Source: Bedellia somnulentella (Eukaryota; Arthropoda; Insecta; Lepidoptera; Bedelliidae). Taken from it: a DNA stretch of 64,000 bases. Position numbers and translations under genes: made by a program. Positions 1 to 64,000 of the stretch are shown in pieces. The stretch covers positions 2,232,001 to 2,296,000 of the forward strand of contig OY755174.1 of assembly GCA_963576735.1 (NCBI GenBank), given 5' to 3'. Under the pieces are notes generated by a model. That model made no database searches. It was not told where the DNA came from and worked only from the letters and a program-made list of their open reading frames with translations. Numbering within the stretch: the first letter of the stretch is position 1; each line of letters begins with the position of its first letter.

Positions 1-2
1 AG

Positions 3-1542
3 TCCGGTCAATTTAGGCCTAAAATAAGGAGGAAGGTTACATAAATTCATAAGAAGCTGAAAATTGGCACAATTGTTCAAAACATGATTATAAATGAAAC
101 CTCAAAAGTCCCCATCGTTCCGAGGTGTGCTAAAATTTTTACACGAGGTCAAAGGTCAAAAAAAATGAGTTTTTTGCGATTTTAAGCGAAACGGTGAGTT
201 TTTTCGCAAAATTACCCCAGTACAAAATTGTAGATCAAAAAATTTTCTACAAAAAAGATATCAATAACTTTTTTCCTAAAAGCAACCATTTTGAAGATAT
301 AACGCGTTGAAAAGTTCGATCATAGGTAATCTTCATACTTTGCACATGTACGCCACGTATGAACATCATTTATAAGGTGTTTAAAAAAATGACTTACTTC
401 AATGTGCTGAAGTTTTTAAAAATAGTGACTCAACTCAACCAGACGTTATCAACAGCGGAATTCAATTTCTTCTCGCTATGTACGGAGCTCCTAAAAAAAA
501 CACTTGCTTAGATAAGTTACGATACGCAACTTTTGTTAAAAATACGCGTAATAAAAAGCAAGTGCAACTAGCTTCTTTACCTCCAACCTCAGTAGCTGCT
601 CACCAACATTTATCTCGGGTATATTACCAAGTTCAAGTGTGGTTTGGTAATCAGCTGGACCCTAAAGACTGGGGTTGGAAGTTGGTCGGCAATACATTAG
701 AGCCAGTTCTAACTTTACTTCCACCAGCACCTGAGAAACTTCTCAACTCAATATTTTGCAACTGTAAAAAAGGTTGTAATGCTAAATGTGGATGCAGAAA
801 TGTTGGACTGTTTTGTTCCCTGGCATGCACAAACTGCCGAGGCCGATCGTGCTCTAATGTTGAGTCAGCTAATCTAGAAGACTCATATGATACCAATGAG
901 GAATCGCTAGTGGGACAGTTGATCTGTGAAATAGAAGAAAAAGAAGAAGAAGAAGAACAGGAAGAAGAACAAGAAGAAGACGAAGAACAAGAAAAAGTAA
1001 TCCTGGAAAATTACGAATCAGACGAGGAATATTAATCATTTCATTTTCAATTACATCGCCATTATTTTAACCAACCGATATGTACAATAATATTTTACAA
1101 TAGTTTTAAACCAAATAAAATCACTGCAGACTCATGGAATAGGCCTACAGGGGATACCACGTTAAAATAAAACGCGCTAAGTACACTACCTCATAGGTGG
1201 TGTGGAAACGTGTGCAAAGTATGAAGATTACCAATGATCGAACTTTTCAACGCGTTATATCTTCAAAATGGTGGCTTTTAGGAAAAAAATTATTGGTATC
1301 TTTTTTGTAGAGAATTTTCTGATCTACAATTTTGTACTGGGGTGATTTTGCGAAAATATCACCGTTTTGCTTTAAATCGCAAAAAACTCATTTTTTTTAC
1401 CTTTGACCTCGTGTAAAATTTTTAGCACACCTCGGAACGATGGGGACTTTTGAGGTTTCATTTATAATCATGTTTTGAACAATTGTGCCAATTTTCAGCT
1501 TCTTATGAATTTATGTAACCTTGAATGTATAAATTGACCGGA
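3..1542 (+). mobile_element. DNA transposon remnant with ~345-bp terminal inverted repeats
   Basis: The first ~350 bases (3 to about 352) reappear inverted at about 1203-1542, ending TCCGGTCAATTTA on the left and TAAATTGACCGGA on the right. The arms are nearly identical apart from an exchanged stretch of about 17 bases near the tip. Between them is one coding fragment (478-1035). Long inverted repeats around a single cysteine-rich protein indicate a cut-and-paste DNA transposon or a deletion derivative. The left target duplication lies outside the window, so the superfamily cannot be assigned. No transposase catalytic motif is seen. Confidence 0.8.
478..1035 (+). pseudogene. C-terminal fragment of a cysteine-rich (CXC-like) transposon-associated protein
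   Basis: The frame from the ATG gives 185 aa. The same frame stays open upstream to about position 385 with plausible protein sequence, so the ATG is probably internal and the N-terminus is lost against the left inverted repeat. Residues 92-127 are a cysteine cluster (CNCKKGCNAKCGC, then CxLxCxxCxGxxC) resembling the Tesmin/TSO1 CXC fold. The last 45 residues are almost entirely Glu/Asp with a terminal DEEY. I recall similar proteins as multi-copy uncharacterised families in aphids and moths, but this is from memory. Its position between the long inverted repeats suggests the DNA element carries it. Function unknown; a DNA-binding role is only an inference from the cysteine cluster. Confidence 0.55.
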
Positions 1543-2445
1543 TTATTAGTCCAATTCGTTCTGTAGTTCATTTAGTCCAACGGCTCTGAAGGAGTCTAAT
1601 GAGCCGGTGAACGAAGTGGACTACTGGACTACATTCGCGAAGTAGTTCTTTGAAGTGAAGGAACTAAATGAACTAAGTTCTTTTCACTGAAGCGTTATGC
1701 GCATGTCTATTGGAAAACTCTTTCTGTGAGAGGAAACTTTTTTGTATCAGTTTTTATAACCAATTTCAAACTCAAAGACAGGAAGTCGCACAGTAATAAT
1801 TTAGTGTAGTTTCTCAAACGCTGCACATCCAAGCTGGATCGATAAAGGACTTATTTCTTAAGCTTTCTGATAGTTTACAACCACCGTCGTCTGAGCATTA
1901 CATGTTTTTTTGGTTCTTTGGTCGATTTATATTAAATTTATTACATACGCTTTAAGTTAGTTTATTTTAAGTAGCTGTAACATTGAAGGGTATAGTTATT
2001 AAGGCGTTTGTTGGTAACATAGGCATCCACTTCGACCAAATTTCATGTACCCAAAAAACCTTAAGACAGCCTGATCTAGTTTTTTTTAATGTGCTCCTGA
2101 ACTCTTCTGAACTTTTGTACTGAACTTATTAATAATACAGGTTTGTTATGTAAATCACTAAAATCTTACGGAATGGATAATCCTTTATAGAATAGTTACA
2201 TTGAATAAGGAAATTTTGTTGTCTTTGATACGATTAGTTATGGGCCCCGTGAGCGGATAGTCCAAGACGCCTTATTTCTCTGTTCCCGTAATTTGTATAA
2301 TTTGTAACTGCATAGAATTGGTACAAATCAAGCAAATGTTGGCAGAAGCTGACATCTAGTTTGATGAATATTTCTCAACTTATATGCACCTCATTCTTTA
2401 CACCACACCAAAATACCTACCAACGAGTTGCAACGGCAAATCTCA
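1543..2445. other. Unassigned sequence
   Basis: A+T-rich sequence between the transposon remnant and a degraded SINE1 copy. No coding exon, RNA gene or repeat is recognised apart from imperfect local repetition of an 'agtccaa/ttagtcc' motif at 1548-1690. Confidence 0.4.
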
Positions 2446-2650
2446 TAAATGGGTAGCTAGAGATCGAGAATTCAATAATACTTAGACCTTTTTGGAAGTT
2501 GAGTGGGAAAAATATTGTAAAACACAGGATGGCGATAGATTTCCAGTCACATCAAGTAACAATAGCTAAAAAAGCCTCTATACTCTTAGTCACCTCTTGT
2601 AACACCTCCGGAAAGAAAAGGGTTTGTGGTTTTCTAAACTGATACTTTAC
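2446..2650 (-). repeat. Degraded SINE1 copy
   Basis: The stretch matches the SINE1 consensus in reverse with many substitutions: the 'gggtagct-agag' block, 'tttttggaagttgagtggga', and the 'cttagtcacctctt' block are still recognisable. It lacks the (TATG)n tail and is older than the other copies. It lies downstream of the BORCS8 stop codon. Confidence 0.6.
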
Positions 2651-3100
2651 AGTCTACTACCAAATTACCTACTTAGCTAAGTGGCTAACATAATTTAGAT
2701 TCATAACCAAAATGTAAAATGTTAAGTCCACTGTGTCGATAAAGCTTAACATTGTTATGTCTATGGATTGCGTAAAAATCTTATTAACAATTTTCTTATA
2801 AAATCAAAGTTAAGAGTAAACCTAAAAAATTAGTTCACTACAAAGTTATCATTTTACAAGAGGTACTAAATCTAATATCAAATGTAACTTAAAATTACAT
2901 ATAAATCTTCAAATTCGCTGTACAATGATTGGGGAAGAACATTTTAAAACACAGACCCCATAAATACTGACTTAAAATTGTTATAAACACAAGTTTAGTA
3001 AAATACCCTCAATTAACATTTGACTAGCATTGTAGGAAACCCTTCTAAATTACTTATTTAACTTTAAAGAACTTATTTTTTGGTATTTGTAATAGGTCTT
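2651..3100. other. BORCS8 3' flank
   Basis: Presumed 3' UTR and downstream flank of the BORCS8 gene, which reads leftward. A canonical AATAAA on the minus strand close to the stop codon was not found. No other feature is recognised. Confidence 0.4.
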
Positions 3101-6100
3101 TCAATGCAGGGTGGTATGTGACCTGTGCAACTCATTGTTAGAACCCCTGGCATGAGCCATAATGTTTTCTATTCTACTTGTTGTCTCCCGAACCATAGAA
3201 AACTCAGAAAGGTCTCTCAAGTCATGGACAATATGAGCTGATAAACGTTTATAAACAGAACTAGAATCTTTTTTATTTCGTCTCGTTTCTTCATATTTCA
3301 ATTGTTGTTTTAAGAAAATTGATTGTTTCAGCATTTCGTGGATGTTGTTGAAGTTGCCGGCTGCATTATTCATTGATTTCACCGCACTGGAATGAGAAAA
3401 TATATTTAATGAAAGTTAGGTTAAAAAATATTTGGAAATGAAAAACTTTAAAACATGCCTTTCTTTTTAAATCATCTCATGATTCAATGCTTGGTCATAA
3501 GGAAAGTTCAATTATGCTAAAGGTTGAATTAAGAAACATTAATTTCTAATGGTACAATGTTATACAGATATGTTGAAGTAATTAATAGTAAGAAGAAGTA
3601 ATGAAGTAATCGTATTTTTTTGAGACTACATTCAAAGGCAGCCGTTACATCAAGTATGCTTTAAACGATATCTTGTAGTAAAGCCATACCCGTGTTGTGA
3701 AGTCAAACATAATAAAACAATGAATAGAACAAAATTTTAACTTTGCTTATTACAAATATATTTTTGACTAAAGCTTGATTGGGCATCACCTAAGGACCTA
3801 TGTAATATGGCATACATAAGGGATGCCACATGAGGAGTGAGGTATTGGCAGATTCTGTGTACATAATACATACATACATACATATACTCACAGTTATAAA
3901 TCCCTAGATGGGGTAGCCAGAGCTAAGGAATTAGAAATTCCTCAGCCACTTTTAGAAAGTTTAGTGGGGAAAAGATGGTAAAATAAAGGTTGTTGGTGAT
4001 GGGTCTCCAACCTCATCGCCCAAAAATCCCTTATAAGCCCCAATACTGTTAGTCGCCTCTTACGTACACCCACCGGAAGAAATGGGGTAGTGCTATTCTA
4101 AGCCGACACTACACAGCAGTGTAAATAATCTATCAGTTTATTCAGTTTCTTACTTCTCACAAGACTTTACTTACTCTCACATGCCTCATTCTATGGGCTC
4201 TGGAGATAAATTAATTACATATCATAAACCTCCCCCATTGAGTGGTGCTGGTGTTAAATACAGTGATTATAATGAATATCCGAAGTTATCCAGGATAAAT
4301 AATATAATTTGAAATTGAGGGGTCGGAATTTGAATCTTTAAAATAAAATTTGAGATTTCCAAGTTATATATGTAACACTAACAGCTAGAGCATGCAGGTA
4401 GTTATTTCAGGTTTTAATGTCTTCACAAATTATATGTTGCTTTTTATGACAAGCACAACAAAGTGAAAAGCAAGAGCCACATATTGGTAGCTAATAAAGG
4501 CATGATAAAAATATGGTTTAAAGACCAACAATAAGAAGACTGACTTTTGAACATAATTGATGAGAGAATTCTGTAATGTGGAGAGTGAGAGAGTGAAGGA
4601 AAATGACCTCAAGTGGATCTAAATATTAGTAAAGGGCAGATTGCTTCCAGAGTTAGTGTAATTTTTAATGTTACATTTTTTATGAGACTGTGTGGAGAAA
4701 CTTACTAACTATTAACACTGCCAATTCTATCCTAGATAACTAAAACATAGATTAACGCGATAAGAAATTTAACATATAAGTTGACAGCAAAATTGGATGA
4801 CATGAGCACTGAGCAGTGCTAATAGATATTGAAGGAGCCTGCAACAAAACTGCATTTAATTTTCATTCATAAAAACACACAAAGAGATATAACATTGATC
4901 CTACTCTATGTGGCTGGAATGGAAATAAGCTAGGACACACTATGCAAAGCTATGGAATAGAATATGCAGATAACATTATAATCCTAATAAGACGGACCAA
5001 ATGGAAATATAATATGCAATAACAACAACTAAGTGTGAAAGCTGGAAATGAATCCTATTCACAGGGATAACTTAAATAAAATAAAACCTTCAAACTATCC
5101 AATGAAGTAAAATATCTAAGAGTCATCCTAGATAACAAACTCCACTAGAGTAAACACGTAGATAGAACTATAACCAAAGCCACTATAACCTTATGGCAAA
5201 CCAAAAAGATATAGTGGAATTTAAATCTTTTTGTTCATGAAAACCTCATGTGGGGATTATTACCGCCTGTGTCAAAATTTTTCTTCCCTTTATTTATTAG
5301 ATATACTTTATTTATTAGATATTAGAGACTTCACCCCCGCATCACACACTGGCTTTATACTACAATCATAGGAACACTAGTATGTTGGCCTAGGACATTA
5401 CAAAGCACCTGCCATAAAATGCAAGGAGCAGCCAGCAAAGCCATAACAGGAGCCATGAAAACAACACTGCTAGCTACCGTCCAAGCATGTTAAACCAACT
5501 ACTGCTGCATCTATACATCCAACAAGAGGTAGGGATACATCAGCATACATAACAGCCATACAACATAAAATATTCAAAATGCTGTGCAAAGGCTGAAGAA
5601 CAAAGCACATAACAATAATAGGACCAATGATAGAAGGGCTGCTAATTTTACTCATAACTGTAGAGCAGCCCAGTTACATCATTATCTTACATGTCTTATT
5701 TCTTAGACTTGGAATCATCACAGCAATAAAGAAATTAGTATTTTATTTAATTCAGAAATGCAGAAGCTATTAAAAGTTAGTACAAATAAAGAGCTGAATT
5801 TAAAAACACATTTAGTTTTGTAAGGTAGAAGTTATTTTTGAATTTTTAGGCAGAGTAAATAAGTAAACTCTACCTTAATGCATATTCCACATCATAACAG
5901 CGACCCTGTAGTTCTTTTTGCAGTTTTGTAACCTCCACTCTTCTTTCCACCATAGCAGGTAAAGCTTTTCTCACATGCTCTTGGAGTCTATATAGAGCTA
6001 ATGAAGGCTCATTTGCTACAATGTGCATGTTTTCTGATATTCTCTCTGCAGCTGGAATAAATTTATCAGACATTATGCTTCAATGTGCTTGTATATAGGA

Positions 6101-6327
6101 TGAAAATAATAAAATGATAAATTATAATTACTTCGTCCTCTCTTCTAATTGCTGTGCCCAACAGGGTCCACAATGCTGTAACATAATTACATACTTACCA
6201 TCTAAGAAAACCATTGTGGAACGCAATAAATCAATTGAGTATTGAGTAAAATACAGATATTAAATATTTATTTACCTTTCTTAGCTTTTGCTTCAAGCTC
6301 TGAATCTCCTTGATAAACAAAAGCCAT
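3101..6327 (-). CDS. BORCS8: BLOC-1-related complex subunit 8 (MEF2BNB-like), 3 coding exons
   Basis: Coding exons on the minus strand are 6276-6327, 5874-6051 and 3101-3386, giving 516 nt and 171 aa. The junctions are AAAG|gtaaat, attccag|CTGC, TTAAG|gtagag and attccag|TGCG, and all preserve frame. BORCS8 is a small subunit of BORC, the lysosome-surface complex that recruits Arl8 and kinesin to move lysosomes outward. The core ANEPSLALYRLQEHVRKALP and, after the second junction, EYALSAVKSM align with the vertebrate protein, followed by the LLKQ-like segment HEMLKQSIFLKQQ. The lysine/serine-rich C-terminal extension is longer than in the human protein of about 119 aa. An in-frame ATG at 6071-6073 lies in the intron just before exon 2; using exon 1 restores the conserved KKAAERISEN N-terminus. 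The last intron holds a SINE1, a degraded LINE and a SINE3 fragment. Confidence 0.9.
3869..4118 (-). repeat. SINE1 copy in BORCS8 intron
   Basis: Nearly full-length SINE1 in reverse: the (CATA)n tail at 3869-3884 is on the left and the start 'tgctgtgtagtgtcgg' is on the right. It carries the family's recognisable blocks (CTCACxGTTATAAATCCC, GTAGCCAGAGCTAAGGAATT, GATGGGTCTCCAACC, GTTAGTCGCCTCTTACG). Confidence 0.85.
4990..5700 (+). mobile_element. Degraded non-LTR retrotransposon fragment
   Basis: With frameshifts and stops, the plus strand reads the C-terminal part of a reverse transcriptase of the R1/Jockey type. It shows a VKYLxVILDNKL-like segment near 5105-5150, SKATITLWQ-like at about 5175-5200, and AASKAITGAMKTT-like at about 5430-5465, then LLLHLYIQQE near 5505. 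It is split at about 5222-5330 by a SINE3 fragment and lies in the BORCS8 intron in antisense. Non-functional. Confidence 0.6.
5222..5330 (+). repeat. SINE3 fragment lacking its tRNA-like interior
   Basis: The conserved leader 'tttttgttcatgaaaacc' with 'tcatgtggggattattac' is followed directly by 'cgcctgtgtcaaaatttttc' and the 'tttatttattag' tail. Compared with the copies at 16602, 58380 and 59160, the tRNA-like part and the left inverted arm are missing. Confidence 0.6.
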
Positions 6328-6588
6328 ATTTAACAAGTAGCACAATACTGGAATCCTAAGTACACTGTGTTCAATTTACACTTCTAAGTTTAGCTTTAGG
6401 CAAATAAAAAAAGTTCTTCAAATGATTTAAAAATCAATTACCTACTTATAATTGTAATATCTAAAACAGAATCATAAAATTTAATTTGTTAAAATTTGTT
6501 TGTTGTTTTGTTTTAGGTTTGGATGGAATTTTATTTGTAGTAATGGCTCAGAATTATACTAATCAATCAAATCTGCCAATTGCACTAA
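6328..6588. promoter_or_regulatory. BORCS8 upstream region
   Basis: Sequence just upstream of the BORCS8 start codon, presumably holding its 5' UTR and promoter. It ends at the TAA target duplication of the MITE cluster (6586-6588). No TATA box or other defined element is identified. Confidence 0.3.
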
Positions 6589-9079
6589 AGCGGTTATTAC
6601 ATTACGCAATATTCAGACAGTCTTAGTAAGACTGTCTTAAAGTCTAACTAGACAAGCTCGCTATTAGACTGTGCTGAATACCGCATGCTAACTCATTTTC
6701 AAAGCGTACGTAGCCGGTGGCGGTTGTCATAACCGCTTAAGTACGAAGTGTTTGATTGGAATAATCTTTATGAATTTTCTGCCATAAATATGGCATGTCT
6801 CGATACAAATCGGGAACATTATAAAGGACTTCTTTTTCCTTTGAACAAGCCATTGTACACGCCCCGCCACAGCAAAACACATGTCACGCACACCTTCACT
6901 CTGCGGCTGCCGCGCGATGAATGAACAGTCTAGCGTGCTAACTGCTAAGTCTTATTACACTACGCGATATTCAGCAAGCAAGCAAGTAAAGCGGTTATTA
7001 CATTACCCAATATTCAGACAGTCTAACTTAGATTGAGCATGGTGTAATAAGAGTTAGCAAGTTAGCCTGTCTAATTAGAGCGATCGAATGGGTTCGGCCG
7101 TGCTTAAGCGGTTATTACATTACGCAATATTCAGACAGTCTTAGTAAGACTGTCTTAAAGTCTAACTAGACAAGCTCGCTATTAGACTGTGCTGAATACC
7201 GCATGCTAACTCATTTTCAAAGCGTACGTAGTCGGTGGCGGTTGTCATAACCGCTTAAGTACGAAGTGTTTGATTGGAATAATCTTTATGAATTTTCTGC
7301 CATAAATATGGCATGTCTCGAAACAAATCGAGAACATTAAAAAGCACTTCTTTTTCCTTTGAACAAGCCATTGTACACGCCCCGCCACAGCAAAACACAT
7401 GTCACGCACGCCTTCGCTCTGCGGCTGCCGCGCGATAAATGAACAGTCTAGCGTGCTAAATCTTATTACACTACGCGGTATTCAGCAAGCAAGCAAGTAA
7501 GCACGGCCGAACCCATTCGGTCGCTCTAATTAGACAGGCTAACTTGCTAACTCTTATTACACCATGCTCAATCTAAGTTAGACTGTCTGAATATTGCGTA
7601 ATGTAATAACCGCTTTACTTGCTTGCTTGCTGAATATCGCGTAGTGTAATAAGACTTAGCACGCTAGACTGTTCATTCATCGCGCGGCAGCCGCAGAGCG
7701 CAGGCGTGCGCGACATGTGTTTTGCGTGTACAATGGCTTGAAAAAGAAGCGCTTTTTAATGTTCTCGATTTGTATCGATACATGCCATATTTACATAACA
7801 TAAACATAAACGTTCACGCCGTTTATCCCCGAAGGGGTTGGCAGAGGTACCAATACTCCTGAACTCACATGGCAAGCGCCATCTAGTTTCCAGAGAAGGT
7901 ACCCACGTTTTGCTTAGACAGTGTACTCACGTGATAGGGGGCAGGCCTATCGCCGTTTTGTACGAATACACTGTCACATGACTAAGTACAACTCAGCCAT
8001 GTGGGTTTCCTCACGATGTTTTCCCTCACCGTTAGCAACCATGATAAATTAACCACACATATGACTTTAGAAAAGACAAATTGGTGTAGGCCCGTCCCAG
8101 GATTGGAACTCACGCCCTTCTGTTTTTCGGGCGGGTGATCTACCCACTGGACTATCATGTCGCATGCCATATTTATGGCAGAAAAGTCATAAAGATAAGT
8201 AAACGTAAAACTCTTTCACCCATATTTTTCTTTTTTTTTTTGTATTTAAACTAATAGACACGGCAAGAGGTATGGCAATTTTCTGCTGCTTAGAAAAAAA
8301 TCCCATCGCGCGACAACCGCCACCGGCTACGTACGCTTTGAAAATGAGTTAGCATGCGGTATTCAGCACAGTCTAAAGCGGTTATTACATTACGCAATAT
8401 TCAGACAGTCTTAGTAAGACTGTCTTAAAGTCTAACTAGACAAGCTCGCTATTAGACTGTGCTGAATACCGCATGCTAACTCATTTTCAAAGCGTACGTA
8501 GCCGGTGGCGGTTGTCATAACCGCTTAAGTACGAAGTGTTTGATTGGAATAATATTTATGAATTTTCTGCCATAAATATGGCATGTCTCGATACAAATCG
8601 AGAACATTAAAAAGCACTTCTTTTTCCTTTGAACAAGCCATTGTACACGCCCCGCCACAGCAAAACACATGTCACGCACACCTTCACTCTGCGGCTGCCG
8701 CGCGATGAATGAACAGTCTAGCGTGCTAAGTCTTATTACACTACGCGATATTCAGCAAGCAAGCAAGTAAGCACGGCCGAACCCATTCGATCGCTCTAAT
8801 TAGACAGGCTAACTTGCTAACTCTTATTACACCATGCTCAATCTAAGTTAGACTGTCTGAATATTGGGTAATGTAATAACCGCTTAATAGCGAGCTTGTC
8901 TAGTTAGACTTTAAGACAGTCTTACTAAGACTGTCTGAATATTGCGTAATGTAATAACCGCTTAAGCACGGCCGAACCCATTCGATCGCTCTAATTAGAC
9001 AGGCTAACTTGCTAACTCTTATTACACCATGCTCAATCTAAGTTAGACTGTCTGAATATTGGGTAATGTAATAACCGCT
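6589..9079. mobile_element. Cluster of Harbinger-like MITEs inserted into one another
   Basis: The block starts AGCGGTTATTACATTAC, ends with its reverse complement, and is flanked by TAA on both sides (6586-6588 and 9080-9082). Inside, the same terminus recurs at 6589, about 6989, 7108, 8381 and, inverted, near 7613, 8881, 8963 and 9079. The smallest complete unit is 6589-6737, again between TAA duplications. A longer unit of about 250 bp ('cataaatatggcatgtctcg' to 'gcgatattcagcaagcaag') occurs forward after 6741, after 7259 and after 8527, and inverted at 7615-8370, where a SINE2 interrupts it. TAA/TTA 3-bp duplications with A+T-rich targets are typical of PIF/Harbinger. No transposase is encoded. 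Confidence 0.75.
7794..8163 (-). repeat. Full-length SINE2 inside the MITE cluster
   Basis: Complete SINE2 in reverse, flanked by a 12-bp duplication ATGCCATATTTA at 7782-7793 and 8164-8175. On the minus strand it starts with a tRNA-like head (about 8163-8080: GTCCAGTGGGTAGA as A box, GAGTTCCAATCC as B box). It continues through the 'gtgtggttaatttatc' body and ends in the 'gtttatgttatg' tail. It splits one inverted MITE unit, so it is younger than that unit. Confidence 0.85.
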
Positions 9080-9334
9080 TAAGCGCCATTGCATTTCAAA
9101 TGGTTGGTTGAGTCTTAGCCTGTGACAGTGAAGTGTGAACACAAAACAAAAATAAAATAAACACATAAAAAGTTTTTGTACTTTTTATCCTGTAACTGTT
9201 TCATTTACTGCATTTACGTATCTATCTAAAAACGAATCTATTTATGATAACTTGAATTATAAAACATGCAAAAGTAGTTAAATTGTTATACCCTTGAACT
9301 TTGGAAGTTTGGTCACCAAAGTTATCGTAAATAT

Positions 9335-10087
9335 CAGTGTTGTCAACGTAGGCGATTTTTCGCCATTTAGGCTACTCAGATTGGAAAACGGCGACCAAAA
9401 AATCGTAAAGGCGACTGGTCGCCGTTTAGGCTACTCGAAAAAGATTAAATTTACTTTTATTTATAATCGAATGACGACACAAATAAGCACAAAAAAATAA
9501 TCTACATATGAAGATATACGACAATCAAGATAAAAAGATGGCAAAACCCTTCACCCATATTGAACGTCTCATCTCTAAATACCTCTGAGATCATGTTGGC
9601 AATACTGTGAAAATATCACAGGTGGAGTTGCAAAAATTAAATTTCGAATCAACCGAATATTCGAATCAGTATGTTTATTAGAACTATTCGCATCAGGAAT
9701 TTTTATCCGCTTAACCTTTAGGAGTAATAACAAAACAGGGCAAGAACAGAAATTGCTCGCAGCAGATCAAGCAGAATAATGTTTTAGAGTCTGGCTAATG
9801 AGTCTTTGGACACGCCAATTTAAAATCTTTTCTTTCTTTAACTTCAAAACACTGTTTTGATACTTTTATTTTCTTTAAATAACTTCAAACTCTAGTTTAA
9901 AAGACTTGTTGTTTAAGTGTTAAGTACTGATTTTATTGTATGTACAGGAAGTTATAATATAAATATTAAATACATAAGTAAATAGTTAAAAAGGTGGTTT
10001 TTATTTTAGTTTCAGGTTTGGGCTACTTTAGGCTACTCAAGCATTGAAAATTGGGCGACATACGGTCTTGACTTGTTGGCAACACTG
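9335..10087. mobile_element. Non-autonomous hAT element
   Basis: The termini are CAGTGTTGTCAAC (9335-9347) and GTTGGCAACACTG (10075-10087), flanked by a perfect 8-bp duplication GTAAATAT (9327-9334 and 10088-10095). An 8-bp duplication and CAGTG-type ends define the hAT superfamily. The interior (753 bp in total) has no transposase frame; 'ttaggctactc' recurs near both ends. It sits about 125 bp upstream of the SDR start codon and could affect its promoter. Confidence 0.85.
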
Positions 10088-10095
10088 GTAAATAT

Positions 10096-10211
10096 CCGTC
10101 TTCTTGTCGCTAGGTTATTCTTATCAGTAGAGGTAATCAACTAATCAATTTCAATTTGCTAAAATACTCCAATTTGTGATGCAAATTATAATAAGATTAA
10201 ATTGATTAGTA
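10096..10211 (+). promoter_or_regulatory. SDR gene 5' UTR and proximal promoter
   Basis: Short stretch between the hAT insertion and the SDR start codon. It should hold the 5' UTR and perhaps the transcription start; no TATA box is evident. The hAT element directly abuts it. Confidence 0.3.
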
Positions 10212-13200
10212 ATGGTAAGTATTCATCAGTATTATCTCGAAAGTATTAAAAATAAATTGTTTTGTACAGATATTATTTCAAATTACCGCATTGCCTTCTG
10301 TGAAGCCGACATTAAATAATTGTGATTGTTTCAGGAACCAAATAATACCATACTAGATAGTGTTATGAATACTGTGGTGAATTTCTTGTTTCCATTCAAA
10401 ATGTTGCTTCGAACATATTCCTTGAGTATTCTGATGATAGATATATTGTGGGTAGTAGTGAACACCTTTTATGCAATATTACAAGCAGTATATGAGTTTT
10501 TCAGACCACCTCAACTGAAATCTGTAAGATTGGAAAGAGTTTTGGTAAGTAGATTTTATTAGGTTAATCCATACATGACTCTGAGTGGTGGGAGCGTACA
10601 TTTTGGCTTGTTTTCATTTGTTTAAAGTTAGACAAGACGGAAAAAAGTAGAAAGTATGTGTTCTTTGGTTTTACATATCTTAAACACCCACCATTAATTT
10701 CCAACATCAAAAACCTCTATTTTTCTGTCTTTTCCCTACTTAGGTTCCAAAAGTAGCTACATATTTTCTTATTCAGCAGTAAGTAGCAGTGAGTTCATGT
10801 ATACATTCATCATGTATACTTATAGCTATAAATCCCAGAAGAGGTAGCCAGAGGTTTGGAATAAGATTTATGATTGTTCTAAAGAGGCCAAGGAATTTCT
10901 TATGACAATGCACTGGTTACCCCTTTAAAGAATCTATAGCCATGTTGTATAATATGTTGTGACATATATGTATGTTTTTAATTCAGAGTCCTGCCTGGGC
11001 AAAAACATTTTGTATTTGTTGTGCAAACCTGTGGTGAAGCCAATGGCTACTTGTAATGCCACTCACATAGACTTTTTATGTATTTTTCCACTTTACTTTC
11101 CAATTTGCTCAATATGTTCAAACCTTATTAATATTAAAATAAAAAATTGTCATCTATATCAAAGTAAACAGATAAATCTTTGCTTTTTGAATGTCAAATT
11201 GCAAGAGATTCCTCGGCTATCTTGCCAAAACATATTTCTTCTCATGAGTCCCACTATTTTTACCTATGTCTAATAATCTTACACTTCTGAAGTAAATTAT
11301 ACTATCACACTTTATAGTTTTTTATTATAATTTTTTTATTTGTTAAGAATGAAACTCACACGTACAGAGAAATCTTTTTTTTCATTTTATGAATTTTAAC
11401 ATACATATACTCATGCCATTATTTCCCATTGGGGTAGGCACAGATTTATACATGCTCTTTTATTCTTCATACTTTGGACGCCTGCTTTTTTGAGCACATT
11501 CAGTAACTCCTCTACTTATTTAACCTTCTGGTTATTTGACTGTTCATTACTCCATTCACGGAATTACCATTATTCACACCTGTTTCAATGTCTCATCACA
11601 TTTTTGATCCCTAGTAAACAAACAAACTTCCCAGATAAACCAATTCTTTCCCTTGTTCCAATTTCTTACCAATACTATCAATTTTATTGAGGATTCTGTC
11701 ACATTTCCTTCTCTCTCTCAAAAACCATGGTTCTGGTCTTATCCACATTCATGCGCATTCCCTTTCTTTCAAAAGATGGACATGCAATATTTATCATCTC
11801 TTGGAACTATACCACCGACTATACTAGTCAGCATATAAGAGGCATTTGATAATGAATCCACCCATTCCCAGTTCATAATAACTTTTATGCAACTCTCTGA
11901 ATCAGTCATTCATAAACAGTTTGCAGAGCCACAGAGAAGCTACGTATCCTTTTTGTTAACCTGAGAATATTAATTTAAAAAGTTAAGCTTTAATTAGTCA
12001 TGTCGTTCTAAGCAATTACACCATCTACAAGGCCTATCATCTCAGATCCCTGCAGGGCAAGTAAGAGCAGTTCTGAATTGCAGCAGAGTAAATCGTTCGC
12101 ATCTTTACTGTTTTTCATCACATCTTTAGTTGTTATATAAATTTTTAGTTTCAAAGCATATTTGTTTTTACCTTCAGGTAATAGGAGCAGGCCGAGGAGT
12201 GGGGCGGGAAATAGCGATACAAATGGCTAGCCTAGGATCTATAGTACTTTGTGTTGATATCAATGAAGCTAACAACAAAGATACAGTAGAAACAATAAAC
12301 AAGATGAATGGCTCTGCAACTGGTTACATTTGCGATATAACAAAACGCGAAAATGTAAAGTTGTTGGCAGAGCAAGTCAAAATTGATGTTGGCGTAGTTA
12401 CAATGCTCTTTTATTGTTGCGGTATTCCAAGCCCTAGATCTTTGCTGACGCAACCACCTCAAGATATACATGACACTTTGGATTTGACTCTGACATCATA
12501 TTTTTGGGTATGTTCTTATGATATTTTCCAAGCTCAATGTAACAATAAGCATTTTTTCTAAAAATTAAGCGAGACTGTTTTTTTTTCCGGGATTGTAAAA
12601 AGTGGCGATCAATAGTCTCTGCCTAATGGGAACTAACGGCGTGAGATTATGTATGTATTGTATGTACTATTTTTAAGTACTAAATGAGAGCATACAACCT
12701 ACACACTGCCAGTGTGGTTTTCAAACACCACCATTACCTACCCTTGCGCAATGTTGATTATAATATAAGTAACTGCATAACTATGTTGTAAATGTTGAGC
12801 CAAACTCACCCAAATTCTTTAAAACATGACTTGTCTTAGTGCCCCAGGAACAAGGGTCCCATTAGCAAAAGATTTTATATTGACCTAACTTAAATAGTAA
12901 TAGTGTGCTCTTTCACCATTTCAGTTAATAGACCAATTTCTACCTGACATGAAATCCAAGAACCATGGCCACATTGTAGCTCTAACATCAGTGGCTGGTC
13001 TCAGCCATATCAAAGACCAAATGCCCCTCAGTGTAGCACAGTTTGCAGTCCAAGGCTTAGCTGAGTCTCTGATGGAGGATTTGAGAATCAGCAAGAAATA
13101 TGGGGTTCATGTTACTCTCATACATATTTACCCCTTCATTGTGGGACATGGATCTAATCAGGATTTGAGATTAAGGTATGCTGTATTCTCATTTAGTGTA

Positions 13201-16200
13201 AACATAATTTCATTGTGATGCATCCTTTTACAATGGAAGCCATAAGTAGTAGGAGTAGAAGTACAAGCAATTTTGTGATCAACCTAGCAGTATCATCCCT
13301 TTTTTAAATTCGTAAGTGTGATTCATTTACCAAATTTAGCAGTCTGAATAAATGTCGCAAGGAAACTTATATAGCTGTGTTGAATCAATCAATTGTTTAT
13401 TTTATTACTGAATGTAACAGATATTATAAAGTTACAATGCAATATTTATAGCTAAAAAAAACTTTGTTTATGTTATAGCTGTATAGTATTTTCAAATTTT
13501 TTGCACATTAATTACAATAGGCTTGTGTCCATTAAGAATGAATATAATGGATAGGGGTTTATAATGATTAATTATATTATGGAGATTAAAACAAACAATT
13601 TTAATTATTAAAAACGTTACAGATTAATAATATTTTTAAAAAATAAATTTCGTAAAATGCAACCTTTAGTCACGTGACAGTGAACACCAATCAGAAAGCG
13701 TTACGTCACGCCGTGCGAAACTCCAATCGTGTCTTTGACGTTGCGAGTATCACTACCGGTTCTTGATAAAATTTTGGTTTTTAACAACTTATATCAAGTT
13801 GATACAGTGCTTGCTGATTATAATTTGAAAGAATTAACCATGGAATCGGGATTCAGCAAAGCAGACAGTAATAATTTGGCCAGAATCGATGCCGTTATGC
13901 TTGGAATTTTTTTTGCGTCGAACAGTGACTTTTGCTCATCTGAATTTCAAAATGTTAAAACTTCCTTGTAAGTATAAAATATTTATTATAAGCATAAATG
14001 CTATGTGACATTTCAGTTTGGTACACAAGGATTTAATGTTTTGACGTACATTTTGCAAGAAAATTGATACAACACTTGGAGTATAACTTTCTTTCGATTC
14101 ATTCAGACACTCTTCTATTATCATCTTTCTTTGTTTTTTTAGAATATATGGCCGTTCTGTACTGCTGCATGTTCGTTTTCTTCTGTCTTCTTGACATCCA
14201 AATTTACTAGGCATACAACCTGGTTTCATGCGCACTTGTGATACTGTTCCCTTCATATGGTACTCCATGTAATTTATCATATCATTTGGCAACTAGAATA
14301 ATAAAATGAGTATGTTTGTAACATTAATTAGAAAACTAAAATAAAACGTTCACTTCTAAAAGTGAAACAACTTAACCTGAACTCATGTATTTGGGCATTT
14401 TCACTAAAAAGTGCCCCCCTCCTTTTTAGGGTGTCCCACGTTTTTGAAGTTGTATTATTAAATTCATATATATACATATATTTTTTAAAATTTCTCAAAT
14501 TAGATTTAAATATATTAGACTTGTATTTAATGAACAGTCGTTGTGAAAATAAGTTTAGTTGATTAAATAATGTTAATTCAAAATACTGAAAGGAGATATT
14601 TTTAGCCTGTCCCAGTGCTTACCATCTTCGGGTAATTGAAATTTACGGCAATATTTTATAATACACACTATGGAAAGTTTACTTAAATATGAAGGAAATT
14701 ATATGGATAGTCCAACTGAATCAAACTGGTCATTTAAAACTTTTTAATAACACTCGTAAAATTGATTTGAAAATAATGTCTAAATCTGCAGCCGACCGGA
14801 CATGTCAGTATAGTGACGGTCTGAATGGATATATTTTTTCTACCAAATCTGTTTTGTTTATTAAAAATGGCAACACTACCTACAAAGGATCAAGCTTCCA
14901 TTTTGAAGTCTGTCAGTTTGCCGAAATTTCGTGACGAGGAGGGAGTGTTTTACTGCTATCAACGGTTGTCCACAAGTTTCCGAGTCAGGTTTGGAGCCTC
15001 TTTTTCTTCTTCAATGCTTTTATTATAATCTTTAACTATTTTAAATCTATTTATACGTTATTACGATAAACTTTTAGCTTTACAATGCTGAAAAATAACA
15101 ATTTATTTAGGTATAATCCATTTTTATTTAATTTCGCCTGGATATGTGTGACGGTCAGTTTGGTGACATTATAAGTCGTCACCTACAGGCTGGACTACCA
15201 AAGTCACCAAACTGACGCATAAGGCTAGGACTACATGAAATAAACTTTCATCTATTTATTACTGCAGAGTCAGAGGCGGTGAGTTTTCTTCCCATCCAGG
15301 ACAAATAATTGTTTGATAAACAATGATGTTTGTTGTTTTGTGTCTGGGTGTTGTCCGATTTCCATGGTACAGGGTTTGCTTAATAATAAGTTCTTTAATT
15401 AATAAATACAATCAGTCTCGTAGTACAAATGAGACTGTTTGTACTACGAGACTGATTGTATTATGATGAGACTGATTATATTTGTAAGATTAAGAGCTAT
15501 GAGCTACGTGTTTCGTTTCTTGCAGAACAATATTCCATTCAAAGTGGCCATTGTTGTTGTGTATTATGTAAGTTTCACTAGGTATAGTTTTCTGTGATTG
15601 ACCTCATAAAAGAAGTAGACGTAATTATAAGAAACTAGAAATAAAAGTGGCCTAGCCCTTTTCAAGATTTTATATTTCTTAGTTTTAAAGGCCAACTTTG
15701 GGCGATAAATAACTTTTGAAGTTACCTTATGGTTTAAACTCTTTTTTATAATTATTATAGAGCTAATTTGCGCTAATGGTTACTATGCTTTGTTCTAAGT
15801 AACTTAACTGTCATTTCATGTATACGTTTAAATATTCAAGAATTAAACTACATACAAATAAAAAAAATCTGAGTTTTATTTCAACAAATTTTGCATACAT
15901 GTAACCTAAGCTTTAGGATTTTAGGTATGTCAGTTTGGTGACTGTCCCAAATTATAATAAAGTTGTTTTATTTTTATTAATTTTATTTTTAGTATTCTGC
16001 TTAGTATTTATTTTTTATATTTTTTTAATTGGCTTAATATTAAGTAATAACAAATTATAATTTTAATAACCGGTTTCTAAGTTAACATAAACCAGAAAAT
16101 TATGAGCACAATGGCATGACTTGTCACCAAACCGAAAGTAAAATGAAAATTTTAGAAAATTCATTTTATTTCTACATTGTTAAGCATTCAAATATAATAT

Positions 16201-19036
16201 ATTGACTTATTTGGAATACATATAAAGCAAAATTTAACTCAATTACCATTTTGTTTTCGACATACAGCCGTTTCAAAGAGTCACCAAACTGATCACAATT
16301 TCAACGTACTGTCCATTTCATTAATGTTTTTTAGTAATTAAACAATGTAATTATCGGAAATCAAATATGATTTCCAGTACATCAAACTTTAAAGAACATT
16401 CTAAAAACCTTAAACAACAAAAAAAAACTTATTTTTTTAAATTCGCAAATTTTCAAATGGGTGCACCTTTTAGTAAAAATGCCCATTTATTATTTAGAAA
16501 ATAGGGATTCTACAATTTGCCGTGTAGTGCCGGCTTAGAATGTCGCTACCCCTTTCTACCCACGTGTGTCGTAAGAGGCGACTAAGGGTATTGGGGCTAT
16601 AATTTAATGTTTTTTGACATGAATTCCTCATGTGGGGATTATTACTCATAAATAAAAGATGTTATTAAAGGAAAGAAAAACTTCGACACTGGCTTCGAAA
16701 CTTCGACACTCGTCCGAATTAGTTAAAATTCGGAGGTAGGAAACGCAAACACTACTTGAACGTGTAAAAGAAACAAAGGATAGAGAAATTTCGCGCTGGA
16801 TGCCAACTGACACTGTAGCTCAGTTGGCAGAGCGACGGGGGCGTATACCCGAAGGTCGCGGGTTCGAACCCCGCCAGTGTCGAAGTTTTTCTTTCCTTTA
16901 ATAACATCTTTTATTTATGAGTATTGGGGCTATATTGGATTTTTAGGCAATGCGGTTGGAGACCCATCACCAAAAACCTTTATTTTTACCATCTTTTCCC
17001 CACTCAACTTCCAAAAGTGGCTGAGGAATTTATAATTCCTTAGCTCTGGTTACCCCTTCTAGGGAAATATAGCCGTGAGTATATGTATGTATGTATGTAT
17101 GGATTCTACAAAACACATCTAGTTTGCTCGAATAAAGTAATAGATTGTATTGTGTGAAATACATACATCAAAATGATCTTCACAAAAATACATTCTTGAA
17201 CCTGTTGATAAAGTATGAGCATCATCTCTTCTTGCAAGTTTTAACCACTTTTTCCGTATTTCTCTATTGTTTGGAACATATATAAATAACTTGATTGGCG
17301 TTTTTAAAGTCGTGCTATAACAATGGGGCACTATACAGTACTTATAATATGAGAAATTCATTTTTAAACGATAAAAACTAGCTATAACGTACGAAGACAC
17401 GATCGCTCTTTGGTTTGTTTCGCACGGCGTGACGTCATTCAAGACGCCATGACAGTCTTGTGCGTTTTGGAACCAAATTGAAATTAGTTTTTTAAAACGC
17501 TAAATTTATAATGAAAACGCTCGATTAAAAATAAATAAACATTTTTTTTCGATAAAATGCCTAATAAGCTAAATTATTAAGCAGTTATTGAAATTTAGTC
17601 AACTAGCCTATTAGTTGTATGTCGTACATTGTAGTTTTAGTATGTTTTCATTATATGGGCCTTGTTGCCTGAAATAAATTATTTATTACTAGTGGATCGT
17701 CCCAGCTTCGCACGGGTAGCGTTGTTTTTTTAAATATCTGAGGTTTCTTTCTTCAGTCCCTGCTTAAGCATTGTGAAATTCAGTGCAATGTTTTCAATTT
17801 ATTTAATTTATAGCACTCCCTAAACAGTGTAGTTTGGTGATTTTGAATGCGCTTTAATGAACGGTTCAGTATTTCCATTAAATAGCAAATTTTGGAATAA
17901 AACGCTATGAAATATTTATAACAATCTGAAAAATAAATCATTACGTGATGTAGGATGCAACTACTGGCGCCATCTAGTATGTTATATATAAATTAATAAA
18001 GATTTGGTTTTGGTCACCGGCGCGCTGGCTTATTTTATGTACAATTTAGGTATTTGTCTACCGATTTCTATGATTCTTTTTTTATTGAATAGGTAATAAT
18101 GTTACCTTTTTTAAATTAGGGATGAGTGAGAGGTTTACAAACGTAAGAGTAAACAAATATAATCAGAATGTTCCGAACTGCTAAGCTATTAGGAATTACA
18201 CGTGTTATTGTGAGTCAACCGTAAAAGATAGACATAAACTGTTAAGAATTTTTTTTTAGATAATTTTATGCAGAATTTTTCCGTCATACATGATTTCTAT
18301 GTAAGTTTAACCATTAAGGCTGCACACGCGACGGAAGCTTAAAAAATGGAGTAACTTCTCCCGTTTTCCCAAAATTTCCCAAAATTCCCCTTTACTACTC
18401 TGCTGGAAAGTATACAAAAACCTGCGCAGGAGTATGAAGAATAATTGTACCAAGTTTCGTTAGAATCCGTCGAGTAGTTTTTGTTTCCATAAGGAACATA
18501 CAAACCGACAGACAGACAGACAGACAAAAATTTTACTGATTGCATTTTTGGCATCAGTATCGATCCCTAATCATCACCTGATAGTTATTTTGAAAATATA
18601 TTTCATGTACAGAATTGACCTCTCTACAGATTTATTATAAGTATAGATTATAGACAAGTGTCAGCGTATATGTACGAATCGGTGATGCGCTGGCCCCTTT
18701 TGTTACACCGATACTCAAAAAACCTGGTCAAACTGTCACGTGACGTTACTATATGCTATTACCCCCATTACACAAAAAAAAATCGGAGAAATGGGACTTA
18801 AACGCTATCTTTTAATTTAAATATGACTTCTCCAACGTTCCAGAATACCAAGTTACTTTGACACAATAACTCCTCAAGCTGCCGCTAAATCCATCATCGA
18901 GAATGTTCGTCGCAACTACGTAGAAGCGTCCGTGCCCAAACATCTATTGTGTCTCGGACACCTACTTCGGATACTGCCGCGAAAAGCCACAGTTCTCATC
19001 AGGGAGCTACTTGACACTGGCGTGGATTTCGCGTAA
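10212..19036 (+). CDS. SDR-family dehydrogenase/reductase (SDR16C/17-beta-HSD11-like), catalytic YxxxK lost
   Basis: Coding exons are 10212-10214 (only the ATG), 10335-10544, 12178-12507, 12925-13175 and 18844-19036: 987 nt, 328 aa, all with GT-AG junctions and kept frame. The start codon is the last codon of exon 1 (AATG|gtaagt). Residues ~12-55 are hydrophobic and suggest an ER or lipid-droplet anchor as in the SDR16C group. Residues 73-80 (IGAGRGVG) form the dinucleotide-binding glycine motif. The usual NNAG is CCGI (~151). Ser in ALTSVAG (~203) is kept, but YxxxK is replaced by LSVAQ (~215-219). The C-terminus (LLRILPRKATVLIRELLDTGVDF) is typical of insect homologues. It is probably a catalytically dead or altered member; substrate unknown. 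Intron 4 (13176-18843) is full of mobile DNA. Confidence 0.85.
10680..10870. repeat. Two degraded SINE1 fragments in SDR intron 2
   Basis: About 10680-10760 matches the SINE1 middle in forward orientation ('ctgtcttttccctac', 'ttccaaaagtagct'). About 10797-10870 matches the tail end in reverse ('atagctataaatccc', 'ggtagccagag'). Both are strongly diverged. Confidence 0.5.
11395..11850 (-). mobile_element. Degraded RTE-like LINE fragment in SDR intron 2
   Basis: The left end carries the family's 3' terminus ('catatactcatgccatt' with 'cccattggggtaggca'). On the minus strand from about 11780 a broken frame reads NVDKTRTMVFERE and then GKELVYLGSLF, which I recognise as the part after the catalytic core of the RTE-type reverse transcriptase. 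Frameshifts and stops are present. Related to the better copy at 28514-29110. Confidence 0.6.
12570..12924. other. SDR intron 3
   Basis: Intron between exons 3 and 4. It includes a short RTE-like 3' tail at about 12626-12665 ('aacggcgtgag' then TATG-rich repeats). Nothing else recognised. Confidence 0.4.
13840..13967 (+). pseudogene. First exon of a YqaJ/SWIM-type insect protein family (fragment)
   Basis: The ATG at 13840 opens 42 codons, beginning MESGFSKADSNNLARIDAVM, followed by a good donor (TCCTT|gtaagt). I recall this N-terminus from a multi-copy insect family whose later exons carry a SWIM-like zinc cluster and a YqaJ-type recombinase/exonuclease domain; that is from memory. No following exon was found on the plus strand before the right end of the element, so the gene is truncated. 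Its promoter would lie in the left inverted repeat. The upstream frame is open to 13729 without a better start. Confidence 0.45.
14825..15028 (+). other. Open segment of unknown meaning inside the THAP element
   Basis: An ATG at about 14867 opens 41 codons that look protein-like (MATLPTKDQASILKSVSL...) up to a possible donor GAGTCAG|gtttgg at about 14989. I do not recognise the product. It could be an exon of the element's own gene or chance. Confidence 0.2.
15154..16292. repeat. Five copies of the motif GTCAGTTTGGTGAC in alternating orientation
   Basis: Forward copies at 15154-15167 and 15929-15942. Inverted copies at 15203-15216 (exact), 16123-16135 (one mismatch) and 16280-16292. The first two form an inverted pair with a 35-bp spacer. 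All lie inside the THAP-bearing element. Confidence 0.6.
15405..15462. repeat. Perfect 25-bp inverted repeat with 8-nt loop
   Basis: The arms 15405-15429 and 15438-15462 are exact reverse complements and surround the loop TGAGACTG. The unit 'gagactg' recurs in the loop, in both arms and again at 15467-15475. An RNA from either strand would form a strong hairpin. It lies in the intron of the THAP gene and of the SDR gene. Confidence 0.7.
16519..17101 (+). repeat. SINE1 copy split by a SINE3
   Basis: Forward SINE1: 'gccgtgtagtgccggc' at 16519 to the (TATG)n tail ending about 17101. It is interrupted at 16602-16921 by a SINE3 flanked by a duplicated piece of SINE1 (TATTGGGGCTATA at 16589-16601 and 16922-16934). 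Confidence 0.85.
16602..16921 (+). repeat. SINE3 with tRNA-like gene and perfect 48-bp inverted arms
   Basis: A 13-bp duplication bounds this 320-bp insertion, indicating LINE-mediated retroposition. A leader ('gtggggattattact') is followed by a 48-bp arm (16645-16692) that is the exact reverse complement of 16874-16921. Between the arms are a ~115-bp spacer and a tRNA-like sequence at 16809-16881. The tRNA-like sequence has a 7-bp acceptor stem (GACACTG/CAGTGTC), a D arm GCTC/GAGC and a perfect T arm GCGGG-TTCGAAC-CCCGC. The anticodon arm is distorted by an extra G, so it is probably a SINE head rather than a working tRNA. The A and B boxes could still drive RNA polymerase III. Confidence 0.75.
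17690..18560 (+). repeat. Retroelement-derived repeat with 'gtggatcgtcccagcttcgc' start and (ACAG)n
   Basis: The segment opens with 'actagtggatcgtcccagc' and 'ttcgcacgggtagcg', and ends with 'gttagaatccgtcgagtagt' followed by (GACA)n at about 18506-18525. Both pieces are very common in lepidopteran genomes as the 3' part of a non-LTR element. Internal sequence is degraded and no frame survives. Confidence 0.5.
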
Positions 19037-19803
19037 CTTGCCACATTTTTTTTTTACATAAATGTGATATAAGTTATGTTATGATAAATAAATTGTGTTG
19101 GAGATGCGTAATCCAGTTTAAATATGAAATTGTATATAGTTTTGATAAAATGAAGTTTATTCAGACGTTTAAAAGAGTTTATAATGTTATGAGATGTATA
19201 TTTTTAAAGCGCTCTGTTTAATGCAGGTATTTTATACGATACCTATGCCTATGCAATGTATAGAATGCACATTGAATCACGAGCAAAGTAAAATAAAAAG
19301 ACATTTTTAATAATATATCTTCCAAGGCATTGTATACAATACCGAATGACCCAGATTACCAGAATAGAAACATAGATATTGCCGTTTATTAATCAATAAA
19401 GTAATATTTTATGCCAACTGTACCATCAACTAGTTGTAATTAAAAGATATATATTGACAAGTGCTTCCCACTGTATGTGTATAAGAAAGATTTTGATTGC
19501 GCGTTAGAGGATCCCACTTTTTGAAAGATACCACATGAGAGCGAATAACTCCGTTAGTCTTCAAAAGAGCCATCATCAAATGCAAGGAGAAGAATTACTA
19601 TATTTATTTCAATTCGAATACATTATAATTCTATAGTTTTTCCCAAACATACTTATTTAATTCTAAGTGTTATATACCTATGCAACATTAATCATAACTT
19701 AACCTTATGTCCAGATCAGACCCTGTAGCATGATAACTCACACACATTAATAAATAATATAATAAGTCATTTTTGTTCTCGCGTGTCTCATGCGATGGGA
19801 TCT
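19037..19803. other. SDR 3' UTR and flank
   Basis: The SDR stop codon (19034-19036) is followed by 'gataaataaattgtg', in which AATAAA at about 19086 is a plausible polyadenylation signal. The rest is A+T-rich with no recognised feature. Confidence 0.5.
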
Positions 19804-20313
19804 GGCCCCTATTTCACCAACATGACAATTGTCACTGACATATGTCGGTTGAAATATGTCAGTGTCACAGTAACAACTGATAAGTTTGAAAAATATTTTA
19901 ATAGAGATTCTTCTAAACATGACAGGCATATTGTCGATAACTTAATCTAATGATAATTATGTTGTGAAACAAGGATACGTTTTCCAAGTCGACATATTTG
20001 TAGATTTGTCGGAAATTATTGACATGAGATCGAGGCTGTGTCAGGCTAGCGTGAGGGCTAGCGTTACAATTATCGTATTTTTTAGTTACAAAATGGCGCT
20101 CATAGTAGTTGCAGTGATAGTGATTTAGATGAATTTGCATATAGGAGAATGTATAGAGAGGGAACAAATTCCTCCTTCGACATAACCGAATTTGCGTTTA
20201 AAGAAAAATTTCGGATAAGCAAAACTAGTGTCGAATATTTAATAAATGAAATCGGTGCAGTTATGGTTTTTCTTGACAATTGTCTGAACTGTCAGAGTGG
20301 TGAAATAGGGGCC
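19804..20313 (+). mobile_element. PIF/Harbinger deletion derivative
   Basis: The termini are GGCCCCTATTTCACCA on the left and GGTGAAATAGGGGCC on the right (exact complements over 15 bp). The subterminal GACAATTGTC is also shared. Between them lies the start of a Harbinger-type transposase. At 510 bp it cannot be autonomous. The 3-bp flanks (TCT/TGT) do not match exactly. Confidence 0.65.
20093..20272 (+). pseudogene. Harbinger transposase N-terminal fragment
   Basis: From 20104 the frame reads SSCSDSDLDEFAYRRMYR and later FAFKEKFRISKTSVEYLINE. This resembles the N-terminal part of HARBI1-like transposases, where an FxxxFR(I/L)SKxTVxxLL segment precedes the catalytic domain. The likely ATG at 20093 is in another frame, so there is a frameshift. 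Everything after about 65 residues is deleted, including the DDE residues. Confidence 0.5.
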
Positions 20314-20319
20314 TGTTAA

Positions 20320-21230
20320 ATTTATTTGGTTTCTTTTTTATATTCAGCATCAGTTGGAAGGAGAAATTATAACATGAAAATTTTTGCTATATTTATGTAT
20401 AAAAAGTAAGTTTTCAAGAGAGAATGACACCAAAGATATTTGTAATATACACGATTTTTTATAATTAGACCTTTAGAATAGAATCATGAATATATGGGCG
20501 TAGACTTTTGTGTTTATCAACTTTATAATTATAACTCGTTATACGTACTATCATAAGCAAAACATTCCTTTTACGAAAAAAAATAAAGCCTGTTTTTTGG
20601 TCACATGAAATTGAAAAGACTGATCTAGCTGTGGCAATAAGTTTGTTAATGATAATTTGTATTTATGAATAACTTAACTAAGGAAGAAACAAAGAATGTC
20701 ACTCATCGAAAAAGTTAATTGTATTGTCGCTGACTTCAGCGAGGCAAATGTATGACCAACAAGTCAGAACATTGAATCAACCAAGGGCGTAGGGAAGTTT
20801 ATTTTGACAATTAGTTTTTGGCGGAATTCATTTTGCTAATTTTGTACTGACTACGTTTCGTTTCTTCTCTATTTAGTTAAGTATTCTAGGTTTGCATTAC
20901 ATAATAAGTCTTCCAGTTATATTTTGTTATTTATAATAATTTATGATTACAATACATGACATAATAATTGAGATTTCTTTTTTCTTTATTGCTTATTCAC
21001 GTAAAACTTTAACCGAGTTTTTTAAATTGATTTAAGACTTAAAAGTTCACGCCATATGTATCGGCGTAGCTAGCCGTGGGCAGTAGTAGGCTCGGGGTGG
21101 GCAGCAGCAGTAATATATAATGTGTAATTTCTCATAGAAATGTTTTATTCATTCTTCTTCTCATAGAAGGTACTTATCAGGTCAGAGCCAGGGTAGGGTA
21201 AGAACCCCACCCTGCCCCACCGTGGCCATA
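20320..21230. other. Unassigned A+T-rich sequence
   Basis: No exon, RNA gene or known repeat recognised. A short GC-richer patch (about 21060-21115, 'ggctcggggtgggcagcag') is the only compositional feature. Confidence 0.4.
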
Positions 21231-21233
21231 TGA

Positions 21234-21405
21234 TATTATCACCTGGGGTTCAGAGTACCCACATTTTGCTAGGACAGTGTACTCACGTGATAGGGACCAG
21301 CATATCGCCGTTTTGTACGCATGCACTGTCAAAGGACAAAGTACAACTTAGCCATGTAGATTTCCTCACGACATTTTCCCTCACCCAACTCCCACGAACC
21401 CACGC
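21234..21405 (-). repeat. SINE2 fragment
   Basis: The reverse SINE2 body is recognisable ('gttcagagtacccac', 'gtgtactcacgtgatag', 'tatcgccgttttgtac', 'aagtacaacttagcc'), truncated before the tRNA-like head. Diverged from the intact copies. Confidence 0.65.
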
Positions 21406-21706
21406 CTCTGCATGATAAGATGAATTTAAATTTGAATGATTTATTAATACTGGTGTAGAACATAGTGTCGCCATAACAACACTAATTTACATTTTGACCG
21501 CGAATTTTTTCAGAATCGTTTTCTAGATATATATGCCCAAAGTTTCGATAAACCTAATAATGCCGTGGTCAAATACTGACTGGTTACCTGGCTCGGCTGG
21601 TTGATTATGATTAAGGTATTTTCAAGGTATCTACATATATTTGGGTGTCTCATGTATCTGCAGTCACATATTCAGAATACACATTTTCAGAGGCGATGCA
21701 GTTGCT

Positions 21707-21757
21707 CAAATTTATCAATGCATGCAAATTTATCAATGCATGCAAATTTATCAATCG
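21707..21757 (+). repeat. 18-bp tandem repeat, ~2.8 copies
   Basis: CAAATTTATCAATGCATG at 21707-21724 and 21725-21742 is repeated exactly; a third partial copy (CAAATTTATCAAT) follows. It creates a repetitive peptide in two frames, which is a by-product. Confidence 0.85.
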
Positions 21758-21759
21758 CG

Positions 21760-22530
21760 AAGCTGCAGCGAGCACTACACGAGCGGCACGCAGCGAGTCG
21801 ACGAAAGTTGCCGGTTTTTGCCACTAATCAAAGGTCGCTAGCTATTCGCTCGTGGACGTCAAAGTGGAAGGAAGATCGTTGCAAGTCTCTGCGTATCATT
21901 AACTATTTTCAAATGTTTAGTCGTTAATTCATCATGAGTGAATATATTTTTCTGATAGGTGTCTACAAGAATAACAGTGTACAATAGAACTCAATGAACA
22001 AAGATTGTTACAATACAACACACCAATGATTTCTTGATATTTAAAATGCAAAGTATTTGTTAGGGATCACTTCTTTACGGATAGATTTCATGAATCCATC
22101 ATCTTCTTGGCCATTTGTGATCATCGATTATAGCGAGAGACACTTGGTATTATATTATCTGTGTCTGATATCGTGAATTTATAAACCAAATCTGCGAACA
22201 GATCTGCCTGTCGTTACAGTTACAGTGATGTGGCTGTTTCTCAAACTCAAACGTTTACGCCGTATTATCACGAATTATCGAGTTCCATATATCAGAGTGA
22301 AAACGATACATTTCTCTGTCTCTTTTACTCCTGATGCAAAGGATAGCATTATTTTACTACGGCGCGGCGGCCCAAATAATTAATTTATCGATCTCACCTT
22401 CCAAAGGTTGTCTGGAAGAGATCACTTGTAGCGATAAGACCGCCAATTGTACCTCAATGTAAACTGTTTGATCATATTATTATTTTTGTAAATTTGTGTT
22501 TGATGTGCAATAAAGAGTTATTCTGTTCTA
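21760..22530. other. Unassigned sequence left of the mariner
   Basis: Nothing recognised apart from a short 'aaacgtttacgccgtatt' match to the SINE2 tail end at about 22250. It ends at the TA target of the mariner (22529-22530). Confidence 0.35.
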
Positions 22531-23782
22531 CGAGGGCGGGTCAATAAGTCCGTGACTTTTGGAATAAAACACAGATTTTTAGATAAAAAAATAATTTTAT
22601 TTTTTAACGTAGTCTCCCTTGAGCTCTATACACTTTGTCCAACGCTTCTCCAATTTTTTATCCCTTCCAAAAAAAATGATTTGTCGAGGTCCTCAAAATA
22701 GGCCTTTGTTTGCGAGATGACTTCATCATGGAGTCAAATCTTTTTCCACCTAGCCATTCCTTCAGGTTTGGGAACAAGTAGCAGTCGCTCGGAGCCAAAT
22801 CTGGAGAATAGGGCGGATGAGGGAGCAATTCATAGCCCAATTCATGGATTTTTGCCATGGCAACTGCACATGTGTGCACCCTTGCACTGTCTTGGTGGAA
22901 AAGAACTCTTTTCTTGGCCAACTGAGGTCGGTTTTTTTTCAAATCGTCATTGAATCTGTCCAATAAGTTGGCATAATATTCCCCATTGATTGTTCTTCCC
23001 TTTTGTAGGTAGTCAATGTGGATTATCCCGCGTGCATCCCAAAAAACAGTCGCCATAACTTTATTGGCTGACAAACCCACCTTGGCCTCCTTTGGCGCCG
23101 ATTCACCCTTAGAAACCCGCTGACTTTTTGACTGTTGTTTGGTCTCTGGTGTGTTGTGATGGATCCATGTTTCGTCCACAGTTACAAAACGGCGCAAAAA
23201 ACTCCTCCACATTGCGATTAAACAACGCCAACCTTCCTGTGAAGTTGTTACAAGATTGCGTTTGTGGTCGACTGTGAGCAAACGCGGCCCCCATCTTGCG
23301 GAAAGCTTTCTCATGCCCAAGTGATCATTCAAAATTGAAACCACTGAGCGTCGGCCAACACCATATCGTGAATTTTTTCGATTGTTTCGGGTGTAGAGAC
23401 CTCAACTGGGCGTCCAGGACGTTCAGCATCTTCAGTGCTTGTACGGCCACAACGAAATTCAGTAAACCACTTTTTTACCATTGAAATCGATGGTGCAGAG
23501 TCCCCATAGTATTTATCAAGCTTAGCCTTGGTCTCGGTAATGGTTTTTTTTCGCAAGTAATAATGCTTAATAAGCACGAGAAATTCACTTTTTTCTTTCC
23601 ATTTTCTCCTCAAATTTGTGAGCAGTCTGATAAAAATAGCTGTCAAACACAAACTAACTGACGCAGCAAGTTGAAATTTAGACAGGAGTCAACTGACAAA
23701 TGCCTGTTCACAGGAGCAGTGTTGCTGTTTCAGTAAAGAGGTCAGAAATTCAAAAAGTCACGGACTTATTGACCCGCCCTCG
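22531..23782 (-). mobile_element. mariner-type transposon, inactive
   Basis: 1252 bp between TA dinucleotides (22529-22530 and 23783-23784). The termini start CGAGGGCGGGTCAATAAGTC on the left and end with the matching complement on the right, with inverted repeats of about 30 bp. It contains a broken DD34D transposase on the minus strand. TIR and TA duplication are intact, so the copy could still be moved by an active relative. Confidence 0.95.
22658..23652 (-). pseudogene. mariner transposase with internal deletion and frameshifts
   Basis: The N-terminal part (23652-23329) keeps a helix-turn-helix region with KWFTEFRCGRTS and the GRPVEV linker. The catalytic part (23344-22658) is in another frame. 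It has VTVDETWIHH, HQDSARVH and SPDLAPSDCYLF, with 34 residues between the second and third Asp, so the DD34D triad is present. Around 23335-23350, after VLAD, roughly 15 residues that normally precede VSILNDHLGM are missing and the frame changes. A second frameshift near 22730 disrupts the C-terminus. The protein cannot be made from this copy. Confidence 0.9.
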
Positions 23783-23821
23783 TATTCTATTCTAAAGTAA
23801 ATTAAACTCGCAATCCGCCTA

Positions 23822-24095
23822 CTGGTATTCAGAGTACCCACGTTTTGCTTGGACAATGTACTCACGTGATAGGGGGCAGGCCTATCGCCGTTTTATACGA
23901 ATACACTGTCACATGACTAAGTACAACTCAGCCACGTAGGTTTCTTCGCGATTTTTTCCCTCATAATAAAGAAAAGAACCACGATAAATTAACCACACAT
24001 AGCAAAGACGAATTGGTGTAGGCCCGACCCGGGCTTTGAACCCTCGTCGTTTGCACAATAAACGTTGTTCTAACCACTGAGCTAACACGGTTGTC
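23822..24095 (-). repeat. SINE2 copy with tRNA-like head
   Basis: Reverse SINE2 lacking the distal tail. The head on the minus strand (about 24095-24020) has the A box TAGCTCAGTGGTTAGAACA and the B box GGGTTCAAAGCC. The body includes 'gtgtggttaatttatc' in reverse. It starts about 40 bp from the mariner. Confidence 0.8.
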
Positions 24096-24115
24096 TTTTT
24101 GCTCTTATACAAGGG

Positions 24116-25649
24116 TAGGCCACTTCTTTGTGACCGAACTCCTCACGAACGGCTCCAACGATTTAAACCAAATTTGGCACAGTGATCAAGTGGACATTTC
24201 TAAGTGTCGTAAAGGACGCATGTCATGATCACTCAGCTCAATTCATTTCAACCTCAATTTACAATAAAGTCCTAGTCTAACAATCCAATACCTTAGAACT
24301 GTATCTGCTTGGTTACAATTACAGTTCGCCAATGAGTAACAAACTTAAGAGAACACGGTTTCTATTCTGATTCGAATCAGCCTGCCGCTGTAAGGATGTT
24401 ATACATAAAATTGTTAGTTTTCCCACATTGTTATTATATTTTGCAGTAGGTTTATTGTGGTATGTATTTTAATCTTCCTTTAATATTATAACTTCTACGC
24501 AACCACGAATACAGCAATTTAGATAAGTTAGTAGTGATACGCTTAAGATTTAGGTAGTAATCTTTGTATATAATATAATCGCATAAAATAAGAAGAAGTT
24601 ACTTGTTTTGCTATTACTGTACTAGTACTGTACTGTATGCAGAGCCTCAAACCGATAACATTTCAGAGCCGTTCCGGTACTATTATTTAGAGAAATTGAT
24701 TGTCTATAATTTTGACAATGACAACGTCACCGTCATGTCGAATACGCTACGCTAGTGACATCTACAATACAAAATACTTTTCGGAAGGTGCCGAAGAAAG
24801 TGTTGTGCTTTTAATTTACTTACAATTATTTTGATAAATTGTGAATATACTTTGCTGTGTCTTTGTGCTTTTTGTTTGTTGTAAAGGAGTTTACTCAAAG
24901 GGCTAGGTATACAGCAAGATTCCATCCACTGACATCAAAGTTGCGGTAAGCTTATTCTATATTACGTATTCGCACTACACAGCCGATCGATATTAGAAAA
25001 ACTAATGTTTTGTATGTTAAAATGATCCGATTTAATTTTGATTTCAAAAGATAGCATACTCTTCGATTATAGTAAGTGCAGACAATGCAGTGACCCATTT
25101 AGAAAACCAGTCTGATGCAACTTTCTACACTGCGCTCGGCGTTGGACACTTCACGAATTTGGAGAAAAATATGCTAAATTGATCGTCAGAAGCTCTTTGG
25201 CATTAAATAGTAAAGCTTATAACATATTAAACTATCCTTTAATTAAACCATCAAGGTTTCTAAATTTTCTTTATTATTATTATTTTATTCAGTGTTTTAT
25301 TTTGCTCATTAGGTTATTTATCTACCCCTTAAAGTATTACACCTTAAACCTTATAGTAACAACTCTCGTATCCAACAATATAGTGTTATAATAAAATTCA
25401 AAACATTTAGTTATAACATCTCTATCAAGGCTGGAATCTCAAATGTAGTCTAGATCTCAGACTTAGATTTATTCAATTCTGTACAATGTATTTTGTAGGT
25501 GCGAATTATTTATCACACAATAAATTGATCATAAAGTACTTTTGGCTTGATTAGTGATCATTGTGTGAGCAAATTTTAAATCTTGCAAATTGGACAGTAT
25601 TGAAACATATTTAATAGCATTATAACGGGTGCTGTTAGATAATTGTAGC
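24116..25649. other. Unassigned sequence, possible but unproven exons
   Basis: No recognised gene. A segment at 24730-24952 ends in a good donor (TTGCG|gtaagc). An open stretch at 25044-25181 ends in a stop and looks protein-like (...SADNAVTHLENQSDATFYTA...), but no junction joins them in frame and I recognise no family. Confidence 0.3.
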
Positions 25650-25885
25650 ATACTCTCGTATTGCAAACCTACCTTCTTACTCATACTCATGTCTTTGAAT
25701 TTAAAAAGAGGGTAGTCAGTGCTTCAGAACTGGAACTGCCTCAGCGAGAAGTCGAATAAACTAAAATAATAAAATATAAAAGCACCAGTAATATCACCTG
25801 GTGGTCACTTTAAAAGCTTTAAATCCCCATTGAGACACATTAACACAATGGGATGTAATAGGCTAGTTTTATTCTAAGCCAACAC
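25650..25885 (-). repeat. Degraded SINE1 copy
   Basis: Reverse SINE1 traces: 'ttactcatactcatgtc' tail side, 'gggtagtcagtgcttcag', and 'tctaagccaacacacagc' at the right end. Highly diverged. Confidence 0.45.
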
Positions 25886-26159
25886 ACAGCATTCAGGTAT
25901 AAAAAATTCACAATCCTTGGTGAATCTTCCCAATGCTGACAAAGCTTGGTGTTTACGAAAAGTGGCCAGTAGTCCTAGGTTTTCAAATTTATTTCATATT
26001 TGCACTTGTTTTCTTTTGTTATTTCTTTTCTTAATATACAAACAGTCATAGACTTAGGCTGTTAGTTACCATTGTGGTAGGTAGATTGCTAGACTATTGC
26101 TTGATAATTTGTTTTATCCTGGCATATCTCTCAAGCGTCAATACCATTCTTTTTTTTTT

Positions 26160-26225
26160 TAATTTACTTTTATTCTTAACACTTTGGACACCTACCTTTT
26201 TGAGCACATTATCTATTTGATCTTA
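26160..26225 (-). mobile_element. Short RTE-like fragment
   Basis: 'tattcttaacactttggaca', 'ttttgagcacatt' and 'atttgatctt' match the RTE-like copy at 28514-29110. Too short for more. Confidence 0.45.
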
Positions 26226-26429
26226 ATGTTTTATTATAAATTTATTTATTTTTCCATATTACTTTCTACTCTACTTTTATTTTCTAACTTATAATCCAAA
26301 AGCATATCATCCTTTTTCATTAATATTCAGATGTTGGAAAAACATAAAATTTATTATTGAATATCTTTTTTTATGTATTTATTTATATTGGTAAATTCAG
26401 TGAGTTGTTTGATCAGTAGAAATGAAATC

Positions 26430-26546
26430 AACATACATACATATACTCACGGCTATAAATCCCTAAAAGGGGTAGCTAGAGCTTCAGAATCAGAAAATTC
26501 TTCAGACACTTTTGGAAGTTAAGTAGAAAAATGTTGTGAAATAAAT
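26430..26546 (-). repeat. Truncated SINE1 copy
   Basis: Tail and about 100 bp of SINE1 in reverse ('catatactcacggctataa' onward), ending at 'gttgtgaaataaatg'. The 5' half is absent, as expected of incomplete reverse transcription. Confidence 0.75.
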
Positions 26547-26914
26547 GAAATCTAATTCTGATATAACAAAGATGTCATTTATATGATGGACTTATTTATT
26601 ATATGGTATAGTGAAGATTTCCGAATCAACTTTTATACATTGTTTTTTTATATATTGATGATGATCATGTAAATGCTTGACTAGTCTTTCCTCCATCCTT
26701 AATAATATGATTTACGACAAATTACTTTATCTGTTTTTAAACATACAATAAATGTTTAAACAACTAATCCAATTTTAAATTAAATTTGCACACTGTTTTA
26801 AAATGACTGGCGTTGAAAACTTGGATTCTTTTGATACCCCTAGAATGTGTACTTTGTGTGAGAATATAAGTTATTTTATTACAAAGGAGTGGTGGCGCCA
26901 CTTTGTATGGATGA

Positions 26915-27670
26915 GGGGCTACTGACTTACTTATACTCACACTTGTCCATTTGTCCCATTGGAGTAGGCAGATACTATCCACAGCTACTTTACAGAATCT
27001 TGACTAATCTCTTGCTTAGCTCACGTTTATTATTTTTCTCATTCATGCTCTTCTATTCTTCTCACTTCGAAACCCTGCCTTTTACGAACATTTTCAATCT
27101 GATCTTAAAACGTTTTGGGAGGCTGTCCTCTACCAACTAGACAATCCACATTGGCTCTATATATCTCTTTCGCCACTTTAATTTAATCCACCCGCTCTAT
27201 GTGCCCAAACCATTTTTAAATTCCTATTTCTATTGTGCATATTACGTCATCTTTCACACCTATCGTTAACGCACCTAACCTAATCATAATCACTCATTTT
27301 CTTACTCTTCTCATCAAATTTCGAAATTTGATTCCCAAGTCATTATTGCTGATTCATATGCATTAGCTAAATTTGTCTTTTTTTTTCTTAGAACACGCTG
27401 TCTACAGCACTGTTGTTGAAAAAGTTAACGTATTACCGTCAAGATACTTCTCAGGGATCTCATTTCCACTGCATTTACTCTTTTGCCATGACTATGACTA
27501 ACATTCACTATCATACATCAGCTTTGGCAACAGAAAAATATTATGCCATATCCTTCTAGCCTTTTCAGGCATTGACAGGCTCGGCATCAGACTGGTAATG
27601 GCTTCATTTACCACATTTCTCTTTTTAACAACTTTCCTTTTAATATTTCCCCAATATGAGATGATGATGA
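26915..27670 (-). mobile_element. Degraded RTE-like LINE copy
   Basis: It reads parallel to the 28514-29110 element for about 750 bp: 'cccattggagtaggcag' at the 3' end, then 'tctatgtgcccaaaccat', and 'catcagactggtaatgg' near the far end. Many stops and frameshifts. A (GAT)n run at 27660-27680 follows. Confidence 0.65.
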
Positions 27671-27680
27671 TGATGATAAT

Positions 27681-28180
27681 ATAAGTTGTGTTACAAAATC
27701 AAACAATTTCGCTGAAAACGTTTGGGGGTACAGCTATTATCGGTACCATTAAAAACAGTAATAAGTTTGAACCAAATCTATGGAATCAAAGTTTTAATTT
27801 GAGCAATTATGCCATGATTATACTAAGTGAATATTAGCGTAATCTTCCATCTTCTTGATGAAAAATGATGCAACGCCAGATGTTTTGCCACCCGATCACC
27901 ATTGGTATTTTAATTTTTGGAGACGTTCATTGCGAGTTGAGGCTTTTGATTAATTGCTTCTTAATGGTTGCAAGCATTAGCTGTCCGTAATGTTGTTAAT
28001 TTCATTTTACACAAAAGCTTTAATTCGACGTGTATATAGCCTAATTCGAAATTCTGGTAAAGACGTTGCGATAGAACATGTTGATTGCTAAAAACATCAT
28101 GAGGTATCAGAATTAATAGTTAATATGAAAGCTACAACCAATATAGGCCAGTCATGCAAAGAGGCTTCGGTTGGAACCCC
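27681..28180. other. Unassigned sequence
   Basis: No feature recognised between the RTE-like copy and a partial SINE2. Confidence 0.35.
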
Positions 28181-28390
28181 GAGTCAGGGTCCAAGTTTAG
28201 TGGGGAGAACATGTGCTTAGCATGCAGAAAGGCGTCGTCGGTTCAAACCCCGAGTCGGGGTTATTCTCCATACTAATATGTCTTTTGTAACAGAGTCATA
28301 TGTGTGGTTTATTTATCATGGTTCTTAATGGCGAGGAAAACCAAATGACTAAGTTGTAATTATTATCATACAAAACGGCGGTAGGCCAGC
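28181..28390 (+). repeat. Partial SINE2 joined to an RTE 3' end
   Basis: Forward SINE2 traces: B box GGTTCAAACCCCGAGTCGGGG (28232-28252), then 'tcatatgtgtggtttattt' and 'caaaacggcggtaggcc'. The B-box segment occurs twice (also about 28165-28188). The body stops at 28383. It is followed by a short RTE-like 3' end ('cccattgaggtaggcag', 28408-28424). Confidence 0.6.
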
Positions 28391-28513
28391 TCCTATGATC
28401 ATGCCCATTACTCCCATTGAGGTAGGCAGAGACCATCGATCGCAATATAAAACATTCATAAAAATACCATTTCACAACACTGATTGCTTTACCGTCCGAC
28501 ATACTATTTATAC

Positions 28514-29110
28514 ATACATACATACATACATATACTCACGCCATTAATTCCCATTGGGGTAGGCAGAGACTATCGATCGCCACTTCGTACGATCCTGACA
28601 AACCTCTCTAGCTTCGTTTACATCCATCAATCTTTTCATACATGCTCTTTTATTCTTCATACTTCGGACGCCAGCCTTTTTGAGCACACTCTCAATTTGG
28701 TCCAAGTGTGTTCTCCGTGGTCGTCCTCTACTAACATTACCATCCACACTAGCTCTATAGATCCCTTTTACCAATTTTCTATCATCCATCCTCTCTATGT
28801 GCCCAAACCATCTCAACATTCCTTTTTCTATCTTTCTTACAATATCATCTTTCACACCACACTTTTCACGAATAACGCTATTTCTCACTCGGTCACACAA
28901 TCTAACATTACAAATTTTTCTGAGGGACCTCATCTCTACTGCATTCACTCTGCTCTCATGCTTCTTCTGCCACACCCAACATTCGCTTCCATACATAAGC
29001 GTAGGAACAAGAACAGCATCATGCACAGCCATTCGGGCCTTTTCAGACACCGATTGACTGATCATTAGGCTATTCATTGCTCCATTTACCGCATTACCCT
29101 TTTTCACTCT
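28514..29110 (-). mobile_element. 5'-truncated RTE-like LINE
   Basis: A minus-strand LINE end flanked by a direct repeat ATACTATTTATACAT (starting about 28501 and about 29111). The 3' terminus reads GGCGTGAGTATATGTATG followed by more ATGT units, the same terminal sequence as SINE1. It holds an uninterrupted 3' coding frame. The intact frame and matching flanks indicate a fairly recent insertion. Confidence 0.85.
28544..29107 (-). pseudogene. C-terminal part of RTE-type reverse transcriptase
   Basis: 187 codons without a stop. Recognisable segments of the thumb/C-terminal region after the catalytic core are LVPTLMYGSECWVWQKKHES, RNSVIREKCGV, MLRWFGHIERM, and the end WRSIVSAYPNGN. The endonuclease and catalytic YADD regions are missing because the insertion is 5'-truncated. 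The ATG at the start is internal and not a true start. Confidence 0.85.
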
Positions 29111-29502
29111 ATTATACTATTTATACATCGTGGGAAATCCGCTATATTCAAGAAATTTTTTGTATTTGCGTTTATTCTGCATGTTACCGTCATCTGGATT
29201 TTGCAAAAGACATTTGGGGAACCTTTTTGTGTTTGATTTGTATTCGAGGCACGAATAATTCGAACGGGACAACTGCAGTCTGAGCCTCCTGCGTTCTTCA
29301 TAAAAAAAGAAATCATTCGTTTTTATTCAGACTCTATACGTTCAACGGGTCTTTTGGAATGGCGCCTGAAAGGGGAATATAGCTATTCGCTCGGCATATT
29401 TCATTTTCATGTTTCTGTTAAAGACAAATTAGGAGTGATGTATCAGGGTTGGGCTCATGTTACATATTTTTTATATTGTTAGAAGTCTGTTAATGATAGT
29501 AC
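29111..29502. other. Unassigned sequence
   Basis: No exon or known repeat recognised. Confidence 0.35.
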
Positions 29503-29705
29503 ATAACATAAACGTTTACGCCGTTTGTCCCCAAAATGGTTGGCAGAGGTACCAATACTTCTGAACTCACATAGCAGCGCCATCGAGTGTCCAGAGAAGG
29601 TACCCACGTTTTGCTTGCACAGTGTACTCACGTGATAGGGGTAGACCTATCGCCGTTTTGTACGAATACACTGTCACATGGCTAAGTGCCACGTGACAGT
29701 GTATT
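29503..29705 (-). repeat. SINE2 fragment
   Basis: Reverse SINE2 tail half: 'cataacataaacgtttacg', 'agagaaggtacccacg', 'tatcgccgttttgtacg'. It stops after 'cactgtcacatggctaagt' without the tRNA-like head. Confidence 0.75.
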
Positions 29706-29744
29706 GTGCCACACAGTTATACAAATTCAATTTGTAAGTTTTAA

Positions 29745-29970
29745 CCCAGTCTGGAAAGAAAGGATATTGCAGGCTTGAATCACCTGATTATCCGAAAATC
29801 TAGATGATTACGTGCTTCGGAGGGCACGTTAAGCCGTCGGTCCCGGCTACTACCACGGTAGTAGTCGTTAGTCTGCCAACCCACAATTGGCCAGCGTGGT
29901 GGACTATGGCCAAATCGCCCTATATAGGGTAGGCTCGAGCCCCTTGGTGGGACATATATGGGTTGTGAGG
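29745..29970 (+). repeat. Retroelement 3' end of the 'cgtgcttcggagggcacg' type
   Basis: The block 'gcttcggagggcacgttaag', 'gtcggtcccggctacta' and 'ttagtctgccaaccca' is a repeat I recognise as widespread in moth genomes, likely the 3' part of a non-LTR element. No coding frame remains. Confidence 0.55.
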
Positions 29971-29989
29971 AATATATATAGATAAACAT

Positions 29990-30370
29990 TTAACTTAGAT
30001 AGATAGATAAACATTTTATTTCCACGACTAAGACACACAAATTATAACAACATAATGACATACATTACAAAAACAACAGAAATACACATTACAACACCAA
30101 TTTTGTGTGTCACAGCAATGAAAATGGCATCCAACTCAGCGTTGAAATTTGCTTTATGCAAAACACTGATTTCAGTTGTTTCCCTGGGCGGACCACTTTA
30201 CAAAGACTAACCTTTAAATTCCTATAACTATAAGATAATTACTTATAAAAATTACAACATGAAAACTACAAATTATATAAACCAAAATATGAAAATAAAA
30301 ATAATGATAACGAGATATCTTCTTCACTTCTTGAGAACTTTACGATTAGGATTCTAACGTGTACGTAAAA
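29990..30370 (-). repeat. LINE 3' end with (TAGA)n tail
   Basis: It starts with tagatagatagataaacatt and includes 'gcaaaacactgatttcagtt', parallel to the better-preserved LINE ends at 44425 and 62968. Diverged from them. No frame. Confidence 0.5.
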
Positions 30371-30792
30371 GCGGTATTATATTATTTAAATTAATGAAAT
30401 TCGCGGGATTAAAGCATATAGTGTATGTATAATATTTTTTTTCATTTATTTATGAGTTAGTTATTATTTTAACCACAGTACATGCCTATATTTTCAGGAG
30501 TCATGAAACAGGTAGATGTTATGCAACACCGAATTGCTTCAGTTTATACAATGAAATAATTACCAATTCTCAATTGTAATAATTGTGATTGTCAAAATAT
30601 TGGAATGCCAATGTAGGAAACAAATAATATCGTACAACGTAGCAGAGTGCTCCCGGCAATTGAATGTCGTAAAAAAGCAATTGTAATAACAATCAGTCGC
30701 TGGCACCTGCACCAGTTCTGCGCTTAATCCTGAACACATAAATCTTACAATTTATTCTACTTGTTTTGTCTTTAAATAAATGTATATTATTT
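30371..30792. other. Unassigned sequence
   Basis: A+T-rich; nothing recognised. Confidence 0.35.
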
Positions 30793-31062
30793 GCCGTGTA
30801 GTGTCGGCTTTGCCGTGTATTGTCGGCTTAGAATAGCACTACCCCGTTTCTACTGATGGGTGTACGTAAGAGGCGACTAACGGTATTGGGGCTTTTAAGG
30901 GATTTTTGGGCGATGCGGCTGGAGACCCATCACCAACAACCTTTACTTTACCATCCTTTCCCCACTCAATTTTCCAAAAGTGGCTGAGGAATTTCTAATT
31001 CCTTAGCTCTGGCTACCCCTTCTAGGGATTTATAGCCGTGAGTATATGAATGAATGAATGTA
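30793..31062 (+). repeat. SINE1 copy with duplicated 5' end
   Basis: Forward SINE1. The first about 18 bases are present twice ('gccgtgtagtgtcggctt' at 30793 and 'gccgtgtattgtcggctt' at 30812). It ends in an ATGA-type tail (31046-31062). Confidence 0.85.
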
Positions 31063-31186
31063 TATTTTTATCAAACATATGTTCGAAACAGTAAGATAAA
31101 AGAAATTAAGGCATTTAAGGAGTTGGGAATCCTATAAAGAAAGATTTCATTTTACGTGGATCTTGCGGATAGATTTCTGTATTTAC

Positions 31187-31325
31187 ATACATAGGTACAT
31201 ATTCTCACGCCGTTATTTCCCTTGGGGTAGGCAGAGACTATCGATCGCCACTTTGTACGATCCTGGCAAACCTCTCTAGCTTCATTCACATCCATCAATC
31301 TTTTCATTACATTCATTCTGTATTT
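31187..31325 (-). mobile_element. RTE-like LINE 3' end
   Basis: About 140 bp nearly identical to the start of the 28514 copy in reverse ('ggggtaggcagagactatcg', 'ccactttgtacgatcctgg', 'acatccatcaatcttttca'). Strongly 5'-truncated. Confidence 0.75.
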
Positions 31326-31925
31326 GCATCACAGATCTGTATTTGAATAGATAACGCAAGTGTCATTTCTTGTATAGAAACCAAGCGTGCCATTATTTTT
31401 CCACCTACTGTGACGTCACATGAGCAATTTAGTGATGGGAACTCCCCGTCAGCGCGTAAACGATTCAATCGATTATATTCGAGTGCATCGACAGACGAAT
31501 GATAAATTGACAGAAGAATGATAAATCTAGAATTACACCTGTTTTTTAATAACGCTATTTTCTCATGGTCTCATTTTTATTTTGAGCAACTCTTCCTACA
31601 TTATTTTCCTCCACCACTACATCTTCTCGGAGAACAACGATCTAAATCAGTGAGTTAATGAGTCAGTTAGTCAGTGAGTAGTTCAGTAGCCTTTATTATT
31701 ATAATAACTTGTCCTTATTGATAACCTACCTAATTAACTAGTTTTAATAATTTGTTCTCGGAAAGTTACGAAATGATTTAAAAAAACCCCGAGAAAAATT
31801 TTTATCTACAAAAAGGAAAGCCAGTAGAAGGCGCTATGACAAAATATAATACAACCCAGAACTAATTCGGATTTGAAAAAAAAAACAAATATAATAACTT
31901 GTAGAGAAGGAAAAATAATCAAGTT
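31326..31925. other. Unassigned sequence
   Basis: No feature recognised. It ends at the repeat that the BEL element interrupts. Confidence 0.35.
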
Positions 31926-31972
31926 TTTTTTTTTCGTTGTCTGTTTTTCTCCAGGCTGTATCTCATAAACAG

Positions 31973-32306
31973 TGTATAGGACTGTATATTAAATTATTAA
32001 GGATAGGTGCTGATTATAATAAATACGGATTAAAACTACACAAATCGGTTAAAAACGTGAGAGTATGAAAAGCGCGCGCGCACGGGTTGTCTCATCCAGT
32101 GGTGAACTTAAGACTGACGCGACGGGCTTCCTCAGCCAACCGTTAGCGGCGCGCTTTTCTACCCTCAGCACTTTATTTTTCAAAATATATGTACTCACAT
32201 TTACAAATATAATTCGAACTTAAATAAGACATAACTTATAACTAAGACACTATCAAATATAATTATAATGTAATGTGAGTGTGTGAGTCATCGCGTGTCG
32301 TCTACA
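31973..32306 (-). repeat. 3' LTR of the BEL element
   Basis: 334 bp, identical to the other LTR except for C versus T near 32230. It overlaps the Gag-Pol stop codon by five bases. Confidence 0.97.
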
Positions 32307-35300
32307 AACTCCCCCCTGTGTCGTCTTGGCGACACTCATTTGCTCTTGGTAACCGTGCGACACGTGTGGCTGGTCTTCGTAAAATTTTAGTTCGCGTCTG
32401 TACATCAACCACCCTTACTCGGCCATCATTGCCAGGATAGGTTTGTATGACTCTACCCCTCGGCCACGAGTTCCTAGGAGAGTTGGGGTCGGCAATAAAA
32501 ACCAAATCGCCAACTTGCAATGAAGCAGTTTCCTCCGTCCACTTTTGTCGAGCCAAAAGTGTAGGAAGAACTTCCTTCACCCACCTACTCCAAAATAAGT
32601 CGGCTAATCGTTGCGCTATCCGCCATTGCTTTCGCAAGTAGAGATCGCCGTCGTTTAGTTCTCCAGGTACGGGAAGAACAGATGAGGACCCCAGCAGAAA
32701 ATGATTGGGGGTCAACGCTTCGTCAGAGTCATGGTCAACAGAGACATGAGATAGAGGCCTGCTGTTAATCGTGGCTTCTACTTCTGCGAGTAGTGTATTA
32801 AGCGTCTCCTCCCGTGGTTCCCGTTCTTTCAGGACCACTCTAAGTGCTGTCTTTACGCTGCGTATGAGGCGTTCCCAAGCCCCTCCCATATGTGGGCTAA
32901 GAGGGCTGATGAAGTGCCATTGCACTCCGTAATTGGTGGCAAATTCATTAAGGTATTCGTGGTCAAGCTCCTCAATGGACATATTTAGTTCAGCTTCAGC
33001 ACCTCTGAAATTTGTCCCATTATCAGAAAATATTTTAGTGGGCCAACCTCTTCTAGCGGCCATACGTCGCAATGCCATGATGAAGGAATCAGTTGACAAT
33101 GAAGCCACCAACTCAATGTGTACCGCGCGAATCGTCAGGCACGTAAAGAGAACTCCGTATCTCTTTTCTTTACGGCGTCCTATCGTGACGATCATCGGGC
33201 CAAATAGGTCTACTCCACAGAATGAAAACGGTCTCTGATGGTGAGATAGCCGGGCTTCGGGAAGGTCTCCAAGCCTAGGTGGCTGTGGACTTATTTTTTG
33301 CAGCCTACAAAGGAGACATCTAGATGCTACGGTGCGAACGGTTGGTCGTAGTTTTAAAAGCCAATATTTTTGTCTTATTTCATTGACTACAGTCTCATTA
33401 GAGCCGTGTGCAGCACGCTCGTGATAATGTTTGACTATAAGCCGAGCAATATGATCACGACCGTTCAAAATTGTAGGTCTCTTCACATGTAGGTCAACGT
33501 GCTTAGCTGCGTCTATACGACCTTGAACTTTTAGCAGTCCATCGGTATCTAACACCGGTGTTAGCGTACGCAGCCTACTGTTGCGGGGCAACGCCTTGTT
33601 TTCCTGTAGCAAACATATTTCAGAACTAAAATGTAGCTCCTGAGAGTAGCGCAACAATAGTACTTCGGCTTTGTATATCAATAAGCTATCAATAGTAAGT
33701 ATATCATGCTTCCTACACTTTCCTATAAATAATAACACGGCAGCAGTGGATCGCAGCAGCCTTAACCACGACGAGAAGCGGCTTGGATCAGGAATGGCTA
33801 AGTTATAAGTATTATTATTATACTGCAAGGTAAGTACATTTTTAGTTTCTAAAATTATTGTATTATCTGTGTTAGAATTTATAATACTTTCAGGTTGCAA
33901 CGGCCAGCTGCTTTCCGGATGGCGAAGAAACTCCGGTCCCAAAAACCATTCACACCCATCAGTTAATTTATAATCATTATATTTAGTAGCGATATCGGCT
34001 ATATTCATTTCAGACGGCACGTAACGCCACTCACTCGCCCTGCATAATGAGTCTATCTCACCTAGTCGGTTAGCAACAAAGGTATTATAATTACGTTGGT
34101 CATTACGTATCCAAGATAGTACAGTAGTTGAGTCCGACCAATAGACAGTACGAGTTATAGAAATCCTAAGTTCTTTTTTTAATGAATCTGCCAACCTACA
34201 GCCAAGTAAGGCTGCCTGCAATTCTAATCGCGGAACGGTCATATGCTTTAAAGGGGCTAAACGACTTTTACTCATTACAAGTGACAAGACAATATTATCT
34301 TTATGCGAATCACAATAAGTTCTAAAGTATGCTACCGCAGCGTATGCGGCGGGCGAGCCGTCACAAAACAAATGTAGTTCAATATTATTACATAAGCATG
34401 AACATCTGTTATCAGTTTGACGAAAGTACCACCTAGGTATACGTAAGTTATTTATTAATGTCAACTGACCTACCCACTTTTTAAAAATGTCAAACATTTC
34501 GTCGCTTATCTGTTGGTCCCAACCTATACCTAACTTCCAGGTCGACTGAATAATAATTTTAGCATTTATAGTGTAAGGAGACAAAAAACCGTAAACATCG
34601 AAAATCGACATAACTATTTTTAATAATTCTCGTTTCGTTGGTTTTTGTTCGCCGCTTAAGATGTCTTTTCTAACATTATTAAAAGACAAATTAAAACTTA
34701 AGCAGTCTGTACTCGGATACCATAATAAACCTAAAGTACGTTCGAATAAACTATCACCCTGAAAATTTAATCCTATGCTAGCGCTACTTAAGGATGCGGT
34801 TGGCGCGGCCGCGCAGACAGCGGGTTCATTCGACGTCCAATTTACAATATCGAAATTACCTTGTTGGTGGATGTATGTTATCTCTTTCATTGCTTTTATG
34901 GCTCTTTCCGCGTTTGTGAAAGAGTCAACATAATCATCGCAGTAGTGATTTTTTATTATGGCTTCAACTGAATCCGGCATGACCTCTTTAAAGCGTTCAG
35001 CGTTTTTGTTTTTAATATATTGAGCAATGAAGGGTGAACAGTTAGCGCCAAAAATTAGTGAGGTCATTGCATAGTGCTTTATCTTTCCGTCGGTTTGCCA
35101 TAAGAAGCGCAATGCATGCTGATCTTCGGGCCGTATTTTGACCCGAAGAAACATATCACGTATATCAGAACTTATACCTACTTTATTTTCGCGATATCTA
35201 AGCATGATACCAAGCAATGATTCAAGTAGATCGGGCCCTTGATACAAGTAGTCATTAAGGCAGAATCCGTCGCTATCCGCGGCTGCGTCGAAAACTAGAC

Positions 35301-37914
35301 GTAACTTTTTTTTATTTGGGTTATCCACACCGAAGTGAGGCAAATACCATACTCGCGGCCCAGTCTCGTTGCAATCTAGCTCGCGCGCATAATTGTTTAA
35401 CAGAAGGTGGTTAATCCTCTCAGTGTATCTCTCAGCGAAACCTACGTTCTTATTAATTTTCCGTATAATAGACCTTAAACGCAATAGAGCAGTCGGATAA
35501 GAATTCGGCATTTCAACCCTGCTTTTCCACGGAAGTCCAACCTCCCAGGATCCGTTGTATAAACGTGCAGTGTCGTTCAATACTTCCAATGCCCGCACCA
35601 CGTCCCGATTTTGTCGTGCCGGCACGGTACTTACACCTAATGCGTCTAAACTAAAATATTTGCGAACCATTTCAGTTAAACGAGTAATACAATCAACATT
35701 ATCTGAGCATTGTAGTAATGACGGCGATGACTCACACACGGTAACAGAAGAGTTTAAAACTAACGCATCCTCGTTATTGAGTGCGTGCAACTTATGTTTA
35801 TTAATACAAATAAAATGTTGATTATGAACACGTGACGACAAATAGTAAGGCGATAAGGTAGACATTAGGCCATGTACACACCATCCTAACGGTGTTAAAG
35901 TTGCATATGGCTCGTTCTTACTTCCACTAACTAATTTTAAGGGTTTAATTAAATTGTAATTATCTTGGCCAATTAAAATTTGAGGTTTACAATCCGAGTC
36001 TCTAAAACAATCTGTAATATTTTTAGACAAATGTTTATACTTGGATAAATTAACTTTTAGCATATTGTGAGAAGGTAAATTAAGTTCTTTAATTTTTTGT
36101 GCATTAAATTCTAAAAAGTTATTAGTATTTAAGCCACTTATTTTACAACTTACAGTCTCCGAAGTACAAACTATTTCATTGCTGTCCCAGGCTCCACGCA
36201 TACGTAGTTGCTTTGGCTGTCCTTTAAGTCCGATTTCGTTAGCAATGTCACTAGATATTAATGATATAGTGGCACCATCGTCAAGAAGCGCATAGGTTGT
36301 CACTGAGCCTTTAGCTCCACACAGTATGACCGGCACTACTTTTAACATAACTATGGAGTCGTACACTGATATCGTATTCGCTACCGTTTCACTATCACTT
36401 TCGTTAATGTTTTCGTTTACACTATGCACGTTGACTGGCTCTGCCTGCGATGATGACGACGCCGGGGCCGGCCAGTGAAGCAGCTCGTGGTGAGGAAGGC
36501 CACACTGGTCGATCTCGCAGTTAACAGCTGGACATTCTTCTCGTGAGTGCCTAGCTACAAGACATTTATGGCATAAGTGGCGGCTACGTACATAGCGCCA
36601 GCGATCTTTTCTGAGCGCTCTCTTGAATTTAGCGCACTGGGGCAGCGGGTGTAAATTATGACTACGACAAAACATGCACTTTTTCTCGTCAGATTTTGTT
36701 GACTGAACTAATACCAATTGCTTCGAATGTAAAGTTTTACTATCTTCTGGTTTTTTATAATTAGCAATATGGCTTATTCCGGCCATTGATGTTTTAGTAG
36801 CCTCTTCGTATAAGAAATTGGAGAACATTTCGAGTTTTGGTTTGTTGGAATTTTGGTGGTTGTAACTGTAGTCAGCCCATTTTGTAATAAGTGATGTCGG
36901 GCACTTAGCGATCACAGCTGTCATTAGCTCCGGGCTACGTAGGTAGTCCTCCTGCTGAATAGCTTGTGCAGCTGCTACGTAATTTTTTACTTTGATTGAG
37001 AAATTTACGAGCTCATTGTAATAGGCTGGTGGTAGTGGAGGCAGCTTCTTTAGCTGGCTAGTAATTCTAGAAATAATTGTTTCTGGTCTGCCATAGCGTA
37101 ATTCTAAGGAGTCCATTATCTGTACAGCTGGAGTATTCCCAATGAGCAATGAAGAGACGGTTTCTTTTGCTTCACTGCGTAAGCAGTTACGTAAGCGGCA
37201 AATGTTCTCTTCATCACTATAATTACATAACTTCGTGGAATTTGTATAAGCTTTCTTGAAAGTTAACCACTCCATTGGATCGCCGTGAAAGACCGGTAAC
37301 TCTTTGTCTGTACCGATTCGCGATAACAGCTGTTTATTGCAGAAGTCGGAGGTGGTGGCGGTGACAGCATCCTTAAGTGCACAGGCCAAGAGCTGAATGT
37401 CGGTTGGCGCGGGGGCCGGGGGGGCCGCCGCCGCTGCGTGCTGCGACCCGCTAGCGAGCGGGCCCCGCGTGACATGCTGCTGGCTGCTGTGCTGCATCCA
37501 ATCATCCACTTTCTGTTCCAGGTCATAAGCGTTGGAAGTGACACTACAGCGACTTCTATGGGATCGCTGCTCTTCGAGTTCGGCGATGTCGACGGCTAGC
37601 TGCTTCTCAATAAGCTCATTTTGTAGCTGAAACTTAGCTTGAGCTGCCTTTAACTCAAGACGTTTTTTCCTCGCAATAAATTCACCCTCACTTGATCGAA
37701 CACTAGAAGCTGGAGGTCCTCCCGCGGGCATGACATAAGGTGCAATCGCGGCGGGCGCTGAGGATGCCGCGGCATGCGGCACTAGGGGTTCTGGTGGCAC
37801 AAGGGATTCCATCTTAACACTCTCTGATCCAAGAACCCGGTGTGTGCCCTCTTTCAGAGCTCGTTCAAGTTCTTGACGTGACGTAACACCACGCGGCGGA
37901 GGAGTCGAGAACAT
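32302..37914 (-). CDS. BEL/Pao Gag-Pol polyprotein
   Basis: 1870 aa from the first ATG at 37914; the frame is open slightly further upstream only through a TTG. Domains in order: basic/coiled N-terminus; DUF1759-type Gag region (~205-360, with PVFHGDPMEWLTFKKAY); zinc knuckles (CMFCRSH ~415, CHKCLVARHSREEC ~450); aspartic protease (LLDDGATISLIS ~546); reverse transcriptase with the Y-C-D-D catalytic motif (~993); RNase H region (~1215-1330); integrase zinc-binding HxxxH...CxxC (~1500-1540); integrase core with Asp in VDLFGP (~1568), Asp in SDNGTNF (~1631) and Glu in GGAWERL (~1679); C-terminal DUF5641 (~1760-1860). The stop codon lies inside the 3' LTR. Gag and Pol are in one frame, as usual in BEL/Pao. 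No disabling change is seen. There is no envelope gene. Confidence 0.95.
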   Translation of the reverse strand: MFSTPPPRGVTSRQELERALKEGTHRVLGSESVKMESLVPPEPLVPHAAASSAPAAIAPYVMPAGGPPASSVRSSEGEFIARKKRLELKAAQAKFQLQNELIEKQLAVDIAELEEQRSHRSRCSVTSNAYDLEQKVDDWMQHSSQQHVTRGPLASGSQHAAAAAPPAPAPTDIQLLACALKDAVTATTSDFCNKQLLSRIGTDKELPVFHGDPMEWLTFKKAYTNSTKLCNYSDEENICRLRNCLRSEAKETVSSLLIGNTPAVQIMDSLELRYGRPETIISRITSQLKKLPPLPPAYYNELVNFSIKVKNYVAAAQAIQQEDYLRSPELMTAVIAKCPTSLITKWADYSYNHQNSNKPKLEMFSNFLYEEATKTSMAGISHIANYKKPEDSKTLHSKQLVLVQSTKSDEKKCMFCRSHNLHPLPQCAKFKRALRKDRWRYVRSRHLCHKCLVARHSREECPAVNCEIDQCGLPHHELLHWPAPASSSSQAEPVNVHSVNENINESDSETVANTISVYDSIVMLKVVPVILCGAKGSVTTYALLDDGATISLISSDIANEIGLKGQPKQLRMRGAWDSNEIVCTSETVSCKISGLNTNNFLEFNAQKIKELNLPSHNMLKVNLSKYKHLSKNITDCFRDSDCKPQILIGQDNYNLIKPLKLVSGSKNEPYATLTPLGWCVHGLMSTLSPYYLSSRVHNQHFICINKHKLHALNNEDALVLNSSVTVCESSPSLLQCSDNVDCITRLTEMVRKYFSLDALGVSTVPARQNRDVVRALEVLNDTARLYNGSWEVGLPWKSRVEMPNSYPTALLRLRSIIRKINKNVGFAERYTERINHLLLNNYARELDCNETGPRVWYLPHFGVDNPNKKKLRLVFDAAADSDGFCLNDYLYQGPDLLESLLGIMLRYRENKVGISSDIRDMFLRVKIRPEDQHALRFLWQTDGKIKHYAMTSLIFGANCSPFIAQYIKNKNAERFKEVMPDSVEAIIKNHYCDDYVDSFTNAERAIKAMKEITYIHQQGNFDIVNWTSNEPAVCAAAPTASLSSASIGLNFQGDSLFERTLGLLWYPSTDCLSFNLSFNNVRKDILSGEQKPTKRELLKIVMSIFDVYGFLSPYTINAKIIIQSTWKLGIGWDQQISDEMFDIFKKWVGQLTLINNLRIPRWYFRQTDNRCSCLCNNIELHLFCDGSPAAYAAVAYFRTYCDSHKDNIVLSLVMSKSRLAPLKHMTVPRLELQAALLGCRLADSLKKELRISITRTVYWSDSTTVLSWIRNDQRNYNTFVANRLGEIDSLCRASEWRYVPSEMNIADIATKYNDYKLTDGCEWFLGPEFLRHPESSWPLQPESIINSNTDNTIILETKNVLTLQYNNNTYNLAIPDPSRFSSWLRLLRSTAAVLLFIGKCRKHDILTIDSLLIYKAEVLLLRYSQELHFSSEICLLQENKALPRNSRLRTLTPVLDTDGLLKVQGRIDAAKHVDLHVKRPTILNGRDHIARLIVKHYHERAAHGSNETVVNEIRQKYWLLKLRPTVRTVASRCLLCRLQKISPQPPRLGDLPEARLSHHQRPFSFCGVDLFGPMIVTIGRRKEKRYGVLFTCLTIRAVHIELVASLSTDSFIMALRRMAARRGWPTKIFSDNGTNFRGAEAELNMSIEELDHEYLNEFATNYGVQWHFISPLSPHMGGAWERLIRSVKTALRVVLKEREPREETLNTLLAEVEATINSRPLSHVSVDHDSDEALTPNHFLLGSSSVLPVPGELNDGDLYLRKQWRIAQRLADLFWSRWVKEVLPTLLARQKWTEETASLQVGDLVFIADPNSPRNSWPRGRVIQTYPGNDGRVRVVDVQTRTKILRRPATRVARLPRANECRQDDTGGSL
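32307..32318 (-). other. Polypurine tract of the BEL element
   Basis: On the element strand, CAGGGGGGAGTT lies directly before the 3' LTR and would prime plus-strand DNA synthesis. The Gag-Pol frame runs through it. Confidence 0.8.
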
Positions 37915-37948
37915 TCTTAATCGCGTCAATCCGTACTTATCGCTGTTA

Positions 37949-37966
37949 ATCCGGCTCGAAGGACCA
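37949..37966 (-). other. Primer-binding site complementary to tRNA-Tyr
   Basis: Four bases inside the 5' LTR, the element strand reads TGGTCCTTCGAGCCGGAT. This is complementary to the 3' end of insect tRNA-Tyr including CCA (from memory of the Drosophila tRNA). Confidence 0.75.
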
Positions 37967-37970
37967 ATTT

Positions 37971-38304
37971 TGTATAGGACTGTATATTAAATTATTAAGG
38001 ATAGGTGCTGATTATAATAAATACGGATTAAAACTACACAAATCGGTTAAAAACGTGAGAGTATGAAAAGCGCGCGCGCACGGGTTGTCTCATCCAGTGG
38101 TGAACTTAAGACTGACGCGACGGGCTTCCTCAGCCAACCGTTAGCGGCGCGCTTTTCTACCCTCAGCACTTTATTTTTCAAAATATATGTACTCACATTT
38201 ACAAATATAATTCGAACTTAAATAAGATATAACTTATAACTAAGACACTATCAAATATAATTATAATGTAATGTGAGTGTGTGAGTCATCGCGTGTCGTC
38301 TACA
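37971..38304 (-). repeat. 5' LTR of the BEL element
   Basis: 334 bp; carries the promoter in its minus-strand orientation. One base differs from the other LTR (near 38228). Confidence 0.97.
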
Positions 38305-38607
38305 AACAGTGATAACTAGAAAGCTGAAATTTTCACAAATGACGTATTTCTGTTGCCGCAACAACAAATACAAGTAAAAAAAGGATTTTAAGGGGGGCCC
38401 CATACAATAAACGTGTTTTTTTCCGTAATTGTTTGCTCAATATTAAAACGTTAATAAGTAGATACTTAAAATTTTCAGAGTATATTTACTTGTATATCAC
38501 CTTTCAAAATAAATAATTAAATAACAGTAAAGTAAATATCATAAGGGCTCCGATACAAAAACGTTATTAACTATTATAGTTATAGATGATAGTACGGAAC
38601 TCTTCGT

Positions 38608-39196
38608 TTGTTCAATATTGGAAATAAAAAAAATCAAAGTAGTGTACCAAACTCTTCAACATTTGCTAAATATGTAGAAATTTGTGTAATGAAAATGAAT
38701 GATGTCTTTACTAAGGTTTGTAAACCAGTTAAAATCTATGAAGATAATTCAGCAGTTGTAGCTATTTCTAAGTATGGAAACTTTACAAATAATTCTAAGC
38801 ACATTGAAGTTCACTATCATTTTGTAAATTAAAATGTTTAGCAGGGAAGTATACAAAATAGAGTCAGAAAATAAAATTGCAGATATATTTACAAAACCTG
38901 TGGGAAATTTTAAATTCACTAACTTAAAAATGCTAAATTTAAAGGAGTATAGTTCCCTAATTGATTATAATTACTGTAGTACTTAAGAAGCTTTGAACTT
39001 ATGTAAGGAGGCGTGTTCGTGTATGTATATATGTACATTTATATTGGCAACACTGAGTGAAGGAAGTAAATAAAGACTGACACATACCACACGTTAAGAA
39101 ATATAGCTTAGAGAAAAACTTGTAACTAAAATTAAACTGTTCTTTTATTAAATAAAAACTAAGTTAAAACAAGAGTATTCCATTAATTATTTTACA
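38608..39196 (+). mobile_element. Ty1/copia 3' remnant with a possible 3' LTR
   Basis: The frame 38608-38832 reads the end of a copia RNase H (KPVKIYEDNSAVVAIS and SKHIEVHYHFVN). After a frameshift at about 38832 it continues with NKIADIFTKPVGNFKF, the usual copia Pol C-terminus, stopping near 38985. A purine run (39005-39012) precedes a sequence starting TGTTCGTG (39014) and ending TTTTACA (39196), which could be the 3' LTR. Gag, protease, integrase and most of RT are missing. Confidence 0.75.
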
Positions 39197-39582
39197 GAAA
39201 CATTGTAGTAATAAAAATATTTTAGATACATGGAACATCCATCGCGAATATTATCATTTCTCTGTTCCCAAAATCGATTAGAATTAGAATCGAATACAAC
39301 TATCTGTGTAGGTACATCACATTTTGCTTAAAATGACAGAAATATGACAATAGCTACCGTACCATGTAGCTGATTGACAGGTGAAAATATCGTTCATTTT
39401 GATGTTCATTGCGTGTTTTCATAGACAAGCCATACTAGATATCTTTGTAACTAAAAGCGGCAATGTATTATAAATTAAGCGATACACACTCGTTTAAAAG
39501 TTTTTCAGTGTAAAACCACAACGAACACGAAATAATTGATTTTGCAATAAAAACCACGTAATCTAATAATAAAGTGACCAAC
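39197..39582. other. Unassigned sequence
   Basis: Nothing recognised apart from A+T-rich sequence next to the THAP fragment. Confidence 0.35.
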
Positions 39583-39662
39583 CGATGAAAGGAAATCTTT
39601 CTATTAATTAGTCCCACTTTATTTAGATAGTTTTTGCAACTCAATACGGCACAATTAGGCAT
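39583..39662 (-). pseudogene. THAP-domain first-exon fragment
   Basis: From ATG 39662 the minus strand reads MPNCAVLSCKNYLNKVGL and then KISFHR. C-x4-C followed by a basic loop and SFHR is the normal start of a THAP zinc domain. A possible donor (CATCG|gttggt) follows. No second exon is seen in the window, and a GGTTCCG-type repeat abuts the start codon on the 5' side, so the promoter is gone. Distinct from the THAP gene at 13.9-17.4 kb. Confidence 0.45.
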
Positions 39663-40285
39663 TTTTAGGGTTCCGTAGCCAAATGGCAAAAACGGGACCC
39701 TTATAGATTCGTCATGTCTGTCTGTCTGTCCGTCCGTCCGTCCGTCCGTCCGTATGTCACAGCCAGTTTATTCCGAAACTATAAGAACTACATTATTGGA
39801 AATTGGTGCGTAGATGTATTCTGTAAACCGCATTAAGATTTCAAAATAAAATCTGAAAAAAAAACCAAAATTTTTAGGGTTCCCCATACATAGAACTGAA
39901 ACTCAAAATATTTGGGTGTGGGCGTGTGGGGTATCTATCAAAAGGTATTTGAAAATGATGTTGAGGTTTCTTATATCATTTTTTTCAAAACTGAATAGTT
40001 TGCGTGAGAGACTTTTTCAAAGTGCTAAAATGTGTGTCCCCCCCCCGTAACTTCTAAAATATGGGCATGATAATACTGAAAAAAATATATGATGTGTATT
40101 ACTATACAAACTACTAACGAAAATTGGTTTGAATGAGATCTAGCCCGTAGTTCTATTTTTAAACGTCATAAATCAAATTACTTACCTAATTTGGCTCCCA
40201 TGATTTTCACACAAACGGGATTTTCTATATATATGATAGTACGGAACCCTTAGTGCGCGATCCGACTCGCACTTGGCCGGTTTTT
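39663..40285 (+). repeat. Full-length GGTTCCG-type repeat
   Basis: It starts 'tttagggttccgtagcc', has a (TGTC)/(CGTC)n run at 39716-39752, and ends 'gatccgactcgcacttggcc' plus 'ggttttttt'. This is a repeat I recognise as one of the commonest in Lepidoptera. Its ends suggest a non-autonomous element; no coding frame. Confidence 0.8.
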
Positions 40286-40428
40286 TTATATTTAGCTTGA
40301 CATCTGTCACCGAGAACGTTCGAGCACGGACTCAATCAAATGGCGATAAACTAAGATAATTTTACTCAGTTTTTACACGCGAAATACATGCACTTGCGGC
40401 ATCTATTCAAATACATGTCTGTGATTTG

Positions 40429-40672
40429 CATACACACATATACTCACAGCTATAAATCCCTAGTAGGTGTAGCCAGATCTAAGGAATTAGAAAATTACTC
40501 AGCCACTTTTGGAAAGTTGAGTGGGGAAAAGACGTTAAAAAAGGTTGTTAGTGATGGGTCTCCAACCGCATCGCCCTAAAATCCCTTAAAGCCCCAATAC
40601 CGTTAGTCGTCTTTTACGTTCACCCACCGGAAGAAACGGGGTAGTGTTATTCTAAGCCAACACTACACAGCA
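40429..40672 (-). repeat. SINE1 copy
   Basis: Reverse SINE1 with all blocks; the tail is short (CACACATA). Confidence 0.85.
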
Positions 40673-41339
40673 GAGCCATTTCTGTATTTCTTGAACCATT
40701 TTTACTTTTAGTACATGGAAACTTTTGAGAGTAAAATGTTAACATCTGCTACAATGCCTGTCAACAATTTCTATGCCATTAATTATTAATCAGAATAAGG
40801 TTTAGCAAAACTTGTAATATCGTATGCGTATGTAATGAAAACCGTAATTCTTATCCTAAAGCCTAAATAAATGCCTCAATTAAAATTTCATAAACATAAT
40901 TATGTATTCTCTGTGTCCTTATATTTTAATTGAAACGCACAATCAATGTGTACACGGCTTAATGAAAACCACACACAGCGTTGGTCCGCTGTGAATATCG
41001 CAACAAACAATATAAAATGATTTCGATGGCCACTTTCAGATATTTGGAAATGACTGTATTTTGGTTTCATTAAACTTTCATCATTTTTCAACCATATAAT
41101 GTGTTTGCTGTTATGAAAACCGCAGCCATTTATTTATTCTGACTTTGACTGGATGTATTTATAGATTTTAAAACGTTTCAACGTTTAGTGAGCATGTCAC
41201 GTCGGCTGATGTGTTTTGCTTTTCATCGCTATCGATCCTTTATTACCAACTCTTTCTCTCAACTACCAATGGTAGGTAATTGTTTTTTATACTGAAGCTT
41301 TGAATTAATAAGGGTAATGAATAGTTATAATTTAATATT
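40673..41339. other. Unassigned sequence
   Basis: A+T-rich; no exon or repeat recognised. Confidence 0.35.
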
Positions 41340-41840
41340 TTCACGTTCACGCCTATATCCCCGAAAGGTGTTGGCAGAGGTTCTAATACTTCTGACTGAC
41401 CATCATGTGACGTTGTCACTTGGTGTTCAGAGTACCCACGTTTTTCTTGGGTAGTGTACTCACGTGGTAGGGGCAAGCCTATCGTCGTTATTGTACTAAT
41501 ACACTGTCACCGCACCACATTGGGAACATTGCCACATTTGGAAGTTTATAGGGGACAAGGTGGTAGAAATGGAGTATCTTTGGTAATGAGTGATCTCCAA
41601 CCGCATCGCCAAAAAACGACTTTAAAAAACCCTATACGTTTAGTCACCTCTTACGACACCCGTAGGAAAAAAGGGGTAGTGACATTCTAAGCCGGCACCG
41701 CACGTCATAACAACCATGATTAATTAACCACATATATGCCTTTAGAAAAGACAAATTGGTGTAGGGTCGACCCGGGATTTGAACCCTACATCGTCTACAC
41801 GAAAAGCGGTGTTCTACCTACTGAGATATTCCGTTTGCTA
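41340..41840 (-). repeat. SINE2 copy split by a SINE1-like piece
   Basis: Reverse SINE2 tail half at 41345-41515 and head half at 41702-41840 (B box GGGTTCAAATCCCGGGTCG on the minus strand). Between them, about 41530-41701 is a tail-less SINE1 in reverse ('gatctccaaccgcatcgcc', 'tagtcacctcttacgacacc', 'tctaagccggcaccgcac'). Confidence 0.75.
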
Positions 41841-42237
41841 TACCATGTTGATTGCTAGAAATGTAACAAGGTATCTTACATGGTCTTTTTAAGGCTTGTT
41901 TTCCGATCCAAATATTTTGAAGGTCATATAAAAACACTATTGCTCATGTACACCAATATTATAAAGAGAAAAACTTTATAATTAATAGGCTCAAAAACTA
42001 CTTTTACCAATGGAAAGCTAAGACTTTCAGAAGCAACATGGGCTACATATCATCACGCTAAATGTCGTTGGGAGTAAGCAGTGAAAAACACTTAACACAT
42101 AACTTAAACTTAACATGTTTATAAATCGTATCATTCCCTATTTTTAAATCAAATTTATACCAACCAATCTTATAATCTTGGATATTGTATTTTGTTTCAA
42201 AAGCAGAATCACTATTCGATATTGGTTAGGTCTTTAA
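41841..42237. other. Unassigned sequence
   Basis: Nothing recognised. Confidence 0.35.
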
Positions 42238-42472
42238 ATACATACATACATATTCTCACGGCTATAAATCCTCACTAATATAATATATATAATATCACCC
42301 TAGAAGGGGTGGCCAGAGCTAAGGAATTAGAAATTCCTCAGCCACTTTTGGAAGTTGAGTGGGGAAAAGATGGTAAAATAAAGGTTTTTGGTGATGGGTC
42401 TCCAACCGCATCGCCCAAAAATCCAATAAAAAGCCCTAATACCCTTAGTCGCCTCTTACGATACCCGTATAT
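42238..42472 (-). repeat. SINE1 copy with a short internal insertion
   Basis: Reverse SINE1. About 25 A/T-rich bases interrupt the 'ctataaatcc' / 'cctagaagg' block at about 42270-42300. The 5' end is truncated after 'cctcttacgatacccgt'. Confidence 0.8.
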
Positions 42473-42489
42473 TACATAATACATACACA

Positions 42490-44424
42490 TACATACATAC
42501 ACCAGCATATTAAATAATTCGCGAATTGTGTTACTTAACTATAATCTCCATAAATTTATTTTGTAAACAGTTTTAAACACCGTAACTAACGATGCCTAGA
42601 CTTCTTTCGGCAAAGGGAATATCATTATAGCGTTATATAGTACTACTGGTGATAGGTTATGATTATGAGCAGCATTACACACTGATTTCTTTACCATACC
42701 CAAATCTTTTTATTGTGAAACCCTCAGGGATAGATGGCGTAGCTCTGTTGGGTATAAGCCAGCACTCCAATAGCAAATTAACTACGAAATTTGTGTTAAT
42801 GAATGCAAGTTGGAATTGATGATAGTGTTTGCAATCAAATCATACAACGGAAGCTAAAACAAAGCAGTAAACCCGCGCTGTAGTTAACGCTGGAAAATCG
42901 TGTTTAAACATTTACTTTAGTGCGCCATCTTCTTAATTACGGCAACATATTAGTTGAACGTTTACATTCACAACAGTACCAGCGAGACTTTAACGTTTAT
43001 TAATTAGTTGAAACGTTCATTAATTTAGAAATAGACTGTTCGTTCTCTTTCTCAGCTACTAATTATCTGGGCTATTTAACAATTTCGCTGACAGTTTCGC
43101 GTTTAACTTACAGCACTATATAGTGTGCCGAACAAAATACGTTGGCCTGCATTATGAAAAGCAGCCGATATCCCAACGGCCAAGCAAATAGCAATTTTAA
43201 ATTAAGTGCATAAGGTGCAAATTTAGTTATCTGAAATCCATAGTGAGGCTGAAATGTGGTAAAGTTTAGTTCAGAACTTTAATTACATACACATGACTTG
43301 TGGAAATTGCGTGATACGGATGCTAAAGCTGCGGTCACGGGGCGAGGCGGGCGGGCGGGCTGATGAATGGATCTATAAGCGTTCGGCGAAACAGAGCCTC
43401 AGGTGGGCGAAGTATCAAGTCTTTTAAGCATCATTAATATTATATCTTTCCTGGGCTTAATAATAACTAGCCCCTTGCCCGTGTCTTGCCGTTTCTCTTG
43501 ATAGATTGCCGCAGATAGCAGCAAGATAAATTGTTCCGTGGTTATCTTTATTTACCCGTTATATAGCAAGGTAGACAATAACCATTTGTGATCATTATGT
43601 GCGGGTAATGTCGATGTCCATTATGTTTTAACGTTTAACTTTTTGAAAAATACTGCGAATGCCGGGAAATGGCGCAGGGAAATGACATTAAAAGCTTTTA
43701 TGTTTCCGTTACAAAACTGCCGCTCTCGCGCGGCGGGGCTCTCCTCATAAATTATCTGCTGTTTTGCAGCTCACTTCCTCGCGATAAGCCAGCTTATGCA
43801 CAATTATATTTCGTTTCGAGAAGAATGAAAAGAATAAATGAAAACAGCTTCACCGCCATTGTTAGCCATGGTCGTGCAGGTAACTTGTGACATGAAATAT
43901 TTTTCAAGCTCTACTGGTCTAAATATATAGCCACTTCGCACGAATAATGAATTCAGTTATCTGCAACTTATAGTCTAATTTGAACACAACCTACCTGCTT
44001 ATTTTTACTATATAGTGATGGGAAACTATAACGGGTATATCAGTGTGTGTGGTTTTTGATTCCTTATAAAGCAAAATGTGTATGCCCACAAACATATAAA
44101 CAAAATTCGAGTGCAGTTATATATTTCTTTGCACTAATATTAATGGTTACCGGATTGCTGACCGTCTGTTTTATATTTATATCCTTTCTAGCCTAGGCAG
44201 GAGTTGTAGAATGACCTATACACTATTGCAGTTGTAAGGAAAAATCCACTTGGCGATAAAAATATGCTTTGGCGGTTATAAATCTGAGGGATTACTATGT
44301 GTCTGTATACTTGGTTGTCATTCTCCGAAATATTTTGAAGTCTTTGTATAAGCAGCTTTGTTTGAAACTCATTAGGCAATCAAGCGTTATATGCATTAAC
44401 GGTGGAAGATTTGCAAGGGATGCT
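42490..44424. other. Repeat-free region, possibly regulatory
   Basis: About 1.9 kb with no copy of any repeat family found elsewhere here. It includes GC-richer islands (43330-43400 with 'gcgaggcgggcgggcgggc', and 43715-43830). Several open frames are short and unconvincing. The best guess is conserved non-coding or regulatory DNA of a gene outside the window; this is an inference. Confidence 0.3.
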
Positions 44425-45260
44425 GAATAATAGATAGATAGATAGATAACTCGTTTATTTATGTTAACATAACACCACATACAATATGAAAATCAATACA
44501 TAAAGTGAAAAAAAATAATATATTTTAAACTTAAAATTAGTGCTATGGTAACACAAACTAGGTCCTAACTCAGTGCTTGATATTGCCATGTGGCAAAACA
44601 CTGGTTTTCAGTTAAGGCCTACACTACACTACACATAATTAATTAATATATAAACAAAATAATCTGTGTCTGCCACATTTGAAGTAAACAAAATTGAATA
44701 AATAGTAAAGGAACAGACAGTAAACTAAACAAATGCACAACAAAAAAAATTAATAAAAAACAATATCTTTTAAAATACATATTCGCTTAGTCTCAGAACA
44801 TTAAATAATTAAAAGAACAAGAAAACATTATCAGTATTCACAAATTCTCAAGTAAAGGTTCACATGAGAAAACCAAGCAATACATTTAAACATTAGTTAT
44901 TTTTATTATTTACTGGAAGTTTACTTGCACGTGTGAGAAAGTCTTTGAGATATTAATTTTTTGTTGATTCAGAAGGAGCGTTTTGTACTGTTTTTTGAAA
45001 TAAAATTTATTTAATGTTTCACGCATTGGTGGAGAAATATTATTCCAACACTTAGTTGCATTGTAACGAAAACTTCCAGTAAAAGCTACAGTACGATGAT
45101 GGATCAGTGATAAAGGTGGGAGCAGGCTACGAACACAATAGAAACTTCCAAATGAAGAATACTTCAATTTGTTAAAAAGATATTCTGGGCATTTGAACTT
45201 CATTACATCAAACATTAATGAAGCCATATGTAAGCGCCTACGGGATTCCATGTTAAGTGT
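44425..45260 (-). mobile_element. 5'-truncated CR1/Jockey-like LINE with (TATC)n tail
   Basis: It begins at the (TAGA)n run 44428-44447 and extends to about 45260. Its first ~540 bp are nearly identical, in opposite orientation, to 62968-63508. It carries the terminal coding part described next. Confidence 0.8.
44910..45251 (-). pseudogene. C-terminal end of a LINE reverse transcriptase
   Basis: The 113-codon frame carries MESRRRLHMASLMFDV, a FRYNATKCWNNISPPM segment and FYFKKQYKTLLLNQ. This resembles the C-terminus downstream of RT in CR1/Jockey-like ORF2 proteins (pattern RxxAxxLWNxLPxxI...F...). Catalytic domains are absent through 5' truncation; the ATG is internal. Confidence 0.65.
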
Positions 45261-45511
45261 AGAAGAACTATTCAGGTAAGGTGAGATATGACAACGTGGC
45301 GGTATACTACATCTGCATTACACAATATCTTTTCAAAATTATATATCCTTTTACATATGCCAATAATTTCTAATTTACCTGGCATACCTCACTATCACCA
45401 CATCCCAATAGACTCGAATTCAGAATTGAATATTTGTTATGTTTATAACATGGGTAGTAATAAAAGCTCAGATAATAAAATAAAAATTGCCCTTACAAAA
45501 AAATATTAAAT

Positions 45512-45769
45512 TTACATACATACATACATACATATACTCACGGCTGTAAATCCCTAGAAGGGGTAGCCAGACCTAAGGAATTAGAAACTCCTCAGCCACT
45601 TTTGGAAAGTTGAGTGGGGTAAAGATGGTAAAATAAAGGTTGTTGGTGATGGGTCTCCAACCGCATCGCCCAAAAATCCCTTAAAAACCCCAAATACCGT
45701 TAGTCGCCTCTTACGTACACCCACCGGCAGAAATGGGGTAGTGCTATTCTAAGCCGACAATACACAGCA
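45512..45769 (-). repeat. Full-length SINE1 with target duplication
   Basis: Reverse SINE1 with tail (CATA)n. Flanked by a direct repeat TATTAAATTTAC (left copy at about 45504, overlapping the start of the tail; right copy at about 45772), confirming retroposition. Confidence 0.9.
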
Positions 45770-45781
45770 AGTATTAAATTT

Positions 45782-47124
45782 ACTGCCTAAAATACTAAAT
45801 TTCCGACTACTTTTGTCCGAGTAAAAATGACGAAATGACCGAATGACATCTTCGAAAAATTATATGTTTGTCTATTGCCACAATACTTTTCTACCAAGTA
45901 AAATTATGTTTTACTGATAATAATGCTTTGTAATTTTTACCTTTACTTGCCTACAAGTTATTCATAAATTACACTACATGTTTCATAGGGATTATGATTT
46001 TAAGGTGCTCGCTCCGCTGCGCTTCGCTCGCTCGTTTTATACGTAACCTAACCTAACCTAAGTGTGTACCGTAGGTGGTGACCGAACTTTTCTCACCTGC
46101 AGGGGGCTTTAGAACCCCCAACCCACCCAACGGATAAACTTTTCGGAGGTTCAGTATTTTAATCGGAAGTTTAGTTTTATTTTTCGAAGTTAAATATATT
46201 TGTAAGTAAAATTGTAATTTGATCCTGTTCATAACCTATGAACAGGATCACCTGTGTTTGATTTTTTATTTTTTGTTATGTTTTGGGCTTTTTTGTCGGT
46301 AATTTATTAAAACGCTGGTTTATTAGAATAATGATCGGTCAGATGTAGTTGAAGATTCATTTATTTTTCGGAACCATTATTTCCCTTATAACATAGCACT
46401 TATAGTTTAAAAGGATTATTTACTAATTATTGCGTCACAATCGCTAAAAGTAAAACTGCAGCTTACTAAAGTTTATGGTATTATTTTTAGAAGAACATTT
46501 ACTTTGATATAAAAAATATATTTGCTTGGACGAGCTCAAAGGTTAGTTGACACAAAACCAATTTAAACTATGACATTCATGTTTTTCGCCGAAACCTTTT
46601 ATTGTGCGAGTTAGTAATCATATAAATTCTTCTATCCTATTAATCCTTTGTAGCTCTTCAATCAAAACGATTTCTTTCTTCTATTGTAGTATTAACTAAC
46701 TCACCGCGTCCACTTTATTTCGCACTTTGGAAGAAAATAGCTGTAAGGCTTTTTGGGTGCTATTAATCACTCGTTCTTGAGTGAGGAACAATGTCGTTGG
46801 GATCGGCCACGTGAATAATGAGTGTGGGACGACATTCTCATGGCGTTGTCAAATTTGTCAGCATATGAATTTCCGTGTGAATACTAAAACTTGCGGTTTC
46901 GTTTTTTTATTTCTTGGGAAGATATGCTTTCGGTTTCTATTAAACTATAGTAATTTAATCTTTCTTATTTAAAAAATCCAACTGTAAATACAAATAAGTT
47001 TTCACGGACGTTTCTTCAGTTTTCTAAAAGTCGAAAGCAAATACTTAATATAATATCAACTTAGGTTTTATACCAGTTGCCCTACCAGCCAAGTAGGATA
47101 CTGGACACAGTAAGATCTTAAGTG
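45782..47124. other. Unassigned sequence with a hairpin and a TTAGG-like run
   Basis: It contains 'taacctaacctaaccta' at 46044-46060 (three CCTAA units, the insect telomere unit), preceded by the GC-rich 'cgctccgctgcgcttcgctc'. A perfect hairpin lies at 46220-46250. No gene recognised. Confidence 0.4.
46220..46250. repeat. Perfect 14-bp hairpin
   Basis: TGATCCTGTTCATA (46220-46233), loop ACC, and TATGAACAGGATCA (46237-46250) are exact complements. No poly-T end follows to suggest a pol III terminator. Confidence 0.75.
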
Positions 47125-47316
47125 ATGTCTGCTATAAAATAAAATAAAAAATAAAATAAATAAAATAATCATTTATTTCAAAATAAAAAGATAAATCTTT
47201 GTTTTTTGAACGTCAAATTTTAACTTAATACTAAGTTTACTTCGGATTCGGAAGGTGTTTTGTTGAGAGAAGAACCCGTAAGAAACTCGTCAACACACAT
47301 CTTTTTTTAACGTCCA

Positions 47317-50298
47317 TTACAATTTTGGTGTTAGCCCGGAAACATCCTGCACAGAGCCCTGATGACACCAAGCCACTTCATCATTAATGTAATCATTGAC
47401 ATTGTAATAGGCTTTCGAACTAAGATTTCTTTTAACTGCTGCTTTGAATTTTGTTTCTGTTAAATTTAAAATGTCCTCAGGTATTTTATTATACATTTTT
47501 ACGCATAACCCCATGAAAGATGTATTTACTTTTGACAATCTGTATTTTGGTACTGATATTTTATTGTTGTCTCTCAGGTTTCGAATATGTCTGTCACAAT
47601 TTTTCACAAAAGAGGCCTGATTCTTTCTTACATACATAATATTTTCATAAATATATTGACATGGCAGTGTCATTATATTTATTGTTTTAAACAATTCCCT
47701 CAGGGAATCTCGGGATCTCAAATTGTATATAGCTCTTATTGCTCTCTTTTGGAGAATAAATATGGAACCAACATCAGCTGCTCTGCCCCAGAGTAAAATA
47801 CCGTAAGACATTACACTATGAAAATAGCTGTAATAAACTAATCGAGCTGTCTGTACATCTGTCAAATGTCTTATTTTCCTAACGGCATATGCAGCACTAC
47901 TTAGCCTGCCAGCTAGTGAGCTAATGTGGGGTCCCCATTGGAGCTTGGAGTCCAGAGTTATCCCTAAGAAAACTGTGTCATCCGAAAATACTAACTTTTC
48001 ATTATTTAAAATTATTTCGTTATCAACGCACCTAACATTAGGTAATACAAATTTAATGCATTTGGTTTTTTTACCATTCAGTACAAGATTATTGGAAGCA
48101 AACCATGTTTGAATCTGTGAAACCGTGTTATTCACCTCGTCAATATTCTGATTATTTCTTTCAACGTCAAATACTAAAGAAGTATCATCAGCAAATAACA
48201 CTATCTCGGACATTTTCTCGACCATGAACGGCAAATCATTAATATAAACTAAAAATAAAAATGGGCCCAAAATAGAACCCTGCGGAACACCCATTTTTAC
48301 ATGAGTTCCAGGTGATATTGCATTATTGATTTGCACTTTCTGTATCCGATCCGAAAAGTAAGACTTTATTAATTTAAGTGCGTCACCTTGTATGCCATAA
48401 TGTTCTAATTTAATAAAAAGGATTTCATGATCTGCACAATCAAATGCCTTCGTAAGATCGCAAAACAAACCAATAGCATCATTTTTGCGTTCCCACGAAT
48501 CAAAAATGTGTTTCATTAAGGCAACGCCTGCATCGGTGGTAGAGCGGCCCTTCGTAAAGCCAAATTGTTTTGGATGAAACAATTTGTTTGAAGCGAAATG
48601 CAAAAGCATTTGATTGAACATTAGTTTTTCGAAAATTTTACTTAAAACTGGCAGAATTGATATGGGTCTATAACCATCAGGACTAATTTTATCTCCTCCG
48701 GATTTAAGAAGAGGTACAATTTTACTATGTTTCATGAGATTTGGAAAGATTTTATTTCTTATACATTCATTAAATATGTCTGCTAAATATGGAGACAAAG
48801 TTACAATAAAATTATGGCAAACTTTCACTGACATACCCCAAATGTCTTCAGAACTTTTTAGTTTAAATGATTTAAAACATTTTTCGATATCTGTAGGGCT
48901 GACATCTTTAAAACAAAACAAAGTTTCGCACCTATCAACATTTTGTTGTAACAAGTGTTGAGCTTTTATGACCGATGTGTTTAAATATTCAGTTGTTTTT
49001 GATGGTATGTCAGTAAAATATTTTTCAAAAATACAAGCGATTTCCTCATTAGAGGTAGTCAGACCTTTATCAGATCGAACACAGAACTCCTGATCACATG
49101 GTTTACCTCGGCCTGTTTGGGTGTTGATAATATTCCACACTGTTTTAACTTTATTATCGGATGTTCGGATACGTCGGCTTAGGTATCTGGCTTTAGCCTC
49201 TTTACATACTTTATTAAATATTTTTGAGTATTTTTTTACATATTCACTCAATTCATTATTATTACTATAAGCTTTTTGATCATATAAATCGAAGAGTTTT
49301 TCTCTTGATCTATAAATACTTGGTGTTGCCCACTCACAAAACTTAAATTTACTGGTAATAGTTAAATTTTTTACATTGAAAATTTCATTAAACTCATTTA
49401 TCAGAACATTATAAAAGATATCATAGCTAGTATCTGAGTTTTTATTAATTGTAAATGTAGGCAACTTAGAGCTTATTATATTTATATATTTTTCTACTTT
49501 ACTAGCAGTAATATGCCTTTTTTTAATAACAATTTTTGGTTCTGGTATCTCTAGAGGAAAGCTAACAAAAAGGCCGCTGTGATCAGACTTTAGTTTATTT
49601 ATAACACTTTTACTTGAAAAATCTGCATTAGTAAATACATTATCTAAGCATGTTTTGATTCTAGTCGGTTCCAAGAATAAATTTTCTAAATTGAACGATT
49701 GGAATAAACTCATCAACCGTGTTTTAAGATAACTGTCTTGTAGGAGATCCACATTGAAGTCTCCACATATTATTATACGTTTTTTATTCCTGAAAACTTT
49801 GCTTAATACATCTTCCATTACATTTTCGAATTTATCATAATTTTGGTTATAAGGGGGTCGATACACACATACTAAGAAATAGTTTTTTAACTCTATGCAG
49901 GATAATTCCACGACTTGCTCAACGCTTAACTTTACAATATCATTACGAATTTTTGATTTAATATTATTTTTTAAAAATATAGCGGAGCCACCACAGGCTT
50001 TAGAATTGCGGCAGTAGTTGCTAGCTAAATAATAGTTTTCAAAACCAAATATGAGTTCGCAATTCTTAAGCCAGTGTTCAGTAACACATAAACAATCTAT
50101 TTCATATTTTTCCAAAAACAGTTCTATTTCTAATTCTTTACAAGAAAACCCCTGAGTATTTTGACATACAAGTTTAAACTGGGAGACTCCTTGTAAAGTA
50201 TTCTTTTTATTAATATTGCCAGAAGAACCTCCTTCCTTGTTTACAATATTGATGTTAGGTGACGACTTAAGGACGACAGGAGGCTCTTCCGTTGTCAC
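47317..50298 (-). CDS. LINE ORF2: APE endonuclease plus reverse transcriptase
   Basis: 993 codons, open, ending at TAA/TAG in the 3' region. Residues ~42-250 form the apurinic-type endonuclease (QNTQGF ~47, TEHWL ~74, GDFNVD ~182, SDHSGL ~240). Residues ~500-800 form the reverse transcriptase (YRPISILP, GVPQGSILGP and the catalytic FADD at ~700). The C-terminal part shows the ARLVYYSYFHSVMSYG segment typical of Jockey/CR1-type LINEs. The listed start is a GTG; the first in-frame ATG is at about residue 165, inside the endonuclease. The frame is -1 relative to ORF1 and opens just after a TAA at about 50314-50316. Expression by ribosomal frameshifting from ORF1 is therefore the best explanation. 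Confidence 0.9.
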   Translation of the reverse strand: MTTEEPPVVLKSSPNINIVNKEGGSSGNINKKNTLQGVSQFKLVCQNTQGFSCKELEIELFLEKYEIDCLCVTEHWLKNCELIFGFENYYLASNYCRNSKACGGSAIFLKNNIKSKIRNDIVKLSVEQVVELSCIELKNYFLVCVYRPPYNQNYDKFENVMEDVLSKVFRNKKRIIICGDFNVDLLQDSYLKTRLMSLFQSFNLENLFLEPTRIKTCLDNVFTNADFSSKSVINKLKSDHSGLFVSFPLEIPEPKIVIKKRHITASKVEKYINIISSKLPTFTINKNSDTSYDIFYNVLINEFNEIFNVKNLTITSKFKFCEWATPSIYRSREKLFDLYDQKAYSNNNELSEYVKKYSKIFNKVCKEAKARYLSRRIRTSDNKVKTVWNIINTQTGRGKPCDQEFCVRSDKGLTTSNEEIACIFEKYFTDIPSKTTEYLNTSVIKAQHLLQQNVDRCETLFCFKDVSPTDIEKCFKSFKLKSSEDIWGMSVKVCHNFIVTLSPYLADIFNECIRNKIFPNLMKHSKIVPLLKSGGDKISPDGYRPISILPVLSKIFEKLMFNQMLLHFASNKLFHPKQFGFTKGRSTTDAGVALMKHIFDSWERKNDAIGLFCDLTKAFDCADHEILFIKLEHYGIQGDALKLIKSYFSDRIQKVQINNAISPGTHVKMGVPQGSILGPFLFLVYINDLPFMVEKMSEIVLFADDTSLVFDVERNNQNIDEVNNTVSQIQTWFASNNLVLNGKKTKCIKFVLPNVRCVDNEIILNNEKLVFSDDTVFLGITLDSKLQWGPHISSLAGRLSSAAYAVRKIRHLTDVQTARLVYYSYFHSVMSYGILLWGRAADVGSIFILQKRAIRAIYNLRSRDSLRELFKTINIMTLPCQYIYENIMYVRKNQASFVKNCDRHIRNLRDNNKISVPKYRLSKVNTSFMGLCVKMYNKIPEDILNLTETKFKAAVKRNLSSKAYYNVNDYINDEVAWCHQGSVQDVSGLTPKL

Positions 50299-50313
50299 TC
50301 TTAAAAGTTTAAA
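50221..50313 (-). promoter_or_regulatory. Candidate -1 ribosomal frameshift signal between ORF1 and ORF2
   Basis: On the element strand the ORF1 codons end AAT TTA AAC TTT TAA, containing the heptamer T TTA AAC (50313-50307) in the correct zero-frame phase. A -1 slip there enters ORF2. A downstream stem pairs GTGACAAC (50298-50291) with GTCGTCAC (50266-50259), 7 of 8 bases, after an 8-nt spacer. A second potential pairing joins GGAAGAGCCTCCT (50290-50278) with AGGAGGTTCTTCT (50233-50221), all positions paired if G-U is allowed. The two interleave as in a pseudoknot but may compete sterically. Folding was done by eye only. Confidence 0.65.
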
Positions 50314-51428
50314 TTATGGTTTCCACCATCGCATACTAGAAGTAAGTTTCCCCTTATATTAAATATATGGGGGTCAGATATATTATATGCTAATAATTTA
50401 GCAATGTTCCGCTTTTGATTTAAGGGTATGTATACAGTACCCAGTCGAGAATTTGAATAAGGTAAAAACTTATTCAAATCCAAACAAAACAAATTGTCGC
50501 TTTGACAACATGTCACGTGACATATTAAATTATTCATAATATGAATATTGTCATTCTGCTTCATATTAAGTAAGTATGGAAAGGTACAAAATATAAATTT
50601 ACATTTATATATTTTTTGTATTTCCAAAAGTTTATTTATACTTTTATTTAATAAATACTTATTTAATCCTATACTATTGCCGACCAGTACGACAATCGTT
50701 GTATATTCGTCATAAGTGCCTAATAATATTCGTTCTACTATATAATTAAAGTTTGCACCCGTATAGCAATGGTTAATGACCTGTTGATTAAGATACTTAT
50801 TTAGTATTTCGCCAAAACCTACGGCCATGCCGTCCGAAAATACTAATGTTCTGTTTGCCGGCGGCGGCGTGCTAACAGTTGGTAATGTAATCCCATTACT
50901 TGGTTGGGGTGACTGAGATATAACGCTATTTGAGGAAATATGACTATTCAGAGTAGCCGTCTCTTTGTCTATAAGACTGCCGATATGTTTGTATCTTAAA
51001 TGCAGATCTTCCTGACTAACAATCAGCTCACTCAGTTTATCATTCAAACTATCTATTTGATTTAGTAAATCAATTTTTCTGTAAGACTTGTTTATGAATT
51101 TTATACTATTTTTCATACTTATAAGACTTTTGTTTGTGTTGTATATACGTTTTTTAACTAATTTATATTTTTTACACTGTTTACGACTGAAAGTTTTTGA
51201 ATATTTAAAAGAGGTCATAGAAGATAATGATTCTGCCTCAAGTTCGGCACATAAAGAAACTGCGTGAGAGTCTTCGTGAATATTCTTTATTCTATGGAAT
51301 TCCGCCAATTGAGCGTGTGCCTCTGCCAACTGCTCATTCAGAATATGAATTCGCTCTAAAGCTACTTCATGCTTTGCGCACTGATCCTCATGCTTTAATA
51401 TTAATATCTGCTGGTTTTCTAATTCCAC
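50301..51428 (-). CDS. LINE ORF1 with coiled coil and esterase-like domain
   Basis: 375 codons in frame. Residues ~1-50 are a heptad-rich coiled coil, followed by a basic stretch (~80-110) and a second helical region (~118-165). Residues ~195-360 resemble the SGNH-type esterase domain known in CR1/L2 ORF1 proteins: LVFSDGMAVGFGE (~197) as the GDS-like block and IVVLVGNSIG (~247) as the GxN block. The listed start is GTG, six codons after a TGA, and there is no ATG before residue ~70, so the N-terminus (often a PHD finger in this group) is lost by 5' truncation. ORF1 ends at TAA 50303-50301 directly after the slippery site. Confidence 0.75.
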   Translation of the reverse strand: MELENQQILILKHEDQCAKHEVALERIHILNEQLAEAHAQLAEFHRIKNIHEDSHAVSLCAELEAESLSSMTSFKYSKTFSRKQCKKYKLVKKRIYNTNKSLISMKNSIKFINKSYRKIDLLNQIDSLNDKLSELIVSQEDLHLRYKHIGSLIDKETATLNSHISSNSVISQSPQPSNGITLPTVSTPPPANRTLVFSDGMAVGFGEILNKYLNQQVINHCYTGANFNYIVERILLGTYDEYTTIVVLVGNSIGLNKYLLNKSINKLLEIQKIYKCKFIFCTFPYLLNMKQNDNIHIMNNLICHVTCCQSDNLFCLDLNKFLPYSNSRLGTVYIPLNQKRNIAKLLAYNISDPHIFNIRGNLLLVCDGGNHNLNF

Positions 51429-51460
51429 TTGAGAAATGCTACCTCAGCAATTATATTATT

Positions 51461-53286
51461 AAGTAGTATTATCCATTCTAATGTGATTTTTAACAATTTT
51501 ACTTGAATTTTTGTATATAACAATGAATAAAACGACTATATTATTTTTTTAAATCTAGCATATGAAAATAATTTGGTTAAAAATCACTGTTAAAATAGTC
51601 TCGGTTTTCTACGTCATGAACTCATTGTTAAAAGTTTCTTTACATTCTTTTCAATTCTCGTGAAAAATAAGAAAAGTTCCGACGAGCTAGTCAGTTGCAA
51701 AGCGTTTTGTAATTGACACCGGAGTTATAAAAAAACGAATCCAACGTAAGCTGCAGTACAGCGAGCGAACACCATTGTACACATTTCAATAGTCGATTAC
51801 TCGATTCATCTTTCAATTGGAATCGATTCTGCAGATGTACTTGAACACGAGATGAACCGATTCGATTAACGATTTGCGACTATTCATTCGGTTAAATGTT
51901 GGTTTGCATTTCACAATGAAAAATAATTTGGGATTGTGTTCAGTTTTGACAAGTAACCGAAAAGTTAAGGAGTAGATTAATTTCCAAATTTTTTGTGTTT
52001 GTTGAACTTGTTTTCAAGATTTTTAAATTTTTAAATAACCTTCTCTTTTTCTTTTTTGACTTATTCAACATGTTGTGTTTATGTTACCTAAAATATTCAT
52101 TAAATAATGTTAATGACCTCGTCAATAAAGGATAACGTTGGTTCATACATGATGTATCGATTCGATAGTTTCGAGAAAAAAGAGCACAGTAATGATTGCA
52201 ACGATAATTTCACTAATAAAACAACCAGCTGAAATTGTAAATCTTTTGTTTAAAACAGTATATAACATGGTAGTATGCGATAAAATATTAATACTTTGAT
52301 TTTATATTTACTGCGAATTTCGTTATATCAGATCAAGCTCCAAAAACTACCTGTACTCTATGGTAGGTAAAATCCATATAATACATGGTAAAATACCACT
52401 ATTTCTGTTGGTCAAGATTAGTAAACGAAACATCACTGATTTCACTTGCATAAACTTAACTTGCAGGTGTCTTGAGGGAATTTTGATGTTAATTTAAGAT
52501 CTACTACAAATAAAATCTATTATAAGAACTCATGCTTCTTTAGAAATCAAGGCAAGTACCGACAAACAATACTATTAAGAAAATGTAAGATTGCATTCTT
52601 ATAGGCCGAGATTTTATTAAGACCTTTGCCACTCTTCGGAGATATATGTCGTGAATGTTGAGTCCAGAATATTTTATTCACAAGTTACTGTATTTCAGTA
52701 GCAGCGACAGATATAGGGGATGTATTGTTTCCATCAACTTCCTTTAACTAAGTTGAGCTGTGGTTCGCTTCAGTTTCAGTTAGAGCGTGGGTGCTCTTGA
52801 TAAATACTTAATTGCCTGTTGGCTCGAAACAGCTGTGATGGGCAATAGATCGTTTATTTATCATCAATCAGACACGAACGCTCAAATGTGCTGACGTCAT
52901 TAACTATATGTATGATGTAGAGGTCACATGCGTTATTGTAAAAGGCAAATTGTAATATTGTACTGTTGCTGATTACCAAGTAATTATCAAGAAATACAAA
53001 GCTAGACATCATGATTTTGAACTTTGGGCAAGCAATTTTTGGTATGACTGTGACTGTTTTTAAGCAATATCCACCTGAAAATTATTCTTACATGTATGAT
53101 GTTTTTATATCCCGAAATATACATGTATTTACGTAAATACGTTCGAATGTTCGAATGTGATTTATAATAAATTTTAATTAATGTTCGTGTGTCATCTATT
53201 GTCATGACTAAGATTATACTTGAGTTATCTCAGCCAGGTCGTTTTCCTCACAATGATGAGAACAATGATGACCTACACCATATGAC
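51461..53286. other. Unassigned sequence
   Basis: No exon, RNA gene or known repeat recognised. Several 'cgattcgatt/aatcgatt' motifs cluster at 51790-51900. Confidence 0.35.
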
Positions 53287-53544
53287 AATTTGCTGTGTAG
53301 TGTCGGCTTAGAATAGCACTACCCCATTTCTACCGGTGGGTGTACGTAAGAGGCGACTAACGGTTTTGGGGCTTTTGAGGGATTTTTGGGCGATGCGGTT
53401 GGAGACCCATCACCAACAACCTTTATTTCACCATCTTTTCCCCACACAACTTCCAAAAGTGACTGAGGAATTTCTGATTCCTTAGCTCTGGCTACCCCTT
53501 CTAGGGATTTATAGCCGTGAGTATATGTATGTATGTATGTATGT
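53287..53544 (+). repeat. Full-length SINE1 with 10-bp target duplication
   Basis: Forward copy ending (TATG)n. Flanked by ACCATATGAC at 53277-53286 and 53545-53554. It serves as a reference copy for the family: 258 bp, no recognisable tRNA promoter boxes. Confidence 0.92.
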
Positions 53545-53554
53545 ACCATATGAC

Positions 53555-56061
53555 CTGTATAACTGATTGGTGCAGACACACAGATTTGAATGCATCGAAG
53601 GCAGTGCTCTGCCCATTGTTGTAAAATTTAATACCGTTTCTAAAATGGGTTCCTATTTCATTCGCTTCATTCGTTTTTATAAAGCGATAAACGTGACAAA
53701 CAAGTCTTGTAATTTTTTGCTTCTCTACAATATATTTCAAAATTAATGAACCTCTTAAGAAAATGTGAAAACCGAGCACGTGCGCCCTTTAGAGGAGAAC
53801 GCGGTAGGGCCCTTTCGGCCAAATTAAGCATATAATTTATTTTATGAGGCGGCTGTATATAAACGAATTAAAGTAATTTCGTTAACTAGGTGGATTATGA
53901 TAATTTTTAATATTTATATTTTATAGCGCTCGAAATTCCGAGTTTTTGTATAACTTGATTGCTACTTCAATTTTGTATTGGATCATGAATTAGGTACCCC
54001 ACTTATGAAAATCACCCGTTTGTGTAATGTTTTTTTTGGTTTATCGTACTAAGAATCGTTCATAAAATATAAATTTTTCATTAAGTGCTTGGTAATCACA
54101 GTTTAGTAAGTAAACAAAACATGTCCCGGCATATGCTTTCACTTGGTTTTTTTCTTCGAGTTTTGTTTTTTTCGATTTTGTATTGTTTAAATAATATTTA
54201 TGTTTTGAAAATTGATATTTTTATTTGTTAGTCAGCAACAAATAAAAATCAAAACTTTTCAAAAATTACCTTGGTGTGTGCCTGGTTTCTTTGTTCAGCT
54301 TGTAAAGAAAAAATCTTATATTTTTTATCTTGCAATCATAGCGATATAAATGTTTCTTCATTTCTTAAACCATTACCCCAATACAAGTAGTAGAAGACTT
54401 TCAGCAGTTTCAATTTACAGGCAATATTGCAGTGTACTGAATTGAACCAGTTAAAAGCGGAAAATACTGCACTTAGCTATCCCAGTAGAGCGAACTAGGG
54501 TCCACCTCCCGGTTCAATTTACTGTAGCCAATAAATGAACATTATTTTCTCCGTTCGTTTCTTCAGAATTGATTTTCATTTACATTCGATTTTTGACATG
54601 AAAAGTCTTAGTTTTAGTATTAACAGGTTTTATATGGCGAAGTTCAGTTAAGTACAAATAATTACAATAATAAGTAAATTACAAACTTGATAATATATAA
54701 AATTCTTCAAAAGTCCCAGTTTTAGTATTCACTGGTTTTATATGGCCAAATTCAGTAAAGTACTCATAATTACAAATATAAGTTAATTACAAACTTGATA
54801 ACATAATTCATAAAGGTAGGTTCGTCACGATGCAAGTACTTTTGACGAAGGCTCGTTAGGGTTTCCGCTCGGTCGGGTGTAGTCTACTCTGCGCACTGTG
54901 TGCACTACAGACTCACGCGTGCAAACAGACTGCCTCTGTACGGTATTGGGGACTTATTCTACTCATTTGAGAAAAACTAACTTGATTTTTTATTTATATA
55001 TTTTATTTTTATTTTATTTGGAAGATTTACAGCGTATACATTAACTAAACAATAAAGTAAACAATGCAATGCCAATTAAAATCTCCACCTATAACAATTG
55101 AACTAAAAACAACAACTTACAGACTAAAAGTAAATTCAAATAACAGACCGAAAACAATAGAAATAAGGTTAAAAACTAAATTAATTACTGCTAAAAAAGA
55201 AAAAAAATTTATTAACTTTAATGTTCTGAAAAAAATAATTGGTAAGTAATCGCTTGATTGCTGAAATGCTGGAGTTAAATATGTCGATAACTAGAATATG
55301 GTAACCATTTTTTGTGTGTCCTTTCTTGTCTACATCCCTTATATGTCCCCAATGAATGGCTCTAGCCTACCGTGATTTAGGTATTGCCGACCTTGCCATT
55401 GTCCACTATGTTATGTGCATATAGTTTCCACTACATGAGTGAGTTGATTAGAATGAGGGAATATATGAAAAAAATGCGTCATAGACATAAGAAAATAAAT
55501 CTTATTGCTTCTGTCATGCCTTGTTTAAACTAGTTGAATTTTGCCCGATGCCTCTACCCTACACAAAATACAAAAGTTGCATGTTAAGGTCTTGTGTGTT
55601 TAGTGGAATTGATATCCTCGGGTCCAAACTCACCGCTTCATTATACTAGAAGAGCTAACCCGCACGTTATATCGTTATGAGCAACTCTCTATGAACTTTA
55701 TTAAATGCGCCACATTTTAATTCGCCAACTTTGGCTATATTCATGTTTGCTAATTTCATGTAAAATGTTTTGCAGTCGAATTGAGTCATAAAATCTTTAT
55801 TGGGAAGGTTGTTTGTTTCAAGATATAAAGATTTTGGAAATATGGGGAGGATTCACGCTTTATTAGGATGGCAGTCACTAATTGCTTTTCGATTTCCATG
55901 TCTTTTTTACCATTCTCTCTTCTGAGAACCAGTGGGAGGAAATGAAATTAGAGCACTTTTATAAAATTCAAAATATCTATGCTATTTATTTAAACGTTAT
56001 CGCCTATCACTACTTCCTGTACTTTTAATAAGAAGTTTATTATTATTATTTACTTTATGTA
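53555..56061. other. Unassigned sequence
   Basis: No gene recognised. Contains the tandem duplication at 54601-54806. A lysine/asparagine-rich frame at 55064-55249 is probably chance in A-rich DNA. Confidence 0.35.
54601..54806 (+). repeat. ~105-bp tandem duplication
   Basis: 54601-54708 and 54709-54806 align over their whole length ('tttatatggc', 'aattacaaacttgata' in both), with about 15 percent difference. An old local duplication. Confidence 0.8.
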
Positions 56062-56437
56062 CAAAAGACAATTGGTGTAGGCCCGTCCCAGGATTGGAAC
56101 TCACGCCCTTCTGTTTTTCGGACGGGTGTTCTACCCACTGGACTATCATGTCGCTGTCATATGTGTGGTTAATTTATCATGGTTGTTAACGGTGAGGGAA
56201 AACATCGTGAGGAAACCCACATGGCTGAGTTGTACTTAGTCATGTGACAGTGTATTCGTACAAAACGGCAATAGGCCTGCCCCCTATCACGTGAATACAC
56301 TGTCTAAGCAAAACGTGGGTACCTTCTCTGGAAACTAGATGGCGCTTGCCATGTGTGTTCAGAAGTATTGGTACCTCTGCCAACCCCTTCGGGGATAAAC
56401 GGCGTGAACGTTTATGTTATGTTATGTTTATTTACAA
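56062..56437 (+). repeat. SINE2 with inverted tRNA-like head
   Basis: The body 56155-56437 ('tgtcatatgtgtggttaatt' to 'acgtttatgttatgttatg') is in forward orientation. The tRNA-like head 56062-56154 ('caattggtgtaggcccgtcc' to 'ggactatcatgtcgc') is in reverse, whereas intact copies have head and body in one orientation. Such 5' inversions fit twin priming during LINE-driven insertion. Confidence 0.8.
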
Positions 56438-56647
56438 GTTACAATGACTCAAGTGTTAGTAACAGTGAGAAATCTTAACCTAATGTTAGTAGTCATACAC
56501 AATATGGACACAATTAAAGATAATAGTTATGTACAGAGTATAAATAATATGTAGTATAAATAGGCTTCATTTTATTTTGTTTCTCTTATTGTTTCTAGAG
56601 TTAAATTATTTATCAAAGCAAACGTCCGTCACAACAATTTTTTTATA

Positions 56648-56720
56648 CATACATACATACATATACTCACGGCTATAAATCCCAAGAAAGGGGTAGCCAG
56701 AGCTAAGGAATTAAAATAGA
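56648..56720 (-). repeat. Truncated SINE1
   Basis: Tail plus about 55 bp of SINE1 in reverse, stopping after 'agctaaggaatta'. Confidence 0.75.
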
Positions 56721-56756
56721 TTTTTTTTCATAGGAATCAAATATTTTATATTAGTG

Positions 56757-56998
56757 CTGTGTAGTGTTGACTTAGAATAGTACTACCTCATTTTTCCCAT
56801 GGGTGATCGTAAGAGATGACTAAGGGTATTTGGGCTTCTTAAGGGATTTTTGGGCGATGCGATGGAAGCCCATCACCAACAACCTATATGCTACTATCTT
56901 TTCCCCCTCACCTTCCAAAGTTGGCTGAGGAATTTCTTATTCTGAAGCTCTGGCTACCCCTTTTCGGGATTTACAGGCGTTTTTGTATGTATGTAAAT
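56757..56998 (+). repeat. SINE1 copy, diverged
   Basis: Forward, from 'gctgtgtagtgttgac' to 'tttttgtatgtatgt'. More substitutions than its right-hand neighbour. Confidence 0.8.
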
Positions 56999-57007
56999 AG
57001 TTTGTTT

Positions 57008-57251
57008 GCTGTGCAGTGTCGGCTTAGAATAGCACTACCCCATTTCTTCCGGTGGGTGTACGTAAGAGGCGACTAACGGTATTGGGGGCTTTTAAGGGAT
57101 TTTTGGGCGATGCGGTTGGAGACCCATCACTAACAACCTTTATTTTACCATCTTTTCCCCCCACAAGTTTCCAAAAGTGGCTGAAGAATTTCTAATTCCT
57201 TGGCTCTGGCTACCCCTTCTAGGGATTTATAACCGTGAGTATATGTATGTA
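57008..57251 (+). repeat. SINE1 copy directly following another
   Basis: Forward, from 'gctgtgcagtgtcgg' to 'gtgagtatatgtatgt'. Only ~10 bp separate it from the previous copy, so one probably inserted at the other's tail. Confidence 0.88.
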
Positions 57252-57259
57252 AAAAACGT

Positions 57260-57645
57260 TTTTGTCTGTTTTAGATATAATTTTAATATATACAGATACA
57301 TTACGATAAAGCATATCCAAGACTAGTCCCATTTCATACGGTTATAATATAACATAAACTTAATTAGAAGAAGTAAAACAATAGAGGGTATTAATTTATT
57401 TAACTATATGAATTATTATCATACGAGTATGTAAACCTGTTTTTTTCTGGTTTCAGATATTATTTTTAACCCTTTCATCAATCTAAGCTCCTGACAGATT
57501 TATGTAAGTATTTAAACGTTTCTTATAAATAATCTCAATATTAATTTCAGAAAATTTTAAGTTTAGCATTCCAATTACTTTATACATATTACTCTTACAT
57601 TTAAATGTTCTGGTTTCTTTGCTGAATTTTAAACTATCATAAACA
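57260..57645. other. Unassigned sequence
   Basis: A+T-rich; nothing recognised. Confidence 0.35.
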
Positions 57646-57647
57646 TA

Positions 57648-57751
57648 ACATAACATAAACGTTCACGCCGTTTATCCCCGAAGGGGTTGGCAGAGTTACC
57701 AATACTCCTGAACTCACATGGCAAGCGCCATCTAGTTTCCAGAGAAGGTAC
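57648..57751 (-). repeat. SINE2, left part, interrupted by the 6.2-kb element
   Basis: Reverse SINE2 tail half ending 'ccagagaaggtac'. The sequence continues after the inserted element at 63979 ('gtacccacgttttgcttaga') to beyond the window end. GTAC is duplicated at the break. Confidence 0.88.
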
Positions 57752-58030
57752 AGTCGCCATCAGATATATCGGAGCGTCCGAGGTACTCAAATGTTTCTGA
57801 GCAGCAATAAATTTCAATTAATTCTTTACGGTAAATAAAGTCAATAAGATCTGAACATCCAATTCGCCACAAATATATGAGCAGTGGGTTTTCAATTAAA
57901 TCTGAACACACAACGAGACAATAATATCTGAAGGTACAGCTCGTCAAAGTTATCTGCTCAGACAGGGTGATCATAAATATCTGAACAATTTGGGAAAATA
58001 TACCATAAAGCACTAAGCATACAGTTTAAA
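57752..58030 (+). repeat. Left terminal inverted repeat
   Basis: About 279 bp. It repeatedly contains 'atctga' and 'tctgaac/tctgagc' units (for example 57793, 57850, 57899, 57928), giving internal direct repetition. Counterpart at 63700-63978. Confidence 0.85.
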
Positions 58031-58379
58031 ATTCTTTAACTTACTACGCTGGAATACATTTTCTACACAACCACCATTTGGTTTTATCAATGTAAATCAG
58101 TTTCTGCCGGGAGGTAAAACTAATTATACAGTTGATATATTATTAGAAAAAAAATACTAAATCGTTCCCCACTGACCAATTCTTTTTTGAATGGGTTTGT
58201 AGTTGCATAATTTTCACCTTTATAAAAACATCAAGAGGTAAAATAACTATGAAACATTGTATGCAATTTTTTTATCATTAAAAAAATAAACTAGTTTTTT
58301 ACAAAATTGGCAGCTGCAGTTTTCTCTAACGTATTATACGTATTCATATATGTATTTATATATAAATATAATCTGAAGG

Positions 58380-58689
58380 GATTTAAATCTTTTTGTTCAT
58401 GAAAACCTTATGTGGGGTTATTACTAATAAATAAGGAATAAATAAAGGAAAGAAAAATTTCGACACAGGCGGGAAACGAACCCGCGACCTCGGGTATACG
58501 CCCCGACGCTCTGCCAATTGAGCTACCGTGTCAATTGGCTGCCAGTGCGAAATTCTTCTATCCTTTATTTCTTTTACACGTTTAAGTAGTGTTTGCGTTT
58601 CCTACCTCCGAATTTTTACTAATTCTGAATGTTTCCCGCCTGAGTCGAAATTTTTCTTTCCTTTATTTATTCTTTATTTATTAGTAATA
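58380..58689 (+). repeat. SINE3 with inverted arms and reverse tRNA-like part
   Basis: Flanked by a 10-bp duplication AATCTGAAGG (58370-58379 and 58690-58699). Leader as in the 16602 copy. The arms 58425-58473 and 58635-58683 are inverted with two mismatches. The tRNA-like sequence is on the minus strand at 58532-58462: acceptor GACACGG/CTGTGTC, D arm GCTC/GAGC, anticodon stem TCGGG/CCCGA with loop GCGTATA (GTA in anticodon position but C at position 33), T arm GCGGG/CCCGC. Relative to the leader, its interior is flipped compared with the 16602 copy. Confidence 0.82.
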
Positions 58690-58769
58690 AATCTGAAGGT
58701 TAATAAATCAAAATAAAAAAATATAAAAAAAACAACATGAATTCTTAACAAAACACAAAAAATAAACAA

Positions 58770-58855
58770 ACACAAGGGAGGATTTGAACCCTGACGCAAC
58801 GGATTAGACTTATGATTTCAAATTACTAAACCGCTAGGCCATGGTGACTGACACA
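58770..58855 (-). repeat. tRNA-like relic
   Basis: The minus strand reads GTCACCATGGCCTAGCGGTT (A-box region) and GGTTCAAATCCTCCC (B-box region), with a long intervening part as in class II (Leu/Ser) tRNAs. It is followed by T-rich sequence. Probably the head of another SINE or a tRNA pseudogene. Confidence 0.5.
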
Positions 58856-59159
58856 ATAGTGGTTGAAATATTGAAAAGCATTCTTACCTATTTAATTTGG
58901 CAGCTTTAATATTACCATAGATAGATATAGAAGCACACAGATTGGCAGTAAGTGACAAACGCCATAGCATAAACGTCAACAAAGGCAGGACCCATGGAAG
59001 TATTATTTAAACAGGAACGCGCGCTGGCGTCCTAAAGTGTCCTGAAAAAGGATGGCTAACTAGCTAACTGTGTCTCGTTTTAAGTAGGGTGACCATCTGT
59101 TGGTGTTTTAATAAGAGTTCCTCTAAAGGATACAAAAACACTTATATTTACATATTTTG

Positions 59160-59330
59160 AATGTTTTTGTTCATGGAAACCTTATGTGGGGACCTGATGC
59201 ACTCGCAGCTTTTGACACGGTAGCTCAATTGGCAGAGCGACGGGGGCTTATACCCGAGGTCGCGGTTCGATCCCCACCTGTGTCGAAATTTTTCTTTCCT
59301 TTATTTATCCTTTATTTATTAGTTATATTT
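59160..59330 (+). repeat. SINE3 copy without left arm
   Basis: The leader 'tttttgttcatggaaacc' and 'ttatgtgggg' is followed by a short unique stretch. Then comes the tRNA-like sequence on the plus strand (59214-59284) and the usual 'gaaatttttctttcctttat' tail. The anticodon arm has an extra G as in the 16809 copy. Confidence 0.78.
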
Positions 59331-59445
59331 ACATACATACATTATAAAAAATATTATAAAAACACTTATATTTACATATATACATTGTTTTTGGTAAATC
59401 AACGTGTTTTTATACATATTTATTCTTAATTAATAGATTATAAAA

Positions 59446-59781
59446 GAATGGGTAGCCAGTGCTTGAGAATTAAAATTTCCCCAGCCACTTTTTGAAATTG
59501 AGTAGAGAAAAGATGGTAAGCAAAGGAAGGTGGTATTAAAAGGATGATAAAGTATCTAATAAAAAACTTCAAAAGCCCCAGAACCCTCAGTTACCTCTTC
59601 CAAAGCACGCAGGTAGTTTTGGAAGTTGCGTGGGGAAAAGATGTTGAAATAAAGGTTGTTGGTGATGGGTCTCAACCGCATTGCCCAAAAATCCCTTAAA
59701 AGCCCCAACACCGTTAGTCGCCTCTTACGTACACCCACCGGAAGAAATGGGGTAGTGCTATACTAAGCCGACACCACACAG
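59446..59781 (-). repeat. Two overlapping SINE1 pieces
   Basis: 59446-59600 is a diverged reverse SINE1 without tail. 59614-59781 is a better-preserved reverse SINE1 5' part ('gatgggtctcaaccgcatt', 'gttagtcgcctcttacgtac', 'taagccgacaccacacagc'). Confidence 0.75.
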
Positions 59782-59784
59782 CTA

Positions 59785-60829
59785 TATTCAAATTCAAATC
59801 GTTTAATGCATTCATGTGGTAAAGTTCGAGATGATACAGGTTATTTTATTTATTGTTCCATAACATGAACCCATATTTATCACTATATTTTCTTAACTAT
59901 ATGATAAAAGCTCCAAAACACTCAAACAGATGATAAATTGTGGACACCACATTTATCTTGTTTCGATGGGGATACCCGTGACAAATATTAATATCCCTTT
60001 TGCCAAACTTAACCAATTATTTATCTCCAAACCGATAGGCGACAATAATAATTAAAATAAAATACAAAAAAGGAACAGTTAATAACCTGCTTTTTATAAA
60101 ATATTCCCTATAAATAAGTTTGAATTTGTTTTTCTTTGAACTTAATCTCGACTGGCAACCGCGCGAGCGGGACACACTTCTCTCTCACACGGCTCTCGTT
60201 CTAGGACGTTTCTCTGCTTGACAGTCTTTAAAAGATAATTAACTTTATTGCATGGTAATAAATTTCATTTTTGTTTACCATATTTTTGTGAGTACACTCT
60301 CCTGTTTAGTTAATAGCTTCATGGCAGGACCTCTCACGGACACTTTACAGATCCACAATCATAACTTGGCCGGCGGCGACTCTGGTACTACTGTCGCCAT
60401 TTTTAAATTTCGGCCTGTCATTGTCAGTTAGTTCTTAACTAAATAAAAATTATAGGGTGACCTACGTATATAATAAATTATCACTTTCATTAATATTTTT
60501 TTGTAGTGGAAACTTTTTTCAAAAACAATTCTTTTTATGATGTATCTTTGCTTATTGATAAACGCTTGTATTTCCAGTATTCAATATAAAAATTCATGAA
60601 AATTATTACTTATATTGTTAAATTTTATCTAAGTAGGCTAACACCGTCCGAAAAGTTGTGCGCGCATCGATAGTCACGCGGTGCGGGTTACGGGAAGTTG
60701 GGAAATGCTCCGGAATAAGATTTCACTTCGTATACACTGATGCGTGGGTTCTAATCCTAATGCGGGGATGTACCAATGTGTCATTTCTTAAGTCATAACT
60801 GTCTGACATACATATAAAAATACAAGGCA
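59785..60829. other. Unassigned interior of the 6.2-kb element
   Basis: No gene recognised. GC-richer patches at 60150-60215 and 60360-60410 ('aacttggccggcggcgactc') stand out and may be original parts of the element. Confidence 0.35.
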
Positions 60830-61135
60830 AATACGACGTGATAGCTTAATGGGTAGAACACCGGTTAAGGTGCAAGCGACTCACTAGTCTTCAAATCCCG
60901 AATCGGGCCTACACCAATTTGTCTTTTCTAAAGTCATATGTGTGGTTAATTTATCACGGTTGTTAACGGTGAGGAAACCCACATGGCTGAGTTGTACTTA
61001 GTACTGAGTATACTGTTCACGCAAAGCGTGGGTACTCTGAACACCAGGTGACAAAGTCACGTGATGTTCAGAAGTATTAGTACCTCTGTCAAACCCCTTC
61101 AGGGGTATTCGGCGTAAACGTATATGTTATGTTAT
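60830..61135 (+). repeat. SINE2 copy, forward, with tRNA-like head
   Basis: Head at about 60835-60910 (A box ATAGCTTAATGGGTAGAACA, B box CTTCAAATCCCG). The body lacks part of the middle. The end is 'cggcgtaaacgtatatgtta'. It lies inside the 6.2-kb element that itself interrupts a SINE2. Confidence 0.8.
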
Positions 61136-61139
61136 ATGT

Positions 61140-61587
61140 AACAAGGTTGTTAACAGCAATAAAAAAGTGCCCATAAATTCACTGACCCAGCAAAATGAAT
61201 GACCCAAACGATATCTGATGTTTAGAATTATTTTTTCTGTGCCACCTTTTTTGGGGATCTATGTGTGAATATGAAATGTAAAAGACAGTACACGACAAGG
61301 TAAGCCTCTAATTTACAGGATTAAAAAAATGATTTTAAGTAGTTACCCACTTATTAACTCTGAGTGTCACAAATAACAAATCCTTGAGTATAAAATAATG
61401 AAACAGCTTGCAGAAAAGTACAATTGGCAGTGTTATCGCTAAAAGCTTCCAGACAACATTTGGGAGGTAAGATCATCAAATTTAGGATACACAGTCATTC
61501 GGGTAGACATACCAGACAAGGGCAAAAATAAATAAATATAATTAGCTTACATTAAAACGAACTTGTTTACTTACAATAATAGCTATT
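61140..61587. other. Unassigned sequence
   Basis: Nothing recognised. Confidence 0.35.
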
Positions 61588-61838
61588 ACATACATACATA
61601 CATATACTCAAGGCTGTAAATCCCTAGAAGGGGTAGCCCGAGCTAAGGAACTAGAAACTCCTCAGCCACTTTCGGAAAGTTGAGTGGGGTAAAGATGGTA
61701 AAATAAAGGTTATTGTTAATGGGTCTCCAACCGCTTCGCCCAAAAACCTCTTAAAAGCCCCAATACCGTTAGTCGCCTCTTACGTACACCCACCAGCAGA
61801 AATGGGGTAGTGCTATTTTAAGCCGACACTACACAGCA
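61588..61838 (-). repeat. SINE1 copy
   Basis: Full-length reverse copy, close to the 45512 copy. Confidence 0.88.
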
Positions 61839-61844
61839 ACTAGT

Positions 61845-62216
61845 TATTAATTAAATGAATATTATATAAATTGTTTTATTAAGACATTTCAATACATAAA
61901 TAAATTAGCCTGTATGATGTAAAGTTATTTCCCTTATAATGGTTATTTTTTATTTGCTGGCAATATTAATATCGATGACAGCGACAGCCCTTACCGGCCA
62001 AGAAAAGATTGTGGATCTGTAACAGCCTACAACGGTTTTAGCATAAAACGTGAAAGAAAATAATTGACTTATTTTCGTGAATTCTGGTATTTAAGTCCTA
62101 ACTTTGGTTATTTTTTGATAAATAATATTTAACAGCACAGAATCTAAATCAAATACATATTCTTTGGCAAACATAAAATTTTAGCCATTTATGTCCCAAT
62201 TGAGACTGTTATAAAT
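61845..62216. other. Unassigned sequence
   Basis: A+T-rich; nothing recognised. Confidence 0.35.
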
Positions 62217-62464
62217 AACATACATACATATACTCACGGCTATAAATCCCTTAACGGGGTAGCCAGAGCTTTGGAATGAGAAATTCCTCAGCCACTTTTG
62301 GAAGTAGATTGGGGAGAAGATGGTTTAAATAAATGTTTTTGGTGGCGGGTCTCCAACCACATCGCCCAAAATCACTGAAAAAGCCCCTATACCCTTAGTC
62401 GCCTCTTACGATCACCCACGGGCAGGAATGAAGTAGTGTTATTCTAAGCCGACACTACCCGGCA
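62217..62464 (-). repeat. SINE1 copy, diverged
   Basis: Reverse copy; its right end 'gccgacactacccggca' shows the alternative 5' end seen also at 62963. Confidence 0.85.
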
Positions 62465-62708
62465 CTAATTACCAGTCTATATATGCTTTATTATAGATTT
62501 TAAACCAAAGTTTTCAATGTTAATATATATTAAATATTACAATTACATTACAATAACAAATACGTGAATTTTTATCAATTTTAATAGGGCTAGTACTGAA
62601 TCCGCCATACTAATGTCACGCTCACACAATTATTGTAGCACACCGTTGTACTTTTTTTTGGTTTCTTCTTTGTATTGTCAATCTATATACGTAAGTTTAG
62701 CATAATAA

Positions 62709-62963
62709 CATACAAACATATACTCACGACTACTTTTCCCTAGAAGGGGTAGCCAGAGCCACAGAGAGCTAAGGGATTATAAATTCCTCAGCCACTTTTG
62801 GAAGTTGAGTCGGGAAAAGATGGTAAGAATAAAGGTTTTTGGTGATGGGTCTCCAACCACATCGCCCAAAAATTCAATAAAAAGCCCCAATACCCTTAGT
62901 CGCCTCTTACGACACCCGTGGGTAGGAAGGGGTAGCGACATTCTAAGCCGGCACTACCGGCCG
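62709..62963 (-). repeat. SINE1 copy, variant subfamily
   Basis: Reverse copy. It shares with 16519 and 42238 the diagnostic 'acgacacccgtgggtaggaa' and 'tctaagccggcactacc' changes, indicating a second SINE1 subfamily. Confidence 0.85.
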
Positions 62964-62967
62964 GAAA

Positions 62968-63508
62968 ATTAATATCTCAAAGACTTTCTCACACGTGCAA
63001 GTAAACTTCCAGTAAAATAATAAAAATAACTAATGTATAAATGTATTGCTTGGTTTTCTTATGTGAACCTTTACTTGAGAATTTGTGAATGCTGATAATG
63101 TTTTCTTGTTCTTTTAATTATTTAATGTTCTGAGACTAAGCGAATATGTTTAAAGATAATTTTAAAAGATATTGTTTTTTATTATATTTTTTTTGTTGTG
63201 CATTTGTTTAGTTTACTGTCTGTTCCTTTACTATTTATTCAATTTTGTTTACTTCAAATGTGGCAGACACAGATTATTTTGTTTATATATTAATTAATTA
63301 TGTGTAGTGTAGTGTAGGCCTTAACTGAAAACCAGTGTTTTGCCACTTGGCAATATCAAGCACTGAGTTAGGACCTAGTTTGTGTTACCATAGCACTAAT
63401 TTTAAGTTTAAAATATTGTTTTTTTTTTTCACTTTATGTATTGTTTTCCATATTGTATGTGGTGTTATGTTAACATAAATAAACGAGTTATCTATCTATC
63501 TATCTACA
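62968..63508 (+). mobile_element. LINE 3' end, inverted copy of 44425
   Basis: About 540 bp nearly identical to the reverse of 44425-44960, ending 'taaacgagttatctatctat' and the (TATC)n run at 63488-63506. It starts directly at the end of a SINE1. Confidence 0.85.
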
Positions 63509-63699
63509 CGGCATAATAAATCTGAAAATATTTGAAAAATACATGCAGTGACAGTTATGTGCACCGTTTTTGTAAATTGCCAAATATTTATTCAAATGTG
63601 TCTCTTGTAACAAGAGGGTAAAGTTGTTTTTCGCAGATTTATATTTTGTATATCTACTCATTTTGTAAAAGGAAAATTCATTACATCTGTACGATTACA

Positions 63700-63978
63700 T
63701 TTAAACTGTATGTCTAGTGCCTTAAGGTATATTTTCCTTAAATGTTCAGATATTTATGATCACCCTGACTGAGCAGATAACTTTGACGAGTTGTGCTTTC
63801 AGATATTATTGTCTCCTTGTGTGTTCAGATTTAATTGAAAACCCACTGCTCACATATTTGTGGCGAATTGGATGTTTAGATCTTATTGATCTTCTTTACC
63901 GTAAAGAATTTATTGAAATTTATTGCTGCTCAGAAATATTTGAGTACCTCGGCCGCTCCGATATATCTGATGGCGACT
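63700..63978 (-). repeat. Right terminal inverted repeat of the 6.2-kb element
   Basis: Inverted counterpart of 57752-58030, about 90 percent identical, ending 'tctgatggcgact' before GTAC. Confidence 0.85.
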
Positions 63979-64000
63979 GTACCCACGTTTTGCTTAGACA
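63979..64000 (-). repeat. SINE2, right part, running off the window
   Basis: 'gtacccacgttttgcttaga' continues exactly where the SINE2 at 57648-57751 was broken. Confidence 0.85.

Follow-up and report, generated by a model that had tools for sequence, protein, structure and literature searches.

How the second open reading frame of a LINE is translated is an old question, to which the usual answer is reinitiation. It is raised anew by a LINE copy on the minus strand of the window, the 64,000-nucleotide stretch of Bedellia somnulentella DNA analyzed here, in which ORF2 opens in another frame just before ORF1 closes. To our knowledge, -1 slippage at a coronavirus-like site has rarely been described for this class of elements. 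From the comparison of related copies in the same genome we consider it probable that the junction is a site of conserved programmed -1 frameshifting, at T_TTA_AAC, which would yield an ORF1-ORF2 fusion protein.

The element and its proteins

ORF1 of the window copy (50301..51437, minus strand) is 5'-truncated: compared with the full-length copy L006, whose ORF1 has 443 residues, it lacks codons 1-65 and retains residues 66-443. Structure prediction on L006 gives ORF1 long helices or a coiled coil together with an SGNH/GDSL-hydrolase fold. The serine of the GDS(L) block, which we take to be at the nucleophile position, is not conserved, since the block reads SDGM in family A, SDSL in family C, SDDI in the protein P0121 and SDKL in P0122. 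ORF2 (47317..50313, minus strand) runs for 998 codons without an internal stop and contains an endonuclease (PF03372/PF14529) and a reverse transcriptase (PF00078). The combination of an apurinic-type endonuclease with a reverse transcriptase in ORF2 is that of a LINE, as are the dispersal of the copies, the 5' truncation of some of them and a short, variable, A/T-rich 3' tail (five 3' ends compared). The element is a young, recently multiplied LINE.

The putative shift site

At the end of ORF1 the minus strand of the window copy reads AAT TTA AAC TTT TAA, with the ORF1 stop codon TAA at 50301..50303. An earlier sequence-only reading had placed ORF2 in the -1 frame, with an overlap of about a dozen bases between two TAA codons and T TTA AAC in correct phase within it, and all of this is borne out. 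The -1 frame extends from 50313 to 47317 and is closed upstream of the heptamer by a TAA at 50314..50316, which is present in all 30 loci L001-L030; both frames are open only from 50313 to 50304. The heptamer lies inside this segment, at 50307..50313, and encodes Leu-Asn in the zero frame and, as TTT AAA CTT, Phe-Lys-Leu in the -1 frame. It has the form X XXY YYZ and the zero-frame phase of a -1 site. Under a codon-usage model, the probability that an exact in-phase T TTA AAC occurs by chance within the last four codons is 0.00095, and that of any N NNW WWH is 0.032.

According to the mechanism that we propose, ribosomes finishing ORF1 would read TTA AAC preceded by T, and a minority would slip back by one base, from TTA AAC to TTT AAA, so bypassing the ORF1 stop that lies one codon on, and enter ORF2. 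The product would be a fusion of coiled coil, SGNH-like domain, endonuclease and reverse transcriptase, beside which free ORF1 protein would be in excess, as in retroviral gag-pol. If this is true, slippage would determine how much ORF1 protein is made relative to reverse transcriptase and would tether the latter to the former, with a bearing on cis preference.

Conservation in three families

Because the window belongs to a 549-Mb assembly, further copies of the element could be read from it, in family A, to which the window copy belongs, and in families B and C. Every distinct junction read, 86 in all (39 from A, 23 from B and 24 from C), has an identical TTTAAAC; this count leaves out 19 distant loci described below. 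The 86 junctions come from the DNA of one genome and fall into no more than two deep lineages, A/B and C, and since copies within a family are nearly identical they do not amount to 86 independent tests. B is 85% identical to A in the junction flanks, and because of this closeness their identical heptamers are weak evidence. C is only 54% identical to A in ORF2 and 28% in ORF1, and the survival of the heptamer despite this divergence favors -1 frameshifting. Phase and heptamer are kept in both B and C. The ORF1 stop has the same place in A and B, 3 nt downstream of the heptamer in B, and follows at 0 nt in C, where ORF1 ends in T_TTA_AAC_TAG in 24/24 copies. Relatives with the same ORF arrangement and no heptamer, which would speak against a frameshift, do not occur among the 86 junctions read.

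More families were also sought in this genome. The query P0002 led back to copies of A' and A (ten places read), and many rows obtained with P0118 were family B places already found. EN-motif patterns matched mostly the C form, at 417 places (100 listed), and 8 further places; seven of the eleven pattern loci fetched (L124, L125, L129, L130 and L132-L134) were chance matches. In viral and prokaryotic collections one search gave no match, and two others gave the distant loci, 17 and 2 in number, the closest of which (L031, 46%) has a match that starts inside ORF2.

RNA structure downstream of the heptamer

In the window copy a 14-bp stem begins at the 16th nucleotide after the heptamer; its 5' arm, CGGAAGAGCCTCCT (50278..50291, minus strand), pairs with the 3' arm, AGGAGGTTCTTCTG (50220..50233, minus strand). 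This is the long-range pairing that had originally been put at 13 bp; the pairing exists, at a length of 14 bp. The shorter stem noted earlier, 7 of 8 bp after a spacer of 8 nt, is present on reading, with 5 uninterrupted pairs between GTGAC (50294..50298, minus strand, from the 9th nucleotide after the heptamer) and GTCAC (50259..50263). It could serve as stem 1 of a pseudoknot, and is reduced to 4 bp in B and missing in C.

A and B have a strong main stem, and C has a bulged one at the same place; the stem z-scores are modest (-2.0, -2.4, -1.5 and -1.9). A and B differ in one pair of the main stem, G-U versus A-U, and no two-sided compensatory change was seen in it between these families. 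In a test with mononucleotide shuffles and one crude scoring scheme, 0/150 shuffles reached the best H-type pseudoknot of the window copy, and the same was true of A, A' and B. B has a weaker pseudoknot and C has none, the best of C being reached by 139/150 shuffles; the pseudoknot was therefore rejected as a general conserved feature. The comparison with other copies that the sequence-only reading had proposed thus upholds the heptamer throughout and the 14-bp stem in A and B, yields no two-sided compensation and loses the pseudoknot in C. The usual spacing between heptamer and structure is 5-9 nt, and the 14-bp stem starts 15 nt away; it may have a stimulatory role in A and B.

ORF2 start codons and rival explanations

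The statement that ORF2 lacks an ATG upstream of its endonuclease is correct for the window copy and wrong for family A, where an ATG lies 8 nt past the ORF1 TAA in 38 of the 39 copies read. At this position (50290..50292, minus strand) the window copy has ACG, a substitution of ATG in one copy, and the absence of an ORF2 ATG was rejected as a family A trait. An ATG shortly after the end of ORF1 in relatives had been named as evidence against a frameshift, and such relatives do occur, inside family A. The position is occupied by ATA in all 23 family B copies read and by AAG in C. In all 24 C copies the ORF2 frame has no Met ahead of the endonuclease QN motif. The same holds for 21 of the 23 B copies as far as these were read, to residue 47 or more of the ORF2 frame, with the QN motif at 53; the exceptions are L075, where ATG occurs in frame at residue 23, and L070, which meets a stop within 42 residues. 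In a B copy translated further (L112) the first Met is residue 168, after QN (53) and E-H-W (81), and in such a C copy (L113) it is residue 54, after QN (18) and E-H-W (46). No stop interrupts the matched ORF2 stretch in the listed matches of the queries that led to B (46/46) and to C (48/48). An ATG is fixed only in A and A' among the copies read, and two of the three families have no usable one.

Since B and C keep the heptamer, its phase and a near stop without an ATG, -1 frameshifting appears to be the best common explanation, and the ATG of family A would be a lineage-specific extra. Family A could use reinitiation at this codon, which may give it a second route to ORF2. In termination-reinitiation as the general mechanism, the 40S subunit would stay on the RNA after the ORF1 stop and restart at the ATG of A, the ATA of B, the AAG of C or without a fixed codon, while the downstream structure holds the ribosome, as proposed for SART1. 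We regard this as quite unlikely: AAG is among the poorest near-cognate start codons, which counts against reinitiation in C, the lack of an ATG before the QN motif in 21 of the 23 B copies, as far as read, and in all 24 C copies points the same way, and what the three families have in common is the heptamer and not a start codon. In its favor are the nearly invariant ATG of A, the stop-start coupling reported for SART1 with downstream structure and the reinitiation proposed for L1 (PMC5972666), as well as the importance of the ORF2 ATG in Zorro3 (PMC1965478). A switch confined to family A, with ATG reinitiation in place of frameshifting and the heptamer left over as a relic, would leave B and C frameshifting; it is a variant of the frameshift reading rather than its opposite, and deserves some weight although it is unlikely; the restriction of the fixed ATG to A and A' agrees with it, and the unchanged heptamer in 39/39 A copies opposes it, in a family so young that this says little.

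It is very improbable that the heptamer is kept only through the peptide ends that it encodes or through ancestry, with ORF2 made otherwise, for example by splicing or internal entry. The closeness of A and B would suit such an origin, but the heptamer letters are unchanged between the strongly diverged flanks of A and C, the stop at 0 or 3 nt leaves no peptide domain dependent on the heptamer, and FKL or LN appears in relatives from other sources. Programmed -1 frameshifting, as first read from the window, therefore gains from the heptamer, its phase and the ATG-less families B and C, and loses by the ATG in A and the missing pseudoknot in C. With a likelihood somewhat short of even, the same sequences would fit an entire insect LINE lineage, distributed across Lepidoptera, in which reverse transcriptase is obligately made as an ORF1-ORF2 fusion. 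The -1 shift would take place at an invariant T_TTA_AAC immediately upstream of the ORF1 stop, with no conserved pseudoknot; LINEs would then have kept a gag-pol strategy, and some families would have acquired AUG reinitiation as a secondary gain.

Comparison with known systems

Coronaviruses join ORF1a to ORF1b by a -1 frameshift at U_UUA_AAC followed by a pseudoknot. This shift site is also described in PMC5009743. The LINE shares with it the heptamer and phase, a polymerase in the second frame and, in A and B, a long downstream pairing; unlike the coronaviruses it is not a virus, has no conserved pseudoknot (absent in C), and has its main stem 15 nt and its stop 0-3 nt past the heptamer. 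The non-LTR elements TRE5-A and TRE3-A of Dictyostelium are stated to require a -1 frameshift for ORF2 (PMC5911963); they are amoebal and target Pol III genes, and the likeness lies in the stated shift, no heptamer being seen in the passage on them. The sequence-only reading, which had called such a shift unusual for non-LTR elements, was right in degree, yet these two are a precedent. None of the titles and abstract openings searched, in a collection that covers few subscription journals, announces such a site for an insect LINE.

SART1 is a silkworm LINE in which ORF2 translation is likewise coupled to the ORF1 end, with downstream structure (PMC5972666); there, however, a UAAUG stop-start provides the AUG, whereas no AUG overlaps the ORF1 stop at the junctions read of A, B and C, and B and C have no ATG at the start-codon position. 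Mammalian L1 and yeast Zorro3 also combine an ORF1 protein with an endonuclease/reverse transcriptase ORF2 but have spaced ORFs, for which reinitiation or internal initiation is proposed, with an important ORF2 ATG in Zorro3 (PMC5972666 and PMC1965478). The Type IV (esterase) ORF1 of CR1/L2 shares the SGNH/GDSL fold, here predicted; PMC4120745 found it in vertebrate subgroups only, whereas the present element comes from an insect and does not conserve the serine at the nucleophile position. With a fixed, very slippery candidate -1 site and with families that have and lack an ATG, such a LINE lineage allows both routes to be compared directly in one genome.

Relatives in protein collections

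The search with the window ORF1 gave no ORF1 relative, and a profile of three ORF1s gave two, one of them a chimera; one of the two ends in SSLN, and family C ends in ALN. Among 120 listed ORF2 relatives, eight (counted by eye) start 1-5 residues upstream of FKL, which is what the heptamer encodes in the -1 frame, in a set that is biased because a gene caller shows FKL only where a start codon lies upstream. In five of these eight, Met is absent from the stretch that separates FKL from the QN motif. No FKL is present in 23 of the 30 proteins that were judged by a filter to extend 14 or more residues upstream of the motif; many of them start inside the linker, and P0020 and P0098 seem to extend past the site without it. 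The Met positions vary, from FKLxxxTM in A to FKLxxM in P0038 and to four proteins starting with MTTE, as expected of incidental codons.

The junction of ORF1 and ORF2 in family A

In the window copy, ORF1 ends on the minus strand with AAT TTA AAC TTT TAA, the stop codon lying at 50303-50301, as the sequence-only reading had placed it. ORF2, in which endonuclease and reverse-transcriptase domains were found, is open from 50313 to 47317 (minus strand) in the -1 frame relative to ORF1, and a TAA is read in the -1 frame at 50316-50314 (minus strand). The stretch shared by the two open frames comprises ten bases, seven of which form the heptamer T_TTA_AAC in the correct phase, also as previously read. 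Given the codon usage of the element itself, the chance probability of the exact T TTA AAC occurring in phase within the last four codons is 0.00095, and that of any N NNW WWH heptamer is 0.032. A further TTTAAAC at 50178-50172 (minus strand), 135 nt downstream, is out of slippery phase because it is read as TTT AAA CTT in the ORF2 phase.

Copies were searched in the 549-Mb assembly that contains the window, and the copy counts are lower bounds. At least 46 copies are 99-100% identical across all 998 ORF2 residues; 45 of them have no internal stop and one has a TAG. All 30 copies that were excised for reading of the junction (L001-L030) carry the same heptamer, ORF1 TAA and -1-frame TAA. An ATG is located 8 nt past the ORF1 stop in 29 of the 30, at which position the window copy has ACG. 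Subfamily A' (L114-L123) carries both heptamer and ATG in nine of ten copies, the tenth, L116, being truncated and without a junction. The earlier proposal that the element lacks an ORF2 ATG therefore does not hold: the window copy, which is 5'-truncated with its ORF1 beginning at residue 66, has lost the ATG by a substitution of its own.

Families B and C

Family B (46 matches listed with the protein relative P0064 as query, with 969-1005 codons open) shares heptamer and TAA with A, to which it is about 85% identical around the heptamer, and ATA replaces ATG in all 23 distinct copies that reach this codon. The first windows of 18 copies (L052-L069) ended before the ATA codon and were re-read as L072-L089, the same copies under new labels; L051, truncated and without a junction, was dropped, and L112, the same as L074, was counted once. 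Within the windows, which extend to residue 47 or beyond (QN endonuclease motif at 53), 21 of the 23 copies contain no ORF2-frame Met. The exceptions are L075, with an in-frame Met at residue 23, and L070, with an ORF2-frame stop within 42 residues; the L070 linker diverges from the other copies some 75 bases past the heptamer, ahead of that stop.

Family C (48 matches with P0103 as query; open frame of 957 codons in all but one match, which has 954) was read in 24 distinct copies (L092-L111, L126, L127, L128 and L131; L113 and L096 are one copy). In all 24, ORF1 ends with ..GC TTT AAA C TAG, the TAG directly 3' of T_TTA_AAC, AAG occupies the position of the ATG, and no Met precedes the QN motif. 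In L126, heptamer and stop are doubled by an 11-base duplication (TTTAAACTAGCTTTAAACTAG), the two heptamers being out of step.

Longer translation of some copies placed the first ORF2-frame Met of A at residue 8, ahead of the QN motif at 51 and the E of E-H-W at 79; the corresponding positions of Met, QN and E are 168, 53 and 81 in B, and 54, 18 and 46 in C. Since the first Met of B and C follows both motifs, neither family, apart from the two B exceptions, has an ATG from which a complete endonuclease could start; 21 of 23 B copies and 24 of 24 C copies carry this argument despite the two imperfect ones. A and C are only 54% identical in ORF2 and 28% in ORF1, and against such strongly diverged flanks the common heptamer stands out. 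Collecting other copies, as the sequence-only reading advised, thus bore out conservation of the heptamer in A, B and C and revealed an ATG near the ORF1 stop in A.

Protein relatives

Of 1069 ORF2 relatives found (scoring was limited to the 7983 candidates with the most shared words), 120 were listed. The few with organism names come from Lepidoptera (the moths and butterflies Parnassius, Plutella, Choristoneura and Euphydryas), which makes a lepidopteran host probable. The tripeptide F-K-L, which TTT AAA CTN encodes in the -1 frame, occurs one to five residues after the protein start in eight of the 120 (P0004, P0027, P0030, P0038, P0042, P0043, P0064, P0103), and five of these (P0004, P0027, P0030, P0042, P0103) have no Met from FKL to the QN motif. 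Among 30 listed relatives in which a filter counted 14 or more residues ahead of the motif, FKL is present in 7 and absent in 23; the filter overlooked P0030 and took a false motif in P0011. A large part of the 23 start at an internal Met, so that their sequences leave out what lies upstream; P0020 and P0098, which appear to run beyond the site without FKL, may be exceptions. The FKL set is biased in that gene callers require a start codon, and more than one set of codons fits the same protein letters.

Translation of ORF2

Judged from these sequences, -1 slippage at T_TTA_AAC would be the simplest account that covers A, B and C; its main product would be ORF1 protein, with some fusion of ORF1 and ORF2. 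In A, reinitiation at the ATG specific to that family may operate beside slippage or may have replaced it, but it cannot be the mechanism common to all three families. PMC5972666 reports stop-start coupling in SART1 and a proposal of termination-reinitiation for L1, and the ATG of ORF2 matters in Zorro3 (PMC1965478). ORF2 of Dictyostelium TRE5-A and TRE3-A is stated to require a -1 frameshift (PMC5911963), so that -1 frameshifting in non-LTR elements is of a known kind. U_UUA_AAC is ranked among the shiftiest heptamers on mammalian ribosomes in PMC5009743, where HeT-A (gag frameshifting), TART and LINE are treated among non-LTR elements. No report of a lineage of insect LINEs in which a coronavirus-type heptamer is fixed was found in the literature searched.

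RNA structure downstream of the heptamer

The window copy and families A and B share a 14-bp stem that begins at the 16th nt past the heptamer, with a duplex energy of -21.9 to -23.0 kcal/mol; A and B differ at one pair. Family C has a bulged stem, GGAAA-AGGC/GCCTTTCC, at the corresponding place. By the classical rule for the spacing of stimulators, the 14-bp stem is rather distant from the heptamer. Folding of 93-95 nt gave z values of -2.0 (A), -2.4 (B), -1.5 (C) and -1.9 (A'), and 8, 3, 14 and 8 of 200 shuffles, respectively, folded equally well. Family A could form the H-type pseudoknot suggested earlier (GTGAC/GTCAC), and B a weaker one of 4 bp. In a crude survey, C was matched by 139 of 150 shuffles and the window copy, A, A' and B by none of 150, the latter mostly because of the long stem. 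With stem and pseudoknot varying among the families, no single structure is as widely conserved as the heptamer.

ORF1 and other repeats

An SGNH/GDSL hydrolase fold is predicted in ORF1 of the window copy (50301-51437, minus strand), in L006 (an A copy with full-length ORF1), in L113 of family C, and in P0121 and P0122, the two relatives obtained by an ORF1 profile search. The residue at the putative nucleophile position varies (SDGM, SDSL, SDDI, SDKL), and ORF1 of this insect-like LINE appears to encode a pseudo-esterase, in contrast to the esterase-type ORF1 that PMC4120745 assigns to vertebrate subgroups only. The C-terminus of P0121, ..TSSLN, resembles the ..LALN of family C; P0122 lacks such an LN-type end. 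In P0122 (Plutella), a LINE ORF1 N-terminus and part of the SGNH domain are joined to a trypsin-like piece (PF00089), perhaps as an annotation chimera.

Elsewhere in the window, 44431-44960 and 62965-63506 form an inverted pair of about 540 bp with 96% identity, and a 135-residue frame at 45317-44910 (minus strand) resembles, by eye, the C-terminal end of another LINE. A SINE-like interspersed repeat of roughly 250 bp, with pairs about 77-95% identical, is present at 3866-4118, 30810-31063, 40429-40673, 45513-45770, 53290-53545, 56755-56995, 57005-57251, 61587-61872, 62218-62464 and 62692-62957. Direct and inverted repeats are clustered at 6585-9082, several pieces being 95-100% identical.
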